From assembly GCF_024158605.1 (NCBI RefSeq), contig NZ_JAMZGM010000020.1, positions 1 through 51,451 on the forward strand: a stretch of DNA of 51,451 nt. The letters run 5' to 3'. Both the position numbers and the translations under genes were made by a program. Positions 1 to 51,451 of the stretch are shown piece by piece. The notes below the pieces were generated by a model. The model was not told the origin of the DNA. It did not search any database and saw nothing but the letters and a program-made list of their open reading frames with translations. The stretch's first letter is position 1, and each line of letters opens with the position of its first letter. This DNA comes from Sebaldella sp. S0638. GTDB taxonomy: Bacteria; Fusobacteriota; Fusobacteriia; Fusobacteriales; Leptotrichiaceae.

Positions 1-202
1 ATGGGTTTATTACTCCTTACCAGGCTAGATTCAATTTCTTTGGATCCTAATGTTCCCATTTTGCTTGACCATTACAAATGCAGGACTGGGATTAGAGTAC
101 AGCTTTAGAGACGAGTTGAAATTATATGGAGAATACAATAAAGGCTTATTAGATGGTAATGATGATCAGGTAATAAAAGCCGGATTTAAAATAATCTGGT
201 AA
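1..202 (+). pseudogene. C-terminal tail of an outer-membrane beta-barrel protein, frame broken
   Basis: The frame open from about 29 to 202 ends in a typical last barrel strand: GLGLEYSF, then LKLYGEYNKG, then KAGFKIIW and stop. It has alternating hydrophobic residues and a terminal aromatic, the BAM recognition signature of outer-membrane barrels and autotransporters. Upstream this frame meets TAG at 26-28. The barrel-like peptide GFITPYQARFNFFGS appears instead in the +1-shifted frame (3-47), so at least one frameshift seems to lie near 45-60. The window edge cuts the gene, so an assembly error cannot be excluded. The family (autotransporter or porin) cannot be decided from this tail. Confidence 0.5.
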
Positions 203-310
203 GCCATAAGAAAAACGATATAATCTAAAATATATAAGTATTAGAAAAACACACCAAAGAAACAGAAAAATTTAATATTAAGTTTTACAAAATAGAAAAA
301 GAGGTGAACA

Positions 311-514
311 TTGAAGGGAATATACTATAAAATAGTGTGCAGAAAGAGGTTAAATCATTTAGAGTTTAATTTAGGATCTGAAAAACTGGAACTTATATAT
401 TCAGATAATAAATATTATTATTTTAAGAGTCGGAGAAAAAAACAATATTACAAGGTTTTAAAGATTGAGAAATGGTCAGAGCTTGATATATATGAGAATT
501 ATCTGAAAAATTAA
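311..514 (+). CDS. small basic protein of unknown function (67 aa)
   Basis: Short ORF starting with TTG four bases after GAGGTG, which is a usable ribosome-binding site. The product is rich in Lys, Tyr and Arg (patches such as KSRRKKQYYK) with alternating charged and hydrophobic residues and no signal peptide or membrane segment. I do not recognise a family. It follows the outer-membrane barrel tail by 108 bases and is followed by a hairpin plus T-run, consistent with a small expressed gene. The TTG start and short length keep the call moderate. Confidence 0.45.
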   Translation: MKGIYYKIVCRKRLNHLEFNLGSEKLELIYSDNKYYYFKSRRKKQYYKVLKIEKWSELDIYENYLKN

Positions 515-578
515 ATTATGTAATTAAAGAAAATTGGAATAAATAATAATATGAAATGTAGAAAAATCAAATAATTAT

Positions 579-620
579 AAGTATTGTATAGAAGAAATTT
601 CTTATATAATACTTATTTTT
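579..620 (+). terminator. intrinsic terminator after the small ORF
   Basis: Imperfect inverted repeat AAGTATTGTATA / TATATAATACTT with a GAAGAAATTTC loop, followed by ATTTTTTATTTG. It lies 65 bases after the stop codon at 514. Confidence 0.5.
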
Positions 621-812
621 TATTTGTAAGAAAAATAAAAAAATGAGAAATGAAAATATTTTTAAAATATCAGGTACATGCATCAAAGAAAGACAAAAGA
701 TTTTTGAAAAAATTTATTTTTGTCTACAGTTTTTTTATTAAAGGACTAGATTTTTGGTGTTAATTCAGGTATTATTTATATTAAGCAAAAAGATAAAATT
801 TTAGGAGGAAAA

Positions 813-1331
813 ATGAAGAAACTGATATTTTTGGGAGTATTATTAATAAGTTTTGTTATTTTCCCGGAGATGACAACTGAAAATATTGTGAAATATATAA
901 ATGAGAAAGATTATAAAACAGCAGCCAAGAATCTTATAACATACCAGAAAGAATCCAGGTTCAGATTAAGCAGCGAAAAAGAGGCAGAAGAAACAGTAAA
1001 AGATATCTTTGACACAAGAGATATACTTATAAAAAATTATAAAAATATAAATGTATCGAATTATAAGTCTGCATTTTCAAAAGATATAAATACAGGTGAA
1101 ATTCAGGGGTTACTTGTAGATGAGGGATTGAACCCGGCGGGATTTGTAAAAATACTGAATAATCTGGATTATGAGAGTTTTTTGATAGATTTTTTTATGG
1201 ATGATCCTGATTCAGGATACGGAATTTACGCTCTCAGATATATTGATGAAAGTGATAATTCTGCTGTTGTTATTCAGATTACAAAAGAAAATAATGTTTA
1301 TAAAATAACAGAAGTAACAAATTATAAATAA
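813..1331 (+). CDS. exported protein of unknown function (172 aa)
   Basis: Starts at ATG seven bases after AGGAGG. The N-terminus is a signal peptide (MKKLIFLGVLLISFVIFPE). The mature part is Lys/Asp/Glu-rich with a helical first half and a C-terminal stretch of alternating residues (SAVVIQITKENNVYKITEV) suggesting a small alpha/beta fold of the NTF2-like or cystatin-like kind; this is only a shape impression. It is followed 14 bases later by the M20 amidohydrolase, so the two are probably co-transcribed. No family recognised. Confidence 0.7.
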   Translation: MKKLIFLGVLLISFVIFPEMTTENIVKYINEKDYKTAAKNLITYQKESRFRLSSEKEAEETVKDIFDTRDILIKNYKNINVSNYKSAFSKDINTGEIQGLLVDEGLNPAGFVKILNNLDYESFLIDFFMDDPDSGYGIYALRYIDESDNSAVVIQITKENNVYKITEVTNYK

Positions 1332-1345
1332 AGGAGCTGAGAGAA

Positions 1346-2533
1346 ATGTTGGATATAAAAAAGGTTTATCAGGAAATAGACAAAAGATATGATGAGATAG
1401 TGGAGATCAGAAGATACCTTCATATGCATCCCGAACTTTCTTTTCATGAAGTAAAAACTGCGGCATATATTGCTGATTTTTATAAAGGAAAAGATGTGGA
1501 TATAGTCACGAATATCGCCGGAGGGAACGGAATTGTAGTAACACTGAAGGGAAATAAAGCGGGGAAAACAGTGGCTGTGAGAGCAGATTTTGATGCGCTT
1601 CCCATTCAGGAAGAAAATGATATAGAATATAAATCACAAAATCCGGGAGTAATGCATGCCTGCGGGCATGACGGGCATACAGCTTACCTGATGGTGCTTG
1701 CAGATATATTAATAGGAATGAAAGATGATGTAGAAGGTACAATAAAGTTCGTACACCAGCCCGCAGAAGAAACACCTCCGGGCGGAGCAAAAACAATTAT
1801 GGAATCAGGAATCTTGGATGATGCAGATGCGATATTCGGTATTCATGTGATGACAACGGCTCCTGTCGGGACTGTAGGATATCATCCGGGAGTTACACAG
1901 GCGGGAAGATCATATTTTAAAGTGAGAATAAACGGTAAGGGCGGTCATGGTTCAATGCCTCATTTATCAAATGATCCTATAGTGGCAGCTTCGCACTTTG
2001 TAGTGGGAGTACAGTCAATTGTCAGCAGAAGAGTGAATCCTCTGGAAACAGCTGTAGTAACTATCGGTTCTTTTGATGGAAAAGGATCTTTTAACGTAAT
2101 AAATGATCATGTGGAGCTGGAAGGAGATGTAAGAACTCTGTCAGGTGAAGTCAGAGAGCTGGTAAAAGAAGAATTTGAGACAATACTGGATGGAATAATG
2201 AAAGCTTATAAATGTACTTATGATTTGATTTATTCACACGACTATCCTGTTTTAGTTAATAATCCCGAAATGACAGAACTGGTAGTAAATGCCATAAAAA
2301 ATTCCGGACTTACAGAAGTGAAAGACTTTGTGGACTGCGGTCAGGTAACAGGCTCAGAAGATATGGCCTATTATCTGGAAAAAATTCCGGGGTCATACTA
2401 TTATGTAGGGGCTAGACCAAAAGGGGATGTATGGTATCCGCATCATCACCCCAAATTTAATATAGACGAGGAAAGTCTGAGAATTTCTGCTAAAACAATG
2501 GCAACAGTGATAAAAGAATATTTGGAAAAATAA
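1346..2533 (+). CDS. M20D-family metal-dependent amidohydrolase (N-acyl amino acid / hippurate hydrolase type)
   Basis: A 395-residue protein of usual M20D length. Visible metal-site motifs are RADFDALPIQE, MHACGHDGHTA (Cys/His ligands), HQPAEE (catalytic Glu and ligand) and GIHV, with a late SEDMAYYLEKIPGSYYYVG segment and a terminal HHHPKFNIDEE. The middle section (GGHGSMPH to about residue 300) is the dimerisation lid domain. The family cleaves N-acyl amino acids, hippurate or aminobenzoyl-glutamate in the cytoplasm; the exact substrate is not readable here. The ribosome-binding site AAGGAG precedes the ATG. It lies between an exported protein and a dus gene, which gives no substrate hint. 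Confidence 0.9.
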   Translation: MLDIKKVYQEIDKRYDEIVEIRRYLHMHPELSFHEVKTAAYIADFYKGKDVDIVTNIAGGNGIVVTLKGNKAGKTVAVRADFDALPIQEENDIEYKSQNPGVMHACGHDGHTAYLMVLADILIGMKDDVEGTIKFVHQPAEETPPGGAKTIMESGILDDADAIFGIHVMTTAPVGTVGYHPGVTQAGRSYFKVRINGKGGHGSMPHLSNDPIVAASHFVVGVQSIVSRRVNPLETAVVTIGSFDGKGSFNVINDHVELEGDVRTLSGEVRELVKEEFETILDGIMKAYKCTYDLIYSHDYPVLVNNPEMTELVVNAIKNSGLTEVKDFVDCGQVTGSEDMAYYLEKIPGSYYYVGARPKGDVWYPHHHPKFNIDEESLRISAKTMATVIKEYLEK

Positions 2534-2566
2534 CTGTGAGTGAACAGTTTAGTGAAAGGAAATAAA

Positions 2567-3580
2567 ATGAAAATAAAAAAGCCTGTAATAAGCGCGGCAC
2601 CCATGGTAGATAAAACAGACAGATATTTTAGGAATTTTGTCCGTATGATAAATAAAGATGTACTGCTGTATACAGAAATGGTCACTGCACAGGCAATTAT
2701 ACACGGTGATCTGGAGCGTATTCTGGGGTTTGATGAAATAGAACACCCTATAGCGCTTCAGATAGCTGCTACCACTCCTGAAGATGCATATAAAGCAGTA
2801 AAAATAGCTGAGGAATATAATTATGACGAAATAAATCTGAATGTAGGGTGTCCGTCAGACAGAGTTTCGGGAAATATGATGGGAGCATGTCTTATGGCTT
2901 ATCCTGAACTTGTTCTGGATGTTTTGAATGCAATGAAGGAAGCTACAAAAAAAACTGTTACTATAAAGCATAGAATAGGTATAGACGGCAAGGGAATACT
3001 TCCGGATAATATGGGGAAAACACTTTTTGAGAAATATGAAGATATGTTGAATTTTGTTAATATCATAGAGAAAGCGGAACCGGACAGATATACTATACAT
3101 GCAAGAATAGCCGTTCTTGCCGGGCTTGATCCCAAGCAGAACAGAGAAATTCCTCCTCTCAGATATGATGAAGTATACAGACTGAAAGCTGAAAAGCCTC
3201 ATATGCAGATCGAAATAAACGGCGGCATAAAAACAAAAGAAGATATAGAAAAACATCTTGAACATGTGGATGGTGTCATGATTGGAAGGGAATTTTATGA
3301 TAATCCCATGTTTCTTGCAGAAGTTAACTCATTTTATAATAACGGCAATGAGAATATTACCAGAGATGAGATTCTGGAAAAGATGATACCTTATCTGGAA
3401 AACTTGGAAAGAAATGGTGAAAGAACACATTTGTTTATGCGGCATACACTCGGGCTTTTTCATAATGCAAAAGGAAGCAAATATTGGAAAAACAGTATAA
3501 GCTCCCAAAATCTTAAAAATAATAAGGCAAGTCATATTGTTCGTGAAATTTTGAAAAATATCCGAAAAAGTGAAATTTGA
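2567..3580 (+). CDS. dusA: tRNA-dihydrouridine synthase, DusA type
   Basis: FMN-dependent enzyme that reduces uridine to dihydrouridine in the tRNA D-loop. Motifs in order: SAAPMVDKTDRYFRNF at the N-terminus, NLNVGCPSDRVSGNMMGACLM with the catalytic Cys at about residue 95, IKHRIGID, EINGGIKT (flavin phosphate site) and DGVMIGREFYDNP. At about 337 residues it matches the DusA branch (typically 320-350). A GTG at 2540 is in frame, but the ATG at 2567 sits six bases after AAAGGA and begins the conserved barrel directly, so I chose it. The 33-base gap to the amidohydrolase suggests co-transcription. Confidence 0.9.
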   Translation: MKIKKPVISAAPMVDKTDRYFRNFVRMINKDVLLYTEMVTAQAIIHGDLERILGFDEIEHPIALQIAATTPEDAYKAVKIAEEYNYDEINLNVGCPSDRVSGNMMGACLMAYPELVLDVLNAMKEATKKTVTIKHRIGIDGKGILPDNMGKTLFEKYEDMLNFVNIIEKAEPDRYTIHARIAVLAGLDPKQNREIPPLRYDEVYRLKAEKPHMQIEINGGIKTKEDIEKHLEHVDGVMIGREFYDNPMFLAEVNSFYNNGNENITRDEILEKMIPYLENLERNGERTHLFMRHTLGLFHNAKGSKYWKNSISSQNLKNNKASHIVREILKNIRKSEI

Positions 3581-3625
3581 TTTATGAAAAAATAGTTTCA
3601 TTTGATTATCAAATTATTTTCTTCA
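3574..3625 (+). terminator. possible terminator after dusA
   Basis: Nested inverted repeats AATTTGAT / ATCAAATT with inner ATGAAA / TTTCAT, then ATTTTCTTC. AT-only stems overlapping the dusA stop make this weak. Confidence 0.35.
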
Positions 3626-3626
3626 C

Positions 3627-3654
3627 TTGACAATTTTATAAAATGTTGTAAAAT
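3627..3654 (+). promoter_or_regulatory. sigma-70-type promoter for the NADH oxidase gene
   Basis: TTGACA at 3627-3632 and TAAAAT at 3649-3654 with a 16-base spacer, 72 bases before the ATG at 3726. No clear Rex-type redox operator was seen between the promoter and the gene. Confidence 0.6.
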
Positions 3655-3725
3655 AAAGCTATAAATAATCAATGAGATATGTATAAAATAAAAAAGTAAA
3701 TTTTTCACAAAAGGGAGATGTAAAT

Positions 3726-5057
3726 ATGAAAATAGTAGTAGTAGGATGCACACATGCGGGAACAGCTGCAATATTAAATGCCAAAAGAATAAACCCTGAT
3801 GCAGATATAACAGTTTTTGAAAGAAATGACAATATATCATTTCTATCTTGTGGAATTGCATTATATGTAGGCGGAGTAGTAAAAGATCCGCAGGGATTGT
3901 TTTATTGTTCGCCTGAAAAATTGAAAGAACTAAATGTAAATACAAAGATGAAACATGACGTTGTCAGTATTGACATAAAAGGAAAAAAAGCTGTAGTCAA
4001 AAATCTGGATACAGGACTGGAATTTGAAGAAGCTTTTGATAAATTAATAATTACTTCTGGTTCTTGGCCTATTATTCCAAGAATAGAAGGAATAGATATG
4101 GATAATATCCTGCTTTCTAAAAATTTTAATCACTCAAATGAAATTATCGAAACAGCTAAAAGCTCAAAGAAAGTAGTAGTAGTGGGAGCGGGATATATAG
4201 GTGTGGAACTGGTTGAAGCATTCAGAGAGGAAGGAAAAGAAGTAGTCCTTATAGATGCAGAGGATAGAATTTTGAGCAAATATCTGGATAAAGACTTTAC
4301 TGATGTAGCGGAAAAAACATTCAAAGAACATGGAATAACAATAGCTGTATCTGAAAAAGTAGTAAAATTCGAAGGTGAAAACGGAACTGTAAAAAGAGTA
4401 ATCACTGATAAAAATACATATGAAGCTGATATGGTAATAATGAGTGTAGGTTTCAGACCAAACACAGATATATTCAAAGGACAGCTTGATATGCTTCCAA
4501 ATGGAGCTATAAAAGTAGATGAGTATATGAGAACAAGTGATAAAGATGTAATGGCTGCCGGAGACTGCTGTTCTGTTTACTACAATCCTACAAGAGAATA
4601 TATGTATATACCTCTTGCTACAAATGCTGTAAGAATGGGAACACTTGCTGCAATTAACCTTGAAGGAGACAAAATAAAGCATCCGGGAACACAGGGAACT
4701 TCAGGAATTAAAATATATGAAAATAATATGGCATCTACAGGAATCACAGAAGAAGAGGCTAAGAAAAAAGGAATTGATGTGGATATAGTTTATGCTGTGG
4801 ATAACTACAGACCTGAATTTATGCCTACATATGAAAAAGTAACATTAAAAGTTGTTTTTGAAAAAGGGTCAAGAAGAATAATAGGAGCGCAGCTGAACTC
4901 AAAAGCGGATCTCACTCAGTCAATAAATACAATATCAGTATGCATACAAAATAATATGACTATTGATGAACTTGCATTTATAGATTTCTTCTTCCAGCCG
5001 CACTTTAATAAGCCTTGGAACTTCTTAAACCTCGCAGGGCTGAATGCACTGAAATAA
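3726..5057 (+). CDS. nox: NADH oxidase (H2O-forming) / CoA-disulfide reductase family flavoprotein
   Basis: A 443-residue FAD/NAD(P)-dependent pyridine-nucleotide-disulfide oxidoreductase. It has an N-terminal FAD-binding Rossmann fold (IVVVGCTHAGTAA), the single redox Cys in FLSCGIALYVGG (about residue 42), a second dinucleotide fold VVVVGAGYIGVELVEAF near residue 150, the FAD-ribityl Asp in VMAAGDC near 280, and the C-terminal dimerisation domain. His10 in GCTHAGT and the single Cys are typical of water-forming Nox, which detoxifies O2 and regenerates NAD+ in fermentative bacteria. CoA-disulfide reductase is a close alternative. It has its own promoter and is followed by a strong terminator, so it is probably monocistronic. 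Confidence 0.88.
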   Translation: MKIVVVGCTHAGTAAILNAKRINPDADITVFERNDNISFLSCGIALYVGGVVKDPQGLFYCSPEKLKELNVNTKMKHDVVSIDIKGKKAVVKNLDTGLEFEEAFDKLIITSGSWPIIPRIEGIDMDNILLSKNFNHSNEIIETAKSSKKVVVVGAGYIGVELVEAFREEGKEVVLIDAEDRILSKYLDKDFTDVAEKTFKEHGITIAVSEKVVKFEGENGTVKRVITDKNTYEADMVIMSVGFRPNTDIFKGQLDMLPNGAIKVDEYMRTSDKDVMAAGDCCSVYYNPTREYMYIPLATNAVRMGTLAAINLEGDKIKHPGTQGTSGIKIYENNMASTGITEEEAKKKGIDVDIVYAVDNYRPEFMPTYEKVTLKVVFEKGSRRIIGAQLNSKADLTQSINTISVCIQNNMTIDELAFIDFFFQPHFNKPWNFLNLAGLNALK

Positions 5058-5086
5058 AATAAGTATGTATAAAAGTAATATAGATG

Positions 5087-5124
5087 AAAAAACCGGATTT
5101 TATATGAATGAATCCGGTTTTTTC
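5087..5124 (+). terminator. intrinsic terminator after nox
   Basis: Perfect stem AAAACCGGATT / AATCCGGTTTT around an 11-base loop, followed by a T-run, 30 bases after the stop. Confidence 0.85.
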
Positions 5125-5178
5125 TGTTTAGATTAGAATAATAGTTTTTCTTTAAAATTATACATATATCAGAAAAAA

Positions 5179-5207
5179 TTGACATATATGTATAATTATG
5201 ATAAATT
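5179..5207 (+). promoter_or_regulatory. possible promoter of the small membrane protein gene
   Basis: TTGACA at 5179-5184; the best -10 at a 17-base spacing is TAAATT (5202-5207), with TATGAT at 5198 as a poorly spaced alternative. It lies directly after the nox terminator and before the ATG at 5244. Confidence 0.4.
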
Positions 5208-5243
5208 TAGTAACTAAAATAAAAAAATATTTCAGGAGGAAAA

Positions 5244-5675
5244 ATGAATTTTATCATGATCATTGGTATAATTATAATAGCAGCAATAATTATATGGGGA
5301 ATTTATTCCCAAGTAATACTGAAAAGCTGGACTTGGAAAAAAAGAATTATTCTTTTAGCAGTGGCTTTTATAGGAATGGGAATAGTACAATACGGAGATA
5401 ATATCAGAAAATCAACATTTAATAAAGAACAGCTGGCTTTTATGCAGGAAAATAAAAAGTTTTCTTCTTTTACAGATGAAGATAGAAATTTATATTACAG
5501 ATCTCTTATGACTTTTGAAAAATCAAAACCGGAAATTTATGAAAAATATTATAATCAATTTTTGGAGTGGGGGATGGATAATTACGCAGATATGAATAAA
5601 CATAGAGACCTCTCAAGAGAAGAAATCAAGGGATATGTGGAAAAAGACATGGCAAGCCGAAGAAAGTCAAAATAG
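5244..5675 (+). CDS. small membrane protein of unknown function (143 aa)
   Basis: ATG preceded by AGGAGG (5234-5239). Residues about 3-22 (MIIGIIIIAAIIIWGIYSQ) and 30-48 (IILLAVAFIGMGIVQYG) form two membrane segments. The rest, about 95 residues, is hydrophilic and Lys/Glu/Tyr-rich with the pattern SFTDEDRNLYYRSLMTFEKS, and ends in a basic tail (ASRRKSK). It stands alone between two terminators. I do not recognise the family; the layout suggests a membrane-anchored cytoplasmic helical domain. Confidence 0.7.
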   Translation: MNFIMIIGIIIIAAIIIWGIYSQVILKSWTWKKRIILLAVAFIGMGIVQYGDNIRKSTFNKEQLAFMQENKKFSSFTDEDRNLYYRSLMTFEKSKPEIYEKYYNQFLEWGMDNYADMNKHRDLSREEIKGYVEKDMASRRKSK

Positions 5676-5712
5676 TATATGAATATCAGATACAGAAGCG
5701 GTAAATTAACAA

Positions 5713-5756
5713 AAAACCAGAACCATACTTTCTTTTAGGAGAGCAGGTTCTGATTT
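5713..5756. terminator. bidirectional terminator between convergent genes
   Basis: Stem CAGAACC (5718-5724) / GGTTCTG (5746-5752), flanked by an A-run on the left and a T-run on the right. It can serve both the rightward membrane-protein gene and the leftward agaS gene whose stop is at 5771. Confidence 0.75.
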
Positions 5757-5770
5757 TTATATATACTTAT

Positions 5771-6901
5771 TTATTTTTTTTCATATGGATAAATTATAAC
5801 TCCGTGCACAACTCTGCTTACTTCGCCAGAAGGACAAGGGTTATCAGGGTTGAATCCAAGGCTTTCGGATTTGCAGTATGCCAAAAGCTGAGCAAAATAT
5901 ATGTAGATAAAAGCATTGATAATGTCAGGATATTCTGCAAGTGTAGAATTATTAAATGAAATATAATAAGCTATACTTGATTCTATCTCTTTATCGTGTT
6001 TTACATCAAGTGCAGCCATATATTTTTTGCTTTTTTCATCCCGCATCTGCTTAATAAGGTCTATTTCATATTTTCTTGTATAATCACAGTTAGACATCAG
6101 ATTTATTACCAGAGTTTTTTCATTAACAATTGATTTTGGTCCGTGTCTGAAACTTAACGGCGAATTATAAAAAACATTCAGTTTTCCCCCGGTAAGCTCA
6201 AGACATTTTAGAGTAGCTTCCTCAGCAAGAGCTCTTAATGTTCCGCTTCCAAGATATACAATTCTTTCTATATCCAGACTGATAAGTTCTTTTACATATT
6301 TTTCAAAATTCATTTCCTGATTCTCTATTTCTTTTATTGTATTTTCTATCATAGTTCTTAATTCTGTCTTTTCAATGTTTCCAAAAATATAAAGTCCGCT
6401 CAGAAGCATACATGTAAAACTGCTTGTCATGGCAAAACCTTTGTCATTAGAAGCCTTAGGAGTATACCATACATAAGCTTTTTTCTTGTTTTTGGAATTT
6501 TGTGCAAGGACTCCTTCTTCACTGCATGTAATTACAAAGTGGGCGATATCGTCCACAAGCTGATCTGCAAGATCAACAGCTGCAAGACTTTCGGGGCTGT
6601 TACCAGATCTTGCGAAAGAAACGAGCAGAATTTTATCATCTTTTTTAAAATATGTTTCAGGATTTTCTACAATATCTGTAGTGGCTACAGAACGAAAATT
6701 ATCTTTCATATTAGGTAAAAGTGTATTTCCTACAAATTCAGAAGTTCCCGCACCGGTAAAAATAATTTTTCTTTTATCTGCATTTACTGAATTCAAAAAA
6801 TCTTTAATCTCCCCGTTTTTTAAGTTTAGAGAATCAAGCAGTTCAATCCACAATTTTTTCTGCTGTTTGATCTCTTTAATTGTTTCATATTTTAATTCCA
6901 T
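5771..6901 (-). CDS. agaS: AgaS-type SIS-domain ketose/aldose isomerase (amino-sugar phosphate deaminase/isomerase)
   Basis: A 376-residue double-SIS protein. The first SIS motif is FTGAGTSEFVGN, followed by LVSFARSGNSPESLAAV; the second domain has VYLGSGTLRALAEEATLKCLELT and SFRHGPKSIV. The C-terminus GFNPDNPCPSGEVSRVVHGV is characteristic of the AgaS group rather than GlmS or GlmD. AgaS enzymes convert galactosamine-6-phosphate to tagatose-6-phosphate plus ammonia in N-acetylgalactosamine use. GGAGGAAGCC precedes the ATG. It lies 43 bases downstream of a co-oriented GntR regulator and is probably co-transcribed with it. No amino-sugar PTS or deacetylase is adjacent, so the pathway assignment is inferred. 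Confidence 0.85.
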   Translation of the reverse strand: MELKYETIKEIKQQKKLWIELLDSLNLKNGEIKDFLNSVNADKRKIIFTGAGTSEFVGNTLLPNMKDNFRSVATTDIVENPETYFKKDDKILLVSFARSGNSPESLAAVDLADQLVDDIAHFVITCSEEGVLAQNSKNKKKAYVWYTPKASNDKGFAMTSSFTCMLLSGLYIFGNIEKTELRTMIENTIKEIENQEMNFEKYVKELISLDIERIVYLGSGTLRALAEEATLKCLELTGGKLNVFYNSPLSFRHGPKSIVNEKTLVINLMSNCDYTRKYEIDLIKQMRDEKSKKYMAALDVKHDKEIESSIAYYISFNNSTLAEYPDIINAFIYIYFAQLLAYCKSESLGFNPDNPCPSGEVSRVVHGVIIYPYEKK

Positions 6902-6944
6902 GGCTTCCTCCTATAAAAAATTCGATAAGATAAAAATAAATGTT

Positions 6945-7682
6945 TTAAAAGTGCTTCCTGTTATTGTCCAGAATTACTTCAAACTGAAATCTGTCACCTC
7001 TGATAATTCCTACTGTATATTCAATGATTTTTTCTTTTTCATATGTTGTACGTTCCAGTTTTATACAGGGAATATTAGATGTAAGAAGAAGCTTTTTCGA
7101 TATATCTCCTGTAGGGTGTGCTACTGAAAATTTTTCGACTGCTTTTTCAAAAGTCACATTATATTCATTAATAAAAACTGTATACATAGGGTTTTTCACA
7201 AAATCATTCTTTGAGAGTCTGGGAAATCTTGATGCAGGTAAAAATGTTTTTTCTAACATAATAGGTGTATCATCTGCAAGTCTGATCCGCTCCAGATAAT
7301 AAATTTTACTCTCATTCTGAATATTCAGTTTTTTAGCGGTTTCTTTGTCAGCTGTAATAACTTTAAATGATTTGATTATAGAGGAAGGTGTCTTTCCGAG
7401 TTTTTTCATTTCTTCTGTAAAACTGTAAAATTCAAGAAGATTTTGCTTCATCATTTTAGGCGATACAAAGGTTCCTTTTCCTTGAATTCTGTATAGATAT
7501 CCTGTCTGTTCAAGATATTTTACAGCTTCACGTACTGTGGATCTGCTCACTTTATATTTTTCACAGTACTCTCTTTCAGAAGGAATTTTTTCATCTTCTG
7601 CCAGATTGTTATCTTTTATTTCCTCTGTAATTTTTTCAGCCAGCTGGTGGTAAAGAGGTAACTTAGAGTTTTTTAATTTCAT
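6945..7682 (-). CDS. GntR-family (HutC/UTRA) transcriptional regulator of the agaS gene
   Basis: 245 residues. The N-terminal winged helix-turn-helix (about residues 8-75) includes PLYHQLAEKI, KIPSEREYCEKYKVSRSTVREAVKYLEQTGYLYRIQGKGTFV-type motifs of the GntR family. The C-terminal UTRA effector domain (about 95-240) carries YYLERIRLADDTPIMLEKTFLPA. Members such as NagR/YvoA and AgaR2 sense amino-sugar phosphates. Its own promoter at 7751-7779 overlaps a pseudo-palindrome of the family type, so it probably represses itself together with agaS. The leftward ribosome-binding site AAAGGAAA precedes the ATG. Confidence 0.88.
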   Translation of the reverse strand: MKLKNSKLPLYHQLAEKITEEIKDNNLAEDEKIPSEREYCEKYKVSRSTVREAVKYLEQTGYLYRIQGKGTFVSPKMMKQNLLEFYSFTEEMKKLGKTPSSIIKSFKVITADKETAKKLNIQNESKIYYLERIRLADDTPIMLEKTFLPASRFPRLSKNDFVKNPMYTVFINEYNVTFEKAVEKFSVAHPTGDISKKLLLTSNIPCIKLERTTYEKEKIIEYTVGIIRGDRFQFEVILDNNRKHF

Positions 7683-7733
7683 ACTTTTCCTTTTCTGCCA
7701 AAATTACGGCATATATTTTAGTAAAATTGTCAT

Positions 7734-7779
7734 GTTGTCCGTACCACTTAATTATCGCTCATTTTTCATTTTTTGTCAA
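7734..7779 (-). promoter_or_regulatory. promoter and candidate GntR operator for gntR-agaS
   Basis: Reading leftward: TTGACA (7774-7779), a 17-base spacer, GATAAT (7751-7756), then GTGGTACGGACAAC (7734-7747) at the expected transcription start. The last element resembles the TGGT-N-ACCA type operators bound by HutC-subfamily repressors. The promoter is seen directly; operator identity is inferred from the overlap and the neighbouring gene. Confidence 0.7.
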
Positions 7780-7915
7780 TGAGATTTTTTGATGCCTGTA
7801 AATATTGAAAATATCATACTTTCGAAAAGATGAAGGAAATATTTCCGGGAAAACCAGTAGTTGAAAAATGGTTTATATGTTATACTAAATAAAAAACATG
7901 CAGGAGGTATTGGAA

Positions 7916-8203
7916 ATGGTAGTAGTTACGGCAAAAATGTATTTTAAGGACGGAAAATTAAAAGAAGCAGAACACATACTCAGGGAATTAATTGAAAAAA
8001 CTAATCAGGAAGATGGATGCATAGAATATAGATCATACTTAAGCAATAATTCTCCAGATGAAATTATAATAATTGAAAAATGGGAGTCAAAGGAGCATCT
8101 TGATGCACATATGAAAAGTAAACATTTTGTGGAACTTTTGCCTAAAATAGGTGAGAAATGCTCAAAAGAAGCAGAAATATCGATATACAGCCCGCTAATT
8201 TAA
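7916..8203 (+). CDS. antibiotic biosynthesis monooxygenase (ABM)-fold protein, putative quinol monooxygenase
   Basis: About 95 residues with the single ABM ferredoxin-like fold: VVVTAKMYFKDGKLKEAEHIL, a central CIEYRSYLSN strand, IIIEKWESKEHLDAHMKSKHF and a short last strand. YgiN-like family members act on small aromatic or quinone substrates, often as dimers. An in-frame ATG lies at 7898, but it sits before the AGGAGG (7901-7906); the ATG at 7916 follows that site by nine bases and begins the fold, so I chose it. It is divergent from gntR and ends in a terminator, so probably monocistronic. Confidence 0.82.
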   Translation: MVVVTAKMYFKDGKLKEAEHILRELIEKTNQEDGCIEYRSYLSNNSPDEIIIIEKWESKEHLDAHMKSKHFVELLPKIGEKCSKEAEISIYSPLI

Positions 8204-8209
8204 TTTAAC

Positions 8210-8240
8210 AGCTCTTCAAAATAGTGAAGGGCTTTTTATT
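8210..8240 (+). terminator. intrinsic terminator after the ABM gene
   Basis: Stem AGCTCTTCA / TGAAGGGCT with loop AAATAG, followed by TTTTATTT. Confidence 0.8.
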
Positions 8241-8545
8241 TAAAGGGAAAATCAGTATTTTCAGCAGAAATTATATAAGAAAATATTTAGAGATCATAAT
8301 GTATCGTATATAACGGCAGTAAGAACGGCAGGGAAGGGATAGTATGAAACATAAAAATTGATGAAGATTTTAGCAGTTAGGGCAGAAAATATTAAAAATG
8401 AATGAGAAACTCAGATTTGAAAGAGTTGCTATACTGATAAGATAAAAAGTCCGGAATTTTTGATTTTTAAAATAGATAAATCGTAAATGAAAATTTATTA
8501 TACAATTTTTTTGTTTGTATAAAATAAAAAATTATTTTCTAAGAT
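8241..8545. other. gene-free AT-rich stretch
   Basis: About 300 bases between the ABM terminator and the xpt promoter. All frames are broken by stops. I see no recognisable protein remnant, no structured RNA and, in particular, no purine-riboswitch core, despite xpt being next. Confidence 0.6.
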
Positions 8546-8572
8546 TTTACACAAAAAAATTACTTATTGTGT

Positions 8573-8604
8573 TATAATGGATGAAATAAATTTTTATTGG
8601 GAGG
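8573..8604 (+). promoter_or_regulatory. xpt -10 box and ribosome-binding site
   Basis: TATAAT at 8573-8578 with TTTACA at 8546-8551 as the nearest -35-like element (21-base gap, so weak). GGGAGG at 8599-8604 is five bases before the ATG at 8610. An in-frame ATG at 8577 overlaps the -10 box and therefore cannot be the translation start of this transcript. Confidence 0.55.
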
Positions 8605-8609
8605 ATAAA

Positions 8610-9182
8610 ATGCAGTTACTAGAAGATAAGATATTATCAGAAGGAAGGGTTTTACCAGGATCTATCCTAAAGGTAGATTCGTTTTTGAATCATCAGATAG
8701 ACGCAGAACTGATGGCTAAAGTGGGGGAAGAGTTCGCTGAGTATTTTAAGGATAAAAATATTACCAGAGTAGTAACCGTGGAATCATCGGGAATAGCTCC
8801 GGCAGTATTTACAGCACTTCATTTAGGCGTACCGGTTGTTTTTGCCAGAAAAAAATTATCTCTGACATTAAATGACGGGCTTGTAACAACAGAAGTAAAT
8901 TCTTACACTAAAGGGGAGAAAAATACTATAGCTGTTTCAAAGGATTACATAAAACCTGAGGATAATATACTGATTATTGATGATTTTCTAGCTAAGGGCG
9001 AGGTAATCAGAGGGCTTATAGATATAACAAAACAGATTGGCGCTAATATAGCAGGAGTGGGAATCGTAATTGAAAAGGCCTTTCAAAACGGGCGTAAGTA
9101 TGTGGAAGAAGCAAATATACCTATTTTATCACTGGTAAGAATAGAATCACTCGAAAACAATAAGATAAAGCTTTTAAAATAA
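8610..9182 (+). CDS. xpt: xanthine phosphoribosyltransferase
   Basis: Converts xanthine plus PRPP to XMP in purine salvage. With the ATG at 8610 the protein is 190 residues, the normal Xpt length, and starts MQLLEDKILSEGRVLPGSIL as the family does. Further marks are FLNHQIDAELM, the VTVESSGIAPAVF loop, PVVFARKKLSLT and the PRPP-binding motif ILIIDDFLAKGEVIRGL (about residues 125-142). The N-terminal 11 residues of the longer frame have no ribosome-binding site and overlap the promoter. Many Firmicute xpt genes follow a guanine riboswitch; here none is visible, whereas the purine permease at 48020 has one. Confidence 0.93.
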   Translation: MQLLEDKILSEGRVLPGSILKVDSFLNHQIDAELMAKVGEEFAEYFKDKNITRVVTVESSGIAPAVFTALHLGVPVVFARKKLSLTLNDGLVTTEVNSYTKGEKNTIAVSKDYIKPEDNILIIDDFLAKGEVIRGLIDITKQIGANIAGVGIVIEKAFQNGRKYVEEANIPILSLVRIESLENNKIKLLK

Positions 9183-9196
9183 ATACAGAACATAAT

Positions 9197-9296
9197 AAAA
9201 AAACCATTTCAGAATAAAATAATTTATAAAATATCAGATGAAAATATAAAAATCTGTTTATTTTATCAGTTCATTTTGTTTTGAAATGGTTTTTTA
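9197..9296 (+). terminator. long nested terminator after xpt
   Basis: Outer stem AAAACCATTTCA / TGAAATGGTTTT with an A-run before and a T-run after. Within the roughly 70-base interior, ATAAAATAA / TTATTTTAT can pair and CAGAT / ATCTG forms an inner hairpin, giving an unusually long branched structure. Confidence 0.7.
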
Positions 9297-9440
9297 TTTG
9301 GTAAAAAAAAGCAAAACATAAAATTTTTATCATAAGATTTTATTTTAAAAAGTATGAAAAAAATCTCTCTTTATATTGTTTGAGAATGACTGAGCAAAAA
9401 TACAGCATAAAAAGTCTGTATACTTGTGGACAGCAATTAG

Positions 9441-9461
9441 TATTTTCCATAAGGGAAAATA
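9441..9461 (+). promoter_or_regulatory. perfect inverted repeat upstream of the PRD regulator
   Basis: TATTTTCC-ATAAG-GGAAAATA, an 8-base perfect inverted repeat 45 bases before the regulator ATG and not followed by a T-run. It could be an operator for the regulator itself or a short RNA hairpin. No clear TTGACA/TATAAT pair surrounds it. Confidence 0.4.
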
Positions 9462-9506
9462 GTGTTAACATTTAGGTATATAAAAAAGTCAGGAGGTGAA
9501 GTCTGA

Positions 9507-11474
9507 ATGCATTCGTTATTATCAAGACAAAAAGAGATTATTATATATCTCATGGATAAAACAAATTATATACCCGTAAAAAATATTGCAGAAAATATAA
9601 GGGTATCAGAGAAAACTGTTTACAGAGAATTGAAAACAATAGAGGAATACCTGAGCAGCAGATATATATTTTTGGAAAAACGGCCGGGGACAGGAATAAA
9701 GCTCAAGATTACAAAAGAGCAGAAAATGAAACTGAATTTTGAACTTCATATAGGAAAAGAAAATAAAAATGATTATATGTCCACAGAACACAGGAGACAA
9801 AAAATACTTACAGAATTTTTGAGCAATTCCCCAAAGGCCTATTCTATACAGCAGTTATCGGAAAAATATTATATAAGCAGGGCTTCTATAGTAAATGATC
9901 TGAAATATATAGAAGACTGTATAAAACAATATGATCTCCGGCTCGAAAGAAATAAAAACGGAACTATGCTTACCGGCTCGGAAATGAATATAAGAAAAGC
10001 TATTCTGGGAATAATAAACGAGCTTATAGCTGTAAATCATGAAAATAAGCACGGAACAAGGGAATCCAGGCTTGATGATGAAAATCTGCATGAACTCTTC
10101 GGGCAGTTTGGAAGAGAGGATGTAGAGGCAGTCGCAGAGATTCTAAAGGAGACAGAACAACAGCTAAATTACAAAATGGGTGAAATATACTACATAAATA
10201 TGATAACACATGTATTGATACTGATAAAAAGACTCAGACACGGAAATATCCAGTATGAAAATAAAATAAAAACCGATGCCAGAAAAACTGATGAAAGAAT
10301 TCACAGTATATCACAGGAAATGGCAGAGAAAATATCTGAAACTTTTAAAATAGAAGTACACGATGAGGAAATTTATTTTATATATCAGTATCTCATTTCC
10401 TCAGGTATGGAAATCAGCAATGCTGGAACTGATAAAAGCGGGTTTTTGCTTGATACCAGTCCTGTAATAATGGATATAGCAGGAGAAATAATAGGGAAAA
10501 TTTCAGAAATAGCGGATTTTAAATTAAAACCTGATAATCAGCTGTATGAAAGTCTGATTCTGCATCTGAAAGCTATGATGAACAGATTGAAATATAATAT
10601 AAGCATAAAAAATCCCATTCTGGAAGATATAAAAAAGGAATTTTCCGCGATTTACGGACTGGTGGGGCTTGTAACGCTTGATACGATGGAAAAATATGAC
10701 ATAAGAATTATCAGTCCTGATGAAATAGGATATCTTACATTTTATTTTCAGGCTGCAATAGAGCAGAATATGAAACAGAAAAAAGTACTGGTGGTATGTT
10801 CAAGCGGAGTGGGATCGTCGCATTTGCTGAGAGGACGTATAAGAAATTCATTTCCTGAATGGGATATTGTAGACGTAATATCTACAGGACGGCTGAAAGC
10901 AGGATATGATCTGGAAAATATTGATCTTATAATTTCTACAATAAATATCTCGGATACAGGCATGCCTGTAGCATATGTAACGGCATTATTTAACGAAGCT
11001 GATGTGCGGAATGTAACCGAAATATACCTGAAAAATGCATTGAAGAGTAAAAATACTGTTTTTTCATTTAAGGTAATAAAAAAGTTTTTAAATAAAAAAT
11101 ATATTCAGATAGAGAATGAAATTTTTTCAGAAAAAACCAGTGTAAAGAAATTAATAAAAAAAATTATAAATGAAAATTATCTGGATAAAAGAAACATCAA
11201 TGAGTATATTTCTGAAACACATATTAATAAAAACTTTTCTGTATACCTTATAAAAAAAGAAATAGTAACAAAAACACGTATAGGTTTCAGAATAAAAAGC
11301 AATACTTCAGGGGAATACAAAGCGGATATAATAATCGGGGTTAAGGATAATGATGAAGTACACAGACAATTATTAAAGGAAATATTTGAACTTTATAATA
11401 ACAAAGAACTGCTGAAAAAAATATGTTATTGCAGAAATACCAATGAAATCTGCGAATTAATAAATTTAAATTAG
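9507..11474 (+). CDS. PRD-containing PTS-regulated transcriptional activator (MtlR/LicR type)
   Basis: 655 residues, AGGAGGTG before the ATG. Domains in order: two DeoR/Mga-like helix-turn-helices (about 5-60, VKNIAENIRVSEKTVYREL; and 85-140, QQLSEKYYISRASIVNDL), PRD1 (about 190-300, with NMITHVLILIKRLRHG), PRD2 (about 305-420), a EIIB-like domain with phospho-Cys motif VLVVCSSGVGSSHLL (about 430-515), and a C-terminal 130 residues that look like an eroded EIIA domain without its phospho-His. In PRD2 the final family position, often His, reads LTFYFQAAIEQ. Such regulators are phosphorylated by HPr and PTS EIIs and activate the adjacent PTS operon. The next genes are its probable targets. Confidence 0.88.
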   Translation: MHSLLSRQKEIIIYLMDKTNYIPVKNIAENIRVSEKTVYRELKTIEEYLSSRYIFLEKRPGTGIKLKITKEQKMKLNFELHIGKENKNDYMSTEHRRQKILTEFLSNSPKAYSIQQLSEKYYISRASIVNDLKYIEDCIKQYDLRLERNKNGTMLTGSEMNIRKAILGIINELIAVNHENKHGTRESRLDDENLHELFGQFGREDVEAVAEILKETEQQLNYKMGEIYYINMITHVLILIKRLRHGNIQYENKIKTDARKTDERIHSISQEMAEKISETFKIEVHDEEIYFIYQYLISSGMEISNAGTDKSGFLLDTSPVIMDIAGEIIGKISEIADFKLKPDNQLYESLILHLKAMMNRLKYNISIKNPILEDIKKEFSAIYGLVGLVTLDTMEKYDIRIISPDEIGYLTFYFQAAIEQNMKQKKVLVVCSSGVGSSHLLRGRIRNSFPEWDIVDVISTGRLKAGYDLENIDLIISTINISDTGMPVAYVTALFNEADVRNVTEIYLKNALKSKNTVFSFKVIKKFLNKKYIQIENEIFSEKTSVKKLIKKIINENYLDKRNINEYISETHINKNFSVYLIKKEIVTKTRIGFRIKSNTSGEYKADIIIGVKDNDEVHRQLLKEIFELYNNKELLKKICYCRNTNEICELINLN

Positions 11475-11642
11475 TATCCTGCCTTATTTATATTTTGACA
11501 TATGAACAAGCTGGTGAGGGATGAGATTCAGGGCTATTTCTGTTACTTTGATATTTTACAGCCTGAATATTCAGACCGGAAGGGTACAAATATTTTGAAA
11601 CCCATGAAATCTTTGCATATGAAGATAGCGGAAAGGACATAT

Positions 11643-12098
11643 ATGGATATAACAAAAGTGATTAATGAGAAAACTATTAATTTGAATCTAAAGGGAAGAA
11701 ACAAGGACGAGGTCTTGAGTGAACTAACAGATCTGCTCTTTAACGAAAACATTATTGATTCAAAAGAGGGGTTTCTTAAGGATGTTTATAAGAGAGAAGC
11801 GGAAGGACAGACAGGACTGGGGAATTATATAGCTATTCCGCACGGGAAATCTGAAAGTGTACTAAAGACTTCACTTGCAATAGGAAGGACGAACAATACT
11901 GTAGAATGGGAAACTCTGGACGGAAAGCCGGTAAAATGTATTATTTTGTTTGCAGTAAGAGCAGTGGATAAAACAACAACACATATAAAACTGCTTTCTC
12001 AGGTGGCAGAAGCGCTTGCTGATGATGATATCACTGAAAAACTTCTGACTAAAGAAAATCCAAAAGAAATAATGGAGTTATTCAGGGAAAAAAAATAA
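11643..12098 (+). CDS. PTS fructose/mannitol-family EIIA
   Basis: About 151 residues, the standard length of a free EIIA(Fru/Mtl). The family start is MDITKVINEKTINLNLKGRNK. REAEGQTGLGNYIAIPHGKS holds the phosphorylated His (about residue 67), followed by IILFAVRAVDKTTTHIKLLSQVAEAL and an EIMELF end. The frame stays open back to 11502, but the ATG at 11643 follows GAAAGGA by seven bases and starts exactly where the family does. The 168 bases before it contain a possible hairpin TTCAGGGCT / AGCCTGAA (11527-11567). It accepts phosphate from HPr and passes it to the EIIB encoded next. Confidence 0.9.
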   Translation: MDITKVINEKTINLNLKGRNKDEVLSELTDLLFNENIIDSKEGFLKDVYKREAEGQTGLGNYIAIPHGKSESVLKTSLAIGRTNNTVEWETLDGKPVKCIILFAVRAVDKTTTHIKLLSQVAEALADDDITEKLLTKENPKEIMELFREKK

Positions 12099-12129
12099 AA
12101 CAGTAATCAAAAAAACAGGGAGGAAACTT

Positions 12130-12441
12130 ATGAAAATAGTAGGGATAGCTGCATGTACGTCAGGAATAGCACATACTTATATTGCAAAAGAAAAATTGAT
12201 ACGTGCTGCACAAGAGGCTGGACATGAAGTTCACATTGAAACGCAGGGTACTATTGGAACAGAAGAAGAATTAACAAGTCAGGATATCGCAGACGCAGAT
12301 ATTGTTATTATTGCAGCAGATATTGCAGTGTCAGGAAAAGAACGTTTTAAAGGAAAGAAAACAATTGAAATTCCAACTAGTGTCTGCATTAAATCATCAA
12401 AACAATTAATTAAAAAGATTGAAGAAGAATTAGGAAAATAA
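12130..12441 (+). CDS. PTS fructose-family EIIB
   Basis: 103 residues with the EIIB(Fru) active-site motif AACTSGIAHTYIAKEKL, phospho-Cys at residue 9. GTIGTEEELTSQDIADADIVIIAADI follows in the normal place. GGGAGGAAACTT precedes the ATG. Codon use is odd: among Ile codons I count 12 ATT, 1 ATC and 4 ATA, with all four ATA in the first 24 codons; Arg is CGT twice, whereas neighbouring genes use mainly ATA and AGA. This suggests a transferred or recombined segment that also covers the next gene. It transfers phosphate from EIIA to the sugar bound by EIIC. Confidence 0.92.
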   Translation: MKIVGIAACTSGIAHTYIAKEKLIRAAQEAGHEVHIETQGTIGTEEELTSQDIADADIVIIAADIAVSGKERFKGKKTIEIPTSVCIKSSKQLIKKIEEELGK

Positions 12442-12453
12442 AGGAGGAAAAAT

Positions 12454-13542
12454 ATGAAGAATATAGGTCAGGAGTTAAAAAAACATGCATTAACAGCCAT
12501 ATCGTATATGCTTCCGCTTGTAGTGGCATCAGGGCTTCTTATTGCAATTGGTAATTTAATGGGCGGGGAAGTTGTTACAGATATAGAAAAAATGACAATT
12601 CCCAGTGCATTAACATCACTTGGAGTATTTGGGATGGGGTTACTGCCTTCGTTCATCTCAGGTTATATCGCATATAGTATTGCTGACCGTCCCGGAATAG
12701 CACCCGGATTTTTAATGGGGCAAATTGCTTCGTTTCTTGGTGCGGGATTTTTAGGAGGGATGATTGGAGGATATTTTGTTGGATATATTGCATTGGCAAT
12801 TAAAAAATATCTAAAAGTTCCAAAGTGGGCACAGGCATTAATGCCGATGATGATTATTCCGACGTTATCTGCTATTATCGGCGGACTGCTGATGTATTTT
12901 GTAGTCGGGACACCAATTGTATGGATTACAAACGGATTAACAAATTTTATTGTCGGGCTTGACAGTTCAGCTAAAATTTTATATGGATTTATTATCGGCG
13001 GATTAGGCTGTATTGATTATGGAGGGCCTATTAGTAAAGTTCCGAATTTAATTTGTGATGGATTATTATTAGAAGGTATTACTGAGCCGGAAGCGATTAA
13101 AGTATTGGCAGCTATGGTTCCGCCGTTAGGGGTAGCGTTATCTCTTGTTCTTTCCAGAGTTTTGAAAAAAAATATTTATAAAAACACAGAAGTTGAAAAT
13201 ATTAAAGTAGCATTTCCAATGGGATTATGTATGATTTCTGAAGGAGTTATCCCAATTGCTATGAATGATTTGTTGAGAACTGTTTTTTGCACTTCAATTG
13301 GTTGTGGAGTAACAGGTGCAATTAGTTTTTCATTAGGGGTGGGAAGTAAGGTGCCATCTGGCGGAATATTTGTTATTCCGGCTATGAGTAATCCATTAGG
13401 AGCAGTAATCGCTTTATTAAGCGGTACTGTCGTAACTGCTGTTTTACTGGTTATTGTAAAGAAAAGAGTAAATCCGGAAGATGAAATTATTTCTGACGAT
13501 GAAAAAGAAGTAGATTTATCAAATATCGTTATTAGCGGATAG
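12454..13542 (+). CDS. PTS fructose-family EIIC permease
   Basis: 362 residues and about nine to ten hydrophobic segments, matching a stand-alone EIIC(Fru). Typical marks: ALTAISYMLPLVVASGLLIA at the start, SYIAYSIADRPG-like segment (here SGYIAYSIADRPGIAPGF), GFLGGMIGGYFVGY, and ITEPEAIKVLAAMVPPLG. AGGAGGAAAAAT precedes the ATG, 12 bases after the EIIB stop. My count of its Ile codons is 32 ATT, 7 ATC and 5 ATA, against 15 ATA, 6 ATT and 4 ATC in the aldolase just downstream. It brings in and phosphorylates an unidentified ketose or polyol. Confidence 0.92.
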   Translation: MKNIGQELKKHALTAISYMLPLVVASGLLIAIGNLMGGEVVTDIEKMTIPSALTSLGVFGMGLLPSFISGYIAYSIADRPGIAPGFLMGQIASFLGAGFLGGMIGGYFVGYIALAIKKYLKVPKWAQALMPMMIIPTLSAIIGGLLMYFVVGTPIVWITNGLTNFIVGLDSSAKILYGFIIGGLGCIDYGGPISKVPNLICDGLLLEGITEPEAIKVLAAMVPPLGVALSLVLSRVLKKNIYKNTEVENIKVAFPMGLCMISEGVIPIAMNDLLRTVFCTSIGCGVTGAISFSLGVGSKVPSGGIFVIPAMSNPLGAVIALLSGTVVTAVLLVIVKKRVNPEDEIISDDEKEVDLSNIVISG

Positions 13543-13553
13543 GAGCGGTAAAA

Positions 13554-14435
13554 ATGTATGTTTCAATGAAAGAAATGCTAAATAATGCCAATAAAAATAA
13601 TTATGCAGTATTGGCTGTAAATTGCTTTAATATGGAAACTGTGAGAGCTGCAGTGAAAGCAGCAGAAGAAAAAAGAGCACCGATAATCATAAATATAGTG
13701 CAGGATCATTTTCAGGAACATGCAAAGGCTGAATTAATTGCACCTATAACAGAAGAACTGGTGAAAAATAAAAATATTCCTGCAGCATTAAATCTTGATC
13801 ATGGAAAAGATTATGATTCTTGTGTTTATGCACTCAGGCATGGATTCACTTCTTTGATGATAGATGCAAGCAATAAACCGTTTGCAGAAAATATAGAAAT
13901 TACCGGCGAAGTGGTGCGGCTTGCCAAAGCAGCGGGTCTCAGCGTGGAGGGTGAGTTAGGTCATATCGGTTCAGGAAGCTCATATAACTGTGAAAATCAA
14001 AAAGAGCTTTATACTGATCCGAGTGAAACAAAAGAGTTTTTTGAGAAAACCGGAATAGATGCTCTGGCAGTTTCCTGTGGAACAGCTCACGGTCTTTATA
14101 AAGAGGGAGTAGTTCCCAAGATTAATTTTGAGCTTATCAAGAAAATAAAAAATATTACCGGAAAACCGCTGGTTTTACACGGCGGAAGCGGTGCAGACGG
14201 GGAAGGACTCAGAAAAGCAGTTTCCTGCGGGATTAATAAAATCAATGTAGGGGCAGATATATTCAAAGCAGGAAGAAAGAAAATATATGAAGAATTAATG
14301 GGAAACCCTGATGCTGATTTATTTAAACTGATGATAAAAATGGAAAAGGCATGTAAGGAAGAGATAATAAGATATCTTGCATTTTCAGGTTCAGAGGGAC
14401 GGGCAGAAGAAATAATAAAAGAGGCGGCTTTTTAA
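13554..14435 (+). CDS. class II ketose-bisphosphate aldolase (first of a tandem pair)
   Basis: 293 residues. Zinc and phosphate sites of class II aldolases are visible: ALNLDHGKDYDS (zinc His), SVEGELGHIGSG (Glu of the active site), SCGTAHGLYK (zinc His), VLHGGSGADGE (zinc His and phosphate loop) and KINVGADIF. It starts MYVSMKEMLNNANKNNYAVLA like GatY/KbaY/FbaA proteins. It lies 11 bases after the EIIC stop, so it is co-transcribed with the PTS. It probably cleaves the phosphorylated sugar made by that PTS; whether the substrate is fructose, tagatose or another ketose phosphate cannot be told. Confidence 0.88.
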   Translation: MYVSMKEMLNNANKNNYAVLAVNCFNMETVRAAVKAAEEKRAPIIINIVQDHFQEHAKAELIAPITEELVKNKNIPAALNLDHGKDYDSCVYALRHGFTSLMIDASNKPFAENIEITGEVVRLAKAAGLSVEGELGHIGSGSSYNCENQKELYTDPSETKEFFEKTGIDALAVSCGTAHGLYKEGVVPKINFELIKKIKNITGKPLVLHGGSGADGEGLRKAVSCGINKINVGADIFKAGRKKIYEELMGNPDADLFKLMIKMEKACKEEIIRYLAFSGSEGRAEEIIKEAAF

Positions 14436-14463
14436 ATAAATAAAAAAATAAGGAGATGAAAAT

Positions 14464-15327
14464 ATGTTACTAACAATGAAAGAATTACTGGAAACAGCAC
14501 AAAAAAATAAATTTGCAGTAGGGGCGTTTAACGTGGCAGACAGTACATTTTTGAGAGCAGTGGTAGAAGAAGCGGAAAGGGCAAAATCACCGGCAATAAT
14601 AGCGATTCATCCCACAGAACTTGAATTTGTTACTGATGAATTTATATCATATGTAAAGCACAGAGCATATGTAAGTAATGTACCCCTTGTTATACATTTG
14701 GATCATGGCGGGAATATGGAAGAAATAGTGAGAGCAATTAAATGTGGATTTACTTCGGTTATGATAGACGGTTCAACACTGCCGTATGAGGAAAATGTAA
14801 GTATCACAAAAAGAGTGACGGAGATAGCACATGCAGCGGGGGTTTCCGTAGAAGGAGAACTGGGGACTATAGGGCAGACTGGTAATTCTGTGGAAGGCGG
14901 AGTCAGTAAGATTACATATACTGATCCTGAACAGGCAAAGGACTTTGTCACGAGAACAGGAGTGGATACTCTCGCAGTAGCAATAGGGACTGCACACGGG
15001 ATATATCCTAAAGATGTGAAATCGGAGCTGCAGCTGGATATTTTGAAAAAAATAAGAGAGGCAACTGATATTCCTCTGGTACTTCATGGAGGTTCTGCGA
15101 ATCCTGACAGTGAAATAGCAGAGTCAGTAAGGCTCGGAGTAAGCAAAATAAATATTTCAAGTGATATGAAATATGCATATTTTAAAAAAGCACGGGAAAT
15201 TTTAAGCACTACAGAATTATGGGACCCGAATGTAATATATCCTGAATGTATAACAGAAGCCCAGAAAGTCATAAATCATAAGATGAAATTATTTTCATCA
15301 ATAGACAAATCAGGGCTTTACAGATAA
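14464..15327 (+). CDS. class II ketose-bisphosphate aldolase (second of a tandem pair)
   Basis: 287 residues and clearly a different paralogue from the upstream copy. Motifs: VIHLDHGGNMEEI, SVEGELGTIGQTG, AIGTAHGIYP, LVLHGGSANPD and KINISSDM. The phosphate loop reads GGSAN where most aldolases have GGSG, and the C-terminus has an extended WDPNVIYPECITEAQKVI helix typical of the KbaY/YdjI-like branch. The ribosome-binding site AAGGAGATG lies just before the ATG, 28 bases after the first aldolase. Two non-identical aldolases in one PTS operon suggest either two substrates or a heteromeric enzyme. Confidence 0.88.
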   Translation: MLLTMKELLETAQKNKFAVGAFNVADSTFLRAVVEEAERAKSPAIIAIHPTELEFVTDEFISYVKHRAYVSNVPLVIHLDHGGNMEEIVRAIKCGFTSVMIDGSTLPYEENVSITKRVTEIAHAAGVSVEGELGTIGQTGNSVEGGVSKITYTDPEQAKDFVTRTGVDTLAVAIGTAHGIYPKDVKSELQLDILKKIREATDIPLVLHGGSANPDSEIAESVRLGVSKINISSDMKYAYFKKAREILSTTELWDPNVIYPECITEAQKVINHKMKLFSSIDKSGLYR

Positions 15328-15555
15328 AATCATAATTTTATGGGAGTGATAAAACTGTATGGATAGAGAAATATCTGAAAATATAAAAGGCGGGGTATTG
15401 GAATAAAACAGTATACAACAGCTCCTAATATAAGATACTGGTTCAGAGCAGGGAATAAAAGGTGCGGGGGTCAGCGGATTTTCTTCAAATAGTGAAGATT
15501 CCAGTGATACTTTTATGAATCCTGATGTAAATAAAATCTGAAATAGAATATATAG
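15328..15555. other. gene-free stretch, possibly a decayed fragment
   Basis: Between the second aldolase and its terminator. Frames are broken every 15-35 codons; one short frame begins after GGGAGTG at 15359 and stops after 15 codons. I find no recognisable domain, but the less AT-rich composition here suggests former coding sequence. Confidence 0.35.
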
Positions 15556-15595
15556 TACCGATTTTTGGGATTTTCCCCGAAAATCGGTATTTTTA
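15556..15595 (+). terminator. intrinsic terminator of the PTS-aldolase operon
   Basis: Strong stem TACCGATTTTTGGG / CCCGAAAATCGGTA with loop ATTTTC, then TTTTTAT. Confidence 0.9.
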
Positions 15596-15712
15596 TATTT
15601 ATTTAATTGACAGAACTGTTATTTTATATTGAAATATGTTAAACTAACGAATGTAATTAATTATAGATTTATTTATGTTTTTTAATATGAAATATTACAG
15701 AAGGAGTAAAAA

Positions 15713-16315
15713 GTGAAGAAGAAATTTATTTTGATGTTTTATTTGCTGTTAATGGGAGCGGCAGGATACCAGCTTTATCTTTGGGGAGTGAGTAACAGAT
15801 ATACAGTGAAAGATAATTATCTTATTGTTTATGAAAGTAACGGAAAACTATACGAAATAGGGAAAATCGGCAGAAAAGCCGCAACAGAAAAAAACTCCGG
15901 AAATAACAGCCTTTATTTGGATACCGTAGGACCAGAAATAGAAAAGATAATAGCTGTCTCACAAGATGATTATCAGGTGAAAGATACAAATAATAAATAC
16001 TTTTCCGGAGAGGTAATGATAAAACCCGGAAAATATATCATAATAAAAGAAATACAAAAAAATGCAGCAGAAATAGAGCGGGATTATCTGCTTCTGGATA
16101 ATGACGGAAATATTCTGCATACATTTTCCGACTTATCAAAGGATAAATTTCTTTTTAAATTACCGCAGGTACACAGTTCGTCTAACAGCGAAGAGAAAGG
16201 GTATACAATGTATCAGGACGGGTTTATAAATATAACTGAAGTGATAAAATTATACGGGAAAAATATGAAAGTACATTATGATGAAAAAAATCTTCTTTTC
16301 ATCATTTCATTTTAG
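15713..16315 (+). CDS. membrane-anchored or exported protein of unknown function (200 aa)
   Basis: GTG start after AAGGAGT. Residues about 4-20 (KFILMFYLLLMGAAGYQLY) form a signal anchor. The remainder is a beta-rich extracytoplasmic domain with short strands such as NYLIVYESNGKLYEIGKIG and ERDYLLLDNDGNILHTFSD, and a C-terminal FINITEVIKLYGKNMKVHYD segment resembling a small helix plus strands of copper-amine-oxidase-N-like folds. This resemblance is weak and I do not name a family. A TTGACA lies at 15607-15612, but without a convincing -10 box. Confidence 0.65.
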   Translation: MKKKFILMFYLLLMGAAGYQLYLWGVSNRYTVKDNYLIVYESNGKLYEIGKIGRKAATEKNSGNNSLYLDTVGPEIEKIIAVSQDDYQVKDTNNKYFSGEVMIKPGKYIIIKEIQKNAAEIERDYLLLDNDGNILHTFSDLSKDKFLFKLPQVHSSSNSEEKGYTMYQDGFINITEVIKLYGKNMKVHYDEKNLLFIISF

Positions 16316-16450
16316 TAAAAATATCAGATATATTCAGAAAATTATTTTATATATAAAACTTATTTATTAATAATAAAAATATATAATTATTAAATATTCA
16401 GTTTATGTTTTGTTTTAGGAAAAATTGTAATAATTCTATTTTTATAATAG

Positions 16451-16478
16451 TTGACATTTTGTAGAAAAAAGTTATAAT
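16451..16478 (+). promoter_or_regulatory. distal promoter upstream of the autotransporter
   Basis: TTGACA (16451-16456), 16-base spacer, TATAAT (16473-16478). It would give a leader of over 400 bases before the ATG at 16894. Confidence 0.6.
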
Positions 16479-16672
16479 TAATTGTCAGGTTTTTAAAAAA
16501 ATATTGTGAAATGAGGTGATAAAAAGGATATATATCAAAAAAAGAAAGGGGAAATAAAACTTATCTGTCATTTATTTTTTGAAAAGGACAGTAATTAAAT
16601 TAATTATATTTGTGTATTGAATGCTTTAATCATTTAAAAAAAGTTTATTTTGGATGATATAAAAAGAGATTG

Positions 16673-16701
16673 TTGACATTTTAACAGGGGAAAAATGTAT
16701 A
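16673..16701 (+). promoter_or_regulatory. proximal promoter upstream of the autotransporter
   Basis: TTGACA (16673-16678), 17-base spacer, TGTATA (16696-16701), merging into TATATAAAT. The stretch 16316-16893 holds this and the distal promoter, is extremely AT-rich, and otherwise shows no gene. Confidence 0.5.
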
Positions 16702-16893
16702 TAAATAGAAAATATATGAAAATAATTATATTTAACAAAATATAATTTATTTAAACTTTATATTTATAAAAAATAATGTTATAAGTAAAATATGATTTTA
16801 ATAAAGGAGATGATATATCAAAAAAATGAAAAAAAACTACCAAAAACTACCAAAAAACAAAATCAGTATAAAAGTGAGTTTCAGGAGGAATTT

Positions 16894-19800
16894 ATGAGAA
16901 GAAATGAAAAATTATTATTATCTTTTTTAGCCTTGAATGCCGCAGTATCTATGAATGCCAGTGCTGCGGAAAATCAGCTTACAGCTAAGTATGACAGGCT
17001 TTATGAAAGTATGATAAAGAATATTAAAAGTGGAAAATCTAATGATAAGGCATATCAATTACTAGAAAGAACGCTCAACCAAAGAAATAAGGAATTAAAA
17101 GACTTATATTTGCAGAGTGATTTTGTGGTAAAACCGGAATATCTCGAATGGCAGATATTTTTCAGCGGTTTTTATACAGAACAGAACAGAGGAGATAATA
17201 CTCTGGAAAATGCTGAATTTTATTCTAAGCCAAAAACGCACAGCAGTGCAATAAAACAAAATCAGGAAGCTTATGACAGAATGGAAGCAGAACTGAGAAA
17301 TACCGGACTTCTTTCAGCATCACAATTAGAGTCAATAATGGGCGGATATTACAATGTGATAAATGAATTAGACGTACAAAATCAGGAAATAATAAGAAAT
17401 ATACTGGATAACGGACTAAAGTATATAACTAAAATAGATGGTTTTAAGAGTTATCAAAGTCCGCAGAAACCAAAAGAAATCGATCTCGGAATAAATATAA
17501 CACCAAAGGTAATAAACAGAAATCCTTTGAACCCGGCACCATCAATACCGGCAGAACCAAATATAGTATTACCTGACTTTACACCTGATGTTCCTGTGTC
17601 ACCCACAGTACCGACACTTACAATTAAAGCTTTTAATCCTGTGTCACCTGTACCTGTAGTGCCTAATACAACAACACCGCCGAATCTGACATTTATACCA
17701 ACAGGTTTTGGTCAGGATCAAATGTATATAATTCAGAACAGCAGCGGTCAGGGGATAATGTTTGGAAATCAGGAAGAAATAGAAGCAGTGGGAACAGTAA
17801 ATGTATCAGCTGGTTCGACAACTTCTTTTACCGGTACTATAAACTATATACAGGGAGGAACTCCTTTATCACTGACAAACGGAGCCTATGGTTCTGTGAC
17901 TAATGCATTTTACAGTATGGTAAATAACTCTGATGTTAATATAAAAGGAAATTTTAACATACAGAATACAGATACATTTTCATCAAATACATATCGTTTT
18001 ATAAGTTATAATCCTTATAATGTAACCAGTCAGGGAATTAAAGTGGATTTTAGCGGAACAATGGACTTGAATGGGAAGACTACAGGGAATTCAGTTCTTG
18101 TAGGTGTGGAGCATCAGTTGTTATATGGTAATGGAAGCGGGACCAGTCCTGCCATGCTAACAGGATATTCCACTTTTGAGAATACAGGAACGATAAATCT
18201 GGCATCGGGAACACAGGTAATAGGGATTATGGTCGATTCAGAGGGGACACAGTCACCGTATAAATCTTATACAATAAATTCGGGGACAATAAATGTAAAT
18301 AATACTGAAAGTATAGGAATAGATTTTGGAGCATATGTGGGAAATCCTGCTATGGGCGGGACATATGCAGCAGGAGATTTAAATGGGAAACCATATACAG
18401 GTCATCCAAATGTAGAAGTAAGACCCGGAAACATTAATGTAAACGGAAGTCTGAATTACGGGCTAAGAGTACAGGATCTATCAAACAGTCCGGATTCATG
18501 GTATGGAGGGGTATTAGGTGCTGACTACTATGAATATGCAGAGATTGACGGATCAAACGGGATAATAACAGTTGCCGGGACAAATAATGTAGGGGTATCA
18601 TTTTCACAGAAAATAGCAACAGCAGCTTCTACAGATCCCATAGGAAATGTAAGAAACTTGAGAGTAGTTCTTGATGGGACAAACGGTGTAGGAGTTTTGA
18701 GAAGAGGAGATTATCTTAACACTCAAACTGAGGATATGGTTTTAGGAAGCACTCATCTAAGCCTTTTGGAATTTGATGACAACGCAACGGGCGGAGTTCT
18801 CATAAGATCTGACTTTAAAACAGTGGCTCTGGACAGAGATCTAACAATAAGCAAGGGAAATGGAAATAATACTGTAATGCAGTCAAACGGAACAGATACA
18901 TTAATAAGACTTAATACAGGAAAAACCATAAATATAAACTCAGGAATAGATACAGTGACGGGAATGCTGGCATCTAACAACGGATCATTGACAAATAACG
19001 GAACAATAAACCTAGGAGCGGAAAACTCACAGGGAATTGCAGTTTTGAGCGGTTCAAGCGGTCTGAATACAGGCACTATAAATTCAAGCGGTAATAATTC
19101 CGTTGGTATTTATAATGAGGGAACATTCAGCATGACAGGAGGAACTGTAGATATATCTTCCAATAAAGGAATAGGGCTATATACCAAAGATAACACTGTA
19201 AGCACAACAATATCAGGCGGAACAATAATTTCATCTAACGGAGCAATAGGTCTTTATGCAGACGGACCGAATTCAGCAGGAGGAGCAACGGTAAATCTTA
19301 CGGGAACTGCGAATCTTGTTGCCAATAGCGGAGGACTAATGCTGTATAATTACTCATCAGCAGGAGATGCAGTAGGGAAATTTAATGTAACTGGTACAGT
19401 TAATGCAGCAGTGAATTCTAACGGGACAGCATTTTACTTTAAAGGAGTACCGGCAGGAATAAATGCATTTTTAACAAATATGATAACAGGAAGCGGAAAA
19501 TTAAATATAAAACTGACAGATTCGACTTCAAGTCTTTTTGTACTGGATAATCCCGGAAGTATAATCAATCTAAGTGACGCTACACCGGAAGGAATAGCTG
19601 GAAGTCTTCCGTCAACAGTAACAATAGATGCTTCAAGCAATCCGAATTACAAACCGTATTCGGTATTCAAAGGCGGATTAAACATAGATCTGAATGTTAA
19701 TATAGATAATGGAAATGATGCATATAACAGATCAGAATTTATTTCTTCAAAAGTGGAACTGTTAAGCGGAAAAACAATGACAGGAACACTTGCAGGGCAG

Positions 19801-22800
19801 TATGCAATCGGGCAGGAAAGCTATCTCGGAAATACAGGAAGAAATGATATAACAATAAATGTAAATAACGGATCGAAAATAAATATGTCAGGTACAGGTT
19901 CTGTGGGGATAGTAGTTAACTATGGTGAAGTTCTGAATAACGGTGAAATATCAGCTGTGGGATCAGATTCTATAGGAGTAGTGGCATATAACGGTTCTTT
20001 TATAAGAAATAACGGAAAAATAACTGTAGGTGCAGGCGGCGTGGGAATATACGGAGAAAATAAAGTAAATCCTGATTACGGAAATGGAAAAATAGAAATT
20101 GAAAATGATGGTATAATCAATTCAATTGCTGCAACAGGAGGAAGAAGCTACGGTGTATTTGCCAATAATACTGAAACATCAGTATCAAGAGCAGATTCTA
20201 CAGTAAAATTATTCTCAAATTCTAATATAGATATGTCAGCACAGACAGGCGGAATAGGAGTTAGTGCCAAAAAGTCAACAATAACTAATGACGGAAAAAT
20301 AACAGTAGGAAAAGACGGAATTGCATTTTATACAGAAGACAGTGAAGTAACAATAAACGGCGGGGAAATTAACCTGAAAGGTGACGGAGTAGTAGGCTTT
20401 TACATGACAGACAGTATTTTGAACGGAAATTCCGGAACAATAAACATAGACGGAAAAAATATCGTGCTGTTTCACATGCTGAATTCTACTTTTACCAATA
20501 ATCTTACTATAAATGCTGCAGCGGGTTCATCGTATATTATAGGGAATATGACAAATACAACTTATACTTATACAGGTACCCAGAGTCTCGGATCGGGAAG
20601 TACACTGCTAAATGGTATTGACTCGGCTATTTTATTCGATTCATCCGCAAATATCAGCTCAGCGGGAACAGGTGTAGTTGCTCTTTTACTAAACGGGCAA
20701 TATACAGGAGGATTTGTATCTCCATATTCAGTGGAAGGGGAAAATAAAGGAACAATAAGCCTTGGTAATGATTCAGCTGCTATATATGGTAAAAACGGTG
20801 CAAGACTTTCAAATACCGGAACTATAAGTGTAGGAGAATCTTCCGTGGGACTTTATGCACTAGGTTCAGGGGCAGATGTAAAAAATACCGGAACAATTAA
20901 TATAGGTAAGAATTCCACTGGATTGTACCTAAGAGGCGGACAAGATATAGTAAATAATAATATTATAGCGGGTGCCGGTTCAGGATCAATCGGAATGTAC
21001 ACAGACAGTAATACCGGAATTGTGGAAAATAATAATGCTATAGACTTATCAGGAGATAAAGTAATAGGAATATATTCGGTAAACGGAACACAGAATATAG
21101 TAAATAACGGTACGATAAAAATCGGAAATTCAGGAAGCACTGATGATCCGGGAATTGGAATATATACAAAAAGTCTTACAGACACTATAGTAAATAACGG
21201 AACTATAGAAACAGGAACAAAAGCTCTGGGAATCTACAGTCTGGGAACTTCTGTAACTCAAAATGGTATAATAAAAGTCGGAGACGAAGGAACAGGTATA
21301 TATAAAGAGCAGGGAATACTGGATATAAATAACGGTGCACAGATTTTAATAGGAAATAATGAAGCTGTGGGATTGTATGCGGTAAATAATGCAACTGTAA
21401 ATATAAGACCTACAGCGGTAATGAGCATAGGATCGGGAAGTTACGGTACTATACTTGAAAACGGTTCTAGTTTATGGAATCAGGCTGCAGTGACACTATC
21501 GGATAACAGTATATTTACATATGGAAATAAAGCAAGTTCAATAATAAATGACGGTCAGATAAATATGACCGGCTCGGATAATACAGCTTTTTATATGGTA
21601 AAAGCTGGAAGTATACTGAATAATGCCAATATTACAGGCACTGCTGGAACAGGAAATATAGGAATATATAACAGAGGAATCTATGCTGTGGAAGAACTTC
21701 AGGGAGATCTTATGAAGCTGGAAGGTCTTCAGACTGAAGGAGTAATAATAAATGATGCTGATATTACATTGGGGAATTCAAATCTGATAGATATGGGCAA
21801 TGGACAGAAAACAGGATATTCTGTGGGTATTTATGCCGAAGGTGCTACGGTGGAGAATAAAGCAGGAAGAACTATTACTGTGGGTGAAGACGGCGTAGGT
21901 ATGTATGCGAAAGATGCATTTACTGCATCATATAACTATGGAACAATTATAGGTAACGGGAACAGAGCCATAGGAGTATTTGCAGATAATACGAGAGTAG
22001 AAAATCATGGTAAAATAATCATGACCGGTGATGATGTAATAGGAATGGCAGGAAGAAACGGGGCACAAATTTATAACGCTGCAAGCGGTGAAATATATGT
22101 TACGGGTAAAAATGTAACAGGAATTTATCTTGCAGGAGGAACGACAACAGTAGAAAATCACGGGAAAATCATAATAACCAATACAGGAGGCGCTGATGAA
22201 AACGGCGTAGGAATACGTTATACTTCTGACTTTAATACTTCAAACATAATTGGAGGAGCCGGGAATATAAGCGGAACAGGTTATGTGGAAACCGGATTTA
22301 CTTCAAAAAGTTATGAGCTTCCGGAACTGCCTACATTAATAAACTCTGGAGAAATAATAATAGATGTAGCAAATAAATTCTCATATGAAAATATGAAAGT
22401 TATCGTAAAAGTAGATCCTTCTACGAATCAGGCTACTACAAATGCTTCAAGCCAGGTAGGTTTCGGAGGAAGTACAATACCGGACAAACTTGAGATAACA
22501 CCTGATTTTTCCCAAGGAACTTCTGCTGACAGATATGTTCTTCAGAATATATTCAGAGGGCTTGACGGAAAAGGACAGTATATAAGCCAGTCGTTAACAT
22601 GGGATGCTACAGGACAGGGGTCTGACATAGTTATGACAAGAATATCATATGATAAATTTACTGACGGACTTTGGTATGAAGACTTTGGAAGAATTCTTAA
22701 TGAGAAATATGCGGGGCAGACAGGCGACGGATTAAAAGTATTTGATAAAATAGACATGATTCAGTCTGAGCCTGAATTCAGACACGCTATGGCAAGTCTT

Positions 22801-23751
22801 GCAGGAAATGTGTATGCGAACATAAATCAAAGAGAGGCAGATATAGCATCGATTTTCTCAAACTCAAATGATTTAATGCAAAATTCTGGAAATAACACAA
22901 AAGAAAACTTGAAAATAAATGTAATAGCCGGAAGAGGAAGAACAAATGAAGATACAGACGGAGTTGTACCTTATGACTATACTACAGCAGGTGTACTGGC
23001 TCTTAGAGAGGTGGAAAGAACTTACAGACACACATTCGGTTACTCGCTTGGGTATCTGCATACAGGATTTGAATTCAAAGATGATAACAAAAGTGAAGAA
23101 TGGGTAGATACAATTCAGCTTGGTCTTCATAATAAATATGAGACAAACGGATGGAAACTGAGAAATGACCTTACAGGAAGAGTAAGTTTACATAATATAG
23201 ACAGAAATATTGACTGGCCTTCACCTGTGGGCAGATCAGAAATGAACGGAACTTACGAAACATATTCGGTAACTTTGGATAATATTATCGGGAAAGAAAT
23301 ACCTGTAGGGAAGAAATTCAGCGTAACACCATACGGGGCATTCAAGGCAATGTATGTTACAAGACCGACATTCAGCGAAAGCGGACTTGAAAGGCTGGAA
23401 GTAGAAGGTAATGATGCATGGAGTGCAAAGCCGAGAGCAGGTGTAGAATTAAAAACATCTGTGCCTTTAGGGTCGAAATCTGCATGGGAACTGAAAGGAG
23501 CGCTTGACCTTGCTTATGAGTATGAACTGGCAGGATTAAACGAAAGGGAATATGCGAAACTTATTGCGGTGGAAGATGATTACCACAAGCTGTCAAAACC
23601 TGAAGAGGAAAAAGGAACTTTCAGGGCAAGGGCTTCTGTGGGAGTGGAAGTAACAGACAGATACGGAGTTTTTGTTACTGGTGAATACGGAGTAGGAAAT
23701 AAAGATCAGGATGACTACAAAGTAGGGATAACACTTAAAGCTGTATTTTAG
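16894..23751 (+). CDS. giant autotransporter adhesin (type V secretion), 2285 aa
   Basis: The frame is open from 16792, but AGGAGG at 16883-16888 and a signal peptide (MRRNEKLLLSFLALNAAVSMNASA, cut before AEN) fix the start at 16894. Next come an alpha-helical N-terminal region (to about residue 175) and a proline-rich linker (about 195-265, repeated PxxP such as SPVPVVPNTTTPP). A passenger of about 1,700 residues follows, made of degenerate beta-helix repeats of the form NxGTIxxGxxSxGIY. The last 280 or so residues are the outer-membrane barrel, ending KVGITLKAVF with the terminal Phe. It is exported by Sec, inserted by BAM and displayed as a surface fibre, likely for adhesion. The gene has two candidate promoters and a terminator. 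Confidence 0.93.
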   Translation: MRRNEKLLLSFLALNAAVSMNASAAENQLTAKYDRLYESMIKNIKSGKSNDKAYQLLERTLNQRNKELKDLYLQSDFVVKPEYLEWQIFFSGFYTEQNRGDNTLENAEFYSKPKTHSSAIKQNQEAYDRMEAELRNTGLLSASQLESIMGGYYNVINELDVQNQEIIRNILDNGLKYITKIDGFKSYQSPQKPKEIDLGINITPKVINRNPLNPAPSIPAEPNIVLPDFTPDVPVSPTVPTLTIKAFNPVSPVPVVPNTTTPPNLTFIPTGFGQDQMYIIQNSSGQGIMFGNQEEIEAVGTVNVSAGSTTSFTGTINYIQGGTPLSLTNGAYGSVTNAFYSMVNNSDVNIKGNFNIQNTDTFSSNTYRFISYNPYNVTSQGIKVDFSGTMDLNGKTTGNSVLVGVEHQLLYGNGSGTSPAMLTGYSTFENTGTINLASGTQVIGIMVDSEGTQSPYKSYTINSGTINVNNTESIGIDFGAYVGNPAMGGTYAAGDLNGKPYTGHPNVEVRPGNINVNGSLNYGLRVQDLSNSPDSWYGGVLGADYYEYAEIDGSNGIITVAGTNNVGVSFSQKIATAASTDPIGNVRNLRVVLDGTNGVGVLRRGDYLNTQTEDMVLGSTHLSLLEFDDNATGGVLIRSDFKTVALDRDLTISKGNGNNTVMQSNGTDTLIRLNTGKTININSGIDTVTGMLASNNGSLTNNGTINLGAENSQGIAVLSGSSGLNTGTINSSGNNSVGIYNEGTFSMTGGTVDISSNKGIGLYTKDNTVSTTISGGTIISSNGAIGLYADGPNSAGGATVNLTGTANLVANSGGLMLYNYSSAGDAVGKFNVTGTVNAAVNSNGTAFYFKGVPAGINAFLTNMITGSGKLNIKLTDSTSSLFVLDNPGSIINLSDATPEGIAGSLPSTVTIDASSNPNYKPYSVFKGGLNIDLNVNIDNGNDAYNRSEFISSKVELLSGKTMTGTLAGQYAIGQESYLGNTGRNDITINVNNGSKINMSGTGSVGIVVNYGEVLNNGEISAVGSDSIGVVAYNGSFIRNNGKITVGAGGVGIYGENKVNPDYGNGKIEIENDGIINSIAATGGRSYGVFANNTETSVSRADSTVKLFSNSNIDMSAQTGGIGVSAKKSTITNDGKITVGKDGIAFYTEDSEVTINGGEINLKGDGVVGFYMTDSILNGNSGTINIDGKNIVLFHMLNSTFTNNLTINAAAGSSYIIGNMTNTTYTYTGTQSLGSGSTLLNGIDSAILFDSSANISSAGTGVVALLLNGQYTGGFVSPYSVEGENKGTISLGNDSAAIYGKNGARLSNTGTISVGESSVGLYALGSGADVKNTGTINIGKNSTGLYLRGGQDIVNNNIIAGAGSGSIGMYTDSNTGIVENNNAIDLSGDKVIGIYSVNGTQNIVNNGTIKIGNSGSTDDPGIGIYTKSLTDTIVNNGTIETGTKALGIYSLGTSVTQNGIIKVGDEGTGIYKEQGILDINNGAQILIGNNEAVGLYAVNNATVNIRPTAVMSIGSGSYGTILENGSSLWNQAAVTLSDNSIFTYGNKASSIINDGQINMTGSDNTAFYMVKAGSILNNANITGTAGTGNIGIYNRGIYAVEELQGDLMKLEGLQTEGVIINDADITLGNSNLIDMGNGQKTGYSVGIYAEGATVENKAGRTITVGEDGVGMYAKDAFTASYNYGTIIGNGNRAIGVFADNTRVENHGKIIMTGDDVIGMAGRNGAQIYNAASGEIYVTGKNVTGIYLAGGTTTVENHGKIIITNTGGADENGVGIRYTSDFNTSNIIGGAGNISGTGYVETGFTSKSYELPELPTLINSGEIIIDVANKFSYENMKVIVKVDPSTNQATTNASSQVGFGGSTIPDKLEITPDFSQGTSADRYVLQNIFRGLDGKGQYISQSLTWDATGQGSDIVMTRISYDKFTDGLWYEDFGRILNEKYAGQTGDGLKVFDKIDMIQSEPEFRHAMASLAGNVYANINQREADIASIFSNSNDLMQNSGNNTKENLKINVIAGRGRTNEDTDGVVPYDYTTAGVLALREVERTYRHTFGYSLGYLHTGFEFKDDNKSEEWVDTIQLGLHNKYETNGWKLRNDLTGRVSLHNIDRNIDWPSPVGRSEMNGTYETYSVTLDNIIGKEIPVGKKFSVTPYGAFKAMYVTRPTFSESGLERLEVEGNDAWSAKPRAGVELKTSVPLGSKSAWELKGALDLAYEYELAGLNEREYAKLIAVEDDYHKLSKPEEEKGTFRARASVGVEVTDRYGVFVTGEYGVGNKDQDDYKVGITLKAVF

Positions 23752-23780
23752 GATAAAAGCAAATAATTATAAAATAAAGA

Positions 23781-23820
23781 ATACTGCAGTGAAATGAAAA
23801 TTTTACTGCGGTATCTTTTA
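23781..23820 (+). terminator. intrinsic terminator after the autotransporter
   Basis: Stem ATACTGCAGT / ACTGCGGTAT (one G-U pair), extended by AAA / TTT inside, followed by CTTTTA, 30 bases after the stop. Confidence 0.8.
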
Positions 23821-23891
23821 AAATTATAAAAAAAATTTTAGGAAATGAAAAACTGTAAAAGAGATATATAATCAAAAAAGGAGAATTGGAT

Positions 23892-24212
23892 ATGAACGGG
23901 AATATTGATTTACAACCAAATGAAATAATAGTGGAAAAAGTAAAAGGTGATATGTGGGATTTCGGGCAAAAGAGAGGAAGTTATATTTTTACAAATCAAA
24001 GGGTAGTATTTACTCCGTCATCTTTGATTGGTAAAGCCAAAAATGTGGAATTCTCATATAGTGAGATAGATACATTGAAAAAATGCGGGATTGGACCTAT
24101 TTTACTGCCAATTCTTCCGTTTGGAATAAAGGTGGTAACAAAAGAAGGGAAAAAATATAAATTATCGCTGCTTAACAGAAATAAATGGTTTAATCTGATA
24201 CAAAACAGCTAA
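23892..24212 (+). CDS. small PH/GRAM-like domain protein (106 aa)
   Basis: ATG eight bases after AAGGAGA; a TTG six bases upstream is in frame but too close to that site. The sequence NEIIVEKVKGDMWDFGQKRGSYIFTNQRVVFTP, then VEFSYSEIDTLKKCGIGPI and GIKVVTKEGKKYKLSLLNRNKWFNLI, has the strand order of bacterial GRAM/PH-like (bPH) domains: a fold that binds lipids or proteins. It has no membrane segment apart from the hydrophobic PILLPILPFGI turn. It stands alone between two terminators. The role is unknown. Confidence 0.7.
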   Translation: MNGNIDLQPNEIIVEKVKGDMWDFGQKRGSYIFTNQRVVFTPSSLIGKAKNVEFSYSEIDTLKKCGIGPILLPILPFGIKVVTKEGKKYKLSLLNRNKWFNLIQNS

Positions 24213-24235
24213 AATTAAATAATATGATAAAATAA

Positions 24236-24272
24236 GCGGTGTACTGAAAAAATCAAGTACACCGCAGTTTTT
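24236..24272. terminator. terminator between convergent genes
   Basis: Perfect 10-base stem GCGGTGTACT / AGTACACCGC with loop GAAAAAATCA, followed by AGTTTTTTATT rightward. The leftward T-run (TTATTTTAT) is weaker, so it mainly stops the rightward gene but can serve hflX as well. Confidence 0.85.
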
Positions 24273-24274
24273 TA

Positions 24275-25534
24275 TTAATTTGTGATAATATAATTTTTAT
24301 ATTTTTCAATGTCGCTTTTACGACATTCAACAGTAATTTTTGTGCCGTTTTCTTCATGCTTTATGTCAAGAACAGAAGCATTTTCACTAAAATGTGATAC
24401 TATTTCACCTTTGTTATACGGAATCAAAAATACAGCTTTCTCATAATTCTGAAAAATTTTCTCATAGATCTTTTCAAGAAGTAAATCCAGACCGATATCT
24501 TTTTTCGCAGAAATATAGATGGAATCTCCGTCATCTTCGGGAATTTCTTTTTCAGTGAGATCTGATTTGTTATAAACATATACAACCGGTACATCTTTTA
24601 TTCCGACTTCAGCAAGAGTGGAATTAGTGGTTTCCATCATATTTTTGCAGTGAATGCTGGAATAGTCCACCACATGAATAAGCAGATCAGCCTCACGGAC
24701 TTCCTCAAGAGTAGAACGGAAAGCCTTTATCAGATGATGGGGCAGATTACTCACAAATCCAACAGTATCAGTAAGAAGAAATTTCTTCTTATCTGGAAGT
24801 GTGATATTTCTGACACTAGTTTCAAGTGTGGCAAAAAGCATATCTTTTTCAAATACTTCCTTGCTTTCACCTTTATTAAATTTATTAACGAATTTATTCA
24901 TAATAGTAGATTTTCCGGCATTAGTGTATCCTACAAGGGAAACAACGGGAATCTGATTCTTTTTACGCTGTTTACGCTGAATACTTCTCTCTTTGATTAC
25001 ATTTTCCAGTTCTTTATTAAGCAGCTGAATACGGTGTTTTATAGTTCTGTAATTGATCTCCAGCTTTGTTTCTCCGGCTCCTCGGTTGCTGGTACCGGAA
25101 GCACCGCTTTGCTGATCGAGCTTTTCATCACGGCTGGTACGCATTCTTGGAAGCTCATATTGAAGTCTTGCAATTTCTACCTGAAGCTTTGCTTCTTTGG
25201 TTTTAGCCCGCTTATAAAAAATATCCAGAATAAGCTGTGTTCTGTCTATGACTTCTACATCCAGAAGCTCTTCAAGGTTTCTTATCTGATACGGAGAGAG
25301 TTCATCATTAAATATAACCATGTCAACACCTGTCTCAGATGTAATATCTTTTAATTCATCAATTTTACCGCTGCCGAGATAATGTCCCGCATGTATTTTG
25401 TCAAGGCTCTGTACAAGTCTTTCAGTAACATTGATATTATTGGCATGAGCAAGATTTTCCAGCTCATCCATCATATAATCAAAGTCTTTTTGATTATTTA
25501 TTTTTACTCCTATAATAATTGCATTTTTTGTCAT
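24275..25534 (-). CDS. hflX: HflX ribosome-associated GTPase
   Basis: 419 residues. An N-terminal HflX domain (about 1-175, LVQSLDKIHAGHYLGSGKIDEL and a conserved SGASGTSNRGAGETKLE segment at its end) precedes the GTPase domain: G1 VGYTNAGKST (about 205), G3 DTVGFVSNLPHHLIKAFRST, G4 YNKSD, and a C-terminal extension. HflX splits stalled or stressed 70S ribosomes into subunits; some homologues (HflXr) give macrolide/lincosamide tolerance. AGGAGG precedes the leftward ATG. No good promoter is visible in the 135 bases just upstream; the closest one lies beyond a leader containing a small ORF and a terminator (see 25671-25909), suggesting attenuation control. Confidence 0.95.
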   Translation of the reverse strand: MTKNAIIIGVKINNQKDFDYMMDELENLAHANNINVTERLVQSLDKIHAGHYLGSGKIDELKDITSETGVDMVIFNDELSPYQIRNLEELLDVEVIDRTQLILDIFYKRAKTKEAKLQVEIARLQYELPRMRTSRDEKLDQQSGASGTSNRGAGETKLEINYRTIKHRIQLLNKELENVIKERSIQRKQRKKNQIPVVSLVGYTNAGKSTIMNKFVNKFNKGESKEVFEKDMLFATLETSVRNITLPDKKKFLLTDTVGFVSNLPHHLIKAFRSTLEEVREADLLIHVVDYSSIHCKNMMETTNSTLAEVGIKDVPVVYVYNKSDLTEKEIPEDDGDSIYISAKKDIGLDLLLEKIYEKIFQNYEKAVFLIPYNKGEIVSHFSENASVLDIKHEENGTKITVECRKSDIEKYKNYIITN

Positions 25535-25670
25535 ATATTCCTCCTGATATTTTCACAAAAACCAGTTTCCCATTTCATTAATTTAGTCAAAAAACGGAAA
25601 TCAATTCAGCAACTGAATATTTTTGAACAGATTATTGATTTATTTAACAGTATTATAAATTTAATGTAAT

Positions 25671-25695
25671 AAAAAAAGATAGTCAGTAACTATCT
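25671..25695 (-). terminator. intrinsic terminator inside the hflX leader
   Basis: Read leftward: AGATAGT (25695-25689), loop TACTG, ACTATCT (25683-25677), then six further T. It is a perfect 7-base stem located 137 bases before the hflX start. An upstream AGTCTATC (25766-25759 region) could pair with GATAG and ACT of the left arm (two-base bulge) as an antiterminator. Confidence 0.85.
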
Positions 25696-25808
25696 AAAAA
25701 TTTATAAAATAAATTGTACGCTATAAAAACAGGAGCGTAAATCATTCGCCGAAATTCGGATAGACTAATACACCTCTGAGCAAACAGAGTTTTTGCATAT
25801 TTAATTGT

Positions 25809-25844
25809 TTAATCATTTTGCATTTTTAATTTAGCAATCCACAT
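25809..25844 (-). CDS. candidate hflX leader peptide (11 aa, MWIAKLKMQND)
   Basis: Leftward ORF of 11 codons plus TAA in the hflX leader. GGAGG (25859-25855) precedes the ATG by ten bases, slightly long but usable. Residues 5-7 are K-L-K, fitting the +X(+) pattern (basic, any, basic) known to arrest macrolide-bound ribosomes, and placed about as close to the start as the R-L-R of Erm leader peptides. That it is translated and that it stalls are inferences. Confidence 0.5.
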   Translation of the reverse strand: MWIAKLKMQND

Positions 25845-25880
25845 CGCGAACAATCCTCCAGTCCTTTTAATATCAAGTTT

Positions 25881-25909
25881 ATAATAACACATATTTATCG
25901 TAAATGCAA
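25881..25909 (-). promoter_or_regulatory. promoter of the hflX leader
   Basis: Leftward TTGCAT (25909-25904), 17-base spacer, TATTAT (25886-25881); predicted start near 25874. The region 25910-26086 between it and the next rightward gene holds only a weak rightward TTTACA-15-GATAAT (25993-26019). Confidence 0.65.
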
Positions 25910-26086
25910 TTCAAAATACAGATGAAACTTTTTCAGAGATGAAAATATATGTTAATAAATAAGGCAAAATAATTAAATTTAATATTCGAGTCTTTACAAA
26001 AAAACAATAATATGATAATTTATCTATTGTAGAGATAAAATATTGATATTCTCTCATAAAATAACTGTGAAATTTAGGAGGAAAAA

Positions 26087-26620
26087 ATGAAAAAGTTTAT
26101 TTTGGCAGTTTTGTTTATTTTAAGCGCTTTAATTTATTCAGAACCTATCAAATTATCAAATATTTACAATAATAAAGGACCATGGTCTGTTGTAACAGCA
26201 GAAACAGGAAGTACATCAGGGGCAAAAGTAATATTAGCCGGAAATCCTTATAAAGATATCAGAACTGTAGATATCGATAATCCAAGCGGTGATATGTATT
26301 TTTATAAAGATTTGACTTTCGTAAAATCTGACGGCGGAGAAATTGATTTTGTGAGAACAGAAATACCGAAAGACAGTCTGAAAACTACTGTAACAACTTA
26401 TAGCAGCTTAAAAGAAATATATAAAAACTGGGATAAAATGGCTTTAGTAAGTAAAAGCGGGAGCGGGGACGAAGAAGTAATAGGTGTATTCAATAAAAAA
26501 GCATACAAAGATATACAAATTTTTAATAAAGGAAATAACACAATAGTTAAATATTTTGATGTATATTTTATCTTTGATAAAAATGACTGTGAGTTTAAAG
26601 ATGCCACAGCATGGAGTTAA
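26087..26620 (+). CDS. exported protein of unknown function (177 aa)
   Basis: ATG seven bases after AGGAGG. Signal peptide MKKFILAVLFILSALIYS, then a mature start EPIKLSN. The mature part is beta-rich and soluble (VILAGNPYKDIRTVDIDNPSG; IFNKGNNTIVKYFDVYFIFDK) with a single Cys near the C-terminus, so probably periplasmic. It has its own weak promoter and a following terminator. No family recognised. Confidence 0.7.
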   Translation: MKKFILAVLFILSALIYSEPIKLSNIYNNKGPWSVVTAETGSTSGAKVILAGNPYKDIRTVDIDNPSGDMYFYKDLTFVKSDGGEIDFVRTEIPKDSLKTTVTTYSSLKEIYKNWDKMALVSKSGSGDEEVIGVFNKKAYKDIQIFNKGNNTIVKYFDVYFIFDKNDCEFKDATAWS

Positions 26621-26637
26621 TTGAATAAAGATACGGA

Positions 26638-26675
26638 AAATGTTCTCTGAATTTTTGGAGGACATTTTTTTATTT
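26638..26675 (+). terminator. intrinsic terminator after the exported protein
   Basis: Stem AAATGTTCTC / GAGGACATTT (one G-U pair) with a TGAATTTTTG loop, then TTTTATTTTT. Confidence 0.85.
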
Positions 26676-26690
26676 TTAGAGACTGTTATT

Positions 26691-26718
26691 TTGAATTATG
26701 TAATATTTAAGGTATAAT
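26691..26718 (+). promoter_or_regulatory. promoter of the alpha/beta hydrolase gene
   Basis: TTGAAT (26691-26696), 16-base spacer, TATAAT (26713-26718), 42 bases before the ATG. Confidence 0.65.
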
Positions 26719-26760
26719 TAAGGAATGAAACCAAACTAAAAAAGTATAACAGGAGGAGAG

Positions 26761-27516
26761 ATGCCTTATTTTAAATACAAAGAGAAAAATATTTATTATG
26801 AAGAAAGAGGGACAGGAGATATTCCAGTAATATTCCTTCACGGGAATACTGCATCTTCTAAAATGTTCAGTGAAATTGTCAGTTTATATGAAAAAGATTT
26901 TAAGATATTTATGATAGACTTTCTTGGGCATGGAAATTCAGACAGAATAACAGAAATTCCTGATAACATCTGGTACGAAGAAGCTTTGCAGACAGTGGAG
27001 TTTTTGAAAAATATTCGTATGGAAAAGATAAATATAATAGGGACAAGCGGAGGTGCCTTGACAGCAATAAATGCGGCTTTACTGTATCCTGAAAAAATAA
27101 ATAAAATTATAGCAGACAGTTTTGAAGGCGAATATGCTCTGGATATTATAGGAGAAAATATAGAGAATGAGAGGGCAGCTTCTAAGACTGATCCTGATAT
27201 GGCCGGCTTTTGGGAGAGAAATCATGGGAAAGACTGGGAAACAGTGGTTGATAATGATACTAAAGCAATAGTAAAACATTATCAAAATGTGAAAAATTTT
27301 TTTCCGGTGAAATTATCTGAACTAAAAGTTCCGGTATTGCTTACCGGAAGTCTTGAAGATGAATTCTCAGAGTATGTTTCTTTTGAAAAAACTTATGGAA
27401 AAATGCTTGAAGAAATATCTGACGGAAGGATGTACCTGTTTGGAAAAGGCGGTCATCCTGCATTTATCACAGCTGGAGAGGATTTTCTCAAAATAGCAAA
27501 AGAATTTTTTGAATAA
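26761..27516 (+). CDS. alpha/beta-fold hydrolase
   Basis: 251 residues with the complete fold: oxyanion motif VIFLHGNTASSKMF (about 24-37), FMIDFLGHGNSDR, nucleophile elbow GTSGGALTAINAALLYP (Ser near residue 95), acidic residue in LLTGSLEDEFS, and catalytic His in GKGGHPAFI near residue 230. No signal peptide, so cytoplasmic. It may be an esterase or acyl-CoA/lactone hydrolase; the substrate cannot be read. AGGAGGAG precedes the ATG directly. Flanked by its own promoter and a shared terminator, it is monocistronic. Confidence 0.88.
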   Translation: MPYFKYKEKNIYYEERGTGDIPVIFLHGNTASSKMFSEIVSLYEKDFKIFMIDFLGHGNSDRITEIPDNIWYEEALQTVEFLKNIRMEKINIIGTSGGALTAINAALLYPEKINKIIADSFEGEYALDIIGENIENERAASKTDPDMAGFWERNHGKDWETVVDNDTKAIVKHYQNVKNFFPVKLSELKVPVLLTGSLEDEFSEYVSFEKTYGKMLEEISDGRMYLFGKGGHPAFITAGEDFLKIAKEFFE

Positions 27517-27518
27517 TA

Positions 27519-27548
27519 AAAAAGCAGACTTTTAAGGGTCTGCTGATT
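27519..27548. terminator. bidirectional terminator between the hydrolase gene and fabV
   Basis: Stem AGCAGAC / GTCTGCT around TTTTAAGG. Leftward it is followed by TTTTTTATT, making it a good fabV terminator; rightward the T-run is poorer. Confidence 0.8.
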
Positions 27549-27559
27549 TATTATATAAT

Positions 27560-28753
27560 TTATATTTCTTTCGCAGCTAATTCATCAAGATCTAAATCTT
27601 CATCATAATTAACATTATCAAAATCAAAACCGTTCAGGTTCATAAATTCTTCTCTCGCACCTGCATAATCAGTAAGTTCTTTGAAATTCTCAGGTGTAAC
27701 TTTATCCCATAAATTCTCAACAGCTTCCTGAACATCCGGTCTCATTTCCCAGTTATCAGGTCTTAGTCTTCTATCAGAATCTATTTCTTTATGATCCCCG
27801 TAAACCATATCTTTTAGTAATCTGTGTTTCTGTTCAATAGTTCCTTCATGTATTCCTTTTTCTTTCATTATCTTGTAAAGCAAAGCTGCATAAAGAGGAA
27901 ATACAGGTATAACTGCACTTGCTCTTGTCATAAGAGCTTTACTTAATGAAATATAAGCTTCTCCGTGATATTTCTCGGCAAGATAATCGTTTAACTCGTT
28001 AGATGTCTTTTCAATATCTCTTTTAGCAGCTCCGATAGTACCTTCTTTGTAGATACCGTAAGTAACTTTCGGCCCGAGATATGAATATGCAACAGTCTTA
28101 AATCCTTCAGTAAGGACACCGGCACCGTCCAGAGCTTCTATCCAAAGCTTCCAGTCTTCCCCGCCCATTACTTTTACTGTACTTATTAACTCATCTTCTG
28201 TAGCAACTTCCATTTTTCCGTTTTCGATAATTTCTTTTTCCAGATTTATAGTAGGACCTTCAATTTCGTTAGTAGTAGACTTCAGTGCTGATCTGTAAGT
28301 TATTCCTGTTTTGGGATCAGTTCTTACACCACTTGCAAGACTGTATATAAGCAGGTCGATCTTTCCGCCGAACTCATTTTTTATATATTCAATAACATTT
28401 TCTTTTATTTCATCAGAAAAAGCATCACCCATAAAATTTTTAGCAATTAATCCTTCACGACGGGCTTCTTCTGTAAAGGCTACTGTATTCCACCAACCGG
28501 CAGTCCCTACTCTTTTACCTTCCACACCTTTTTCAAATGCGACACCAATAGTATCAGCGCCGGCACCAAAAGCCAAAGAGATTCTGCTTGCCAGACCATA
28601 CCCAGAAGAAGAACCAATTATTAAAACCTTCTTAGGTCCGCTATATTTATCTGATTTTTTTACATAGTCTATCTGTCTTTTAACGAATTCTTCACATCCT
28701 ACGGGATGGGCAGTAAGTGCGAGACTCCCCTTTAATCTTGGCTTGATAACCAT
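27560..28753 (-). CDS. fabV: FabV-type NADH-dependent enoyl-ACP / trans-2-enoyl-CoA reductase
   Basis: 397 residues, the usual FabV/TER length. N-terminal MVIKPRLKGSLALTAHPVGC leads into the Rossmann motif KVLIIGSSSGYGLASR (about 42-57). RVGTAGWWN and the YSYLGPKVTYGIYKEGTIGAAK region follow; in the latter the Y-x8-K catalytic pair of FabV is intact. The C-terminal part has RLRPDNWEMRPDVQ. It carries out the last reduction in fatty-acid elongation and is naturally insensitive to triclosan-type FabI inhibitors in known members. AGGAGG precedes the ATG. Its promoter overlaps a 16-base palindrome, suggesting lipid-responsive repression. Confidence 0.94.
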   Translation of the reverse strand: MVIKPRLKGSLALTAHPVGCEEFVKRQIDYVKKSDKYSGPKKVLIIGSSSGYGLASRISLAFGAGADTIGVAFEKGVEGKRVGTAGWWNTVAFTEEARREGLIAKNFMGDAFSDEIKENVIEYIKNEFGGKIDLLIYSLASGVRTDPKTGITYRSALKSTTNEIEGPTINLEKEIIENGKMEVATEDELISTVKVMGGEDWKLWIEALDGAGVLTEGFKTVAYSYLGPKVTYGIYKEGTIGAAKRDIEKTSNELNDYLAEKYHGEAYISLSKALMTRASAVIPVFPLYAALLYKIMKEKGIHEGTIEQKHRLLKDMVYGDHKEIDSDRRLRPDNWEMRPDVQEAVENLWDKVTPENFKELTDYAGAREEFMNLNGFDFDNVNYDEDLDLDELAAKEI

Positions 28754-28775
28754 TGTTAACCTCCTAAAAACTTTA

Positions 28776-28815
28776 ATACTTTATAAAGTATACAATATTA
28801 GATAAAATATTACAA
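28776..28815 (-). promoter_or_regulatory. fabV promoter with overlapping palindromic operator candidate
   Basis: Leftward TTGTAA (28815-28810), 17-base spacer, TATACT (28792-28787). A perfect 16-base palindrome ATACTTTATAAAGTAT (28776-28791) covers the -10 box and start site. The regulator is unknown; it does not read like the classical FapR or FabT consensus. Confidence 0.65.
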
Positions 28816-28987
28816 GCATAAATCAAGAAAATGTTTAAATGTTTTTGGCAGTTTCGAAAATATATGATAAAAGCAGATAAAAAGTACAGACTGCGAATAA
28901 AACACAATATAAGGCAATATGTTAAGTTTGTAAAAAAAAATAATAAAAAATTTTGAATTTTATGCAACACTAAAATGCATAGTTTTA

Positions 28988-29016
28988 TTGTAAAATAGAT
29001 AAATTTATGATATAAT
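28988..29016 (+). promoter_or_regulatory. promoter of mutS-lptCA-lptB
   Basis: TTGTAA (28988-28993), 17-base spacer, TATAAT (29011-29016), 63 bases before the mutS ATG. The rest of 28816-28987 is AT-rich with no gene. Confidence 0.65.
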
Positions 29017-29079
29017 TTTTTGATCTAAAAACAAAATAAACATATGTTTTTTAAATAGACTAACAAAGGGGTAAAAATA

Positions 29080-31686
29080 ATGTCAGAAACACCGTTAATG
29101 AAACAATACAGAGAAATAAAAGAAAATCATCAGGATTCAATATTATTTTTCAGACTCGGGGATTTTTACGAGATGTTCTTTCAGGATGCAGTTACAGCAT
29201 CAAAAGAACTGGGTCTGACTTTAACTTCGAGAAATAAAGAAAAAGGTATGGATGTGCCTCTGGCAGGTATACCATACCATTCTTCGGCTTCTTATATCAC
29301 TAAGCTTGTAAACAAAGGATATAAAGTCGCTATATGTGAACAGGTAGAAGATCCCAGAACTGTTAAAGGAATAGTAAAAAGAGAAGTAGTGAAGATAGTG
29401 ACTCCGGGGACTGTAATAGATGTAGATTCACTGGATGCCACAAGCAATAATTATCTGCTTTCTGTAAAACATCTGGATAATAAGGTGGGAATAGCCTATC
29501 TTGATATCACAACCGGAGAATTCAAAGTTTTGGAAATAGAAGATGATAAAGACTATTCCAAGACATTTAACGAACTTTATAAAATAGAACCTAAAGAAAT
29601 ACTGGCAGAATTTAATTTTTACGAAGCTTTGAAAGATAAATTCGATGACTACAGCAAAAAAATTGATTCTAAAATTACTCTGGTAAATAAGCTGAGAGAC
29701 CCGGAAAAGTTTTTGACGGATTATTTTAACATAGTTTCCCTTGAGAGCTTCGGGATAAGTGAAGTCAGATCAGCTGTTCATGCAGCGGGAATGGTGCTGG
29801 ATTATGCTCTTTCCATGCAGGTGGAGGGAGAACTTCCCATGGAAAAAATAGAGTATATAAATATAACCAGTTTTGCAGAGATAAACTCAACTACAAGAAG
29901 AAATCTGGAACTGACAAGAAATCAGAGAGAGAAAACAAGTTATGGAACACTTCTCTGGGTTTTGGATAAATGCAAAACTTCTATGGGAACAAGATTTTTG
30001 AAAAAAATAATTAACAATCCTCTTCTTGAGATAGATGAAATAAAGAAAAGACAGGATGATCTGCAGTATTTTATAGATAATATTCTTATCAGAGAGGAGA
30101 TCAAGGATAAGCTTGGAGAAGTATATGATCTTGAGCGTCTCGCAGGGAAAATTGTGCTGGGAAATGAAAACGGAAAAGATCTTACAGCCTTAAAAAAATC
30201 AATTATATCTTCACTTGAAATAATGGATTTTTTGAGGGAAACAAGTTTTTTTGAAGGAATTGATACGGAAATACTGATTCAGATACGTGATATCATAGAG
30301 GAAAGCATAAAAGAAGATGCTCCTTTCTCAATCAGAGAAGGAAATATGATAAAAAGAGGATATAATCAGGAGCTTGACGAGATTTTCAAAATAATGAGTT
30401 CCGGAAAAGATTATCTTTTGGAAATAGAGGCAAGGGAAAAAGAGAGAACAGGAATAAAAAATCTTAAGATAAAATATAACAAAGTATTCGGATATTTTCT
30501 TGAGGTAAGCAATTCTAATAAAGATCTCGTACCGGAAGATTATATAAGAAAACAAACACTTTCCAATGCTGAAAGATACATAACAGAAGAACTGAAAGAG
30601 TATGAGGACAAAATCATCAATTCAAAATCAAAGGTAGAAGAGATAGAATATTATTTATTTAAGGAAATTTCAGGTAAAGTAAAAGAAAAGAAAGAAATAC
30701 TTAATAAACTATCAGAGATTCTTGCTTACCTTGATGTGGCAATCTCTTTTGCTGTCACTGCAATAGAAAACAATTATGTATGTCCGGAATTTGTGGATGA
30801 TTATATGATAGATATAGAAGAAGGGCGGCATCCTGTGGTGGAAAAACTCATAGGACGCGAAGAATTTGTTTCAAATAATGTACGTATGGACAAAGAAGGA
30901 AATTTCATTATTCTTACAGGGCCGAATATGGCCGGAAAGTCTACATACATGAAACAGATAGGATTAATTCAGATTCTTGCACAGATAGGTTCTTATGTGC
31001 CGGCACAGAGCGCCAAACTTTCCATAGTGGATAAAATACTGACAAGAATAGGGGCAGCTGATGATATTGTCAGCGGACAGAGTACATTTATGGTAGAAAT
31101 GAGTGAAGTGTCAAATATCATAAACAGCGCAACAGAAAAAAGTCTTATCATTCTTGACGAAGTAGGACGTGGTACTTCTACGTTTGACGGGATTTCCATT
31201 GCTACGGCCATAACTGAATATATTCATGATAAAATAAAGGCAAAAACAATATTTGCCACACATTATCACGAACTTACAGAACTTGAGGAAAAATTTGACA
31301 GTATTTTGAATTACAGGATAGAAGTAGAAGAAAGAGCTACCAGTGTGGTTTTTCTGAGGAAAATAGTACGCGGGGGAGCCGATAAATCTTACGGGATAGA
31401 AGTAGCAAGACTAGCTGGTCTTCCTAAAGAAGTCCTTCTGAATAGTAAAAAAATACTGAGAGGACTGGAAAAGCGCAAAGAGCTTATAGAAAAAACAGTT
31501 AATGTAGAACAGCTTTCCCTTTTTGCGGAAAATGATATGGTAGAAGAAGAACAGCAGAATCTGAAAGAAGATTTTTACGAGGAATTATTATTTGATATTG
31601 AAAATATAGATGTTAATAATTTAACGCCGCTGGAAGCTCTGAGTATTTTAAGCGACCTGAAGAAAAAAATGGAGGAGATAAATTAA
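29080..31686 (+). CDS. mutS: DNA mismatch repair protein MutS
   Basis: 868 residues, full length. Mismatch-contact motif FFRLGDFYEMFF at residues 24-35 (Phe-x-Glu), connector and lever/clamp regions (EKTSYGTLLWVLDKC; GYFLEVSNSN), then the ATPase: Walker A GPNMAGKSTYMKQ (about 613-625), QSTFMVEMSEV, Walker B LIILDEVGRGTSTFDG and ATHYHEL. The C-terminal tail ends in a dimer/tetramer-type ALSILSDLKKKMEEI helix. It recognises mismatches and works with MutL, which is not in this window. The ribosome-binding site AAAGGGG precedes the ATG. The stop TAA is directly followed by the ATG of the Lpt fusion, so they are translationally coupled. Confidence 0.97.
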   Translation: MSETPLMKQYREIKENHQDSILFFRLGDFYEMFFQDAVTASKELGLTLTSRNKEKGMDVPLAGIPYHSSASYITKLVNKGYKVAICEQVEDPRTVKGIVKREVVKIVTPGTVIDVDSLDATSNNYLLSVKHLDNKVGIAYLDITTGEFKVLEIEDDKDYSKTFNELYKIEPKEILAEFNFYEALKDKFDDYSKKIDSKITLVNKLRDPEKFLTDYFNIVSLESFGISEVRSAVHAAGMVLDYALSMQVEGELPMEKIEYINITSFAEINSTTRRNLELTRNQREKTSYGTLLWVLDKCKTSMGTRFLKKIINNPLLEIDEIKKRQDDLQYFIDNILIREEIKDKLGEVYDLERLAGKIVLGNENGKDLTALKKSIISSLEIMDFLRETSFFEGIDTEILIQIRDIIEESIKEDAPFSIREGNMIKRGYNQELDEIFKIMSSGKDYLLEIEAREKERTGIKNLKIKYNKVFGYFLEVSNSNKDLVPEDYIRKQTLSNAERYITEELKEYEDKIINSKSKVEEIEYYLFKEISGKVKEKKEILNKLSEILAYLDVAISFAVTAIENNYVCPEFVDDYMIDIEEGRHPVVEKLIGREEFVSNNVRMDKEGNFIILTGPNMAGKSTYMKQIGLIQILAQIGSYVPAQSAKLSIVDKILTRIGAADDIVSGQSTFMVEMSEVSNIINSATEKSLIILDEVGRGTSTFDGISIATAITEYIHDKIKAKTIFATHYHELTELEEKFDSILNYRIEVEERATSVVFLRKIVRGGADKSYGIEVARLAGLPKEVLLNSKKILRGLEKRKELIEKTVNVEQLSLFAENDMVEEEQQNLKEDFYEELLFDIENIDVNNLTPLEALSILSDLKKKMEEIN

Positions 31687-33915
31687 ATGTGGAAAAAACT
31701 TATATACATATTATTGGCTGTTTTTGTAGCATATTTTATTTATGTTATATTTTTTAAAACTGTTGCACCTCCATCGGAAATAGACCAATTAAAAGAAAAA
31801 GCCAAAACCAAAAAGGTAGTTTATTATCTGAAAGACGATGCGGTAATATATGCTGATGAACAGATAGGACTTCCTGATGATAAGGAAATTACATTTAAAA
31901 ATGTAATTATAGATTTACTGAAAAAAGATGTAATGATAACAGGAAAAGAGGGACTTCTTGAGACAGAGTCACAGGATATGCAGATAAAGGGCGAAGTAGT
32001 AGGAAGAACCAAAGATAATAAGTGGACTCTTTTCAGCGAACTTCTGACTTATGAGAAAGCCACGGATAAACTGGCGTCACCTGTGAGAACAAAGGCTGTA
32101 AACAGTGAAGACGGTACGACAATACTGGGAGATAAATTAGAAACCACAACTGAATTTCTGGAAATACATCTTACCGGAAATACTGATTTTACAAAGGAAA
32201 AAGACAGGATAACTGCTGATAAGGCAGTGTATTATACAGAACAGAAAAAAGTAGATGCCAATGGAAGTGTGCATTATACCGGAGAAGGCAATGAATTAAA
32301 AGCTAATTCGGCAGTATACGAACTTTTGACAGAAATACTTACTGCTGACGGAAATGTATATTACAAGGACGCAGGTTCTGAGATTACTGCGGGACATGCA
32401 GTTTATGATATAAAAGGACAAATGGTAAATGCCAGAGGCGGAGGAAGATTTAAGTATCCGCAGAATAATGTTGACGGTGATTACATAGAAGGTATTTATA
32501 ATCTAAAAGATCAGGTACTGGTGACGAATTCTGCATTTACATTAAATAACGACGGGTATATAATAAAAGGAAACAGTCTTCATTATGTAGTAAGTACCGG
32601 AGATGCACTTATGAGTTCCAGTTTTTCCGTAAGAAGGGAAAATATGGTCGTTTCGGGCAGCAGCGGTAATGCAAATACCAAAACAAAAAATATCTTTGCA
32701 AACAGTATGGTTATGAGAAGTGATCAGGGAGATATTATTACTTCCAATACCGGAGACGGTAACTTTGAAAAGAGAGAGTTTAAGTTTGACGGAAACGTTA
32801 ACGGAAAAATAAGAGGAAATGTAAAAGACTTTGTAAAAAGTAAAGAAAAGCTCATAGATTCCGAAGCAATATATTTTACAGGAGCTACTGCGAAAATATA
32901 CTTTCTGGTTCATCAGGATAATGAATACAGCATGACCAGAGGAGAAATAAAAAATAATGTAAATGTACGCTATAAAGATCTGAACATGCTTTCACAGTAC
33001 AGTGAAATAGATGCCGGTAAAAACGTGGTTCTTTCAAGAGATGATGTCAGACTGACATTCAGGGAAAGTACACAAATGACAGCTAACTATTTCTACATAG
33101 ATTTGAATACAGAAAACGGGTATGCTCAGACAAACGTAAAAATAATTAATAATATCGGCGGCGGAAAAGTAGACATAAGTACGGATAAAGCCATTATAAA
33201 TAACAAAACAAGACAGCTTGAGCTTTTGGGGAACGTAGTGACTTATAAAGATAAGACGAGAATAAGCTCAAACAAAGCATACTATGATATAGATAAGAAG
33301 ATACTTCAAAATGAAGAAAATATAAAAGTAGATTATTATCTGAAGAAAAATGAGCCTGCACAAAATGAAAGAAAGTCAGAAAAGACTGATACAGACGCTG
33401 TGGATGATGTATATGCGAGACTGGGAACTCCTGAAATAAAAGGAAACCGTGTTAGTCTTCCGAAAAGCATGGAAGCTTCTAATAAAATTCCTGTGAATAT
33501 AAAATGGAGCAGTTCAAATGACGGGAGCATTGACAGAACGGGAAGAGTAAGCAAGGAATTCTACGGCGGTAAAACTACTTATGTAACATTGACAGCAGAA
33601 TTAACAGCAGGTACAGCCAGCAGATCGAAATCTTTTAATGTAAATGTACAGCCTGAAAGTATTGAAGAAATGCTTGAACGGGCAAGTACAAAGGTGTATA
33701 TTCCAAATGCCGTAAAAATAGGGGAAAAAGTATCTCTTCCTGCTACTGCTAAAGTAAATATATACGGTAAAATACTGGAAATTCCAGTAGAATGGAATAA
33801 AAATGACGATGTGGTAACAAATGAAATACAGTTATACAGTGATACTCAGATAGTGGAAATTTTGAAATTCAACGGAAGAACATACAGAAAAACTTATAAT
33901 ATAAAAGTAAGATAA
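31687..33915 (+). CDS. LptC-LptA fusion with C-terminal Ig-like domains, LPS-transport bridge protein
   Basis: 742 residues. One N-terminal membrane anchor (about 5-24) precedes an LptC-like segment ([10 protein letters not shown] to about residue 170, containing [17 protein letters not shown]). Repeated OstA/LptA-like strand pairs continue to about residue 550, for example [41 protein letters not shown] and [13 protein letters not shown]. After a charged linker (about 555-575), two Ig-like modules end the protein ([31 protein letters not shown]). LptC is normally about 190 and LptA about 180 residues in separate genes. Located directly before lptB, it probably forms a continuous jellyroll bridge from inner to outer membrane. 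The Ig-like part is unexpected for an Lpt component. Confidence 0.82.
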
Positions 33916-33925
33916 GGAGTCAGTA

Positions 33926-34663
33926 ATGGCGTATAGAACTATTAGTATCGAAGCTAATAATCTGAAAAAGATTTATAAAAAAAGAGAAGTAGTAAAAGAT
34001 GTAGACCTGATCGTAAAAAAAGGTGAGGTAGTGGGGCTTCTGGGACCAAACGGTGCCGGAAAAACAACAACTTTTTATATGATAACGGGAATAATAAGAC
34101 CAAATCAAGGGATAGTAAAGTATAACGACGAAAATATAACTGATTATCCCATGTATAAAAGAGCAAGACTCGGACTTGGTTATCTTCCTCAGGAAGCTTC
34201 GATATTCAGAAATTTAAGTGTGGAAGAAAATATACTGTCTGTTTTGGAAATGCGCGGCGTTAAGAAAAAAGAGCGTGAGAAAATAAAAGACGGACTTATA
34301 GAGGAATTCAAGCTTTCACATGTATCTAAAAACCTTGGATATTCACTATCAGGGGGAGAAAGAAGAAGGGTAGAGATAGCAAGAACTATTTCTACAGATC
34401 CTGACTTTATACTTCTTGATGAGCCTTTTGCCGGAGTCGATCCTATTGCCGTGGAAGATATACAAAATATAATTATACACCTGAAAGACAGAGGACTGGG
34501 AATATTAATAACAGATCATAACGTAAGGGAAACTCTGAAAATAACAGAAAGAGCTTATATCATGGCTGAAGGAAGAATTTTGATAGGCGGAACAAGTGAT
34601 GAAATAGCCAATGATGAACTGGCCAAAAAGGTATACTTAGGCGGGAATTTCAAATTAGATTAG
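33926..34663 (+). CDS. lptB: LPS export ABC transporter ATP-binding protein LptB
   Basis: 245 residues. Walker [21 protein letters not shown]-loop [18 protein letters not shown] (the SIFR variant typical of LptB), signature [14 protein letters not shown], Walker [21 protein letters not shown] and switch His [12 protein letters not shown] are all intact. It powers extraction of LPS from the inner membrane with LptF and LptG, which are encoded at 41977-44153. AAGGAG lies eight bases before the ATG and ten bases separate it from the Lpt fusion. Confidence 0.96.
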
Positions 34664-34814
34664 TCCCTTATTAATAAAAATAACAGGTTTTATAATATTA
34701 TTTTGAGTGAGAATAATTTAAATTCAAATAAGACAGATTGTCAGTGTTTTGTTTTTAAAGCTTGGTTAGATCTGAATCTGACAAGAACTGCATGATATAA
34801 ATAAAATTAAGTAA

Positions 34815-35040
34815 GTCAAATCACTAGCACCTAAAAGGCACAAGAGATTTTGACACGTTAGTGTTATATAAATTAAAATTAAGTAAGTCAAATCACTAGC
34901 ACCCAAGTGGCACAAGTGATTTTGACACGATAGTATGAATAAATTTAAATAAAAGTAGTCAAATCACTAGCACCCAAGGGGCACAAGTGATTTCGACACG
35001 CAAGTGTTATATAAATTAAAATTAAGTAAGTCAAATCACT
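34815..35040 (+). repeat. 3.2 tandem copies of a 71-72 bp promoter-like unit upstream of alaS
   Basis: Left arms GTCAAATCACT start at 34815, 34887, 34958 and 35030 (periods 72, 71, 72). Right arms A-G-(A/T)-G-ATTT(T/C)-GAC end at 34854, 34926 and 34997, forming a 40-base inverted repeat in each unit with a 17-base centre AGCACC...GGCACA whose inner bases vary in a pairing-compatible way (CCT/AGG, CC/GG, CCC/GGG). Each right arm merges into a -35-like box (TTGACA, TTGACA, TCGACA) with TAAAAT or TTAAAT 17-18 bases on. The fourth unit is cut after its left arm and runs directly into AGGAGG of alaS. The part 34664-34814 has no gene; it includes TATAAT at 34691. Confidence 0.85.
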
Positions 35041-35050
35041 AGGAGGAGAA

Positions 35051-37663
35051 ATGACAGGTAACGAAATCAGAAAGAGTTTTATAGATTTTTTCAAATCTAA
35101 AGAACATAAATACTTTGAAAGTGCATCTTTAATACCAGATGATAAAACACTCCTGCTTACAGTGGCAGGAATGGTTCCTTTTAAATCTTTTTTTCTCGGA
35201 GAAAAAGAAGCACCTTTTAAAAGAATAACAACATATCAAAAATGTATAAGAACAAATGATCTGGAAAATGTAGGAGTAACAACCAGACACCAGACATTCT
35301 TTGAAATGCTCGGAAATTTTTCATTTGGAGATTATTTCAAAAAAGAAGCTATATTCTGGTCATGGGAATATATTACAGAAATTTTGAAGTTAGAACCCGA
35401 AAAATTATGGGTTTCTGTATATTTAGATGATGATGAAGCCTATAATATATGGAATAAAGATGTAGGAATACCAGAAGAAAGAATAGTAAGACTAGGGGAA
35501 GAGGACAACTGGTGGGCAGCAGGACCTATAGGATCATGCGGACCCTGCAGTGAAATATATATAGATCTCGGTGAAAAAATGGGATGCGGAAATCTGGACT
35601 GCAAACCAGGATGTGACTGTGACAGATATCTTGAAATTTGGAATCTGGTGTTTACTGAATGGAACAGACTGGAAGACGGATCGCTTATTCCTCTGCCTGA
35701 AAAAAATATAGATACAGGAGCAGGGCTGGAAAGAATAGCAGCTGTTATGCAGAAAAAAGCATCGAATTTTGATACAGATCTGTTTATACCTATAATCAAA
35801 GAAACTGAAAAAATACTTGAAGTAGAAAGAAATAACAAAACAGATAAAGCTTTAAAAATAATAGCTGACCATGTTAGAGCGGCTACATTTCTTATAGGAG
35901 ACGGTGTTCTTCCGTCTAATGAAGGAAGAGGATATATTCTTAGAAAACTCATAAGAAGAGCTTTTGGAGTGGCAAGTACCATAAAAGAAAGAATCTTTGA
36001 AAAAGAGGATATATTTTTATATAAATTAGTTCCTGTAGTTGTGGAAATAATGAGAGAAGCTTATCCTGAAATGGAATCAAAGATCGATTATATAGAAAAA
36101 GTAATGAAAATAGAAGAAGAAAAATTCACTGTTACTTTGAAAAACGGCGTGGAAATTCTGAAAGAAGAAGTAGAAAAATTGAAAAAAGAAGGAAAAGATA
36201 AATTTCCTTCGGAAATATCATTTAAGTTATATGATACATATGGTTTTCCTTTTGAGTTAACTAAGGAAGTACTGGAATATGAAGAAATAGAAGTATCTGA
36301 AGATGAATTTTTTGAAAAGCTTGAAGAACAGAAAATAAGATCAAAAAGCTCTAAAGAAACTATATCAGATATGATAAAAGATGAGTTTATAGATGAATTC
36401 TATGAGAAACACGGGAAAACACGTTTCATAGGATATGAAGAGACAGAAACAAAGGCAAAGGTACTGCATGTAAATAAAAGCCACGGGTCAAGCAATTATG
36501 AAATAATATTTGATAAAACTCCGTTTTATGCAGAATCAGGAGGACAAGTAGCAGATACAGGTATTATAGATTCTATAGATTTATTTGAAGGAAAAGTAGT
36601 AAATGTAATAAAGAAGAAAGATATCTTTATACATGAAGTAGAGCTGGTAAAAGGTATTATGCCGAAAGTCGGCGATGAACTTACATTGAAAATAGATAAA
36701 TTCAAAAGAAAAGACACCCAGAGAAATCACACTGCTACACATATACTTCACAAAGCTTTGAGAGAAGTACTGGGATCACATGTAGAGCAGTCTGGATCAC
36801 TTGTAGACCCGGAAAGACTGAGATTTGACTTTTCACATTATGAGGCAGTTTCGCCTGAGCAAATAGAAGCTATAGAAAGAATAGCTAACCAGATAGTTTT
36901 GGAAAATATAGAGCTGTCTGTATACAATGAAGATATAGAAACTGCAAAATCAAGAGGCGCAATGGCTCTTTTTGGTGACAAATACGGTGATGAAGTAAGG
37001 GTAGTAGAAATTCCGCAATTCTCAATTGAGCTGTGCGGAGGAACACATGTGAAGTCAACAGGAGAAATCGGACTTATAAATATAGAAAGTGAATCTGGTA
37101 TAGCTTCAGGTGTAAGAAGAATTACAGCAACTACAGGATATAAAAGTCTTGATTTTGTGAACTCTTTGGAAGAAGCACAGAAAGAACTGGCTAAATCACT
37201 AAAAGTAGAAGAGAAAAAAATAAAAGAAGCAGTGGAAAAATTAAAAGAATCATATAAAGATCTGGAAAAAAATTATAATGATCTTCAGATGAAATTCTTA
37301 AAATATGAAATTAATGAATTGATGGGACACATTGTAGAAATAAACGGTATAAAAGTGCTTATCAAAGGATTCGAAAATAAAGATAATGAAGAACTGAAAG
37401 AAATAGTGGACAGAGTAAAGGACAAGCTGAAAAGCGGAGTTGTTCTTATCGGGGCAAACAACGGCAATGCTATGTTCCTCGCAGGGGTTTCGAAAGACCT
37501 TATCGGGAAAGTTAAAGCCGGTGATATAGTAAAAGAAGTAGCGAAAATAGCTAACGGAAACGGCGGAGGAAGACCGGATTTCGCACAGGCCGGGGGAAAA
37601 GCCGGTGAAAAAGTATACGAGGCACTTGAGTTTGGAAAAAGATATTTAGAGGAAAAACTATGA
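35051..37663 (+). CDS. alaS: alanyl-tRNA synthetase
   Basis: 870 residues, full length. Class II core with motif-1-region MTGNEIRKSFIDFFKSKEHKYF, motif 2 area TTRHQTFFEMLGNFSFGDYF, and motif 3 GRGYILRKLIRRAF. The editing domain has HTATHILHKALR (zinc His pair) and CGGTHVKSTGEIG (Cys and His). The C-terminal C-Ala (DHHA1-type) domain closes with NGNGGGRPDFAQAGGK. It charges tRNA-Ala and removes mischarged Ser/Gly. AGGAGG (35041-35046) abuts the truncated fourth copy of the 72-bp repeat, so alaS expression is likely set by that array. The stop overlaps the next start by four bases (ATGA). Confidence 0.97.
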   Translation: MTGNEIRKSFIDFFKSKEHKYFESASLIPDDKTLLLTVAGMVPFKSFFLGEKEAPFKRITTYQKCIRTNDLENVGVTTRHQTFFEMLGNFSFGDYFKKEAIFWSWEYITEILKLEPEKLWVSVYLDDDEAYNIWNKDVGIPEERIVRLGEEDNWWAAGPIGSCGPCSEIYIDLGEKMGCGNLDCKPGCDCDRYLEIWNLVFTEWNRLEDGSLIPLPEKNIDTGAGLERIAAVMQKKASNFDTDLFIPIIKETEKILEVERNNKTDKALKIIADHVRAATFLIGDGVLPSNEGRGYILRKLIRRAFGVASTIKERIFEKEDIFLYKLVPVVVEIMREAYPEMESKIDYIEKVMKIEEEKFTVTLKNGVEILKEEVEKLKKEGKDKFPSEISFKLYDTYGFPFELTKEVLEYEEIEVSEDEFFEKLEEQKIRSKSSKETISDMIKDEFIDEFYEKHGKTRFIGYEETETKAKVLHVNKSHGSSNYEIIFDKTPFYAESGGQVADTGIIDSIDLFEGKVVNVIKKKDIFIHEVELVKGIMPKVGDELTLKIDKFKRKDTQRNHTATHILHKALREVLGSHVEQSGSLVDPERLRFDFSHYEAVSPEQIEAIERIANQIVLENIELSVYNEDIETAKSRGAMALFGDKYGDEVRVVEIPQFSIELCGGTHVKSTGEIGLINIESESGIASGVRRITATTGYKSLDFVNSLEEAQKELAKSLKVEEKKIKEAVEKLKESYKDLEKNYNDLQMKFLKYEINELMGHIVEINGIKVLIKGFENKDNEELKEIVDRVKDKLKSGVVLIGANNGNAMFLAGVSKDLIGKVKAGDIVKEVAKIANGNGGGRPDFAQAGGKAGEKVYEALEFGKRYLEEKL

Positions 37664-38073
37664 AAAAATATCTCGGACTTGATGTAGGAGATGTAAGAAT
37701 AGGAGTTGCAAAATCAGATATCATGGGGATACTTGCAACTCCTTTGGAAGTAATAAACAGAAATGATACAGATCCGGTAAAGAGAATAAAAGAACTTTTA
37801 ATTCAGGAAAATACCAATGGACTGGTAGTAGGAATTCCAAAAAGTCTGGACGGTACAGTAAAAAGACAGGTGGAAAAGGTAAATGAATTCATTGAGGAAT
37901 TGAAAAAAAGTATAGATAATCTGGAAATTATTACAGTGGATGAAAGATATACAACAGTAGAAGCAGAGCATTATCTGAGAAATTATTCAAAGAAAAATCC
38001 TAGGGAACGCAGGAAAGTAGTAGATATGGTGGCAGCTGCCATTATTCTGCAAAAGTTTCTGGATATGAAATAA
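37660..38073 (+). CDS. yqgF: RuvX/YqgF-family nuclease (pre-16S rRNA 5'-end processing)
   Basis: 137 residues, RNase-H fold. YLGLDVGDVRIGVAKSD holds the first catalytic Asp, VVGIPKSLDG and then VDERYTTVEAE carry the later acidic residues, and VDMVAAAIILQKFL is the conserved C-terminal helix. Starts inside the alaS stop (ATGA), so it is translationally coupled, an arrangement common for alaS and yqgF in many bacteria. Confidence 0.92.
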   Translation: MKKYLGLDVGDVRIGVAKSDIMGILATPLEVINRNDTDPVKRIKELLIQENTNGLVVGIPKSLDGTVKRQVEKVNEFIEELKKSIDNLEIITVDERYTTVEAEHYLRNYSKKNPRERRKVVDMVAAAIILQKFLDMK

Positions 38074-38171
38074 CTGTGCGGTTCTGAGGAATATTTGAAT
38101 TCTGATAATAGCAGCAGTGATATGAAATTAAATATTTCATACAGCAAAACTGAAAAAATGTAGGAGGGAAA

Positions 38172-39392
38172 ATGGAAATTAAGACAAGTAGGATAGTAAT
38201 ACTTATACTGGTTGTGGTAGTACCGGCAATATTGCTTTTTAGAAACTCTATTAATCTGGGACTGGATTTAAGAGGGGGAACATCAGTAGTATTGGAAGCT
38301 CAGGAAGAAGACGGTAAAAAATTACAGCCTGACACTATGGATAAAGTAAGGGAAATAGTAGAAAGAAGGGTCGACGGTCTTGGAGTGTCGGAGCCGGTTA
38401 TCCAAAAAAGCGGTGAAAACAGACTTATTGTAGAACTGGCAGGAGTTAAAGATGCACAGGAAGCTATAGATCTGATAGGAACCACTGCAAAACTTGAGTT
38501 TAAGATAAAAACAGGGGATAATTCATACGGACCTACAGTTTTGGACGGTTCGGCAATAAAAAATGCTTATGTTCAACAAGATCAGCTTGGTAAACCAATG
38601 ATTGGATTTGAACTAAACGACGAAGGAGCAGTTAAATTTGCTGAAATAACTAGAAATAACATGGGAAAACAGCTGGCAATAATGCTTGACGGAAAAGAAC
38701 AGTCAGCGCCGGTTATCCAATCAGAAATTCCAGGCGGGAAAGGTTCAATAAGCGGAAGTTTTACTTATGAAAGCGCGCAGAATCTGGCCAATCTTCTGAA
38801 AGCCGGAGCACTTCCGGTAAATATCCAGATAATGGAAACTAGAAGTGTGGATGCTTCTCTAGGGGCAGAATCTATAAAAGCAACTAAAATAGCTGCAATG
38901 ATAGCTTTAGCACTGGTTTCGATATTCATGCTTGCAGTATACAGAATGGCAGGATTCGTTGCTGATTTGGCACTATGTGTATTTGGTTTACTAACAGCAG
39001 GTTTGATGAGTGCTATAGGAACGACACTTACACTTCCGGGTATAGCTGGATTTATATTGTCGCTTGGTATGGCAGTGGATGCAAACGTAATTATTTTTGA
39101 ACGGATAAAAGATGAGATAATGGAAGGCAAAAGATTTCAGGATTGTATAGATGACGGGTTTAACAGGGCATTTCCCGCAATTTTGGACGGAAATATAACA
39201 ACACTTCTGATAACAATGGTTTTATTCTTCTTTGGTACAGGGCCTGTAAGAGGGTTCGCCGTTATCCTTACTATAGGGGTACTGGTAAGTATGTTTACTG
39301 CAATATTTATTACAAAAGTTATTGTAAAAATATTTGTAAATATATTCCATTTAGACGGAAAAAAATTATTCAGCATGAAAGGAGTGGAATAA
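38172..39392 (+). CDS. secD: Sec translocase subunit SecD
   Basis: 406 residues with six expected membrane segments: one N-terminal (RIVILILVVVVPAILLF) and a C-terminal cluster. NLGLDLRGGTSVVLEA is the SecD signature, followed by the periplasmic P1 region (VREIVERRVDGLGVSEP, GQL-type FELNDEGAVKFAEIT) and the second-half motif AMAVDANVIIFERIKDE. It is shorter than E. coli SecD (615) but a normal length for the compact SecD of Firmicutes and Fusobacteria. It uses the proton-motive force to complete protein export. AGGAGG precedes the ATG. The secF start is one base after its stop. Confidence 0.95.
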   Translation: MEIKTSRIVILILVVVVPAILLFRNSINLGLDLRGGTSVVLEAQEEDGKKLQPDTMDKVREIVERRVDGLGVSEPVIQKSGENRLIVELAGVKDAQEAIDLIGTTAKLEFKIKTGDNSYGPTVLDGSAIKNAYVQQDQLGKPMIGFELNDEGAVKFAEITRNNMGKQLAIMLDGKEQSAPVIQSEIPGGKGSISGSFTYESAQNLANLLKAGALPVNIQIMETRSVDASLGAESIKATKIAAMIALALVSIFMLAVYRMAGFVADLALCVFGLLTAGLMSAIGTTLTLPGIAGFILSLGMAVDANVIIFERIKDEIMEGKRFQDCIDDGFNRAFPAILDGNITTLLITMVLFFFGTGPVRGFAVILTIGVLVSMFTAIFITKVIVKIFVNIFHLDGKKLFSMKGVE

Positions 39393-39393
39393 T

Positions 39394-40320
39394 ATGGATT
39401 TAAAATTAATGAAAACAAAAAAAGTATATTTTATATTTTCGATATGTATGATATTATTTTCTCTTTTCTCAATATTTACAAGAGGATTCAATCTGGGAAT
39501 AGATTTTACAGGTGGTAATATCTACCAGATGAAATTCGAACAGCCTGTGAGCAAGGAAGCAATGGACAAAACATTAAAAGAAATGGCAACTAAATATCCT
39601 TCGCTGAAATCAAATAAAGTACAATATTCAGAAGGAAATACAGTTTTACTCAGAACACAGATAGCTGATGAAAAAGAAAAATCAGCATTACTTGCAGATC
39701 TGAAAGAAAAACAGGGGAATTACGAATTAATAAAATCTGACGCAGTAGGAGCCGTAGTAGGAAACGAACTTGCTAAAAATGCAATGTGGGCGTTAGCGTT
39801 AGGGTCTATATTGATACTTATATATATAACAATAAGATTTGAATGGATATATGCTTTAAGCAGTGTTCTTGCCCTTTTACACGATGTAGTGGTTACTATA
39901 GGTTTCGTATCATTTTTCCAGTTTGAGATAGATACTCCGTTTATAGCGGCAATACTGACAATACTGGGATATTCAATGAATGATACAATAGTAATATTCG
40001 ACAGAATAAGGGAAAATGACCATAAATATAACGGGAAAAAACCATTTGCAGATGTAATTGATGAAAGTGTAAATAAAGTGTTCATAAGATCAGTTTATAC
40101 ATCACTGACTACGCTTCTTGCACTGGTTGCACTGCTTGTATTCGGAGGAAGCACATTAAGAACATTTAACATAACATTATTGGTGGGAATAGTATACGGT
40201 ACTTATTCATCAATATGGCTGGCAAGTCCTCTTGTTTATCTGATGAGAAGATTCAAAAAGCCGCCGAAACAGGAAAGTCATGGAAAAAAAGACAGAAGTA
40301 TGGAAAAAGTCGTAGTATAG
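39394..40320 (+). CDS. secF: Sec translocase subunit SecF
   Basis: 308 residues. FNLGIDFTGGNIYQMKFE (SecF signature), a short periplasmic domain, then five membrane segments with YSMNDTIVIFDRIREN and RSVYTSLTTLLALVALLVFGG. Its ribosome-binding site (AAAGGAG) lies within the end of secD. The basic C-terminus RRFKKPPKQESHGKKDRS lies in the cytoplasm. It pairs with SecD in the SecDF complex. Confidence 0.95.
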   Translation: MDLKLMKTKKVYFIFSICMILFSLFSIFTRGFNLGIDFTGGNIYQMKFEQPVSKEAMDKTLKEMATKYPSLKSNKVQYSEGNTVLLRTQIADEKEKSALLADLKEKQGNYELIKSDAVGAVVGNELAKNAMWALALGSILILIYITIRFEWIYALSSVLALLHDVVVTIGFVSFFQFEIDTPFIAAILTILGYSMNDTIVIFDRIRENDHKYNGKKPFADVIDESVNKVFIRSVYTSLTTLLALVALLVFGGSTLRTFNITLLVGIVYGTYSSIWLASPLVYLMRRFKKPPKQESHGKKDRSMEKVVV

Positions 40321-40332
40321 GAGTGAGTATAA

Positions 40333-41403
40333 ATGAGAAGTTGGGCTGAAATCAATTTAGATAATTTGAGACATAATATAAACATTCTGAAAGAAATAGC
40401 AGGTGACAGTATGCTGTTGCCGGCAATAAAAGCTAATGCATACGGACATGGAATAGAAGAAATATTTAACGTGCTTGTTTCAGAAGGTATAAAATGGGTG
40501 GGAGTGGCAACATTTAATGAGGCGGAAAAACTCCGAAAACTTAATAAGTCAGCAAATATATTGATATTCGGTCCGATTGAAACTGAAGATATGAGAAAAG
40601 CTATAGATATGAATATAGCTTTTCCGCTAACTTCTATGAGTGAAATAGATTTTCTTAATGAAAATAATCTGGCTCCAAGGGTTCATCTTAAAGTAGATAC
40701 GGGAATGGGAAGAATAGGATTTGATATAGATTCTCTTGACGAAGTGAAAAGAAGAACAGGCGAGGGCAGTAAAATAAACATAGAAGGATTATTTTCGCAT
40801 TTGTCTTCTGCTGATTCGAATTCTGAATATTCAAAATGGCAGATTGACAGATTTAAAAAAGTAGTGGAAAAATTTCCGGAAGTGAAATATAAACATATAT
40901 TGAACAGCTTTGGATTAATGCAGTTTTCTGATTCAAAATATGATATTATAAGACCAGGAATCATTTTATACGGCGGGATAAAAAAGGAAAATACATTTTC
41001 ATATGACTTCAAACCTGTAATGACTCTTAAAGCCAGAGTTAGTTTTGTAAAAAAATTAGAAAATAATTCATTTATAAGCTATAATAGAAGATATGAAGCT
41101 AAGGCGGGAGAAAAAATAGCTACAGTTTCTATAGGATATGCAGATGGTATAAGACGTGACCTTACAGGAAAAGGTGAAGTTATCATAAAAGACAGAAGAT
41201 GTAAGATAGCAGGGACAATATGCATGGATCAGCTTATGGTAAGTATACCGGAAGATCTTGATGTACAGGCTGGCGATACAGTGGAATTTTTTGGGGAAAA
41301 TATTCATGTGGAAGAAGTAGCAGAGCTATGCGGGACTATCTCGTATGAAATTTTGTGTGGAATTGGTCAAAGAGTAACCAGAATTTATATAGGAGAGAAA
41401 TAA
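40333..41403 (+). CDS. alr: alanine racemase
   Basis: 356 residues, fold-type III PLP enzyme. MRSWAEINLDNLRHNI at the start, PLP Lys in LPAIKANAYGHG (about residue 36), VHLKVDTGMGRIGFD, SFGLMQF, RPGIILYGG and, near the C-terminus, VSIGYADGIRRDLTGKG and CMDQLMV (the region of the second catalytic Tyr/substrate-binding residues). Makes D-alanine for peptidoglycan. GGAGTG precedes the ATG 13 bases after secF. Its stop overlaps the next ATG (TAATG). Confidence 0.95.
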   Translation: MRSWAEINLDNLRHNINILKEIAGDSMLLPAIKANAYGHGIEEIFNVLVSEGIKWVGVATFNEAEKLRKLNKSANILIFGPIETEDMRKAIDMNIAFPLTSMSEIDFLNENNLAPRVHLKVDTGMGRIGFDIDSLDEVKRRTGEGSKINIEGLFSHLSSADSNSEYSKWQIDRFKKVVEKFPEVKYKHILNSFGLMQFSDSKYDIIRPGIILYGGIKKENTFSYDFKPVMTLKARVSFVKKLENNSFISYNRRYEAKAGEKIATVSIGYADGIRRDLTGKGEVIIKDRRCKIAGTICMDQLMVSIPEDLDVQAGDTVEFFGENIHVEEVAELCGTISYEILCGIGQRVTRIYIGEK

Positions 41404-41993
41404 TGATAATTGATATAGCTTTTTTAATTATATTGGCACTTTTTTTTCTTTTGGGATACAAAAAAGGATTTATTTTTGAATTTTTTGGAATATTTATAAC
41501 ATTACTGTCATTTTATCTTTCAAATATGTTATACCCTTTTATTTCCGCTTTTTTTACTGAGGATAACGGGACATATTTGGATAATGTAAAGATTTTTGCA
41601 GGAATTACCGCTGCAATTTTTGTAATATTATTTATTATACTGAATTTATTCAAAAGATTTTTGAAATTAATAAAGTTAAAAAGGTTGGATAATATACTGG
41701 GAGGTTTTTTGGGGTTACTAAAAGGAAGCTTTTTGGTATTTATAATTTTTATAATACTTTTATTGGTTTCAAAAACTGATAAAAAAATCAGAACAGCAAT
41801 GAAAGAGAGTATTTCAGTCAATATAATATCAACATATCTATATAGTTATTCAGATTTATTCCCTGATTTTATAAAAGATACACTTGCAGAGTACAAACAG
41901 AATAATGATGAAAAAAAATTTAGAAATGATATATTGAAAGAACTTGAAAATAACGACGAGAAACCGAAGGTGGAAAATGAAAATAATAGATAA
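41403..41993 (+). CDS. cvpA: CvpA-family membrane protein
   Basis: About 196 residues when started at the ATG that overlaps the alr stop (TAATG); the longer frame from 41355 runs inside alr without a ribosome-binding site. Four membrane segments: IDIAFLIILALFFLLGYKKGFIFEFFGIF (with the family GYKKG turn), LLSFYLSNMLYPFIS, IFAGITAAIFVILFIILNLF and LLKGSFLVFIIFIILLLVS. It has a hydrophilic Glu/Asn-rich tail. CvpA proteins are linked to colicin V export and envelope integrity; the exact function is unsettled. Confidence 0.82.
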   Translation: MIIDIAFLIILALFFLLGYKKGFIFEFFGIFITLLSFYLSNMLYPFISAFFTEDNGTYLDNVKIFAGITAAIFVILFIILNLFKRFLKLIKLKRLDNILGGFLGLLKGSFLVFIIFIILLLVSKTDKKIRTAMKESISVNIISTYLYSYSDLFPDFIKDTLAEYKQNNDEKKFRNDILKELENNDEKPKVENENNR

Positions 41994-43071
41994 ATATATA
42001 TACAAAGCACTTATATTACCTTCAGTATTTGGAATAAGCATATTTACTTTTATACTGATAATTAATGTTTTCATTGATATAATGGAAAAATTATTTACGA
42101 ATGATCTTCCGCTTTTGCTGGTAATAGATTACTTTATATATCTGGTTCCGGGTGTGCTTACACAGACAATTCCTATGGGAGCCTTTCTCGGGGTAATGCT
42201 GACTTATGGAAACTTTTCTGAAACTAATGAGCTTATAGCAATAGAAAGTACCGGAACAAGCCTGTTCAGAATAACAAGACCTGCAATTATATTCGGTCTG
42301 CTTCTTACTGCACTGGGACTGTTTATGGAAATAGAAGTTAATCCCAGAGCGTTGAATAATATAAACATAGAGAAGAGAAACCTGTTTTCTTCAAAACCCA
42401 GCTCACTTACAGAAGCAAAAGTATTTCTTTCTAATTCTGATGCGGGATTCGGGTTTTATGTAGACGAAGTGGATAACAGCAAAGCAGAGGCAAGTAAATT
42501 TGTACTCTTTCAGAAATCAAAAAATCAAGAATATCCTACTATATTTTTTGCAGAGAAAGCCCAGTTTGAAGCAGGGTATATGCTTTTGAAAAATGTGGAA
42601 GGATTTAACTTTGATAAAACCGGAGACAGAAAAGTGGTCGCGAGGTATGAAGAACAATATCTTCCCATGAGTACATTTTTTAAGCAGGAAGATGTAGAGA
42701 AAAAATCAAGAAGTGAAATGAACCTGAAAGAATTAAAAGCAGCCTATAAACAATCTATGGCAGACGGCGAATCTTATGAAGATTCTGTAAAATACATGAT
42801 AAAATATAACGAAAGAATAATAGGACCTTTTGCGAGTGTTTTATTATGCTGGCTGGGAGTTCTTCTGGCAGTGTCTAATAAAAGATCGGGGAAAGGTATA
42901 AGTTTCGGGATAAGTCTTATAGTCATATTTGTTTATATAGGACTGGTAAGTTATGCCAAAATAGTAGTGCAGAAAAATCATGTAGATCCCAATATAGCTA
43001 TGTGGATGCCAAATTTTATTTTACTGGTTTTATGTTTGGTATTATCTATTAAAAAGTCAAGGAGCCGATAG
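41977..43071 (+). CDS. lptF: LPS export permease LptF (LptF/LptG family)
   Basis: The start MKIIDKYIYKALILPSVFGI matches the family and follows AAGGTGG by several bases; 11 extra codons upstream are in frame but lack this logic. About 364 residues, six membrane segments: three before and three after a periplasmic beta-jellyroll (about residues 120-260). Further marks: VFIDIMEKLFTNDLPLL, PMGAFLGVMLTYG and the C-terminal RIIGPFASVLLCWLGVLLAVSNK. It overlaps cvpA by 17 bases and the next gene by one. With LptG it forms the inner-membrane channel served by LptB. Assignment as F rather than G rests on gene order. Confidence 0.87.
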   Translation: MKIIDKYIYKALILPSVFGISIFTFILIINVFIDIMEKLFTNDLPLLLVIDYFIYLVPGVLTQTIPMGAFLGVMLTYGNFSETNELIAIESTGTSLFRITRPAIIFGLLLTALGLFMEIEVNPRALNNINIEKRNLFSSKPSSLTEAKVFLSNSDAGFGFYVDEVDNSKAEASKFVLFQKSKNQEYPTIFFAEKAQFEAGYMLLKNVEGFNFDKTGDRKVVARYEEQYLPMSTFFKQEDVEKKSRSEMNLKELKAAYKQSMADGESYEDSVKYMIKYNERIIGPFASVLLCWLGVLLAVSNKRSGKGISFGISLIVIFVYIGLVSYAKIVVQKNHVDPNIAMWMPNFILLVLCLVLSIKKSRSR

Positions 43072-44153
43072 TGAATAAGTTAGACAAATATATTTTAATA
43101 AATTATATAAAAGGTTTTATACTCGGGATGATGATGTTTCTGCTGATATTCCTTCTGGCAGAAAGCATCAATGTTACCGGATGGATAATGGAAGATAAGT
43201 TTACTCTTGGCGACAGTCTGACATATATAAGATACGGACTGCCGGACATAATTGTAAATACAGCACCACTGGGGATTCTTCTTGGGAGCCTTCTTTCAAT
43301 AAGTAAAATGGCACAACGTTTGGAAATAACAGCAGTAAAAACTGCCGGAATCAGCTTCAGAAGATTTGTACTGTTTCCAATACTATTTTCAGCGCTGGTA
43401 TCGCTTTTTACAGTATATATGAGCATAAATATTCTCCCGGAATCAAATAAGATGAAACGGGAAATGAAAGACAGAAAATTAAAAGAAGAAGACCAGACTA
43501 AAAAAAATGAGAAAAAAGATGTATATATAAAACTTGATAAAAACAGAATGCTCTACGCAGGTTATGTAAATAAAGACAAAAATATAATGGAAGGAATTAT
43601 GATTGTAGATTTTCATGATAACCTAAATGGTATAAAAGAAATATATGTATCACCAAGTGCGTCATATAACAATCAGTCAAAAATATGGGATTTCAGTTCA
43701 TTAAAAGAGCTGGATGTAGAAAAGAATACAGAAAGTGAGATACTAAGCAGTGAATTTCAGCTGCGGGCAACGCCAAATGAGATATTAGAAGATCAGGTAA
43801 AAGCAAAAGAACTAACTTTGAGGGAACTAAGAGAGAAATCAGTTTACTACAGCAGAGTGGGGGCGAATACAAATGATCTGTTTTCAGAATTATACAACAG
43901 ACTGTCATTTACTTTTGCTTCATTCATCATGAGTTTTATCGGGTTATCTCTGGGAAGTAAATATATCAGGGGAGGAGCAGCAATAAATATAGGGCTGTCA
44001 GTGCTGATAGGATACAGTTATTATGGAATATCAACCATGCTTAGATCAATGGGACCGGTAGTTTCACTATTCCCGTTATACATAACAGCATGGCTGACAA
44101 ATATAGTATTTTTTGCACTGGGAATATATTTATTTAGAAAAGCTGAATATTAA
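43071..44153 (+). CDS. lptG: LPS export permease LptG (LptF/LptG family)
   Basis: 360 residues, GTG start sharing its first G with the lptF stop. Layout as in its neighbour: LDKYILINYIKGFILGMMMFLLIFLL first segment, NTAPLGILLGSLLSISKMAQRLEITAVKTAGISF, a periplasmic jellyroll (about 110-260, NRMLYAGYVNKDKNIMEGIMI), and three C-terminal segments with FIGLSLGSKYIRGGAAINIG. A highly charged cytoplasmic or periplasmic strip KDRKLKEEDQTKKNEKKD lies near residue 130. Together with LptB, LptF and the LptC/A fusion it completes the inner-membrane part of the exporter. Confidence 0.87.
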   Translation: MNKLDKYILINYIKGFILGMMMFLLIFLLAESINVTGWIMEDKFTLGDSLTYIRYGLPDIIVNTAPLGILLGSLLSISKMAQRLEITAVKTAGISFRRFVLFPILFSALVSLFTVYMSINILPESNKMKREMKDRKLKEEDQTKKNEKKDVYIKLDKNRMLYAGYVNKDKNIMEGIMIVDFHDNLNGIKEIYVSPSASYNNQSKIWDFSSLKELDVEKNTESEILSSEFQLRATPNEILEDQVKAKELTLRELREKSVYYSRVGANTNDLFSELYNRLSFTFASFIMSFIGLSLGSKYIRGGAAINIGLSVLIGYSYYGISTMLRSMGPVVSLFPLYITAWLTNIVFFALGIYLFRKAEY

Positions 44154-44164
44154 AGGAGTGAGAG

Positions 44165-45391
44165 ATGTTAAAACTAACTAATACGCCAAAAGGAATAAAA
44201 ATAATTTATGACTATATTTCAAATGTTTCTTCAGCATCCATAGGTGTCTTTATAAAAACAGGAGCAAAGGATGAAACAGTTGAAGAGCATGGATTGTCAC
44301 ATTTAATAGAGCATATGATGTTTAAAGGAACTAAGAACAGAAATTATCAGGAAATATCACAAGAGGTGGATTATTTAGGCGGGAGCATTAATGCTTATAC
44401 CAGCAAAGAAGAAACAGTATATTATATAAGTGTTCTGAAAGACTATGTCGAGCAGGCGCTGGAAATTTTATGCGATATGGTGGGAAATTCTACATTTGAT
44501 GAGGAAGAGCTTGAAAAAGAAAAAGATGTAATAGTGGAAGAAATAAAAATGTATCAGGATACACCGGATGATCTGGTTATGGAGCTTAATTCCAAAGACA
44601 GTATAACAGGGAATCTGGGGAAACCCATTATAGGTACTGAAGAAAGTGTAAAAGGTTTTACAAGAGAAAATATTGTAAAATATTATACTGAAAGATATAC
44701 AAAAGATAACATCGTAATAGTCGTATCAGGAAACTTTAAAAAAGAAAAAATCAAAAGAATAATAGATAAATATTTCGGTAATTTTAATCAGGAGAGAACT
44801 GACAGATATGAAAAGATAGATTTTTCATTTCAAAATGGAGAAAAAATCTATGAAAAAGACATAAAACAGGTAAATATATGTATATCTTATCCGGGAGTTT
44901 CTTATCTTGACGAAAACAGAATTTACTATGACGTAATATCAAATATAATGGGAGGAACTATGAGTTCCAGACTATTTCAAAAAATCAGGGAAGAAATGGG
45001 ACTGGCATATTCTGTTCACACATTTAACCAGACATACAAAGAAGGCGGAGTAGTAACAACATATATAGGGACAAACGAAAAGTCATATAAAAAAGCTATC
45101 AAGATTACGAAAGACGAATTTTTGAATCTTAGAAGAAACGGGATAAATCTTTCTGAACTGGAAAAAGCACAGAATAAATTTTTGAGCAAAATAGCTTTTT
45201 CATTAGAAAATGTAAGAAACAGAATGAATATTATAGGTACTCATTATTTGAAATACGGAGAGATATTTGATGAAGAAAAACTTCGTACAGAAGTAAAAAA
45301 TGTAGACTTGAATCTGATAAATGACTTTATAAAAGATAAATATTACGAAGAAAATGTAACTATACTGGGAGATATAAAATGGAAAAAATAA
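44165..45391 (+). CDS. M16-family zinc metallopeptidase
   Basis: 408 residues, a one-subunit M16B-type protein. Inverted zinc motif HLIEHMMFKGT (HxxEH) near residue 52, distal Glu ligand in EKDVIVEEIKMYQDTP, and the C-terminal half with MGGTMSSRLFQKIREEMGLAYSVH (conserved substrate-binding Arg/Tyr region). Family members (PqqL, YmxG, mitochondrial processing peptidase relatives) cut peptides in the cytoplasm. AAAGGAG precedes the ATG, 11 bases after lptG. The last 13 bases overlap dut. Confidence 0.93.
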   Translation: MLKLTNTPKGIKIIYDYISNVSSASIGVFIKTGAKDETVEEHGLSHLIEHMMFKGTKNRNYQEISQEVDYLGGSINAYTSKEETVYYISVLKDYVEQALEILCDMVGNSTFDEEELEKEKDVIVEEIKMYQDTPDDLVMELNSKDSITGNLGKPIIGTEESVKGFTRENIVKYYTERYTKDNIVIVVSGNFKKEKIKRIIDKYFGNFNQERTDRYEKIDFSFQNGEKIYEKDIKQVNICISYPGVSYLDENRIYYDVISNIMGGTMSSRLFQKIREEMGLAYSVHTFNQTYKEGGVVTTYIGTNEKSYKKAIKITKDEFLNLRRNGINLSELEKAQNKFLSKIAFSLENVRNRMNIIGTHYLKYGEIFDEEKLRTEVKNVDLNLINDFIKDKYYEENVTILGDIKWKK

Positions 45392-45819
45392 AAGTAGGAA
45401 TTACTGCGGAAAATAATGTGGAAATACCGAGATATATGACAGAAGGGTCAGCAGGGATTGATGTTTCTGCCAATATTGAAACAGAAATAGAGTTAAAACC
45501 TTTAGAGAGATATCTTGTTCCCACAGGAATAAAGCTTGAAATACCTGAAGGATTCGAGGTACAGGTAAGACCGAGAAGCGGTCTGGCTTTTAAACACGGG
45601 ATAACTGTTTTGAATACTCCGGGGACAATTGACTCTGACTACAGAGGAGAAATAAAGGTACTTTTGATAAATTTAAGCAATGAAGTGTATAAAATACAGC
45701 CAAATGAGAGAATAGGGCAGCTAATATTAAGCAAGGTCTACAGACTGGATTTTGAAGTAAAAGAAGACCTTTCAGAAACAAAGCGCGGAGAGGGCGGTTT
45801 TGGTCATACAGGCAAATAA
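45379..45819 (+). CDS. dut: dUTP diphosphatase
   Basis: 146 residues with all five trimeric dUTPase motifs: I AGIDVSANI, II PRSGLAFKHG, III GTIDSDYRGEIKV, IV RIGQLILSKV and V RGEGGFGHTGK. It hydrolyses dUTP to dUMP, keeping uracil out of DNA and feeding thymidylate synthesis. It starts inside the M16 peptidase gene, so the two are translationally coupled. Confidence 0.96.
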   Translation: MEKIKVGITAENNVEIPRYMTEGSAGIDVSANIETEIELKPLERYLVPTGIKLEIPEGFEVQVRPRSGLAFKHGITVLNTPGTIDSDYRGEIKVLLINLSNEVYKIQPNERIGQLILSKVYRLDFEVKEDLSETKRGEGGFGHTGK

Positions 45820-45831
45820 AAAGGAGAAATT

Positions 45832-46947
45832 ATGTTTAAAAATAAACAGTTAACAAGGAGGCTGCAGACAAATCTACACAGAGTAGATAAGCTACTTCTT
45901 TTAATAGTGTATACACTTGTGGCAATTGGTACTATTTTTATATATAGTGCCACAAAAGAAGACCCAAAGACACAAAGCATAATAGTAAAACATCTTTTCT
46001 GGGTAGTACTCGGAACAGGAGTAATGGTTTTTCTTACATTTTATGATTACAGAAAATTTGAAAAGCGAATTTTGATATTGATTTGCATAAGTATAGGACT
46101 TTTGTTACTGGTAAAATTTGCCGGTCAGTCAAGACTGGGAGCCCAGAGATGGATCATGATAGGGCCTTTTTCACTACAGCCGTCTGAATTTGTCAAGGTA
46201 ATGGTAATACTGATACTAGGCGCCTTTATCACAAAAAATTATAAAAACGGAATAAATACCATAATTGATATCTTTGTAGTGTTTCTTCCCATATCCATTA
46301 TAGTAGTACTGATTTTGATACAGCCGGATCTGGGATCAACACTTGCAATAATATTTATATTTTTATCAATGATTTTTTTGTATGGTGTGAGATTAAAGCC
46401 GATAATAATAATGGGGCTGGTAGCATGTGTTCTGGCAGTTCCGGTATATATGTTCGGGTTAAAATCATATCAGAAAACAAGAATAACTACTTTTATGAAT
46501 CCGGAAAGGGATGTAAGAGGTGACGGCTGGAATATTGTCCAGTCAAAAATATCAATTGGAGCAGGCGGACTCACAGGAACAGGTATTTTTAAGGGAAGTC
46601 AGAGCAGACTTAGCTTTCTTCCCGAAGCACAGACGGATTTTATATTTTCCATTATCTCAGAAGAATTGGGATTTGTGGGATCGGCATCTGTAATAGTCCT
46701 GTATTTCCTCCTTATATTCTTTATTCTGAGGCCCAGCAAATTAATAGAGAATGAATTTGGCAAGATGATTTTATACGGTGCGGCAAGTGTTTTCTTTTTT
46801 CATCTTATAGTAAATGTGGGAATGACAATGGGGATGATGCCTGTAACCGGAAAACCTCTGTTGTTTCTGAGTTACGGGGGAAGTTCGTATCTGGCCTCAT
46901 TTATGCTTATCGGGCTGGTACAGAGTGTAAAAATACATGTAGATTAG
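45832..46947 (+). CDS. rodA: SEDS-family peptidoglycan glycosyltransferase RodA
   Basis: 371 residues, about ten membrane segments. Hallmarks: IFIYSATK in the first segment, GAQRWIMIGPFSLQPSEFVKV, the catalytic-region IQPDLGSTLAII, DGWNIVQSKISIGAGGLTGTG, and LPEAQTDFIFSIISEELGFVG. The YRKFEKR loop and absence of FtsW-specific features favour RodA, which polymerises glycan strands during elongation with a class B PBP. AAGGAG precedes the ATG, 12 bases after dut. FtsW cannot be fully excluded. Confidence 0.9.
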   Translation: MFKNKQLTRRLQTNLHRVDKLLLLIVYTLVAIGTIFIYSATKEDPKTQSIIVKHLFWVVLGTGVMVFLTFYDYRKFEKRILILICISIGLLLLVKFAGQSRLGAQRWIMIGPFSLQPSEFVKVMVILILGAFITKNYKNGINTIIDIFVVFLPISIIVVLILIQPDLGSTLAIIFIFLSMIFLYGVRLKPIIIMGLVACVLAVPVYMFGLKSYQKTRITTFMNPERDVRGDGWNIVQSKISIGAGGLTGTGIFKGSQSRLSFLPEAQTDFIFSIISEELGFVGSASVIVLYFLLIFFILRPSKLIENEFGKMILYGAASVFFFHLIVNVGMTMGMMPVTGKPLLFLSYGGSSYLASFMLIGLVQSVKIHVD

Positions 46948-46954
46948 AGGCATT

Positions 46955-47812
46955 ATGATAATAAAGTGTGATGAAAATATGGAAGGAGTCAGACTGGACA
47001 GATTCTTGAGAAAAAGACTGAAAGAGACGGCTCTTAATACAATATTTGAATATATAAGAACAGGTAAAGTGAAAATAAACGGGAAAAAGAAAAAAGAAAA
47101 TTACAGGCTTGCTCTTGGAGATATGATAGAAATAAAATTTCTTGAAGAGAAGGAGAATCCCAAAGAAAGTCAGTATAAGAATCTCAAAGTAGATAGAAAT
47201 AAATACATGAAAATGGTTTTTTTCGAGGATGAAAACTGTCTCGTTATAAATAAATCTGCTGGAATAGCTGTACATAAAGGAACAGGAAATGATTACGGAC
47301 TTGCCGAGATTTATAAATCACTTTACAAAAATGAAAATATCAATTTTGCAAACAGAATAGATAAAGAAACAAAAGGATTACTCCTTGGAGCAAAAAATCT
47401 GAAGTTTTTGAGATATCTTACGGAAAAAATCAGAAATAATGAACTGGAAAAAAGATATATAGCTGTAGTATGCGGAATTGTAGAAGAAGATGAATTTACT
47501 ATTGAAAATTTTTTGGAAACTACAGAAAGCAAAGTAATAGTTTCTGATGAAGCAAACGGAAAAGCAGCAAAAGCAGTTTTTAAGAAAATAAAAACAATAA
47601 AAAACAAATATACAGTATTGGAAGCAGAATTAATAACCGGGCGAAAACACCAGATACGTGTTCAGCTTGCAGATATGGGATTTCCTGTAGCAGGTGACAA
47701 AAAATACGGAGACAGAAATACAAAAGGTGAATTAATGCTTCTGGCATATTATCTGAAATTCGATAATCAGGTATTTCAGCTAGATTATTCGGAATTTTTA
47801 GAACTATTATAA
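46955..47812 (+). CDS. RluC/RluD-family 23S rRNA pseudouridine synthase
   Basis: 285 residues. N-terminal S4 RNA-binding domain (GVRLDRFLRKRLKETALNTIFEYI...KVKING, about 10-60), then the synthase domain with LVINKSAGIAVHKGTG, catalytic Asp in FANRIDKETKGLLLGAKN (about residue 130), LITGRKHQIRVQLADMGFPVAGDKKYG and a final LLAYYLKF. The active-site motif reads NRIDKETKG where the family has HRLDxxTSG. The gene lies eight bases after rodA, with only a weak AGAGG. Which 23S positions it modifies cannot be told. Confidence 0.9.
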   Translation: MIIKCDENMEGVRLDRFLRKRLKETALNTIFEYIRTGKVKINGKKKKENYRLALGDMIEIKFLEEKENPKESQYKNLKVDRNKYMKMVFFEDENCLVINKSAGIAVHKGTGNDYGLAEIYKSLYKNENINFANRIDKETKGLLLGAKNLKFLRYLTEKIRNNELEKRYIAVVCGIVEEDEFTIENFLETTESKVIVSDEANGKAAKAVFKKIKTIKNKYTVLEAELITGRKHQIRVQLADMGFPVAGDKKYGDRNTKGELMLLAYYLKFDNQVFQLDYSEFLELL

Positions 47813-47832
47813 AAAAATTAACGAAAAAGATA

Positions 47833-47861
47833 TTGACACAATGTAAAATTACAGGTATTAT
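47833..47861 (+). promoter_or_regulatory. promoter of the riboswitch-permease transcript
   Basis: TTGACA (47833-47838), exact 17-base spacer, TATTAT (47856-47861), giving a start near 47868, just before the riboswitch. Confidence 0.75.
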
Positions 47862-47876
47862 AATTATGAAAAAAGT

Positions 47877-47993
47877 TAACCATATAATCTTGAAATAAGG
47901 TCAAGAGTTTCTACAAACTGCCGATAACAGTTTACTATGGGGAGTTTTAATATTTTAAAACTATTAAACCCCATGAAGTAATGGGGCTTTTTT
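47877..47993 (+). promoter_or_regulatory. guanine-class purine riboswitch with transcription terminator
   Basis: P1 CCATA (47880-47884) / TATGG (47936-47940); P2 CTTGA / TCAAG with loop AATAAGG; J2/3 containing GTTTCTAC; P3 AAACTG / CAGTTT with loop CCGATAA; J3/1 ACTATG. The specificity base (position 74 in B. subtilis numbering) is C at 47935, so guanine/hypoxanthine, not adenine. Expression platform: ATGGGG (47937-47942), which contains the 3' side of P1, can instead pair with CCCCAT (47969-47974) around a perfect AGTTTTAA / TTAAAACT hairpin, forming an antiterminator. With ligand, P1 frees CCCCAT for the terminator. Predicted off-switch for the permease. Confidence 0.95.
47969..47993 (+). 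terminator. riboswitch-controlled terminator
   Basis: CCCCAT (47969-47974), loop GAAGTA, ATGGGG (47981-47986), C, then six T. Its left arm is shared with the antiterminator described for the riboswitch. Confidence 0.92.
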
Positions 47994-48019
47994 GATTCAA
48001 AAATAATAGGAGGACAGAG

Positions 48020-49309
48020 ATGATTTCAAAATTTTTTGGTTTTGAAGCAAGAGAAACAAACTTAAAGCAGGAAATAATAGGTGGTTTGACTACTTTTCTG
48101 ACAATGGCTTATATTGTAATAGTAAACCCGGCAATATTAAGTGACGGTACAGGTATGGATAAGGGAGCGCTAATAACAGTAACGTGCCTTGCAGCAGCAA
48201 TAGGATGTCTGCTGGCGGCATTTATAGCTAATATGCCTATAGCTATGGCACCGGGAATGGGAATGAATGCATTTTTTACCTACTCACTGGTAATAGGAAG
48301 AGGAATCCCATGGGAACAGGCATTAGGAATAGTATTTTTATCAGGTGTGATATTTTTAGTGTTAACACTTATGAAAATAAGAGAAAAAGTAGTAGATTCT
48401 ATTCCAATAGTAATAAGATACTCAATAGCAGCGGGAATTGGTCTCTTTATAGCCTTTATAGGGCTGCAGAATATGGGGCTGATAGTAGCAAATCCGGCAA
48501 CTTTAATAGGAATAGGAAAATTTACACCTGCAGTAATTTTAGGTGTGTTAGGCCTTGTTATTACAGGATTTTTTGAATTAAAAAAGATAAAGGGAGGAAT
48601 ACTGTATGGGATTCTGATAACAACAGTAATCGGGATACTTACAGGTAACGCGAATCTTCCTGCAACTGTGGTGTCATTTCCGCCGAGTATAGCACCGACA
48701 TTTTTGAAGTTTGATGTAATAGGAGCATTAAAAATATCATTTATAGGACCGATATTCTCTTTTATGTTTCTTGATCTTTTTGATTCGATTGGAACAATAA
48801 TAGCATGTGCTAAAGCAGCAGGGCTGGAAGATGAGGACGGTAATGTACAGAATATAGGGAAAGCACTCGAGGCAGATGCCATAGCAACTGTAGTGGGATC
48901 AATGCTGGGAACAAGTACAACAACAACATTCGTAGAGTCGGCAGCGGGAGTGGCAGATGGTGCCAGAACAGGTTTTTCTTCAATAATAGTAGCACTGTGT
49001 ATGATATTAACATTGTTTTTCGCCCCGATTATAGGAATAGTACCGGGATATGCAACAGCTCCGGCACTGATAATAGTGGGAGTGTATATGTTTAAAAATC
49101 TGCTTCATATAGATTTTAACAGAATAGAAGTGGCAATACCGGCATTTCTGACAATAATAATGATGCCTCTGGCGTATAGTATAAGTATAGGAATAAGTTT
49201 CGGATTTATTTCATATGTAGTAATAGAAATATTTCAGGGGAAAATAAAGAGTATAAATCCTATTCTCTGGATAATAACTGTACTGGCAATAGTAAATCTG
49301 GCTATGTAG
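48020..49309 (+). CDS. pbuG: NCS2 guanine/hypoxanthine permease (AzgA/PbuG type)
   Basis: 429 residues with 13-14 membrane segments. MISKFFGFEARETNLKQEIIGGLTTFLTMAYIVIVNP is the AzgA-branch start; further marks are APGMGMNAFFTYSLV, GLQNMGLIVANPATLIGIG, FLFVDLFDSIGT-like segment (here FMFLDLFDSIGTIIACAKAAG) and STTTTFVESAAGVADGARTG. It imports guanine or hypoxanthine by proton symport. The guanine riboswitch upstream supports the substrate directly. AGGAGG precedes the ATG. Confidence 0.94.
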   Translation: MISKFFGFEARETNLKQEIIGGLTTFLTMAYIVIVNPAILSDGTGMDKGALITVTCLAAAIGCLLAAFIANMPIAMAPGMGMNAFFTYSLVIGRGIPWEQALGIVFLSGVIFLVLTLMKIREKVVDSIPIVIRYSIAAGIGLFIAFIGLQNMGLIVANPATLIGIGKFTPAVILGVLGLVITGFFELKKIKGGILYGILITTVIGILTGNANLPATVVSFPPSIAPTFLKFDVIGALKISFIGPIFSFMFLDLFDSIGTIIACAKAAGLEDEDGNVQNIGKALEADAIATVVGSMLGTSTTTTFVESAAGVADGARTGFSSIIVALCMILTLFFAPIIGIVPGYATAPALIIVGVYMFKNLLHIDFNRIEVAIPAFLTIIMMPLAYSISIGISFGFISYVVIEIFQGKIKSINPILWIITVLAIVNLAM

Positions 49310-49451
49310 TATAGAAAAACAAAAAGGATAATTCAGGGAAAAAGGAAATTTTCAAAATCTTATAATAAAGATACCCAAATTTTTGAGAAATATATTATTA
49401 AAATAATTTATAGAAATATAATTAATTATTCAAAAAAATAAGCACTTTTAC

Positions 49452-49480
49452 TTGACATAGCGGGTTAAATCTAATATAAT
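49452..49480 (+). promoter_or_regulatory. promoter of rplM-rpsI
   Basis: TTGACA (49452-49457), 17-base spacer, TATAAT (49475-49480): a consensus promoter as expected for ribosomal protein genes. The stretch 49310-49451 has no gene or clear terminator. Confidence 0.85.
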
Positions 49481-49483
49481 GAT

Positions 49484-49521
49484 AAGGTATAATCCTTTCC
49501 CACAAAGGAACCGTTATCCTT
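49484..49521 (+). promoter_or_regulatory. L13-type ribosomal protein leader hairpin
   Basis: Starts at the predicted transcript 5' end. Outer stem AAGG-T-ATAA / TTATCCTT and inner stem TCCTTT / AAAGGA around loop CCCAC, with ACC on the 3' side as an internal bulge. This is the size and place of the L13 leader family known from Firmicutes, thought to bind free L13 and repress its own operon. Family membership is judged from shape, not from a covariance search. Confidence 0.65.
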
Positions 49522-49546
49522 AAATAAAAAAATTTAGGAGGATAAA

Positions 49547-49984
49547 GTGAATAATAAATACACTAAGAACTTAAAAAAAGAAGAAGTAGTAAGAGATTGG
49601 TACGAAATTGATGCAGAAGGAAAAGTACTAGGGAAAATAGCTGTGGAAATAGCTGTTAGACTAATGGGAAAACATAAGCCAATTTATACACCACATGTTG
49701 ACGGTGGAGATTTTGTTGTTGTAACTAATGCAGATAAATTCGTAGTTACAGGAAATAAAATGCTTGATAAAAAATACTATAGACATAGTGGATACCCAGG
49801 TGGATTAAAAACTAGATCTTTGGAAGAGATGTTAGATAAAAAACCTACTGAAGTAATAAGAATAGCCGTTAAAAATATGCTGCCGAAAAATAAATTAGGA
49901 AGAGAAATGATTAACAGACTTAAAATTTATAAAGGCACAGATCACAGACATGATGCACAAAAACCTGAAAAGATAGAATTATAG
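49547..49984 (+). CDS. rplM: 50S ribosomal protein L13
   Basis: 145 residues, standard length. WYEIDAEGKVLGKIAVEIAVRLMGKHKP, then GDFVVVTNADKFVVTGNKMLDKKYYRHSGYPGGLK and AVKNMLPKNKLGREMINRLKIY are all diagnostic. GTG start after AGGAGG. Twelve bases separate it from rpsI, the universal bacterial pairing. Confidence 0.98.
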   Translation: MNNKYTKNLKKEEVVRDWYEIDAEGKVLGKIAVEIAVRLMGKHKPIYTPHVDGGDFVVVTNADKFVVTGNKMLDKKYYRHSGYPGGLKTRSLEEMLDKKPTEVIRIAVKNMLPKNKLGREMINRLKIYKGTDHRHDAQKPEKIEL

Positions 49985-49996
49985 GAGGATAAATTA

Positions 49997-50395
49997 ATGG
50001 CAAATAAAATTCAATATTGGGGAACTGGTAGAAGAAAGACTTCAGTAGCAAGAGTAAGATTAATTCCTGGAGAAAATGGGATAGTTATAAATGGTAAAGA
50101 AATGAGAACTTATTTTGGCGGAAGAGAGCTTTTAGCTAAGATAGTAGAACAACCTTTGACACTTACAGAAACTTTGACTAAATATGGAGTTAAAGTAAAT
50201 GTAAACGGAGGAGGAAATACTGGACAAGCAGGAGCTATAAGACACGGTGTTTCTAGAGCATTACTTGAAGCTGACGAGAATCTGAAAAAAGCTTTAAAAG
50301 AAGCTGGATTCTTAACAAGAGATTCAAGAATGGTAGAAAGAAAGAAATACGGAAAGAAAAAAGCAAGAAGATCGCCGCAATTTTCAAAAAGATAA
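49997..50395 (+). CDS. rpsI: 30S ribosomal protein S9
   Basis: 132 residues, ending in the conserved [12 protein letters not shown] tail that reaches the ribosomal P site. [16 protein letters not shown] at the start and [23 protein letters not shown] in the middle are diagnostic. AGGAGG precedes the ATG. Followed by a strong terminator. Confidence 0.98.
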
Positions 50396-50413
50396 TATTA
50401 TGTTTTTTTATAT

Positions 50414-50443
50414 CCCCGAGAACGCAGGTTTTCGGGGTTTTTT
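50414..50443 (+). terminator. intrinsic terminator of rplM-rpsI
   Basis: CCCCGA / TCGGGG stem, extended by AAC / GTT inside, then TTTTTT. Confidence 0.93.
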
Positions 50444-50579
50444 AGTTGCTGAGAATTAGTAGAAGCGAGGTTAAGTTTCATTCCATAAATTATTTGCAAA
50501 CAAAACACACACACCCTTCCCCAATCAAAAGATAAATGCTATAATATCCACAAAAACACACTAAGAAAAAGGAGCCCGC

Positions 50580-51026
50580 ATGAACAAAAATGAATTTGAA
50601 CAATTTCTCCATAATCAAATACCAGTCACAAAAGCCATGGAATTCAGTGTCAAAGAATTCACAAAATTGAAGGTCGAAATCTCTGCGAAATTAGAGCCAA
50701 ATAAAAATCACCAGTCTACAGCATTCGGCGGAAGCATAAGCTGTCTCATGACTGTAGCAGGCTGGGCATTAACATTCGCAAATATCAAAGAAGTAGACCC
50801 CAATGCCCACATTGTGATTTCCAAAAGCAACATAAAATATTTAAAGCCGATAAAAAAGGATTTCACAGCAGAATGCACATTAACAAATGAAGATGATAAA
50901 ATAAATTTTCTGAAAATGTATAATGAAAACCATAAAGGAAAATTATCTGTAAAAGTATATTGCTACGAAGACGATATTTTGGCAGCTGAATTTGAAGGGC
51001 AGTATGTTGCGTTTAATAACAACTAG
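50580..51026 (+). CDS. YiiD-C-type hotdog-fold thioesterase
   Basis: 148 residues. IPVTKAMEFSVKEFTKLKVEISAKLEPNKN, then the hotdog helix HQSTAFGGSISCLMTVAGWALTFANIKE, and IVISKSNIKYLKPIKKDFTAECTL fit the stand-alone YiiD C-terminal thioesterase domain (about 145 residues). These hydrolyse acyl-CoA or acyl-ACP; the substrate is unknown. AAGGAG precedes the ATG and a TATAAT lies at 50540-50545 without a good -35. The upstream gap (50444-50579) has an unusual ACACACACACCC run and no gene. Confidence 0.78.
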   Translation: MNKNEFEQFLHNQIPVTKAMEFSVKEFTKLKVEISAKLEPNKNHQSTAFGGSISCLMTVAGWALTFANIKEVDPNAHIVISKSNIKYLKPIKKDFTAECTLTNEDDKINFLKMYNENHKGKLSVKVYCYEDDILAAEFEGQYVAFNNN

Positions 51027-51081
51027 TCTCATGAAACAGCAGTAAAAAGAAACAGATGTTTTAAAATAAAAAAATAACAAT

Positions 51082-51103
51082 AAAAAAAGCCCGAAAACGG
51101 GCT
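51082..51103 (-). terminator. intrinsic terminator of the leftward small membrane protein gene
   Basis: Leftward: AGCCCG, loop TTTT, CGGGCT, then six T. It lies seven bases after the stop codon at 51110 and its T-run only works in that direction. Confidence 0.85.
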
Positions 51104-51109
51104 GCGCAA

Positions 51110-51199
51110 TTAAGGCATAAATGTAATCAGGTAAGTAACCAGAGGTAATATTACGCCGAAAATGACAACAACAATAATAGCTGGCTTATAATCTTCCAT
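51110..51199 (-). CDS. 29-residue single-pass membrane protein
   Basis: Leftward ORF of 29 codons plus TAA, starting MEDYKPAIIVVVIFGVILPL and ending TFMP. Residues 7-27 are an uninterrupted hydrophobic helix with the helix-breaking Pro19, preceded by an acidic head (MEDYKP). AAAGGGAG lies seven to ten bases before the ATG and a textbook terminator follows the stop, so a real small gene is likely. Size and shape resemble small regulatory or accessory subunits of membrane complexes, but I recognise no family. Confidence 0.72.
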   Translation of the reverse strand: MEDYKPAIIVVVIFGVILPLVTYLITFMP

Positions 51200-51451
51200 A
51201 AAATAACTCCCTTTGATTTTTCTAATATCTTAACATATTTAGAATGAATAATCTAGTTAAAAAAATTAATAACTTTAAAAATAATTTTATATTAATTTAT
51301 ATACAAAAAAGGACTGTATTAAATAGATTTTTTTACTTCGATCACAAAATATCATGATATTTTATATAATAAAATGGGAGTGTGCAAGAAAGTCTGTAAA
51401 TTAAATCTGATATAATAAAAGATTTGTTTTTCATATATTGATTTATCTATT
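51200..51451. other. gene-free AT-rich window end
   Basis: No gene seen. Holds the upstream region of the small leftward gene and the palindrome with promoter-like element at 51346-51370. Confidence 0.5.
51346..51370 (+). promoter_or_regulatory. 18-base perfect palindrome next to a -10 box
   Basis: AAAATATCATGATATTTT (51346-51363) directly followed by TATAAT (51365-51370). Probably an operator for a gene starting beyond the window edge. Confidence 0.4.

Follow-up and report, generated by a model that had tools for sequence, protein, structure and literature searches.

A predicted ribosome-mediated transcription attenuator of the macrolide-resistance type upstream of hflX in Sebaldella

Introduction

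In Sebaldella sp. S0638, the gene hflX is preceded by a leader that contains an 11-codon open reading frame (ORF), several potential helices and an intrinsic terminator, raising the question of whether a ribosome translating the small ORF decides if transcription proceeds into hflX and, if so, which drugs or stresses would be sensed. Control by ribosome stalling has precedents. The uORFC-6-1 motif, an upstream ORF with a conserved Arg-Leu-Arg and a covarying fold, is reported before hflX in 51 representatives, predominantly Bacillales, and its authors propose that stalled ribosomes regulate it in the manner of antibiotic-resistance leaders (RNA Biol 2021, PMC8632094). Attenuation of rli80-hflXr (lmo0762) is described as shown in Listeria monocytogenes (PMC6310831), erm(K) is cited as being under transcriptional attenuation (PMC4335068), and ErmDL stalling is presented as structurally solved (PMC8298421).

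The window, i.e. the whole stretch of DNA analysed here, spans 51,451 nucleotides of contig NZ_JAMZGM010000020.1, from an assembly of 4.27 Mb in 292 contigs. A first-pass annotation, made from the letters alone, had proposed leader-peptide attenuation of the MLS (macrolide-lincosamide-streptogramin) type with a K-L-K motif as its signal. This proposal was examined through predicted folds, comparison within the genus, a covariance model of leaders from other bacteria, and the phylogeny of HflX itself. Away from the locus, the window holds a 2319-aa repeat-rich ORF beyond the hflX 3' end (16792-23751, plus strand), autotransporter-like by eye, and a purine riboswitch (RF00167, 67.9 bits; 47860-47957, plus strand).

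Results

Layout of the leader and its conservation in the genus

All elements described here lie on the minus strand. The promoter named by the first-pass annotation, read directly from the DNA, is present at 25881..25909 (TTGCAT at 25909-25904, 17 nt, TATTAT at 25886-25881), with the qualification that it is weak by consensus (8/12) and absent from the promoter-scan list. As to the accompanying statement that no other promoter is convincing, the scan lists two further minus-strand matches, each 9/12 (25741-25713 and 25659-25631); its total of three sites over both strands lies below the shuffle mean (4.8 +/- 2.1), and the stretch holding the 25659-25631 match is, by eye, not conserved in a second Sebaldella genome (G003).

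A GGAGG Shine-Dalgarno sequence (SD; 25855..25859), kept in three genus genomes and ten other leaders, precedes the ORF MWIAKLKMQND (25809..25844), whose eleven codons and stop (ATG TGG ATT GCT AAA TTA AAA ATG CAA AAT GAT TAA) were confirmed by direct reading. Between SD and start codon lies the 5' arm of a long-range helix, P1 (25846..25856), whose 3' arm occupies 25739..25749; the nine-pair helix noticed earlier (25854-25846 with 25749-25741) exists and extends to 25856-25846 with 25749-25739. Part of the SD (GGAG) is also paired in the minimum-energy fold, its partner being CUCC at 25735-25732. In the predicted fold, ORF codons 2-5 (25831..25841), a putative anti-antiterminator strand, pair with 25768-25757 to form helix P2, and the hairpin P3 (CUCUG/CAGAG) spans 25774..25789. 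The downstream strand of P2, UUAGUCUAUCCG (25757..25768), is the presumed antiterminator and has a core conserved in three genus genomes. An intrinsic terminator follows at 25671..25695, with an 8-pair stem (25695-25677) and then six T. Its stem is kept in all three genomes; the epithet "perfect" was too strong, the terminator being A+T-rich (-6.1 kcal/mol) and unlisted by a terminator scan requiring three G-C pairs. The hflX gene (24275..25534; 419 aa) has its own AGGAGG.

Among the other genomes of the genus, G003 and G002 contain hflX, and both (2/2) have the leader before it with the whole layout; neither gene nor leader was found in a further same-genus genome, G001, which is 86% complete. 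The leader ORF has 11 codons in all three, reading MWIAKLKMQND in the window, MWIIDLRMQND in G003 and MIFIRLRFQNV in G002. By eye, the promoter is TTGCAT-17-TATTAT in G003 and TTGATT-17-TATAAT in G002, the 17-nt spacing being common to the three, and SD, P1, P3 and terminator are likewise maintained. P1 is built as GUUCGC:GCGAAU in the window and G003, and as GUUCACU:AGUGAAU in G002; both pair, and the difference reads as a compensatory change that preserves the helix. When 60 relatives were searched at the DNA level, 22 genomes matched at E <= 0.001; the matches outside the genus, 21-71 bases long, were rejected as chance in A+T-rich sequence.

The leader folds only mildly better than its shuffles (z -2.2; 7/200 equally good), and P1 taken singly is paired equally well by shuffled 3' arms in 18/300 (window), 11/300 (G003) and 15/300 (G002) cases. 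Because the fold reaches only this z score and P1 alone is matched by 18/300 shuffles, the argument is a comparative one and does not draw on the stability of the fold. The predicted fold has a long-range helix and a compact junction, which might also suggest a riboswitch binding a metabolite or a protein, with the short ORF incidental. This explanation is highly improbable: Rfam gave zero matches to the window leader at E <= 10 (and zero at E <= 1 for the leaders of loci L025, L054, L058 and L066), the ORF keeps its frame and its length across the genus, and the homologous leaders described below are, in the accounts cited here, shown or proposed to be ribosome-stalling leaders.

Homologous leaders before resistance genes and hflX

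A search with an HflX alignment gave 48 loci, and the upstream regions of 47 were scanned for leader ORFs. An RLR-type leader ORF with the same RNA precedes hflX in Compostibacillus (L054) and in a Thermoactinomycetaceae MAG (L058), and the same RNA with K-F-R precedes it in Anaerocolumna (L066). By BLAST, the L054 leader matched 21 plasmid records, seven of which were examined (L102-L108). Downstream of the leader, L105 encodes a macrolide 2'-phosphotransferase, L106 a predicted ErmD, L108 Mef(F)-Msr(G), and L103 and L104 each an SDR oxidoreductase; L102 has no annotated gene there and the L107 record ends too early. The two SDR leaders, on an Acinetobacter plasmid (L103, 2477-2591) and a Latilactobacillus plasmid (L104, 2473-2587), have the upstream ORF MIDILTLNR, in which the RLR part is missing; the Acinetobacter-plasmid copy lies near an IS26 transposase gene. 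In the Listeria hflX record (L101), the same RNA lies upstream of hflX with the peptide MRYIRLRFPKNLCN, which fits the 14-aa RLR ORF described for rli80 (PMC6310831).

A covariance model, R1, was built from ten non-Sebaldella leaders (Listeria hflXr, ErmD, Mph, Mef(F) and others), its structure being limited to P2 and P3, as the cross-phylum MAFFT alignment misaligned the P1 arms and P3. R1 recovered the window leader at 32.6 bits (the best match in the window; next 11.2), that of G003 at 34.2 and that of G002 at 64.2. Recovery of all three by a model made without them, together with the layout shared in the genus, sets the leader apart from a chance arrangement. In the Sebaldella sp. S0638 genome, the leader is the only match at E <= 1 (E 0.016). 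Under strict filters, with which weak matches are lost, R1 found the three Sebaldella leaders and marginal matches in G058, G061 and G089 (E 0.6-1.0) over 120 relatives, and over 98 Fusobacteriota genomes only the three Sebaldella leaders at E <= 0.5, each before hflX. The uORFC-6-1 motif, as described in the available text of its paper, probably belongs to the same family as R1, judging by gene, order and motif.

The R1 leader is absent from most of the 48 hflX loci: matches at E <= 1 occur in four of them, namely that of G002 (L053) and L054, L058 and L066, these last three all being R1 seeds, and a weak match in L091 sits far from hflX. None of the 27 other fusobacterial hflX loci (L026-L052, up to 1.5 kb per side) has one. 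Two hflX loci have leaders of other kinds. A Paraclostridium plasmid (L109, 1266-1445) carries, by eye, the upstream ORF MMVICRGIFFLRLRG and an inverted repeat before the hflX start, with no evident T-run, perhaps indicating translational attenuation; rlmN lies downstream and R1 gave no match. In Fusibacter (L077, 2746-2881), hflX stands behind a K-L-R upstream ORF (MKLRDYSMIKVNKRNYR) and a terminator that do not form the R1 RNA, possibly an independent attenuator.

Within the order to which Compostibacillus belongs (Bacillales or a lineage split from it), 109/299 genomes match R1 at E <= 0.01. Thirty loci were taken from the best-scoring genomes of that order, a choice that leans to the R1 seeds (L134 is seed L054 again). 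A downstream ORF is present in 25 of these 30, and by NCBIfam they comprise HflX (3), RlmA/TlrB-type 23S rRNA methyltransferases (5), Mef-like (6), Msr-like ABC-F (7) and Mph (3) proteins and one sugar ABC transporter ATPase, most matches scoring under the curated cut-off for the named protein and therefore indicating family likeness only. The last, an RbsA-like ATPase behind an R1 leader at L149 (1501-1637), is the sole one of the 25 without an evident ribosome-drug link.

These neighbourhoods bear on the possibility that the same attenuator is tuned to general translation trouble, such as heat, starvation or several drug classes, with hflX as an all-purpose rescue factor. The finding of a single HflX in the genome, the relaxed +X+ motif of G003 and the description of HflX as a heat and stalled-ribosome factor in the available text of PMC6310831 would fit such a role. 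Against it, the RNA family precedes genes resembling macrolide-resistance genes or hflX in 24 of the 25 classified best loci, and the leader lacks the run of codons for a single amino acid that is typical of amino-acid attenuators; we consider general tuning unlikely.

Covariation and predicted switching of the helices

Since its arms were misaligned across phyla, P1 was tested by comparing the pairing energies of each leader's own arms with those of arms swapped between leaders. Over 15 distinct arm pairs from 42 leaders, own arms averaged -12.5 vs -7.9 kcal/mol for swapped arms (permutation p 5e-5, with kinship ignored; the G003 row stands for the window, whose arm is identical, and the 3'-arm stretch is misplaced for L158); over 12 leaders the values were -12.7 vs -7.0. 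P1 thus behaves, across the family, as a covarying long-range helix.

P2 and P3 appear conserved and not covarying. Together they are paired in 92% of cases over the 42 leaders vs 27-60% when slid, and P3 by itself in 98% of cells, but no covariation measure in these leaders rose above column shuffles. For P2, own arms gave -10.5 vs -8.6 for swapped ones over 12 leaders (permutation p 2e-4); measured against synonymous recodings of the ORF, p was 0.41 in the window, 0.054 in G003 and 0.38 in G002, with a Fisher p of 0.004 over the 12 leaders and 0.057 over eight less redundant ones. That covariation proves P2 was accordingly rejected as a claim, the shuffles being unexceeded and the window P2 no better than its recodings. 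The pairing of the ORF with the presumed antiterminator forms in the free folds of all six leaders tried, and that of codons 2-5 with 25768-25757 parallels the pairing of the RLRF codons in Firmicutes leaders.

The presumed antiterminator can pair as UUAGU-CUAUC with the terminator 5' side GAUAG-UU-ACUGA (ten bases, -6.9 kcal/mol). When the RNA was cut before the terminator 3' arm, this pairing reached 8.6 expected pairs with the SD and first codons blocked vs 0.0 with the RNA free. Under that blocking it forms in 5/6 leaders, L058 showing none in any state. With a simple stall footprint on the window leader it yielded only 0.7 expected pairs, because P1 and the antiterminator pairing are non-nested and the folding program excludes pseudoknots. 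In equilibrium folds the terminator persisted whether or not a stalled ribosome was modelled; the ErmD leader behaved likewise, so that such folds are uninformative on this point. Across 12 leaders no covariation between antiterminator and terminator was detected (p 0.15), in a weak test since the automatic choice of terminator looks wrong for L101 and L108.

The stall motif

By eye, 39/42 leaders have a +X+ motif; G003, with D-L-R, and both SDR leaders, with MIDILTLNR, do not. K-L-K occurs in 1/42, the window itself, which is also the only K-x-K; D-L-R in 1/42; most others have R-L-R at the same place. The earlier view of K-L-K as the essential signal is contradicted by the genus, in which the site reads K-L-K, D-L-R or R-L-R. 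An alignment with relatives had been proposed as a check for conserved K/R-x-K/R codons and covarying stems: the small ORF is conserved and P1 covaries over the family, but K/R-x-K/R is lost in G003. Because the motif is unconserved, it does not decide the stall codon or the drug range.

According to the available text on ErmDL, arrest occurs with Leu7 in the P site and Arg8 in the A site; the ketolide arrest requires the two basic residues, a single replacement of Arg6 by Lys being tolerated, and the erythromycin arrest depends little on +X+ and more on the preceding residues, above all Ser4 (PMC8298421). By analogy, K-L-K would be compatible with the ketolide route. The Sebaldella peptides lack the residues that precede the motif in ErmDL and have I3-A4 or I3-I4 instead.

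Such drift could mean that the leader is a degenerate relic, which came with the gene, has lost drug stalling through the K-L-K and D-L-R changes, and retains a terminator that merely lowers basal hflX expression. The rarity of both motifs agrees with this, as do the R1 scores of 32.6 and 34.2 bits in the window and G003 vs 64.2 in G002 and 100 or more in 38/42 leaders, a set that includes the ten seeds and the 30 best loci of the search. Decay is nevertheless improbable in our judgement, less probable even than general tuning, given that three genomes share the ORF length, SD, P1, P3, terminator and promoter, and that P1 was rebuilt with other bases in G002; in ErmDL, moreover, Arg6 to Lys is reported as the one single change that preserves the response to the ketolide, and stalling by erythromycin as depending little on +X+.

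Type and origin of the Sebaldella HflX

The window gene matches TIGR03156 at 428 bits (cut-off 217). Among solved structures its closest relative is 8a57_D (E 3.9e-148; next 2.7e-74), labelled GTPase HflX in the structure table, and 8a57 is, we take it, Listeria HflXr. The window protein and the Listeria HflX encoded in L101 share 56% identity. In an unrooted tree of 47 rows, built without Listeria's own canonical copy and with two long rows present (L091, L128), the three Sebaldella HflX, L101 and two Lactobacillaceae form a clade of six (100/98), and 13 other fusobacterial HflX fall in another, 26-row group (97/87) with second copies of five Bacillota genomes (L129-L133). A tree constrained to hold every fusobacterial HflX in a single clade was rejected at p-AU 4.1e-5 (45 rows, L091 and L128 dropped). 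Of 33 genomes from the family, 28 gave no HflX at E <= 1e-60. Sebaldella sp. S0638 yielded only one, its other two matches being weak (E 4.6e-5 and 9.1e-4).

HflXr is described as having a longer loop, the HD-loop, than canonical HflX (PMC12493154). In three rows compared by eye, the stretch from LPR to RGAGE, which probably corresponds to this loop, is 20 residues long in the window, one more than in Listeria HflXr (19) and three more than in Compostibacillus copy 2 (17), the pattern being absent in 15/47 rows; DQQ is common to the window HflX and Listeria HflXr. By sequence, the Sebaldella HflX is of the HflXr type, grouping with Listeria HflXr and not with other fusobacterial HflX. Gene gain from Bacillota is the simplest reading, and leader and gene may have arrived together. 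A fuller scenario is advanced only tentatively: leader and HflXr may have crossed from Bacillota to Fusobacteria as one unit, which became the genus's only HflX and whose sensor peptide is now changing (RLR, KLK, DLR), so that related species answer different drugs. If it were true, RLR and KLK would answer ketolides and macrolides, and DLR at most cladinose macrolides.

Discussion

Homology to resistance leaders, conservation within the genus and a covarying long-range helix give good support to the attenuation proposed at first. Our main reading, with a probability of about 85%, is that transcription into Sebaldella hflX, a gene of the HflXr type, is attenuated through the ribosome by a leader belonging to the MLS-resistance family of Firmicutes. 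Without drug, the 11-codon ORF would be read fast, codons 2-5 would re-pair with 25768-25757 as P2, closed by P1 and P3, and with P2 formed transcription would stop at 25695-25671. A drug in the ribosome exit tunnel (a macrolide, probably also a lincosamide) would stall the ribosome on the leader; Leu6 would most likely occupy the P site and Lys7 the A site. The stalled ribosome would then cover the ORF strand of P2 and leave 25768-25757 free to pair with the terminator 5' side; RNA polymerase would continue into hflX, and HflX would split stalled ribosomes. Stalling, stall codon, antiterminator, inducing drugs and benefit are what we infer from the comparisons, and macrolides or lincosamides are fairly probable, though less so than attenuation itself, as the inducers that act on MWIAKLKMQND.

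This reading predicts inducible macrolide or lincosamide tolerance in Sebaldella. It would extend ribosome-stalling control of hflX, described in Listeria and other Bacillales, to Fusobacteria, and tie it to a gene gained from outside the phylum. The natural variants of the stall motif (RLR, KLK, DLR) in similar leaders also make the contribution of +X+ directly testable for each drug. In agreement with the first-pass annotation, no account of such a leader in Fusobacteria was found in the literature searched (open-licence papers, supplements excluded), and the available text of the uORFC-6-1 paper names Fusobacteria once, in a list of the phyla studied (PMC8632094).

Among known systems, the TlrB/YxjB leader of Bacillus subtilis, compared by description, resembles that of Sebaldella in its drug-induced leader-peptide stalling, terminator and ribosome-related product, but in the available text its authors describe pausing together with a hairpin that sequesters the SD, and no overlapping antiterminator was identified (PMC6851288). 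The erm(K)/ErmD leader of Bacillus licheniformis (MTHSMRLRFPTLNQ; L106) shares the RNA layout and P1 with Sebaldella and differs in its 14-aa peptide and in controlling a 23S rRNA methyltransferase. Listeria rli80-hflXr, as described, has the order predicted here for Sebaldella, with leader ORF, anti-antiterminator in the ORF region, terminator and then HflXr; its record L101, itself an R1 seed (73.1 bits), has a 14-aa RLR peptide before hflX. The Sebaldella peptide, in contrast, has 11 residues and K-L-K, the terminator and antiterminator sequences differ, and Listeria possesses a second, canonical hflX where only one hflX was found in the Sebaldella genome. The kind of attenuator is already known from erm(K), rli80-hflXr and uORFC-6-1; what is new is the phylum, Fusobacteria, and the altered stall motif.
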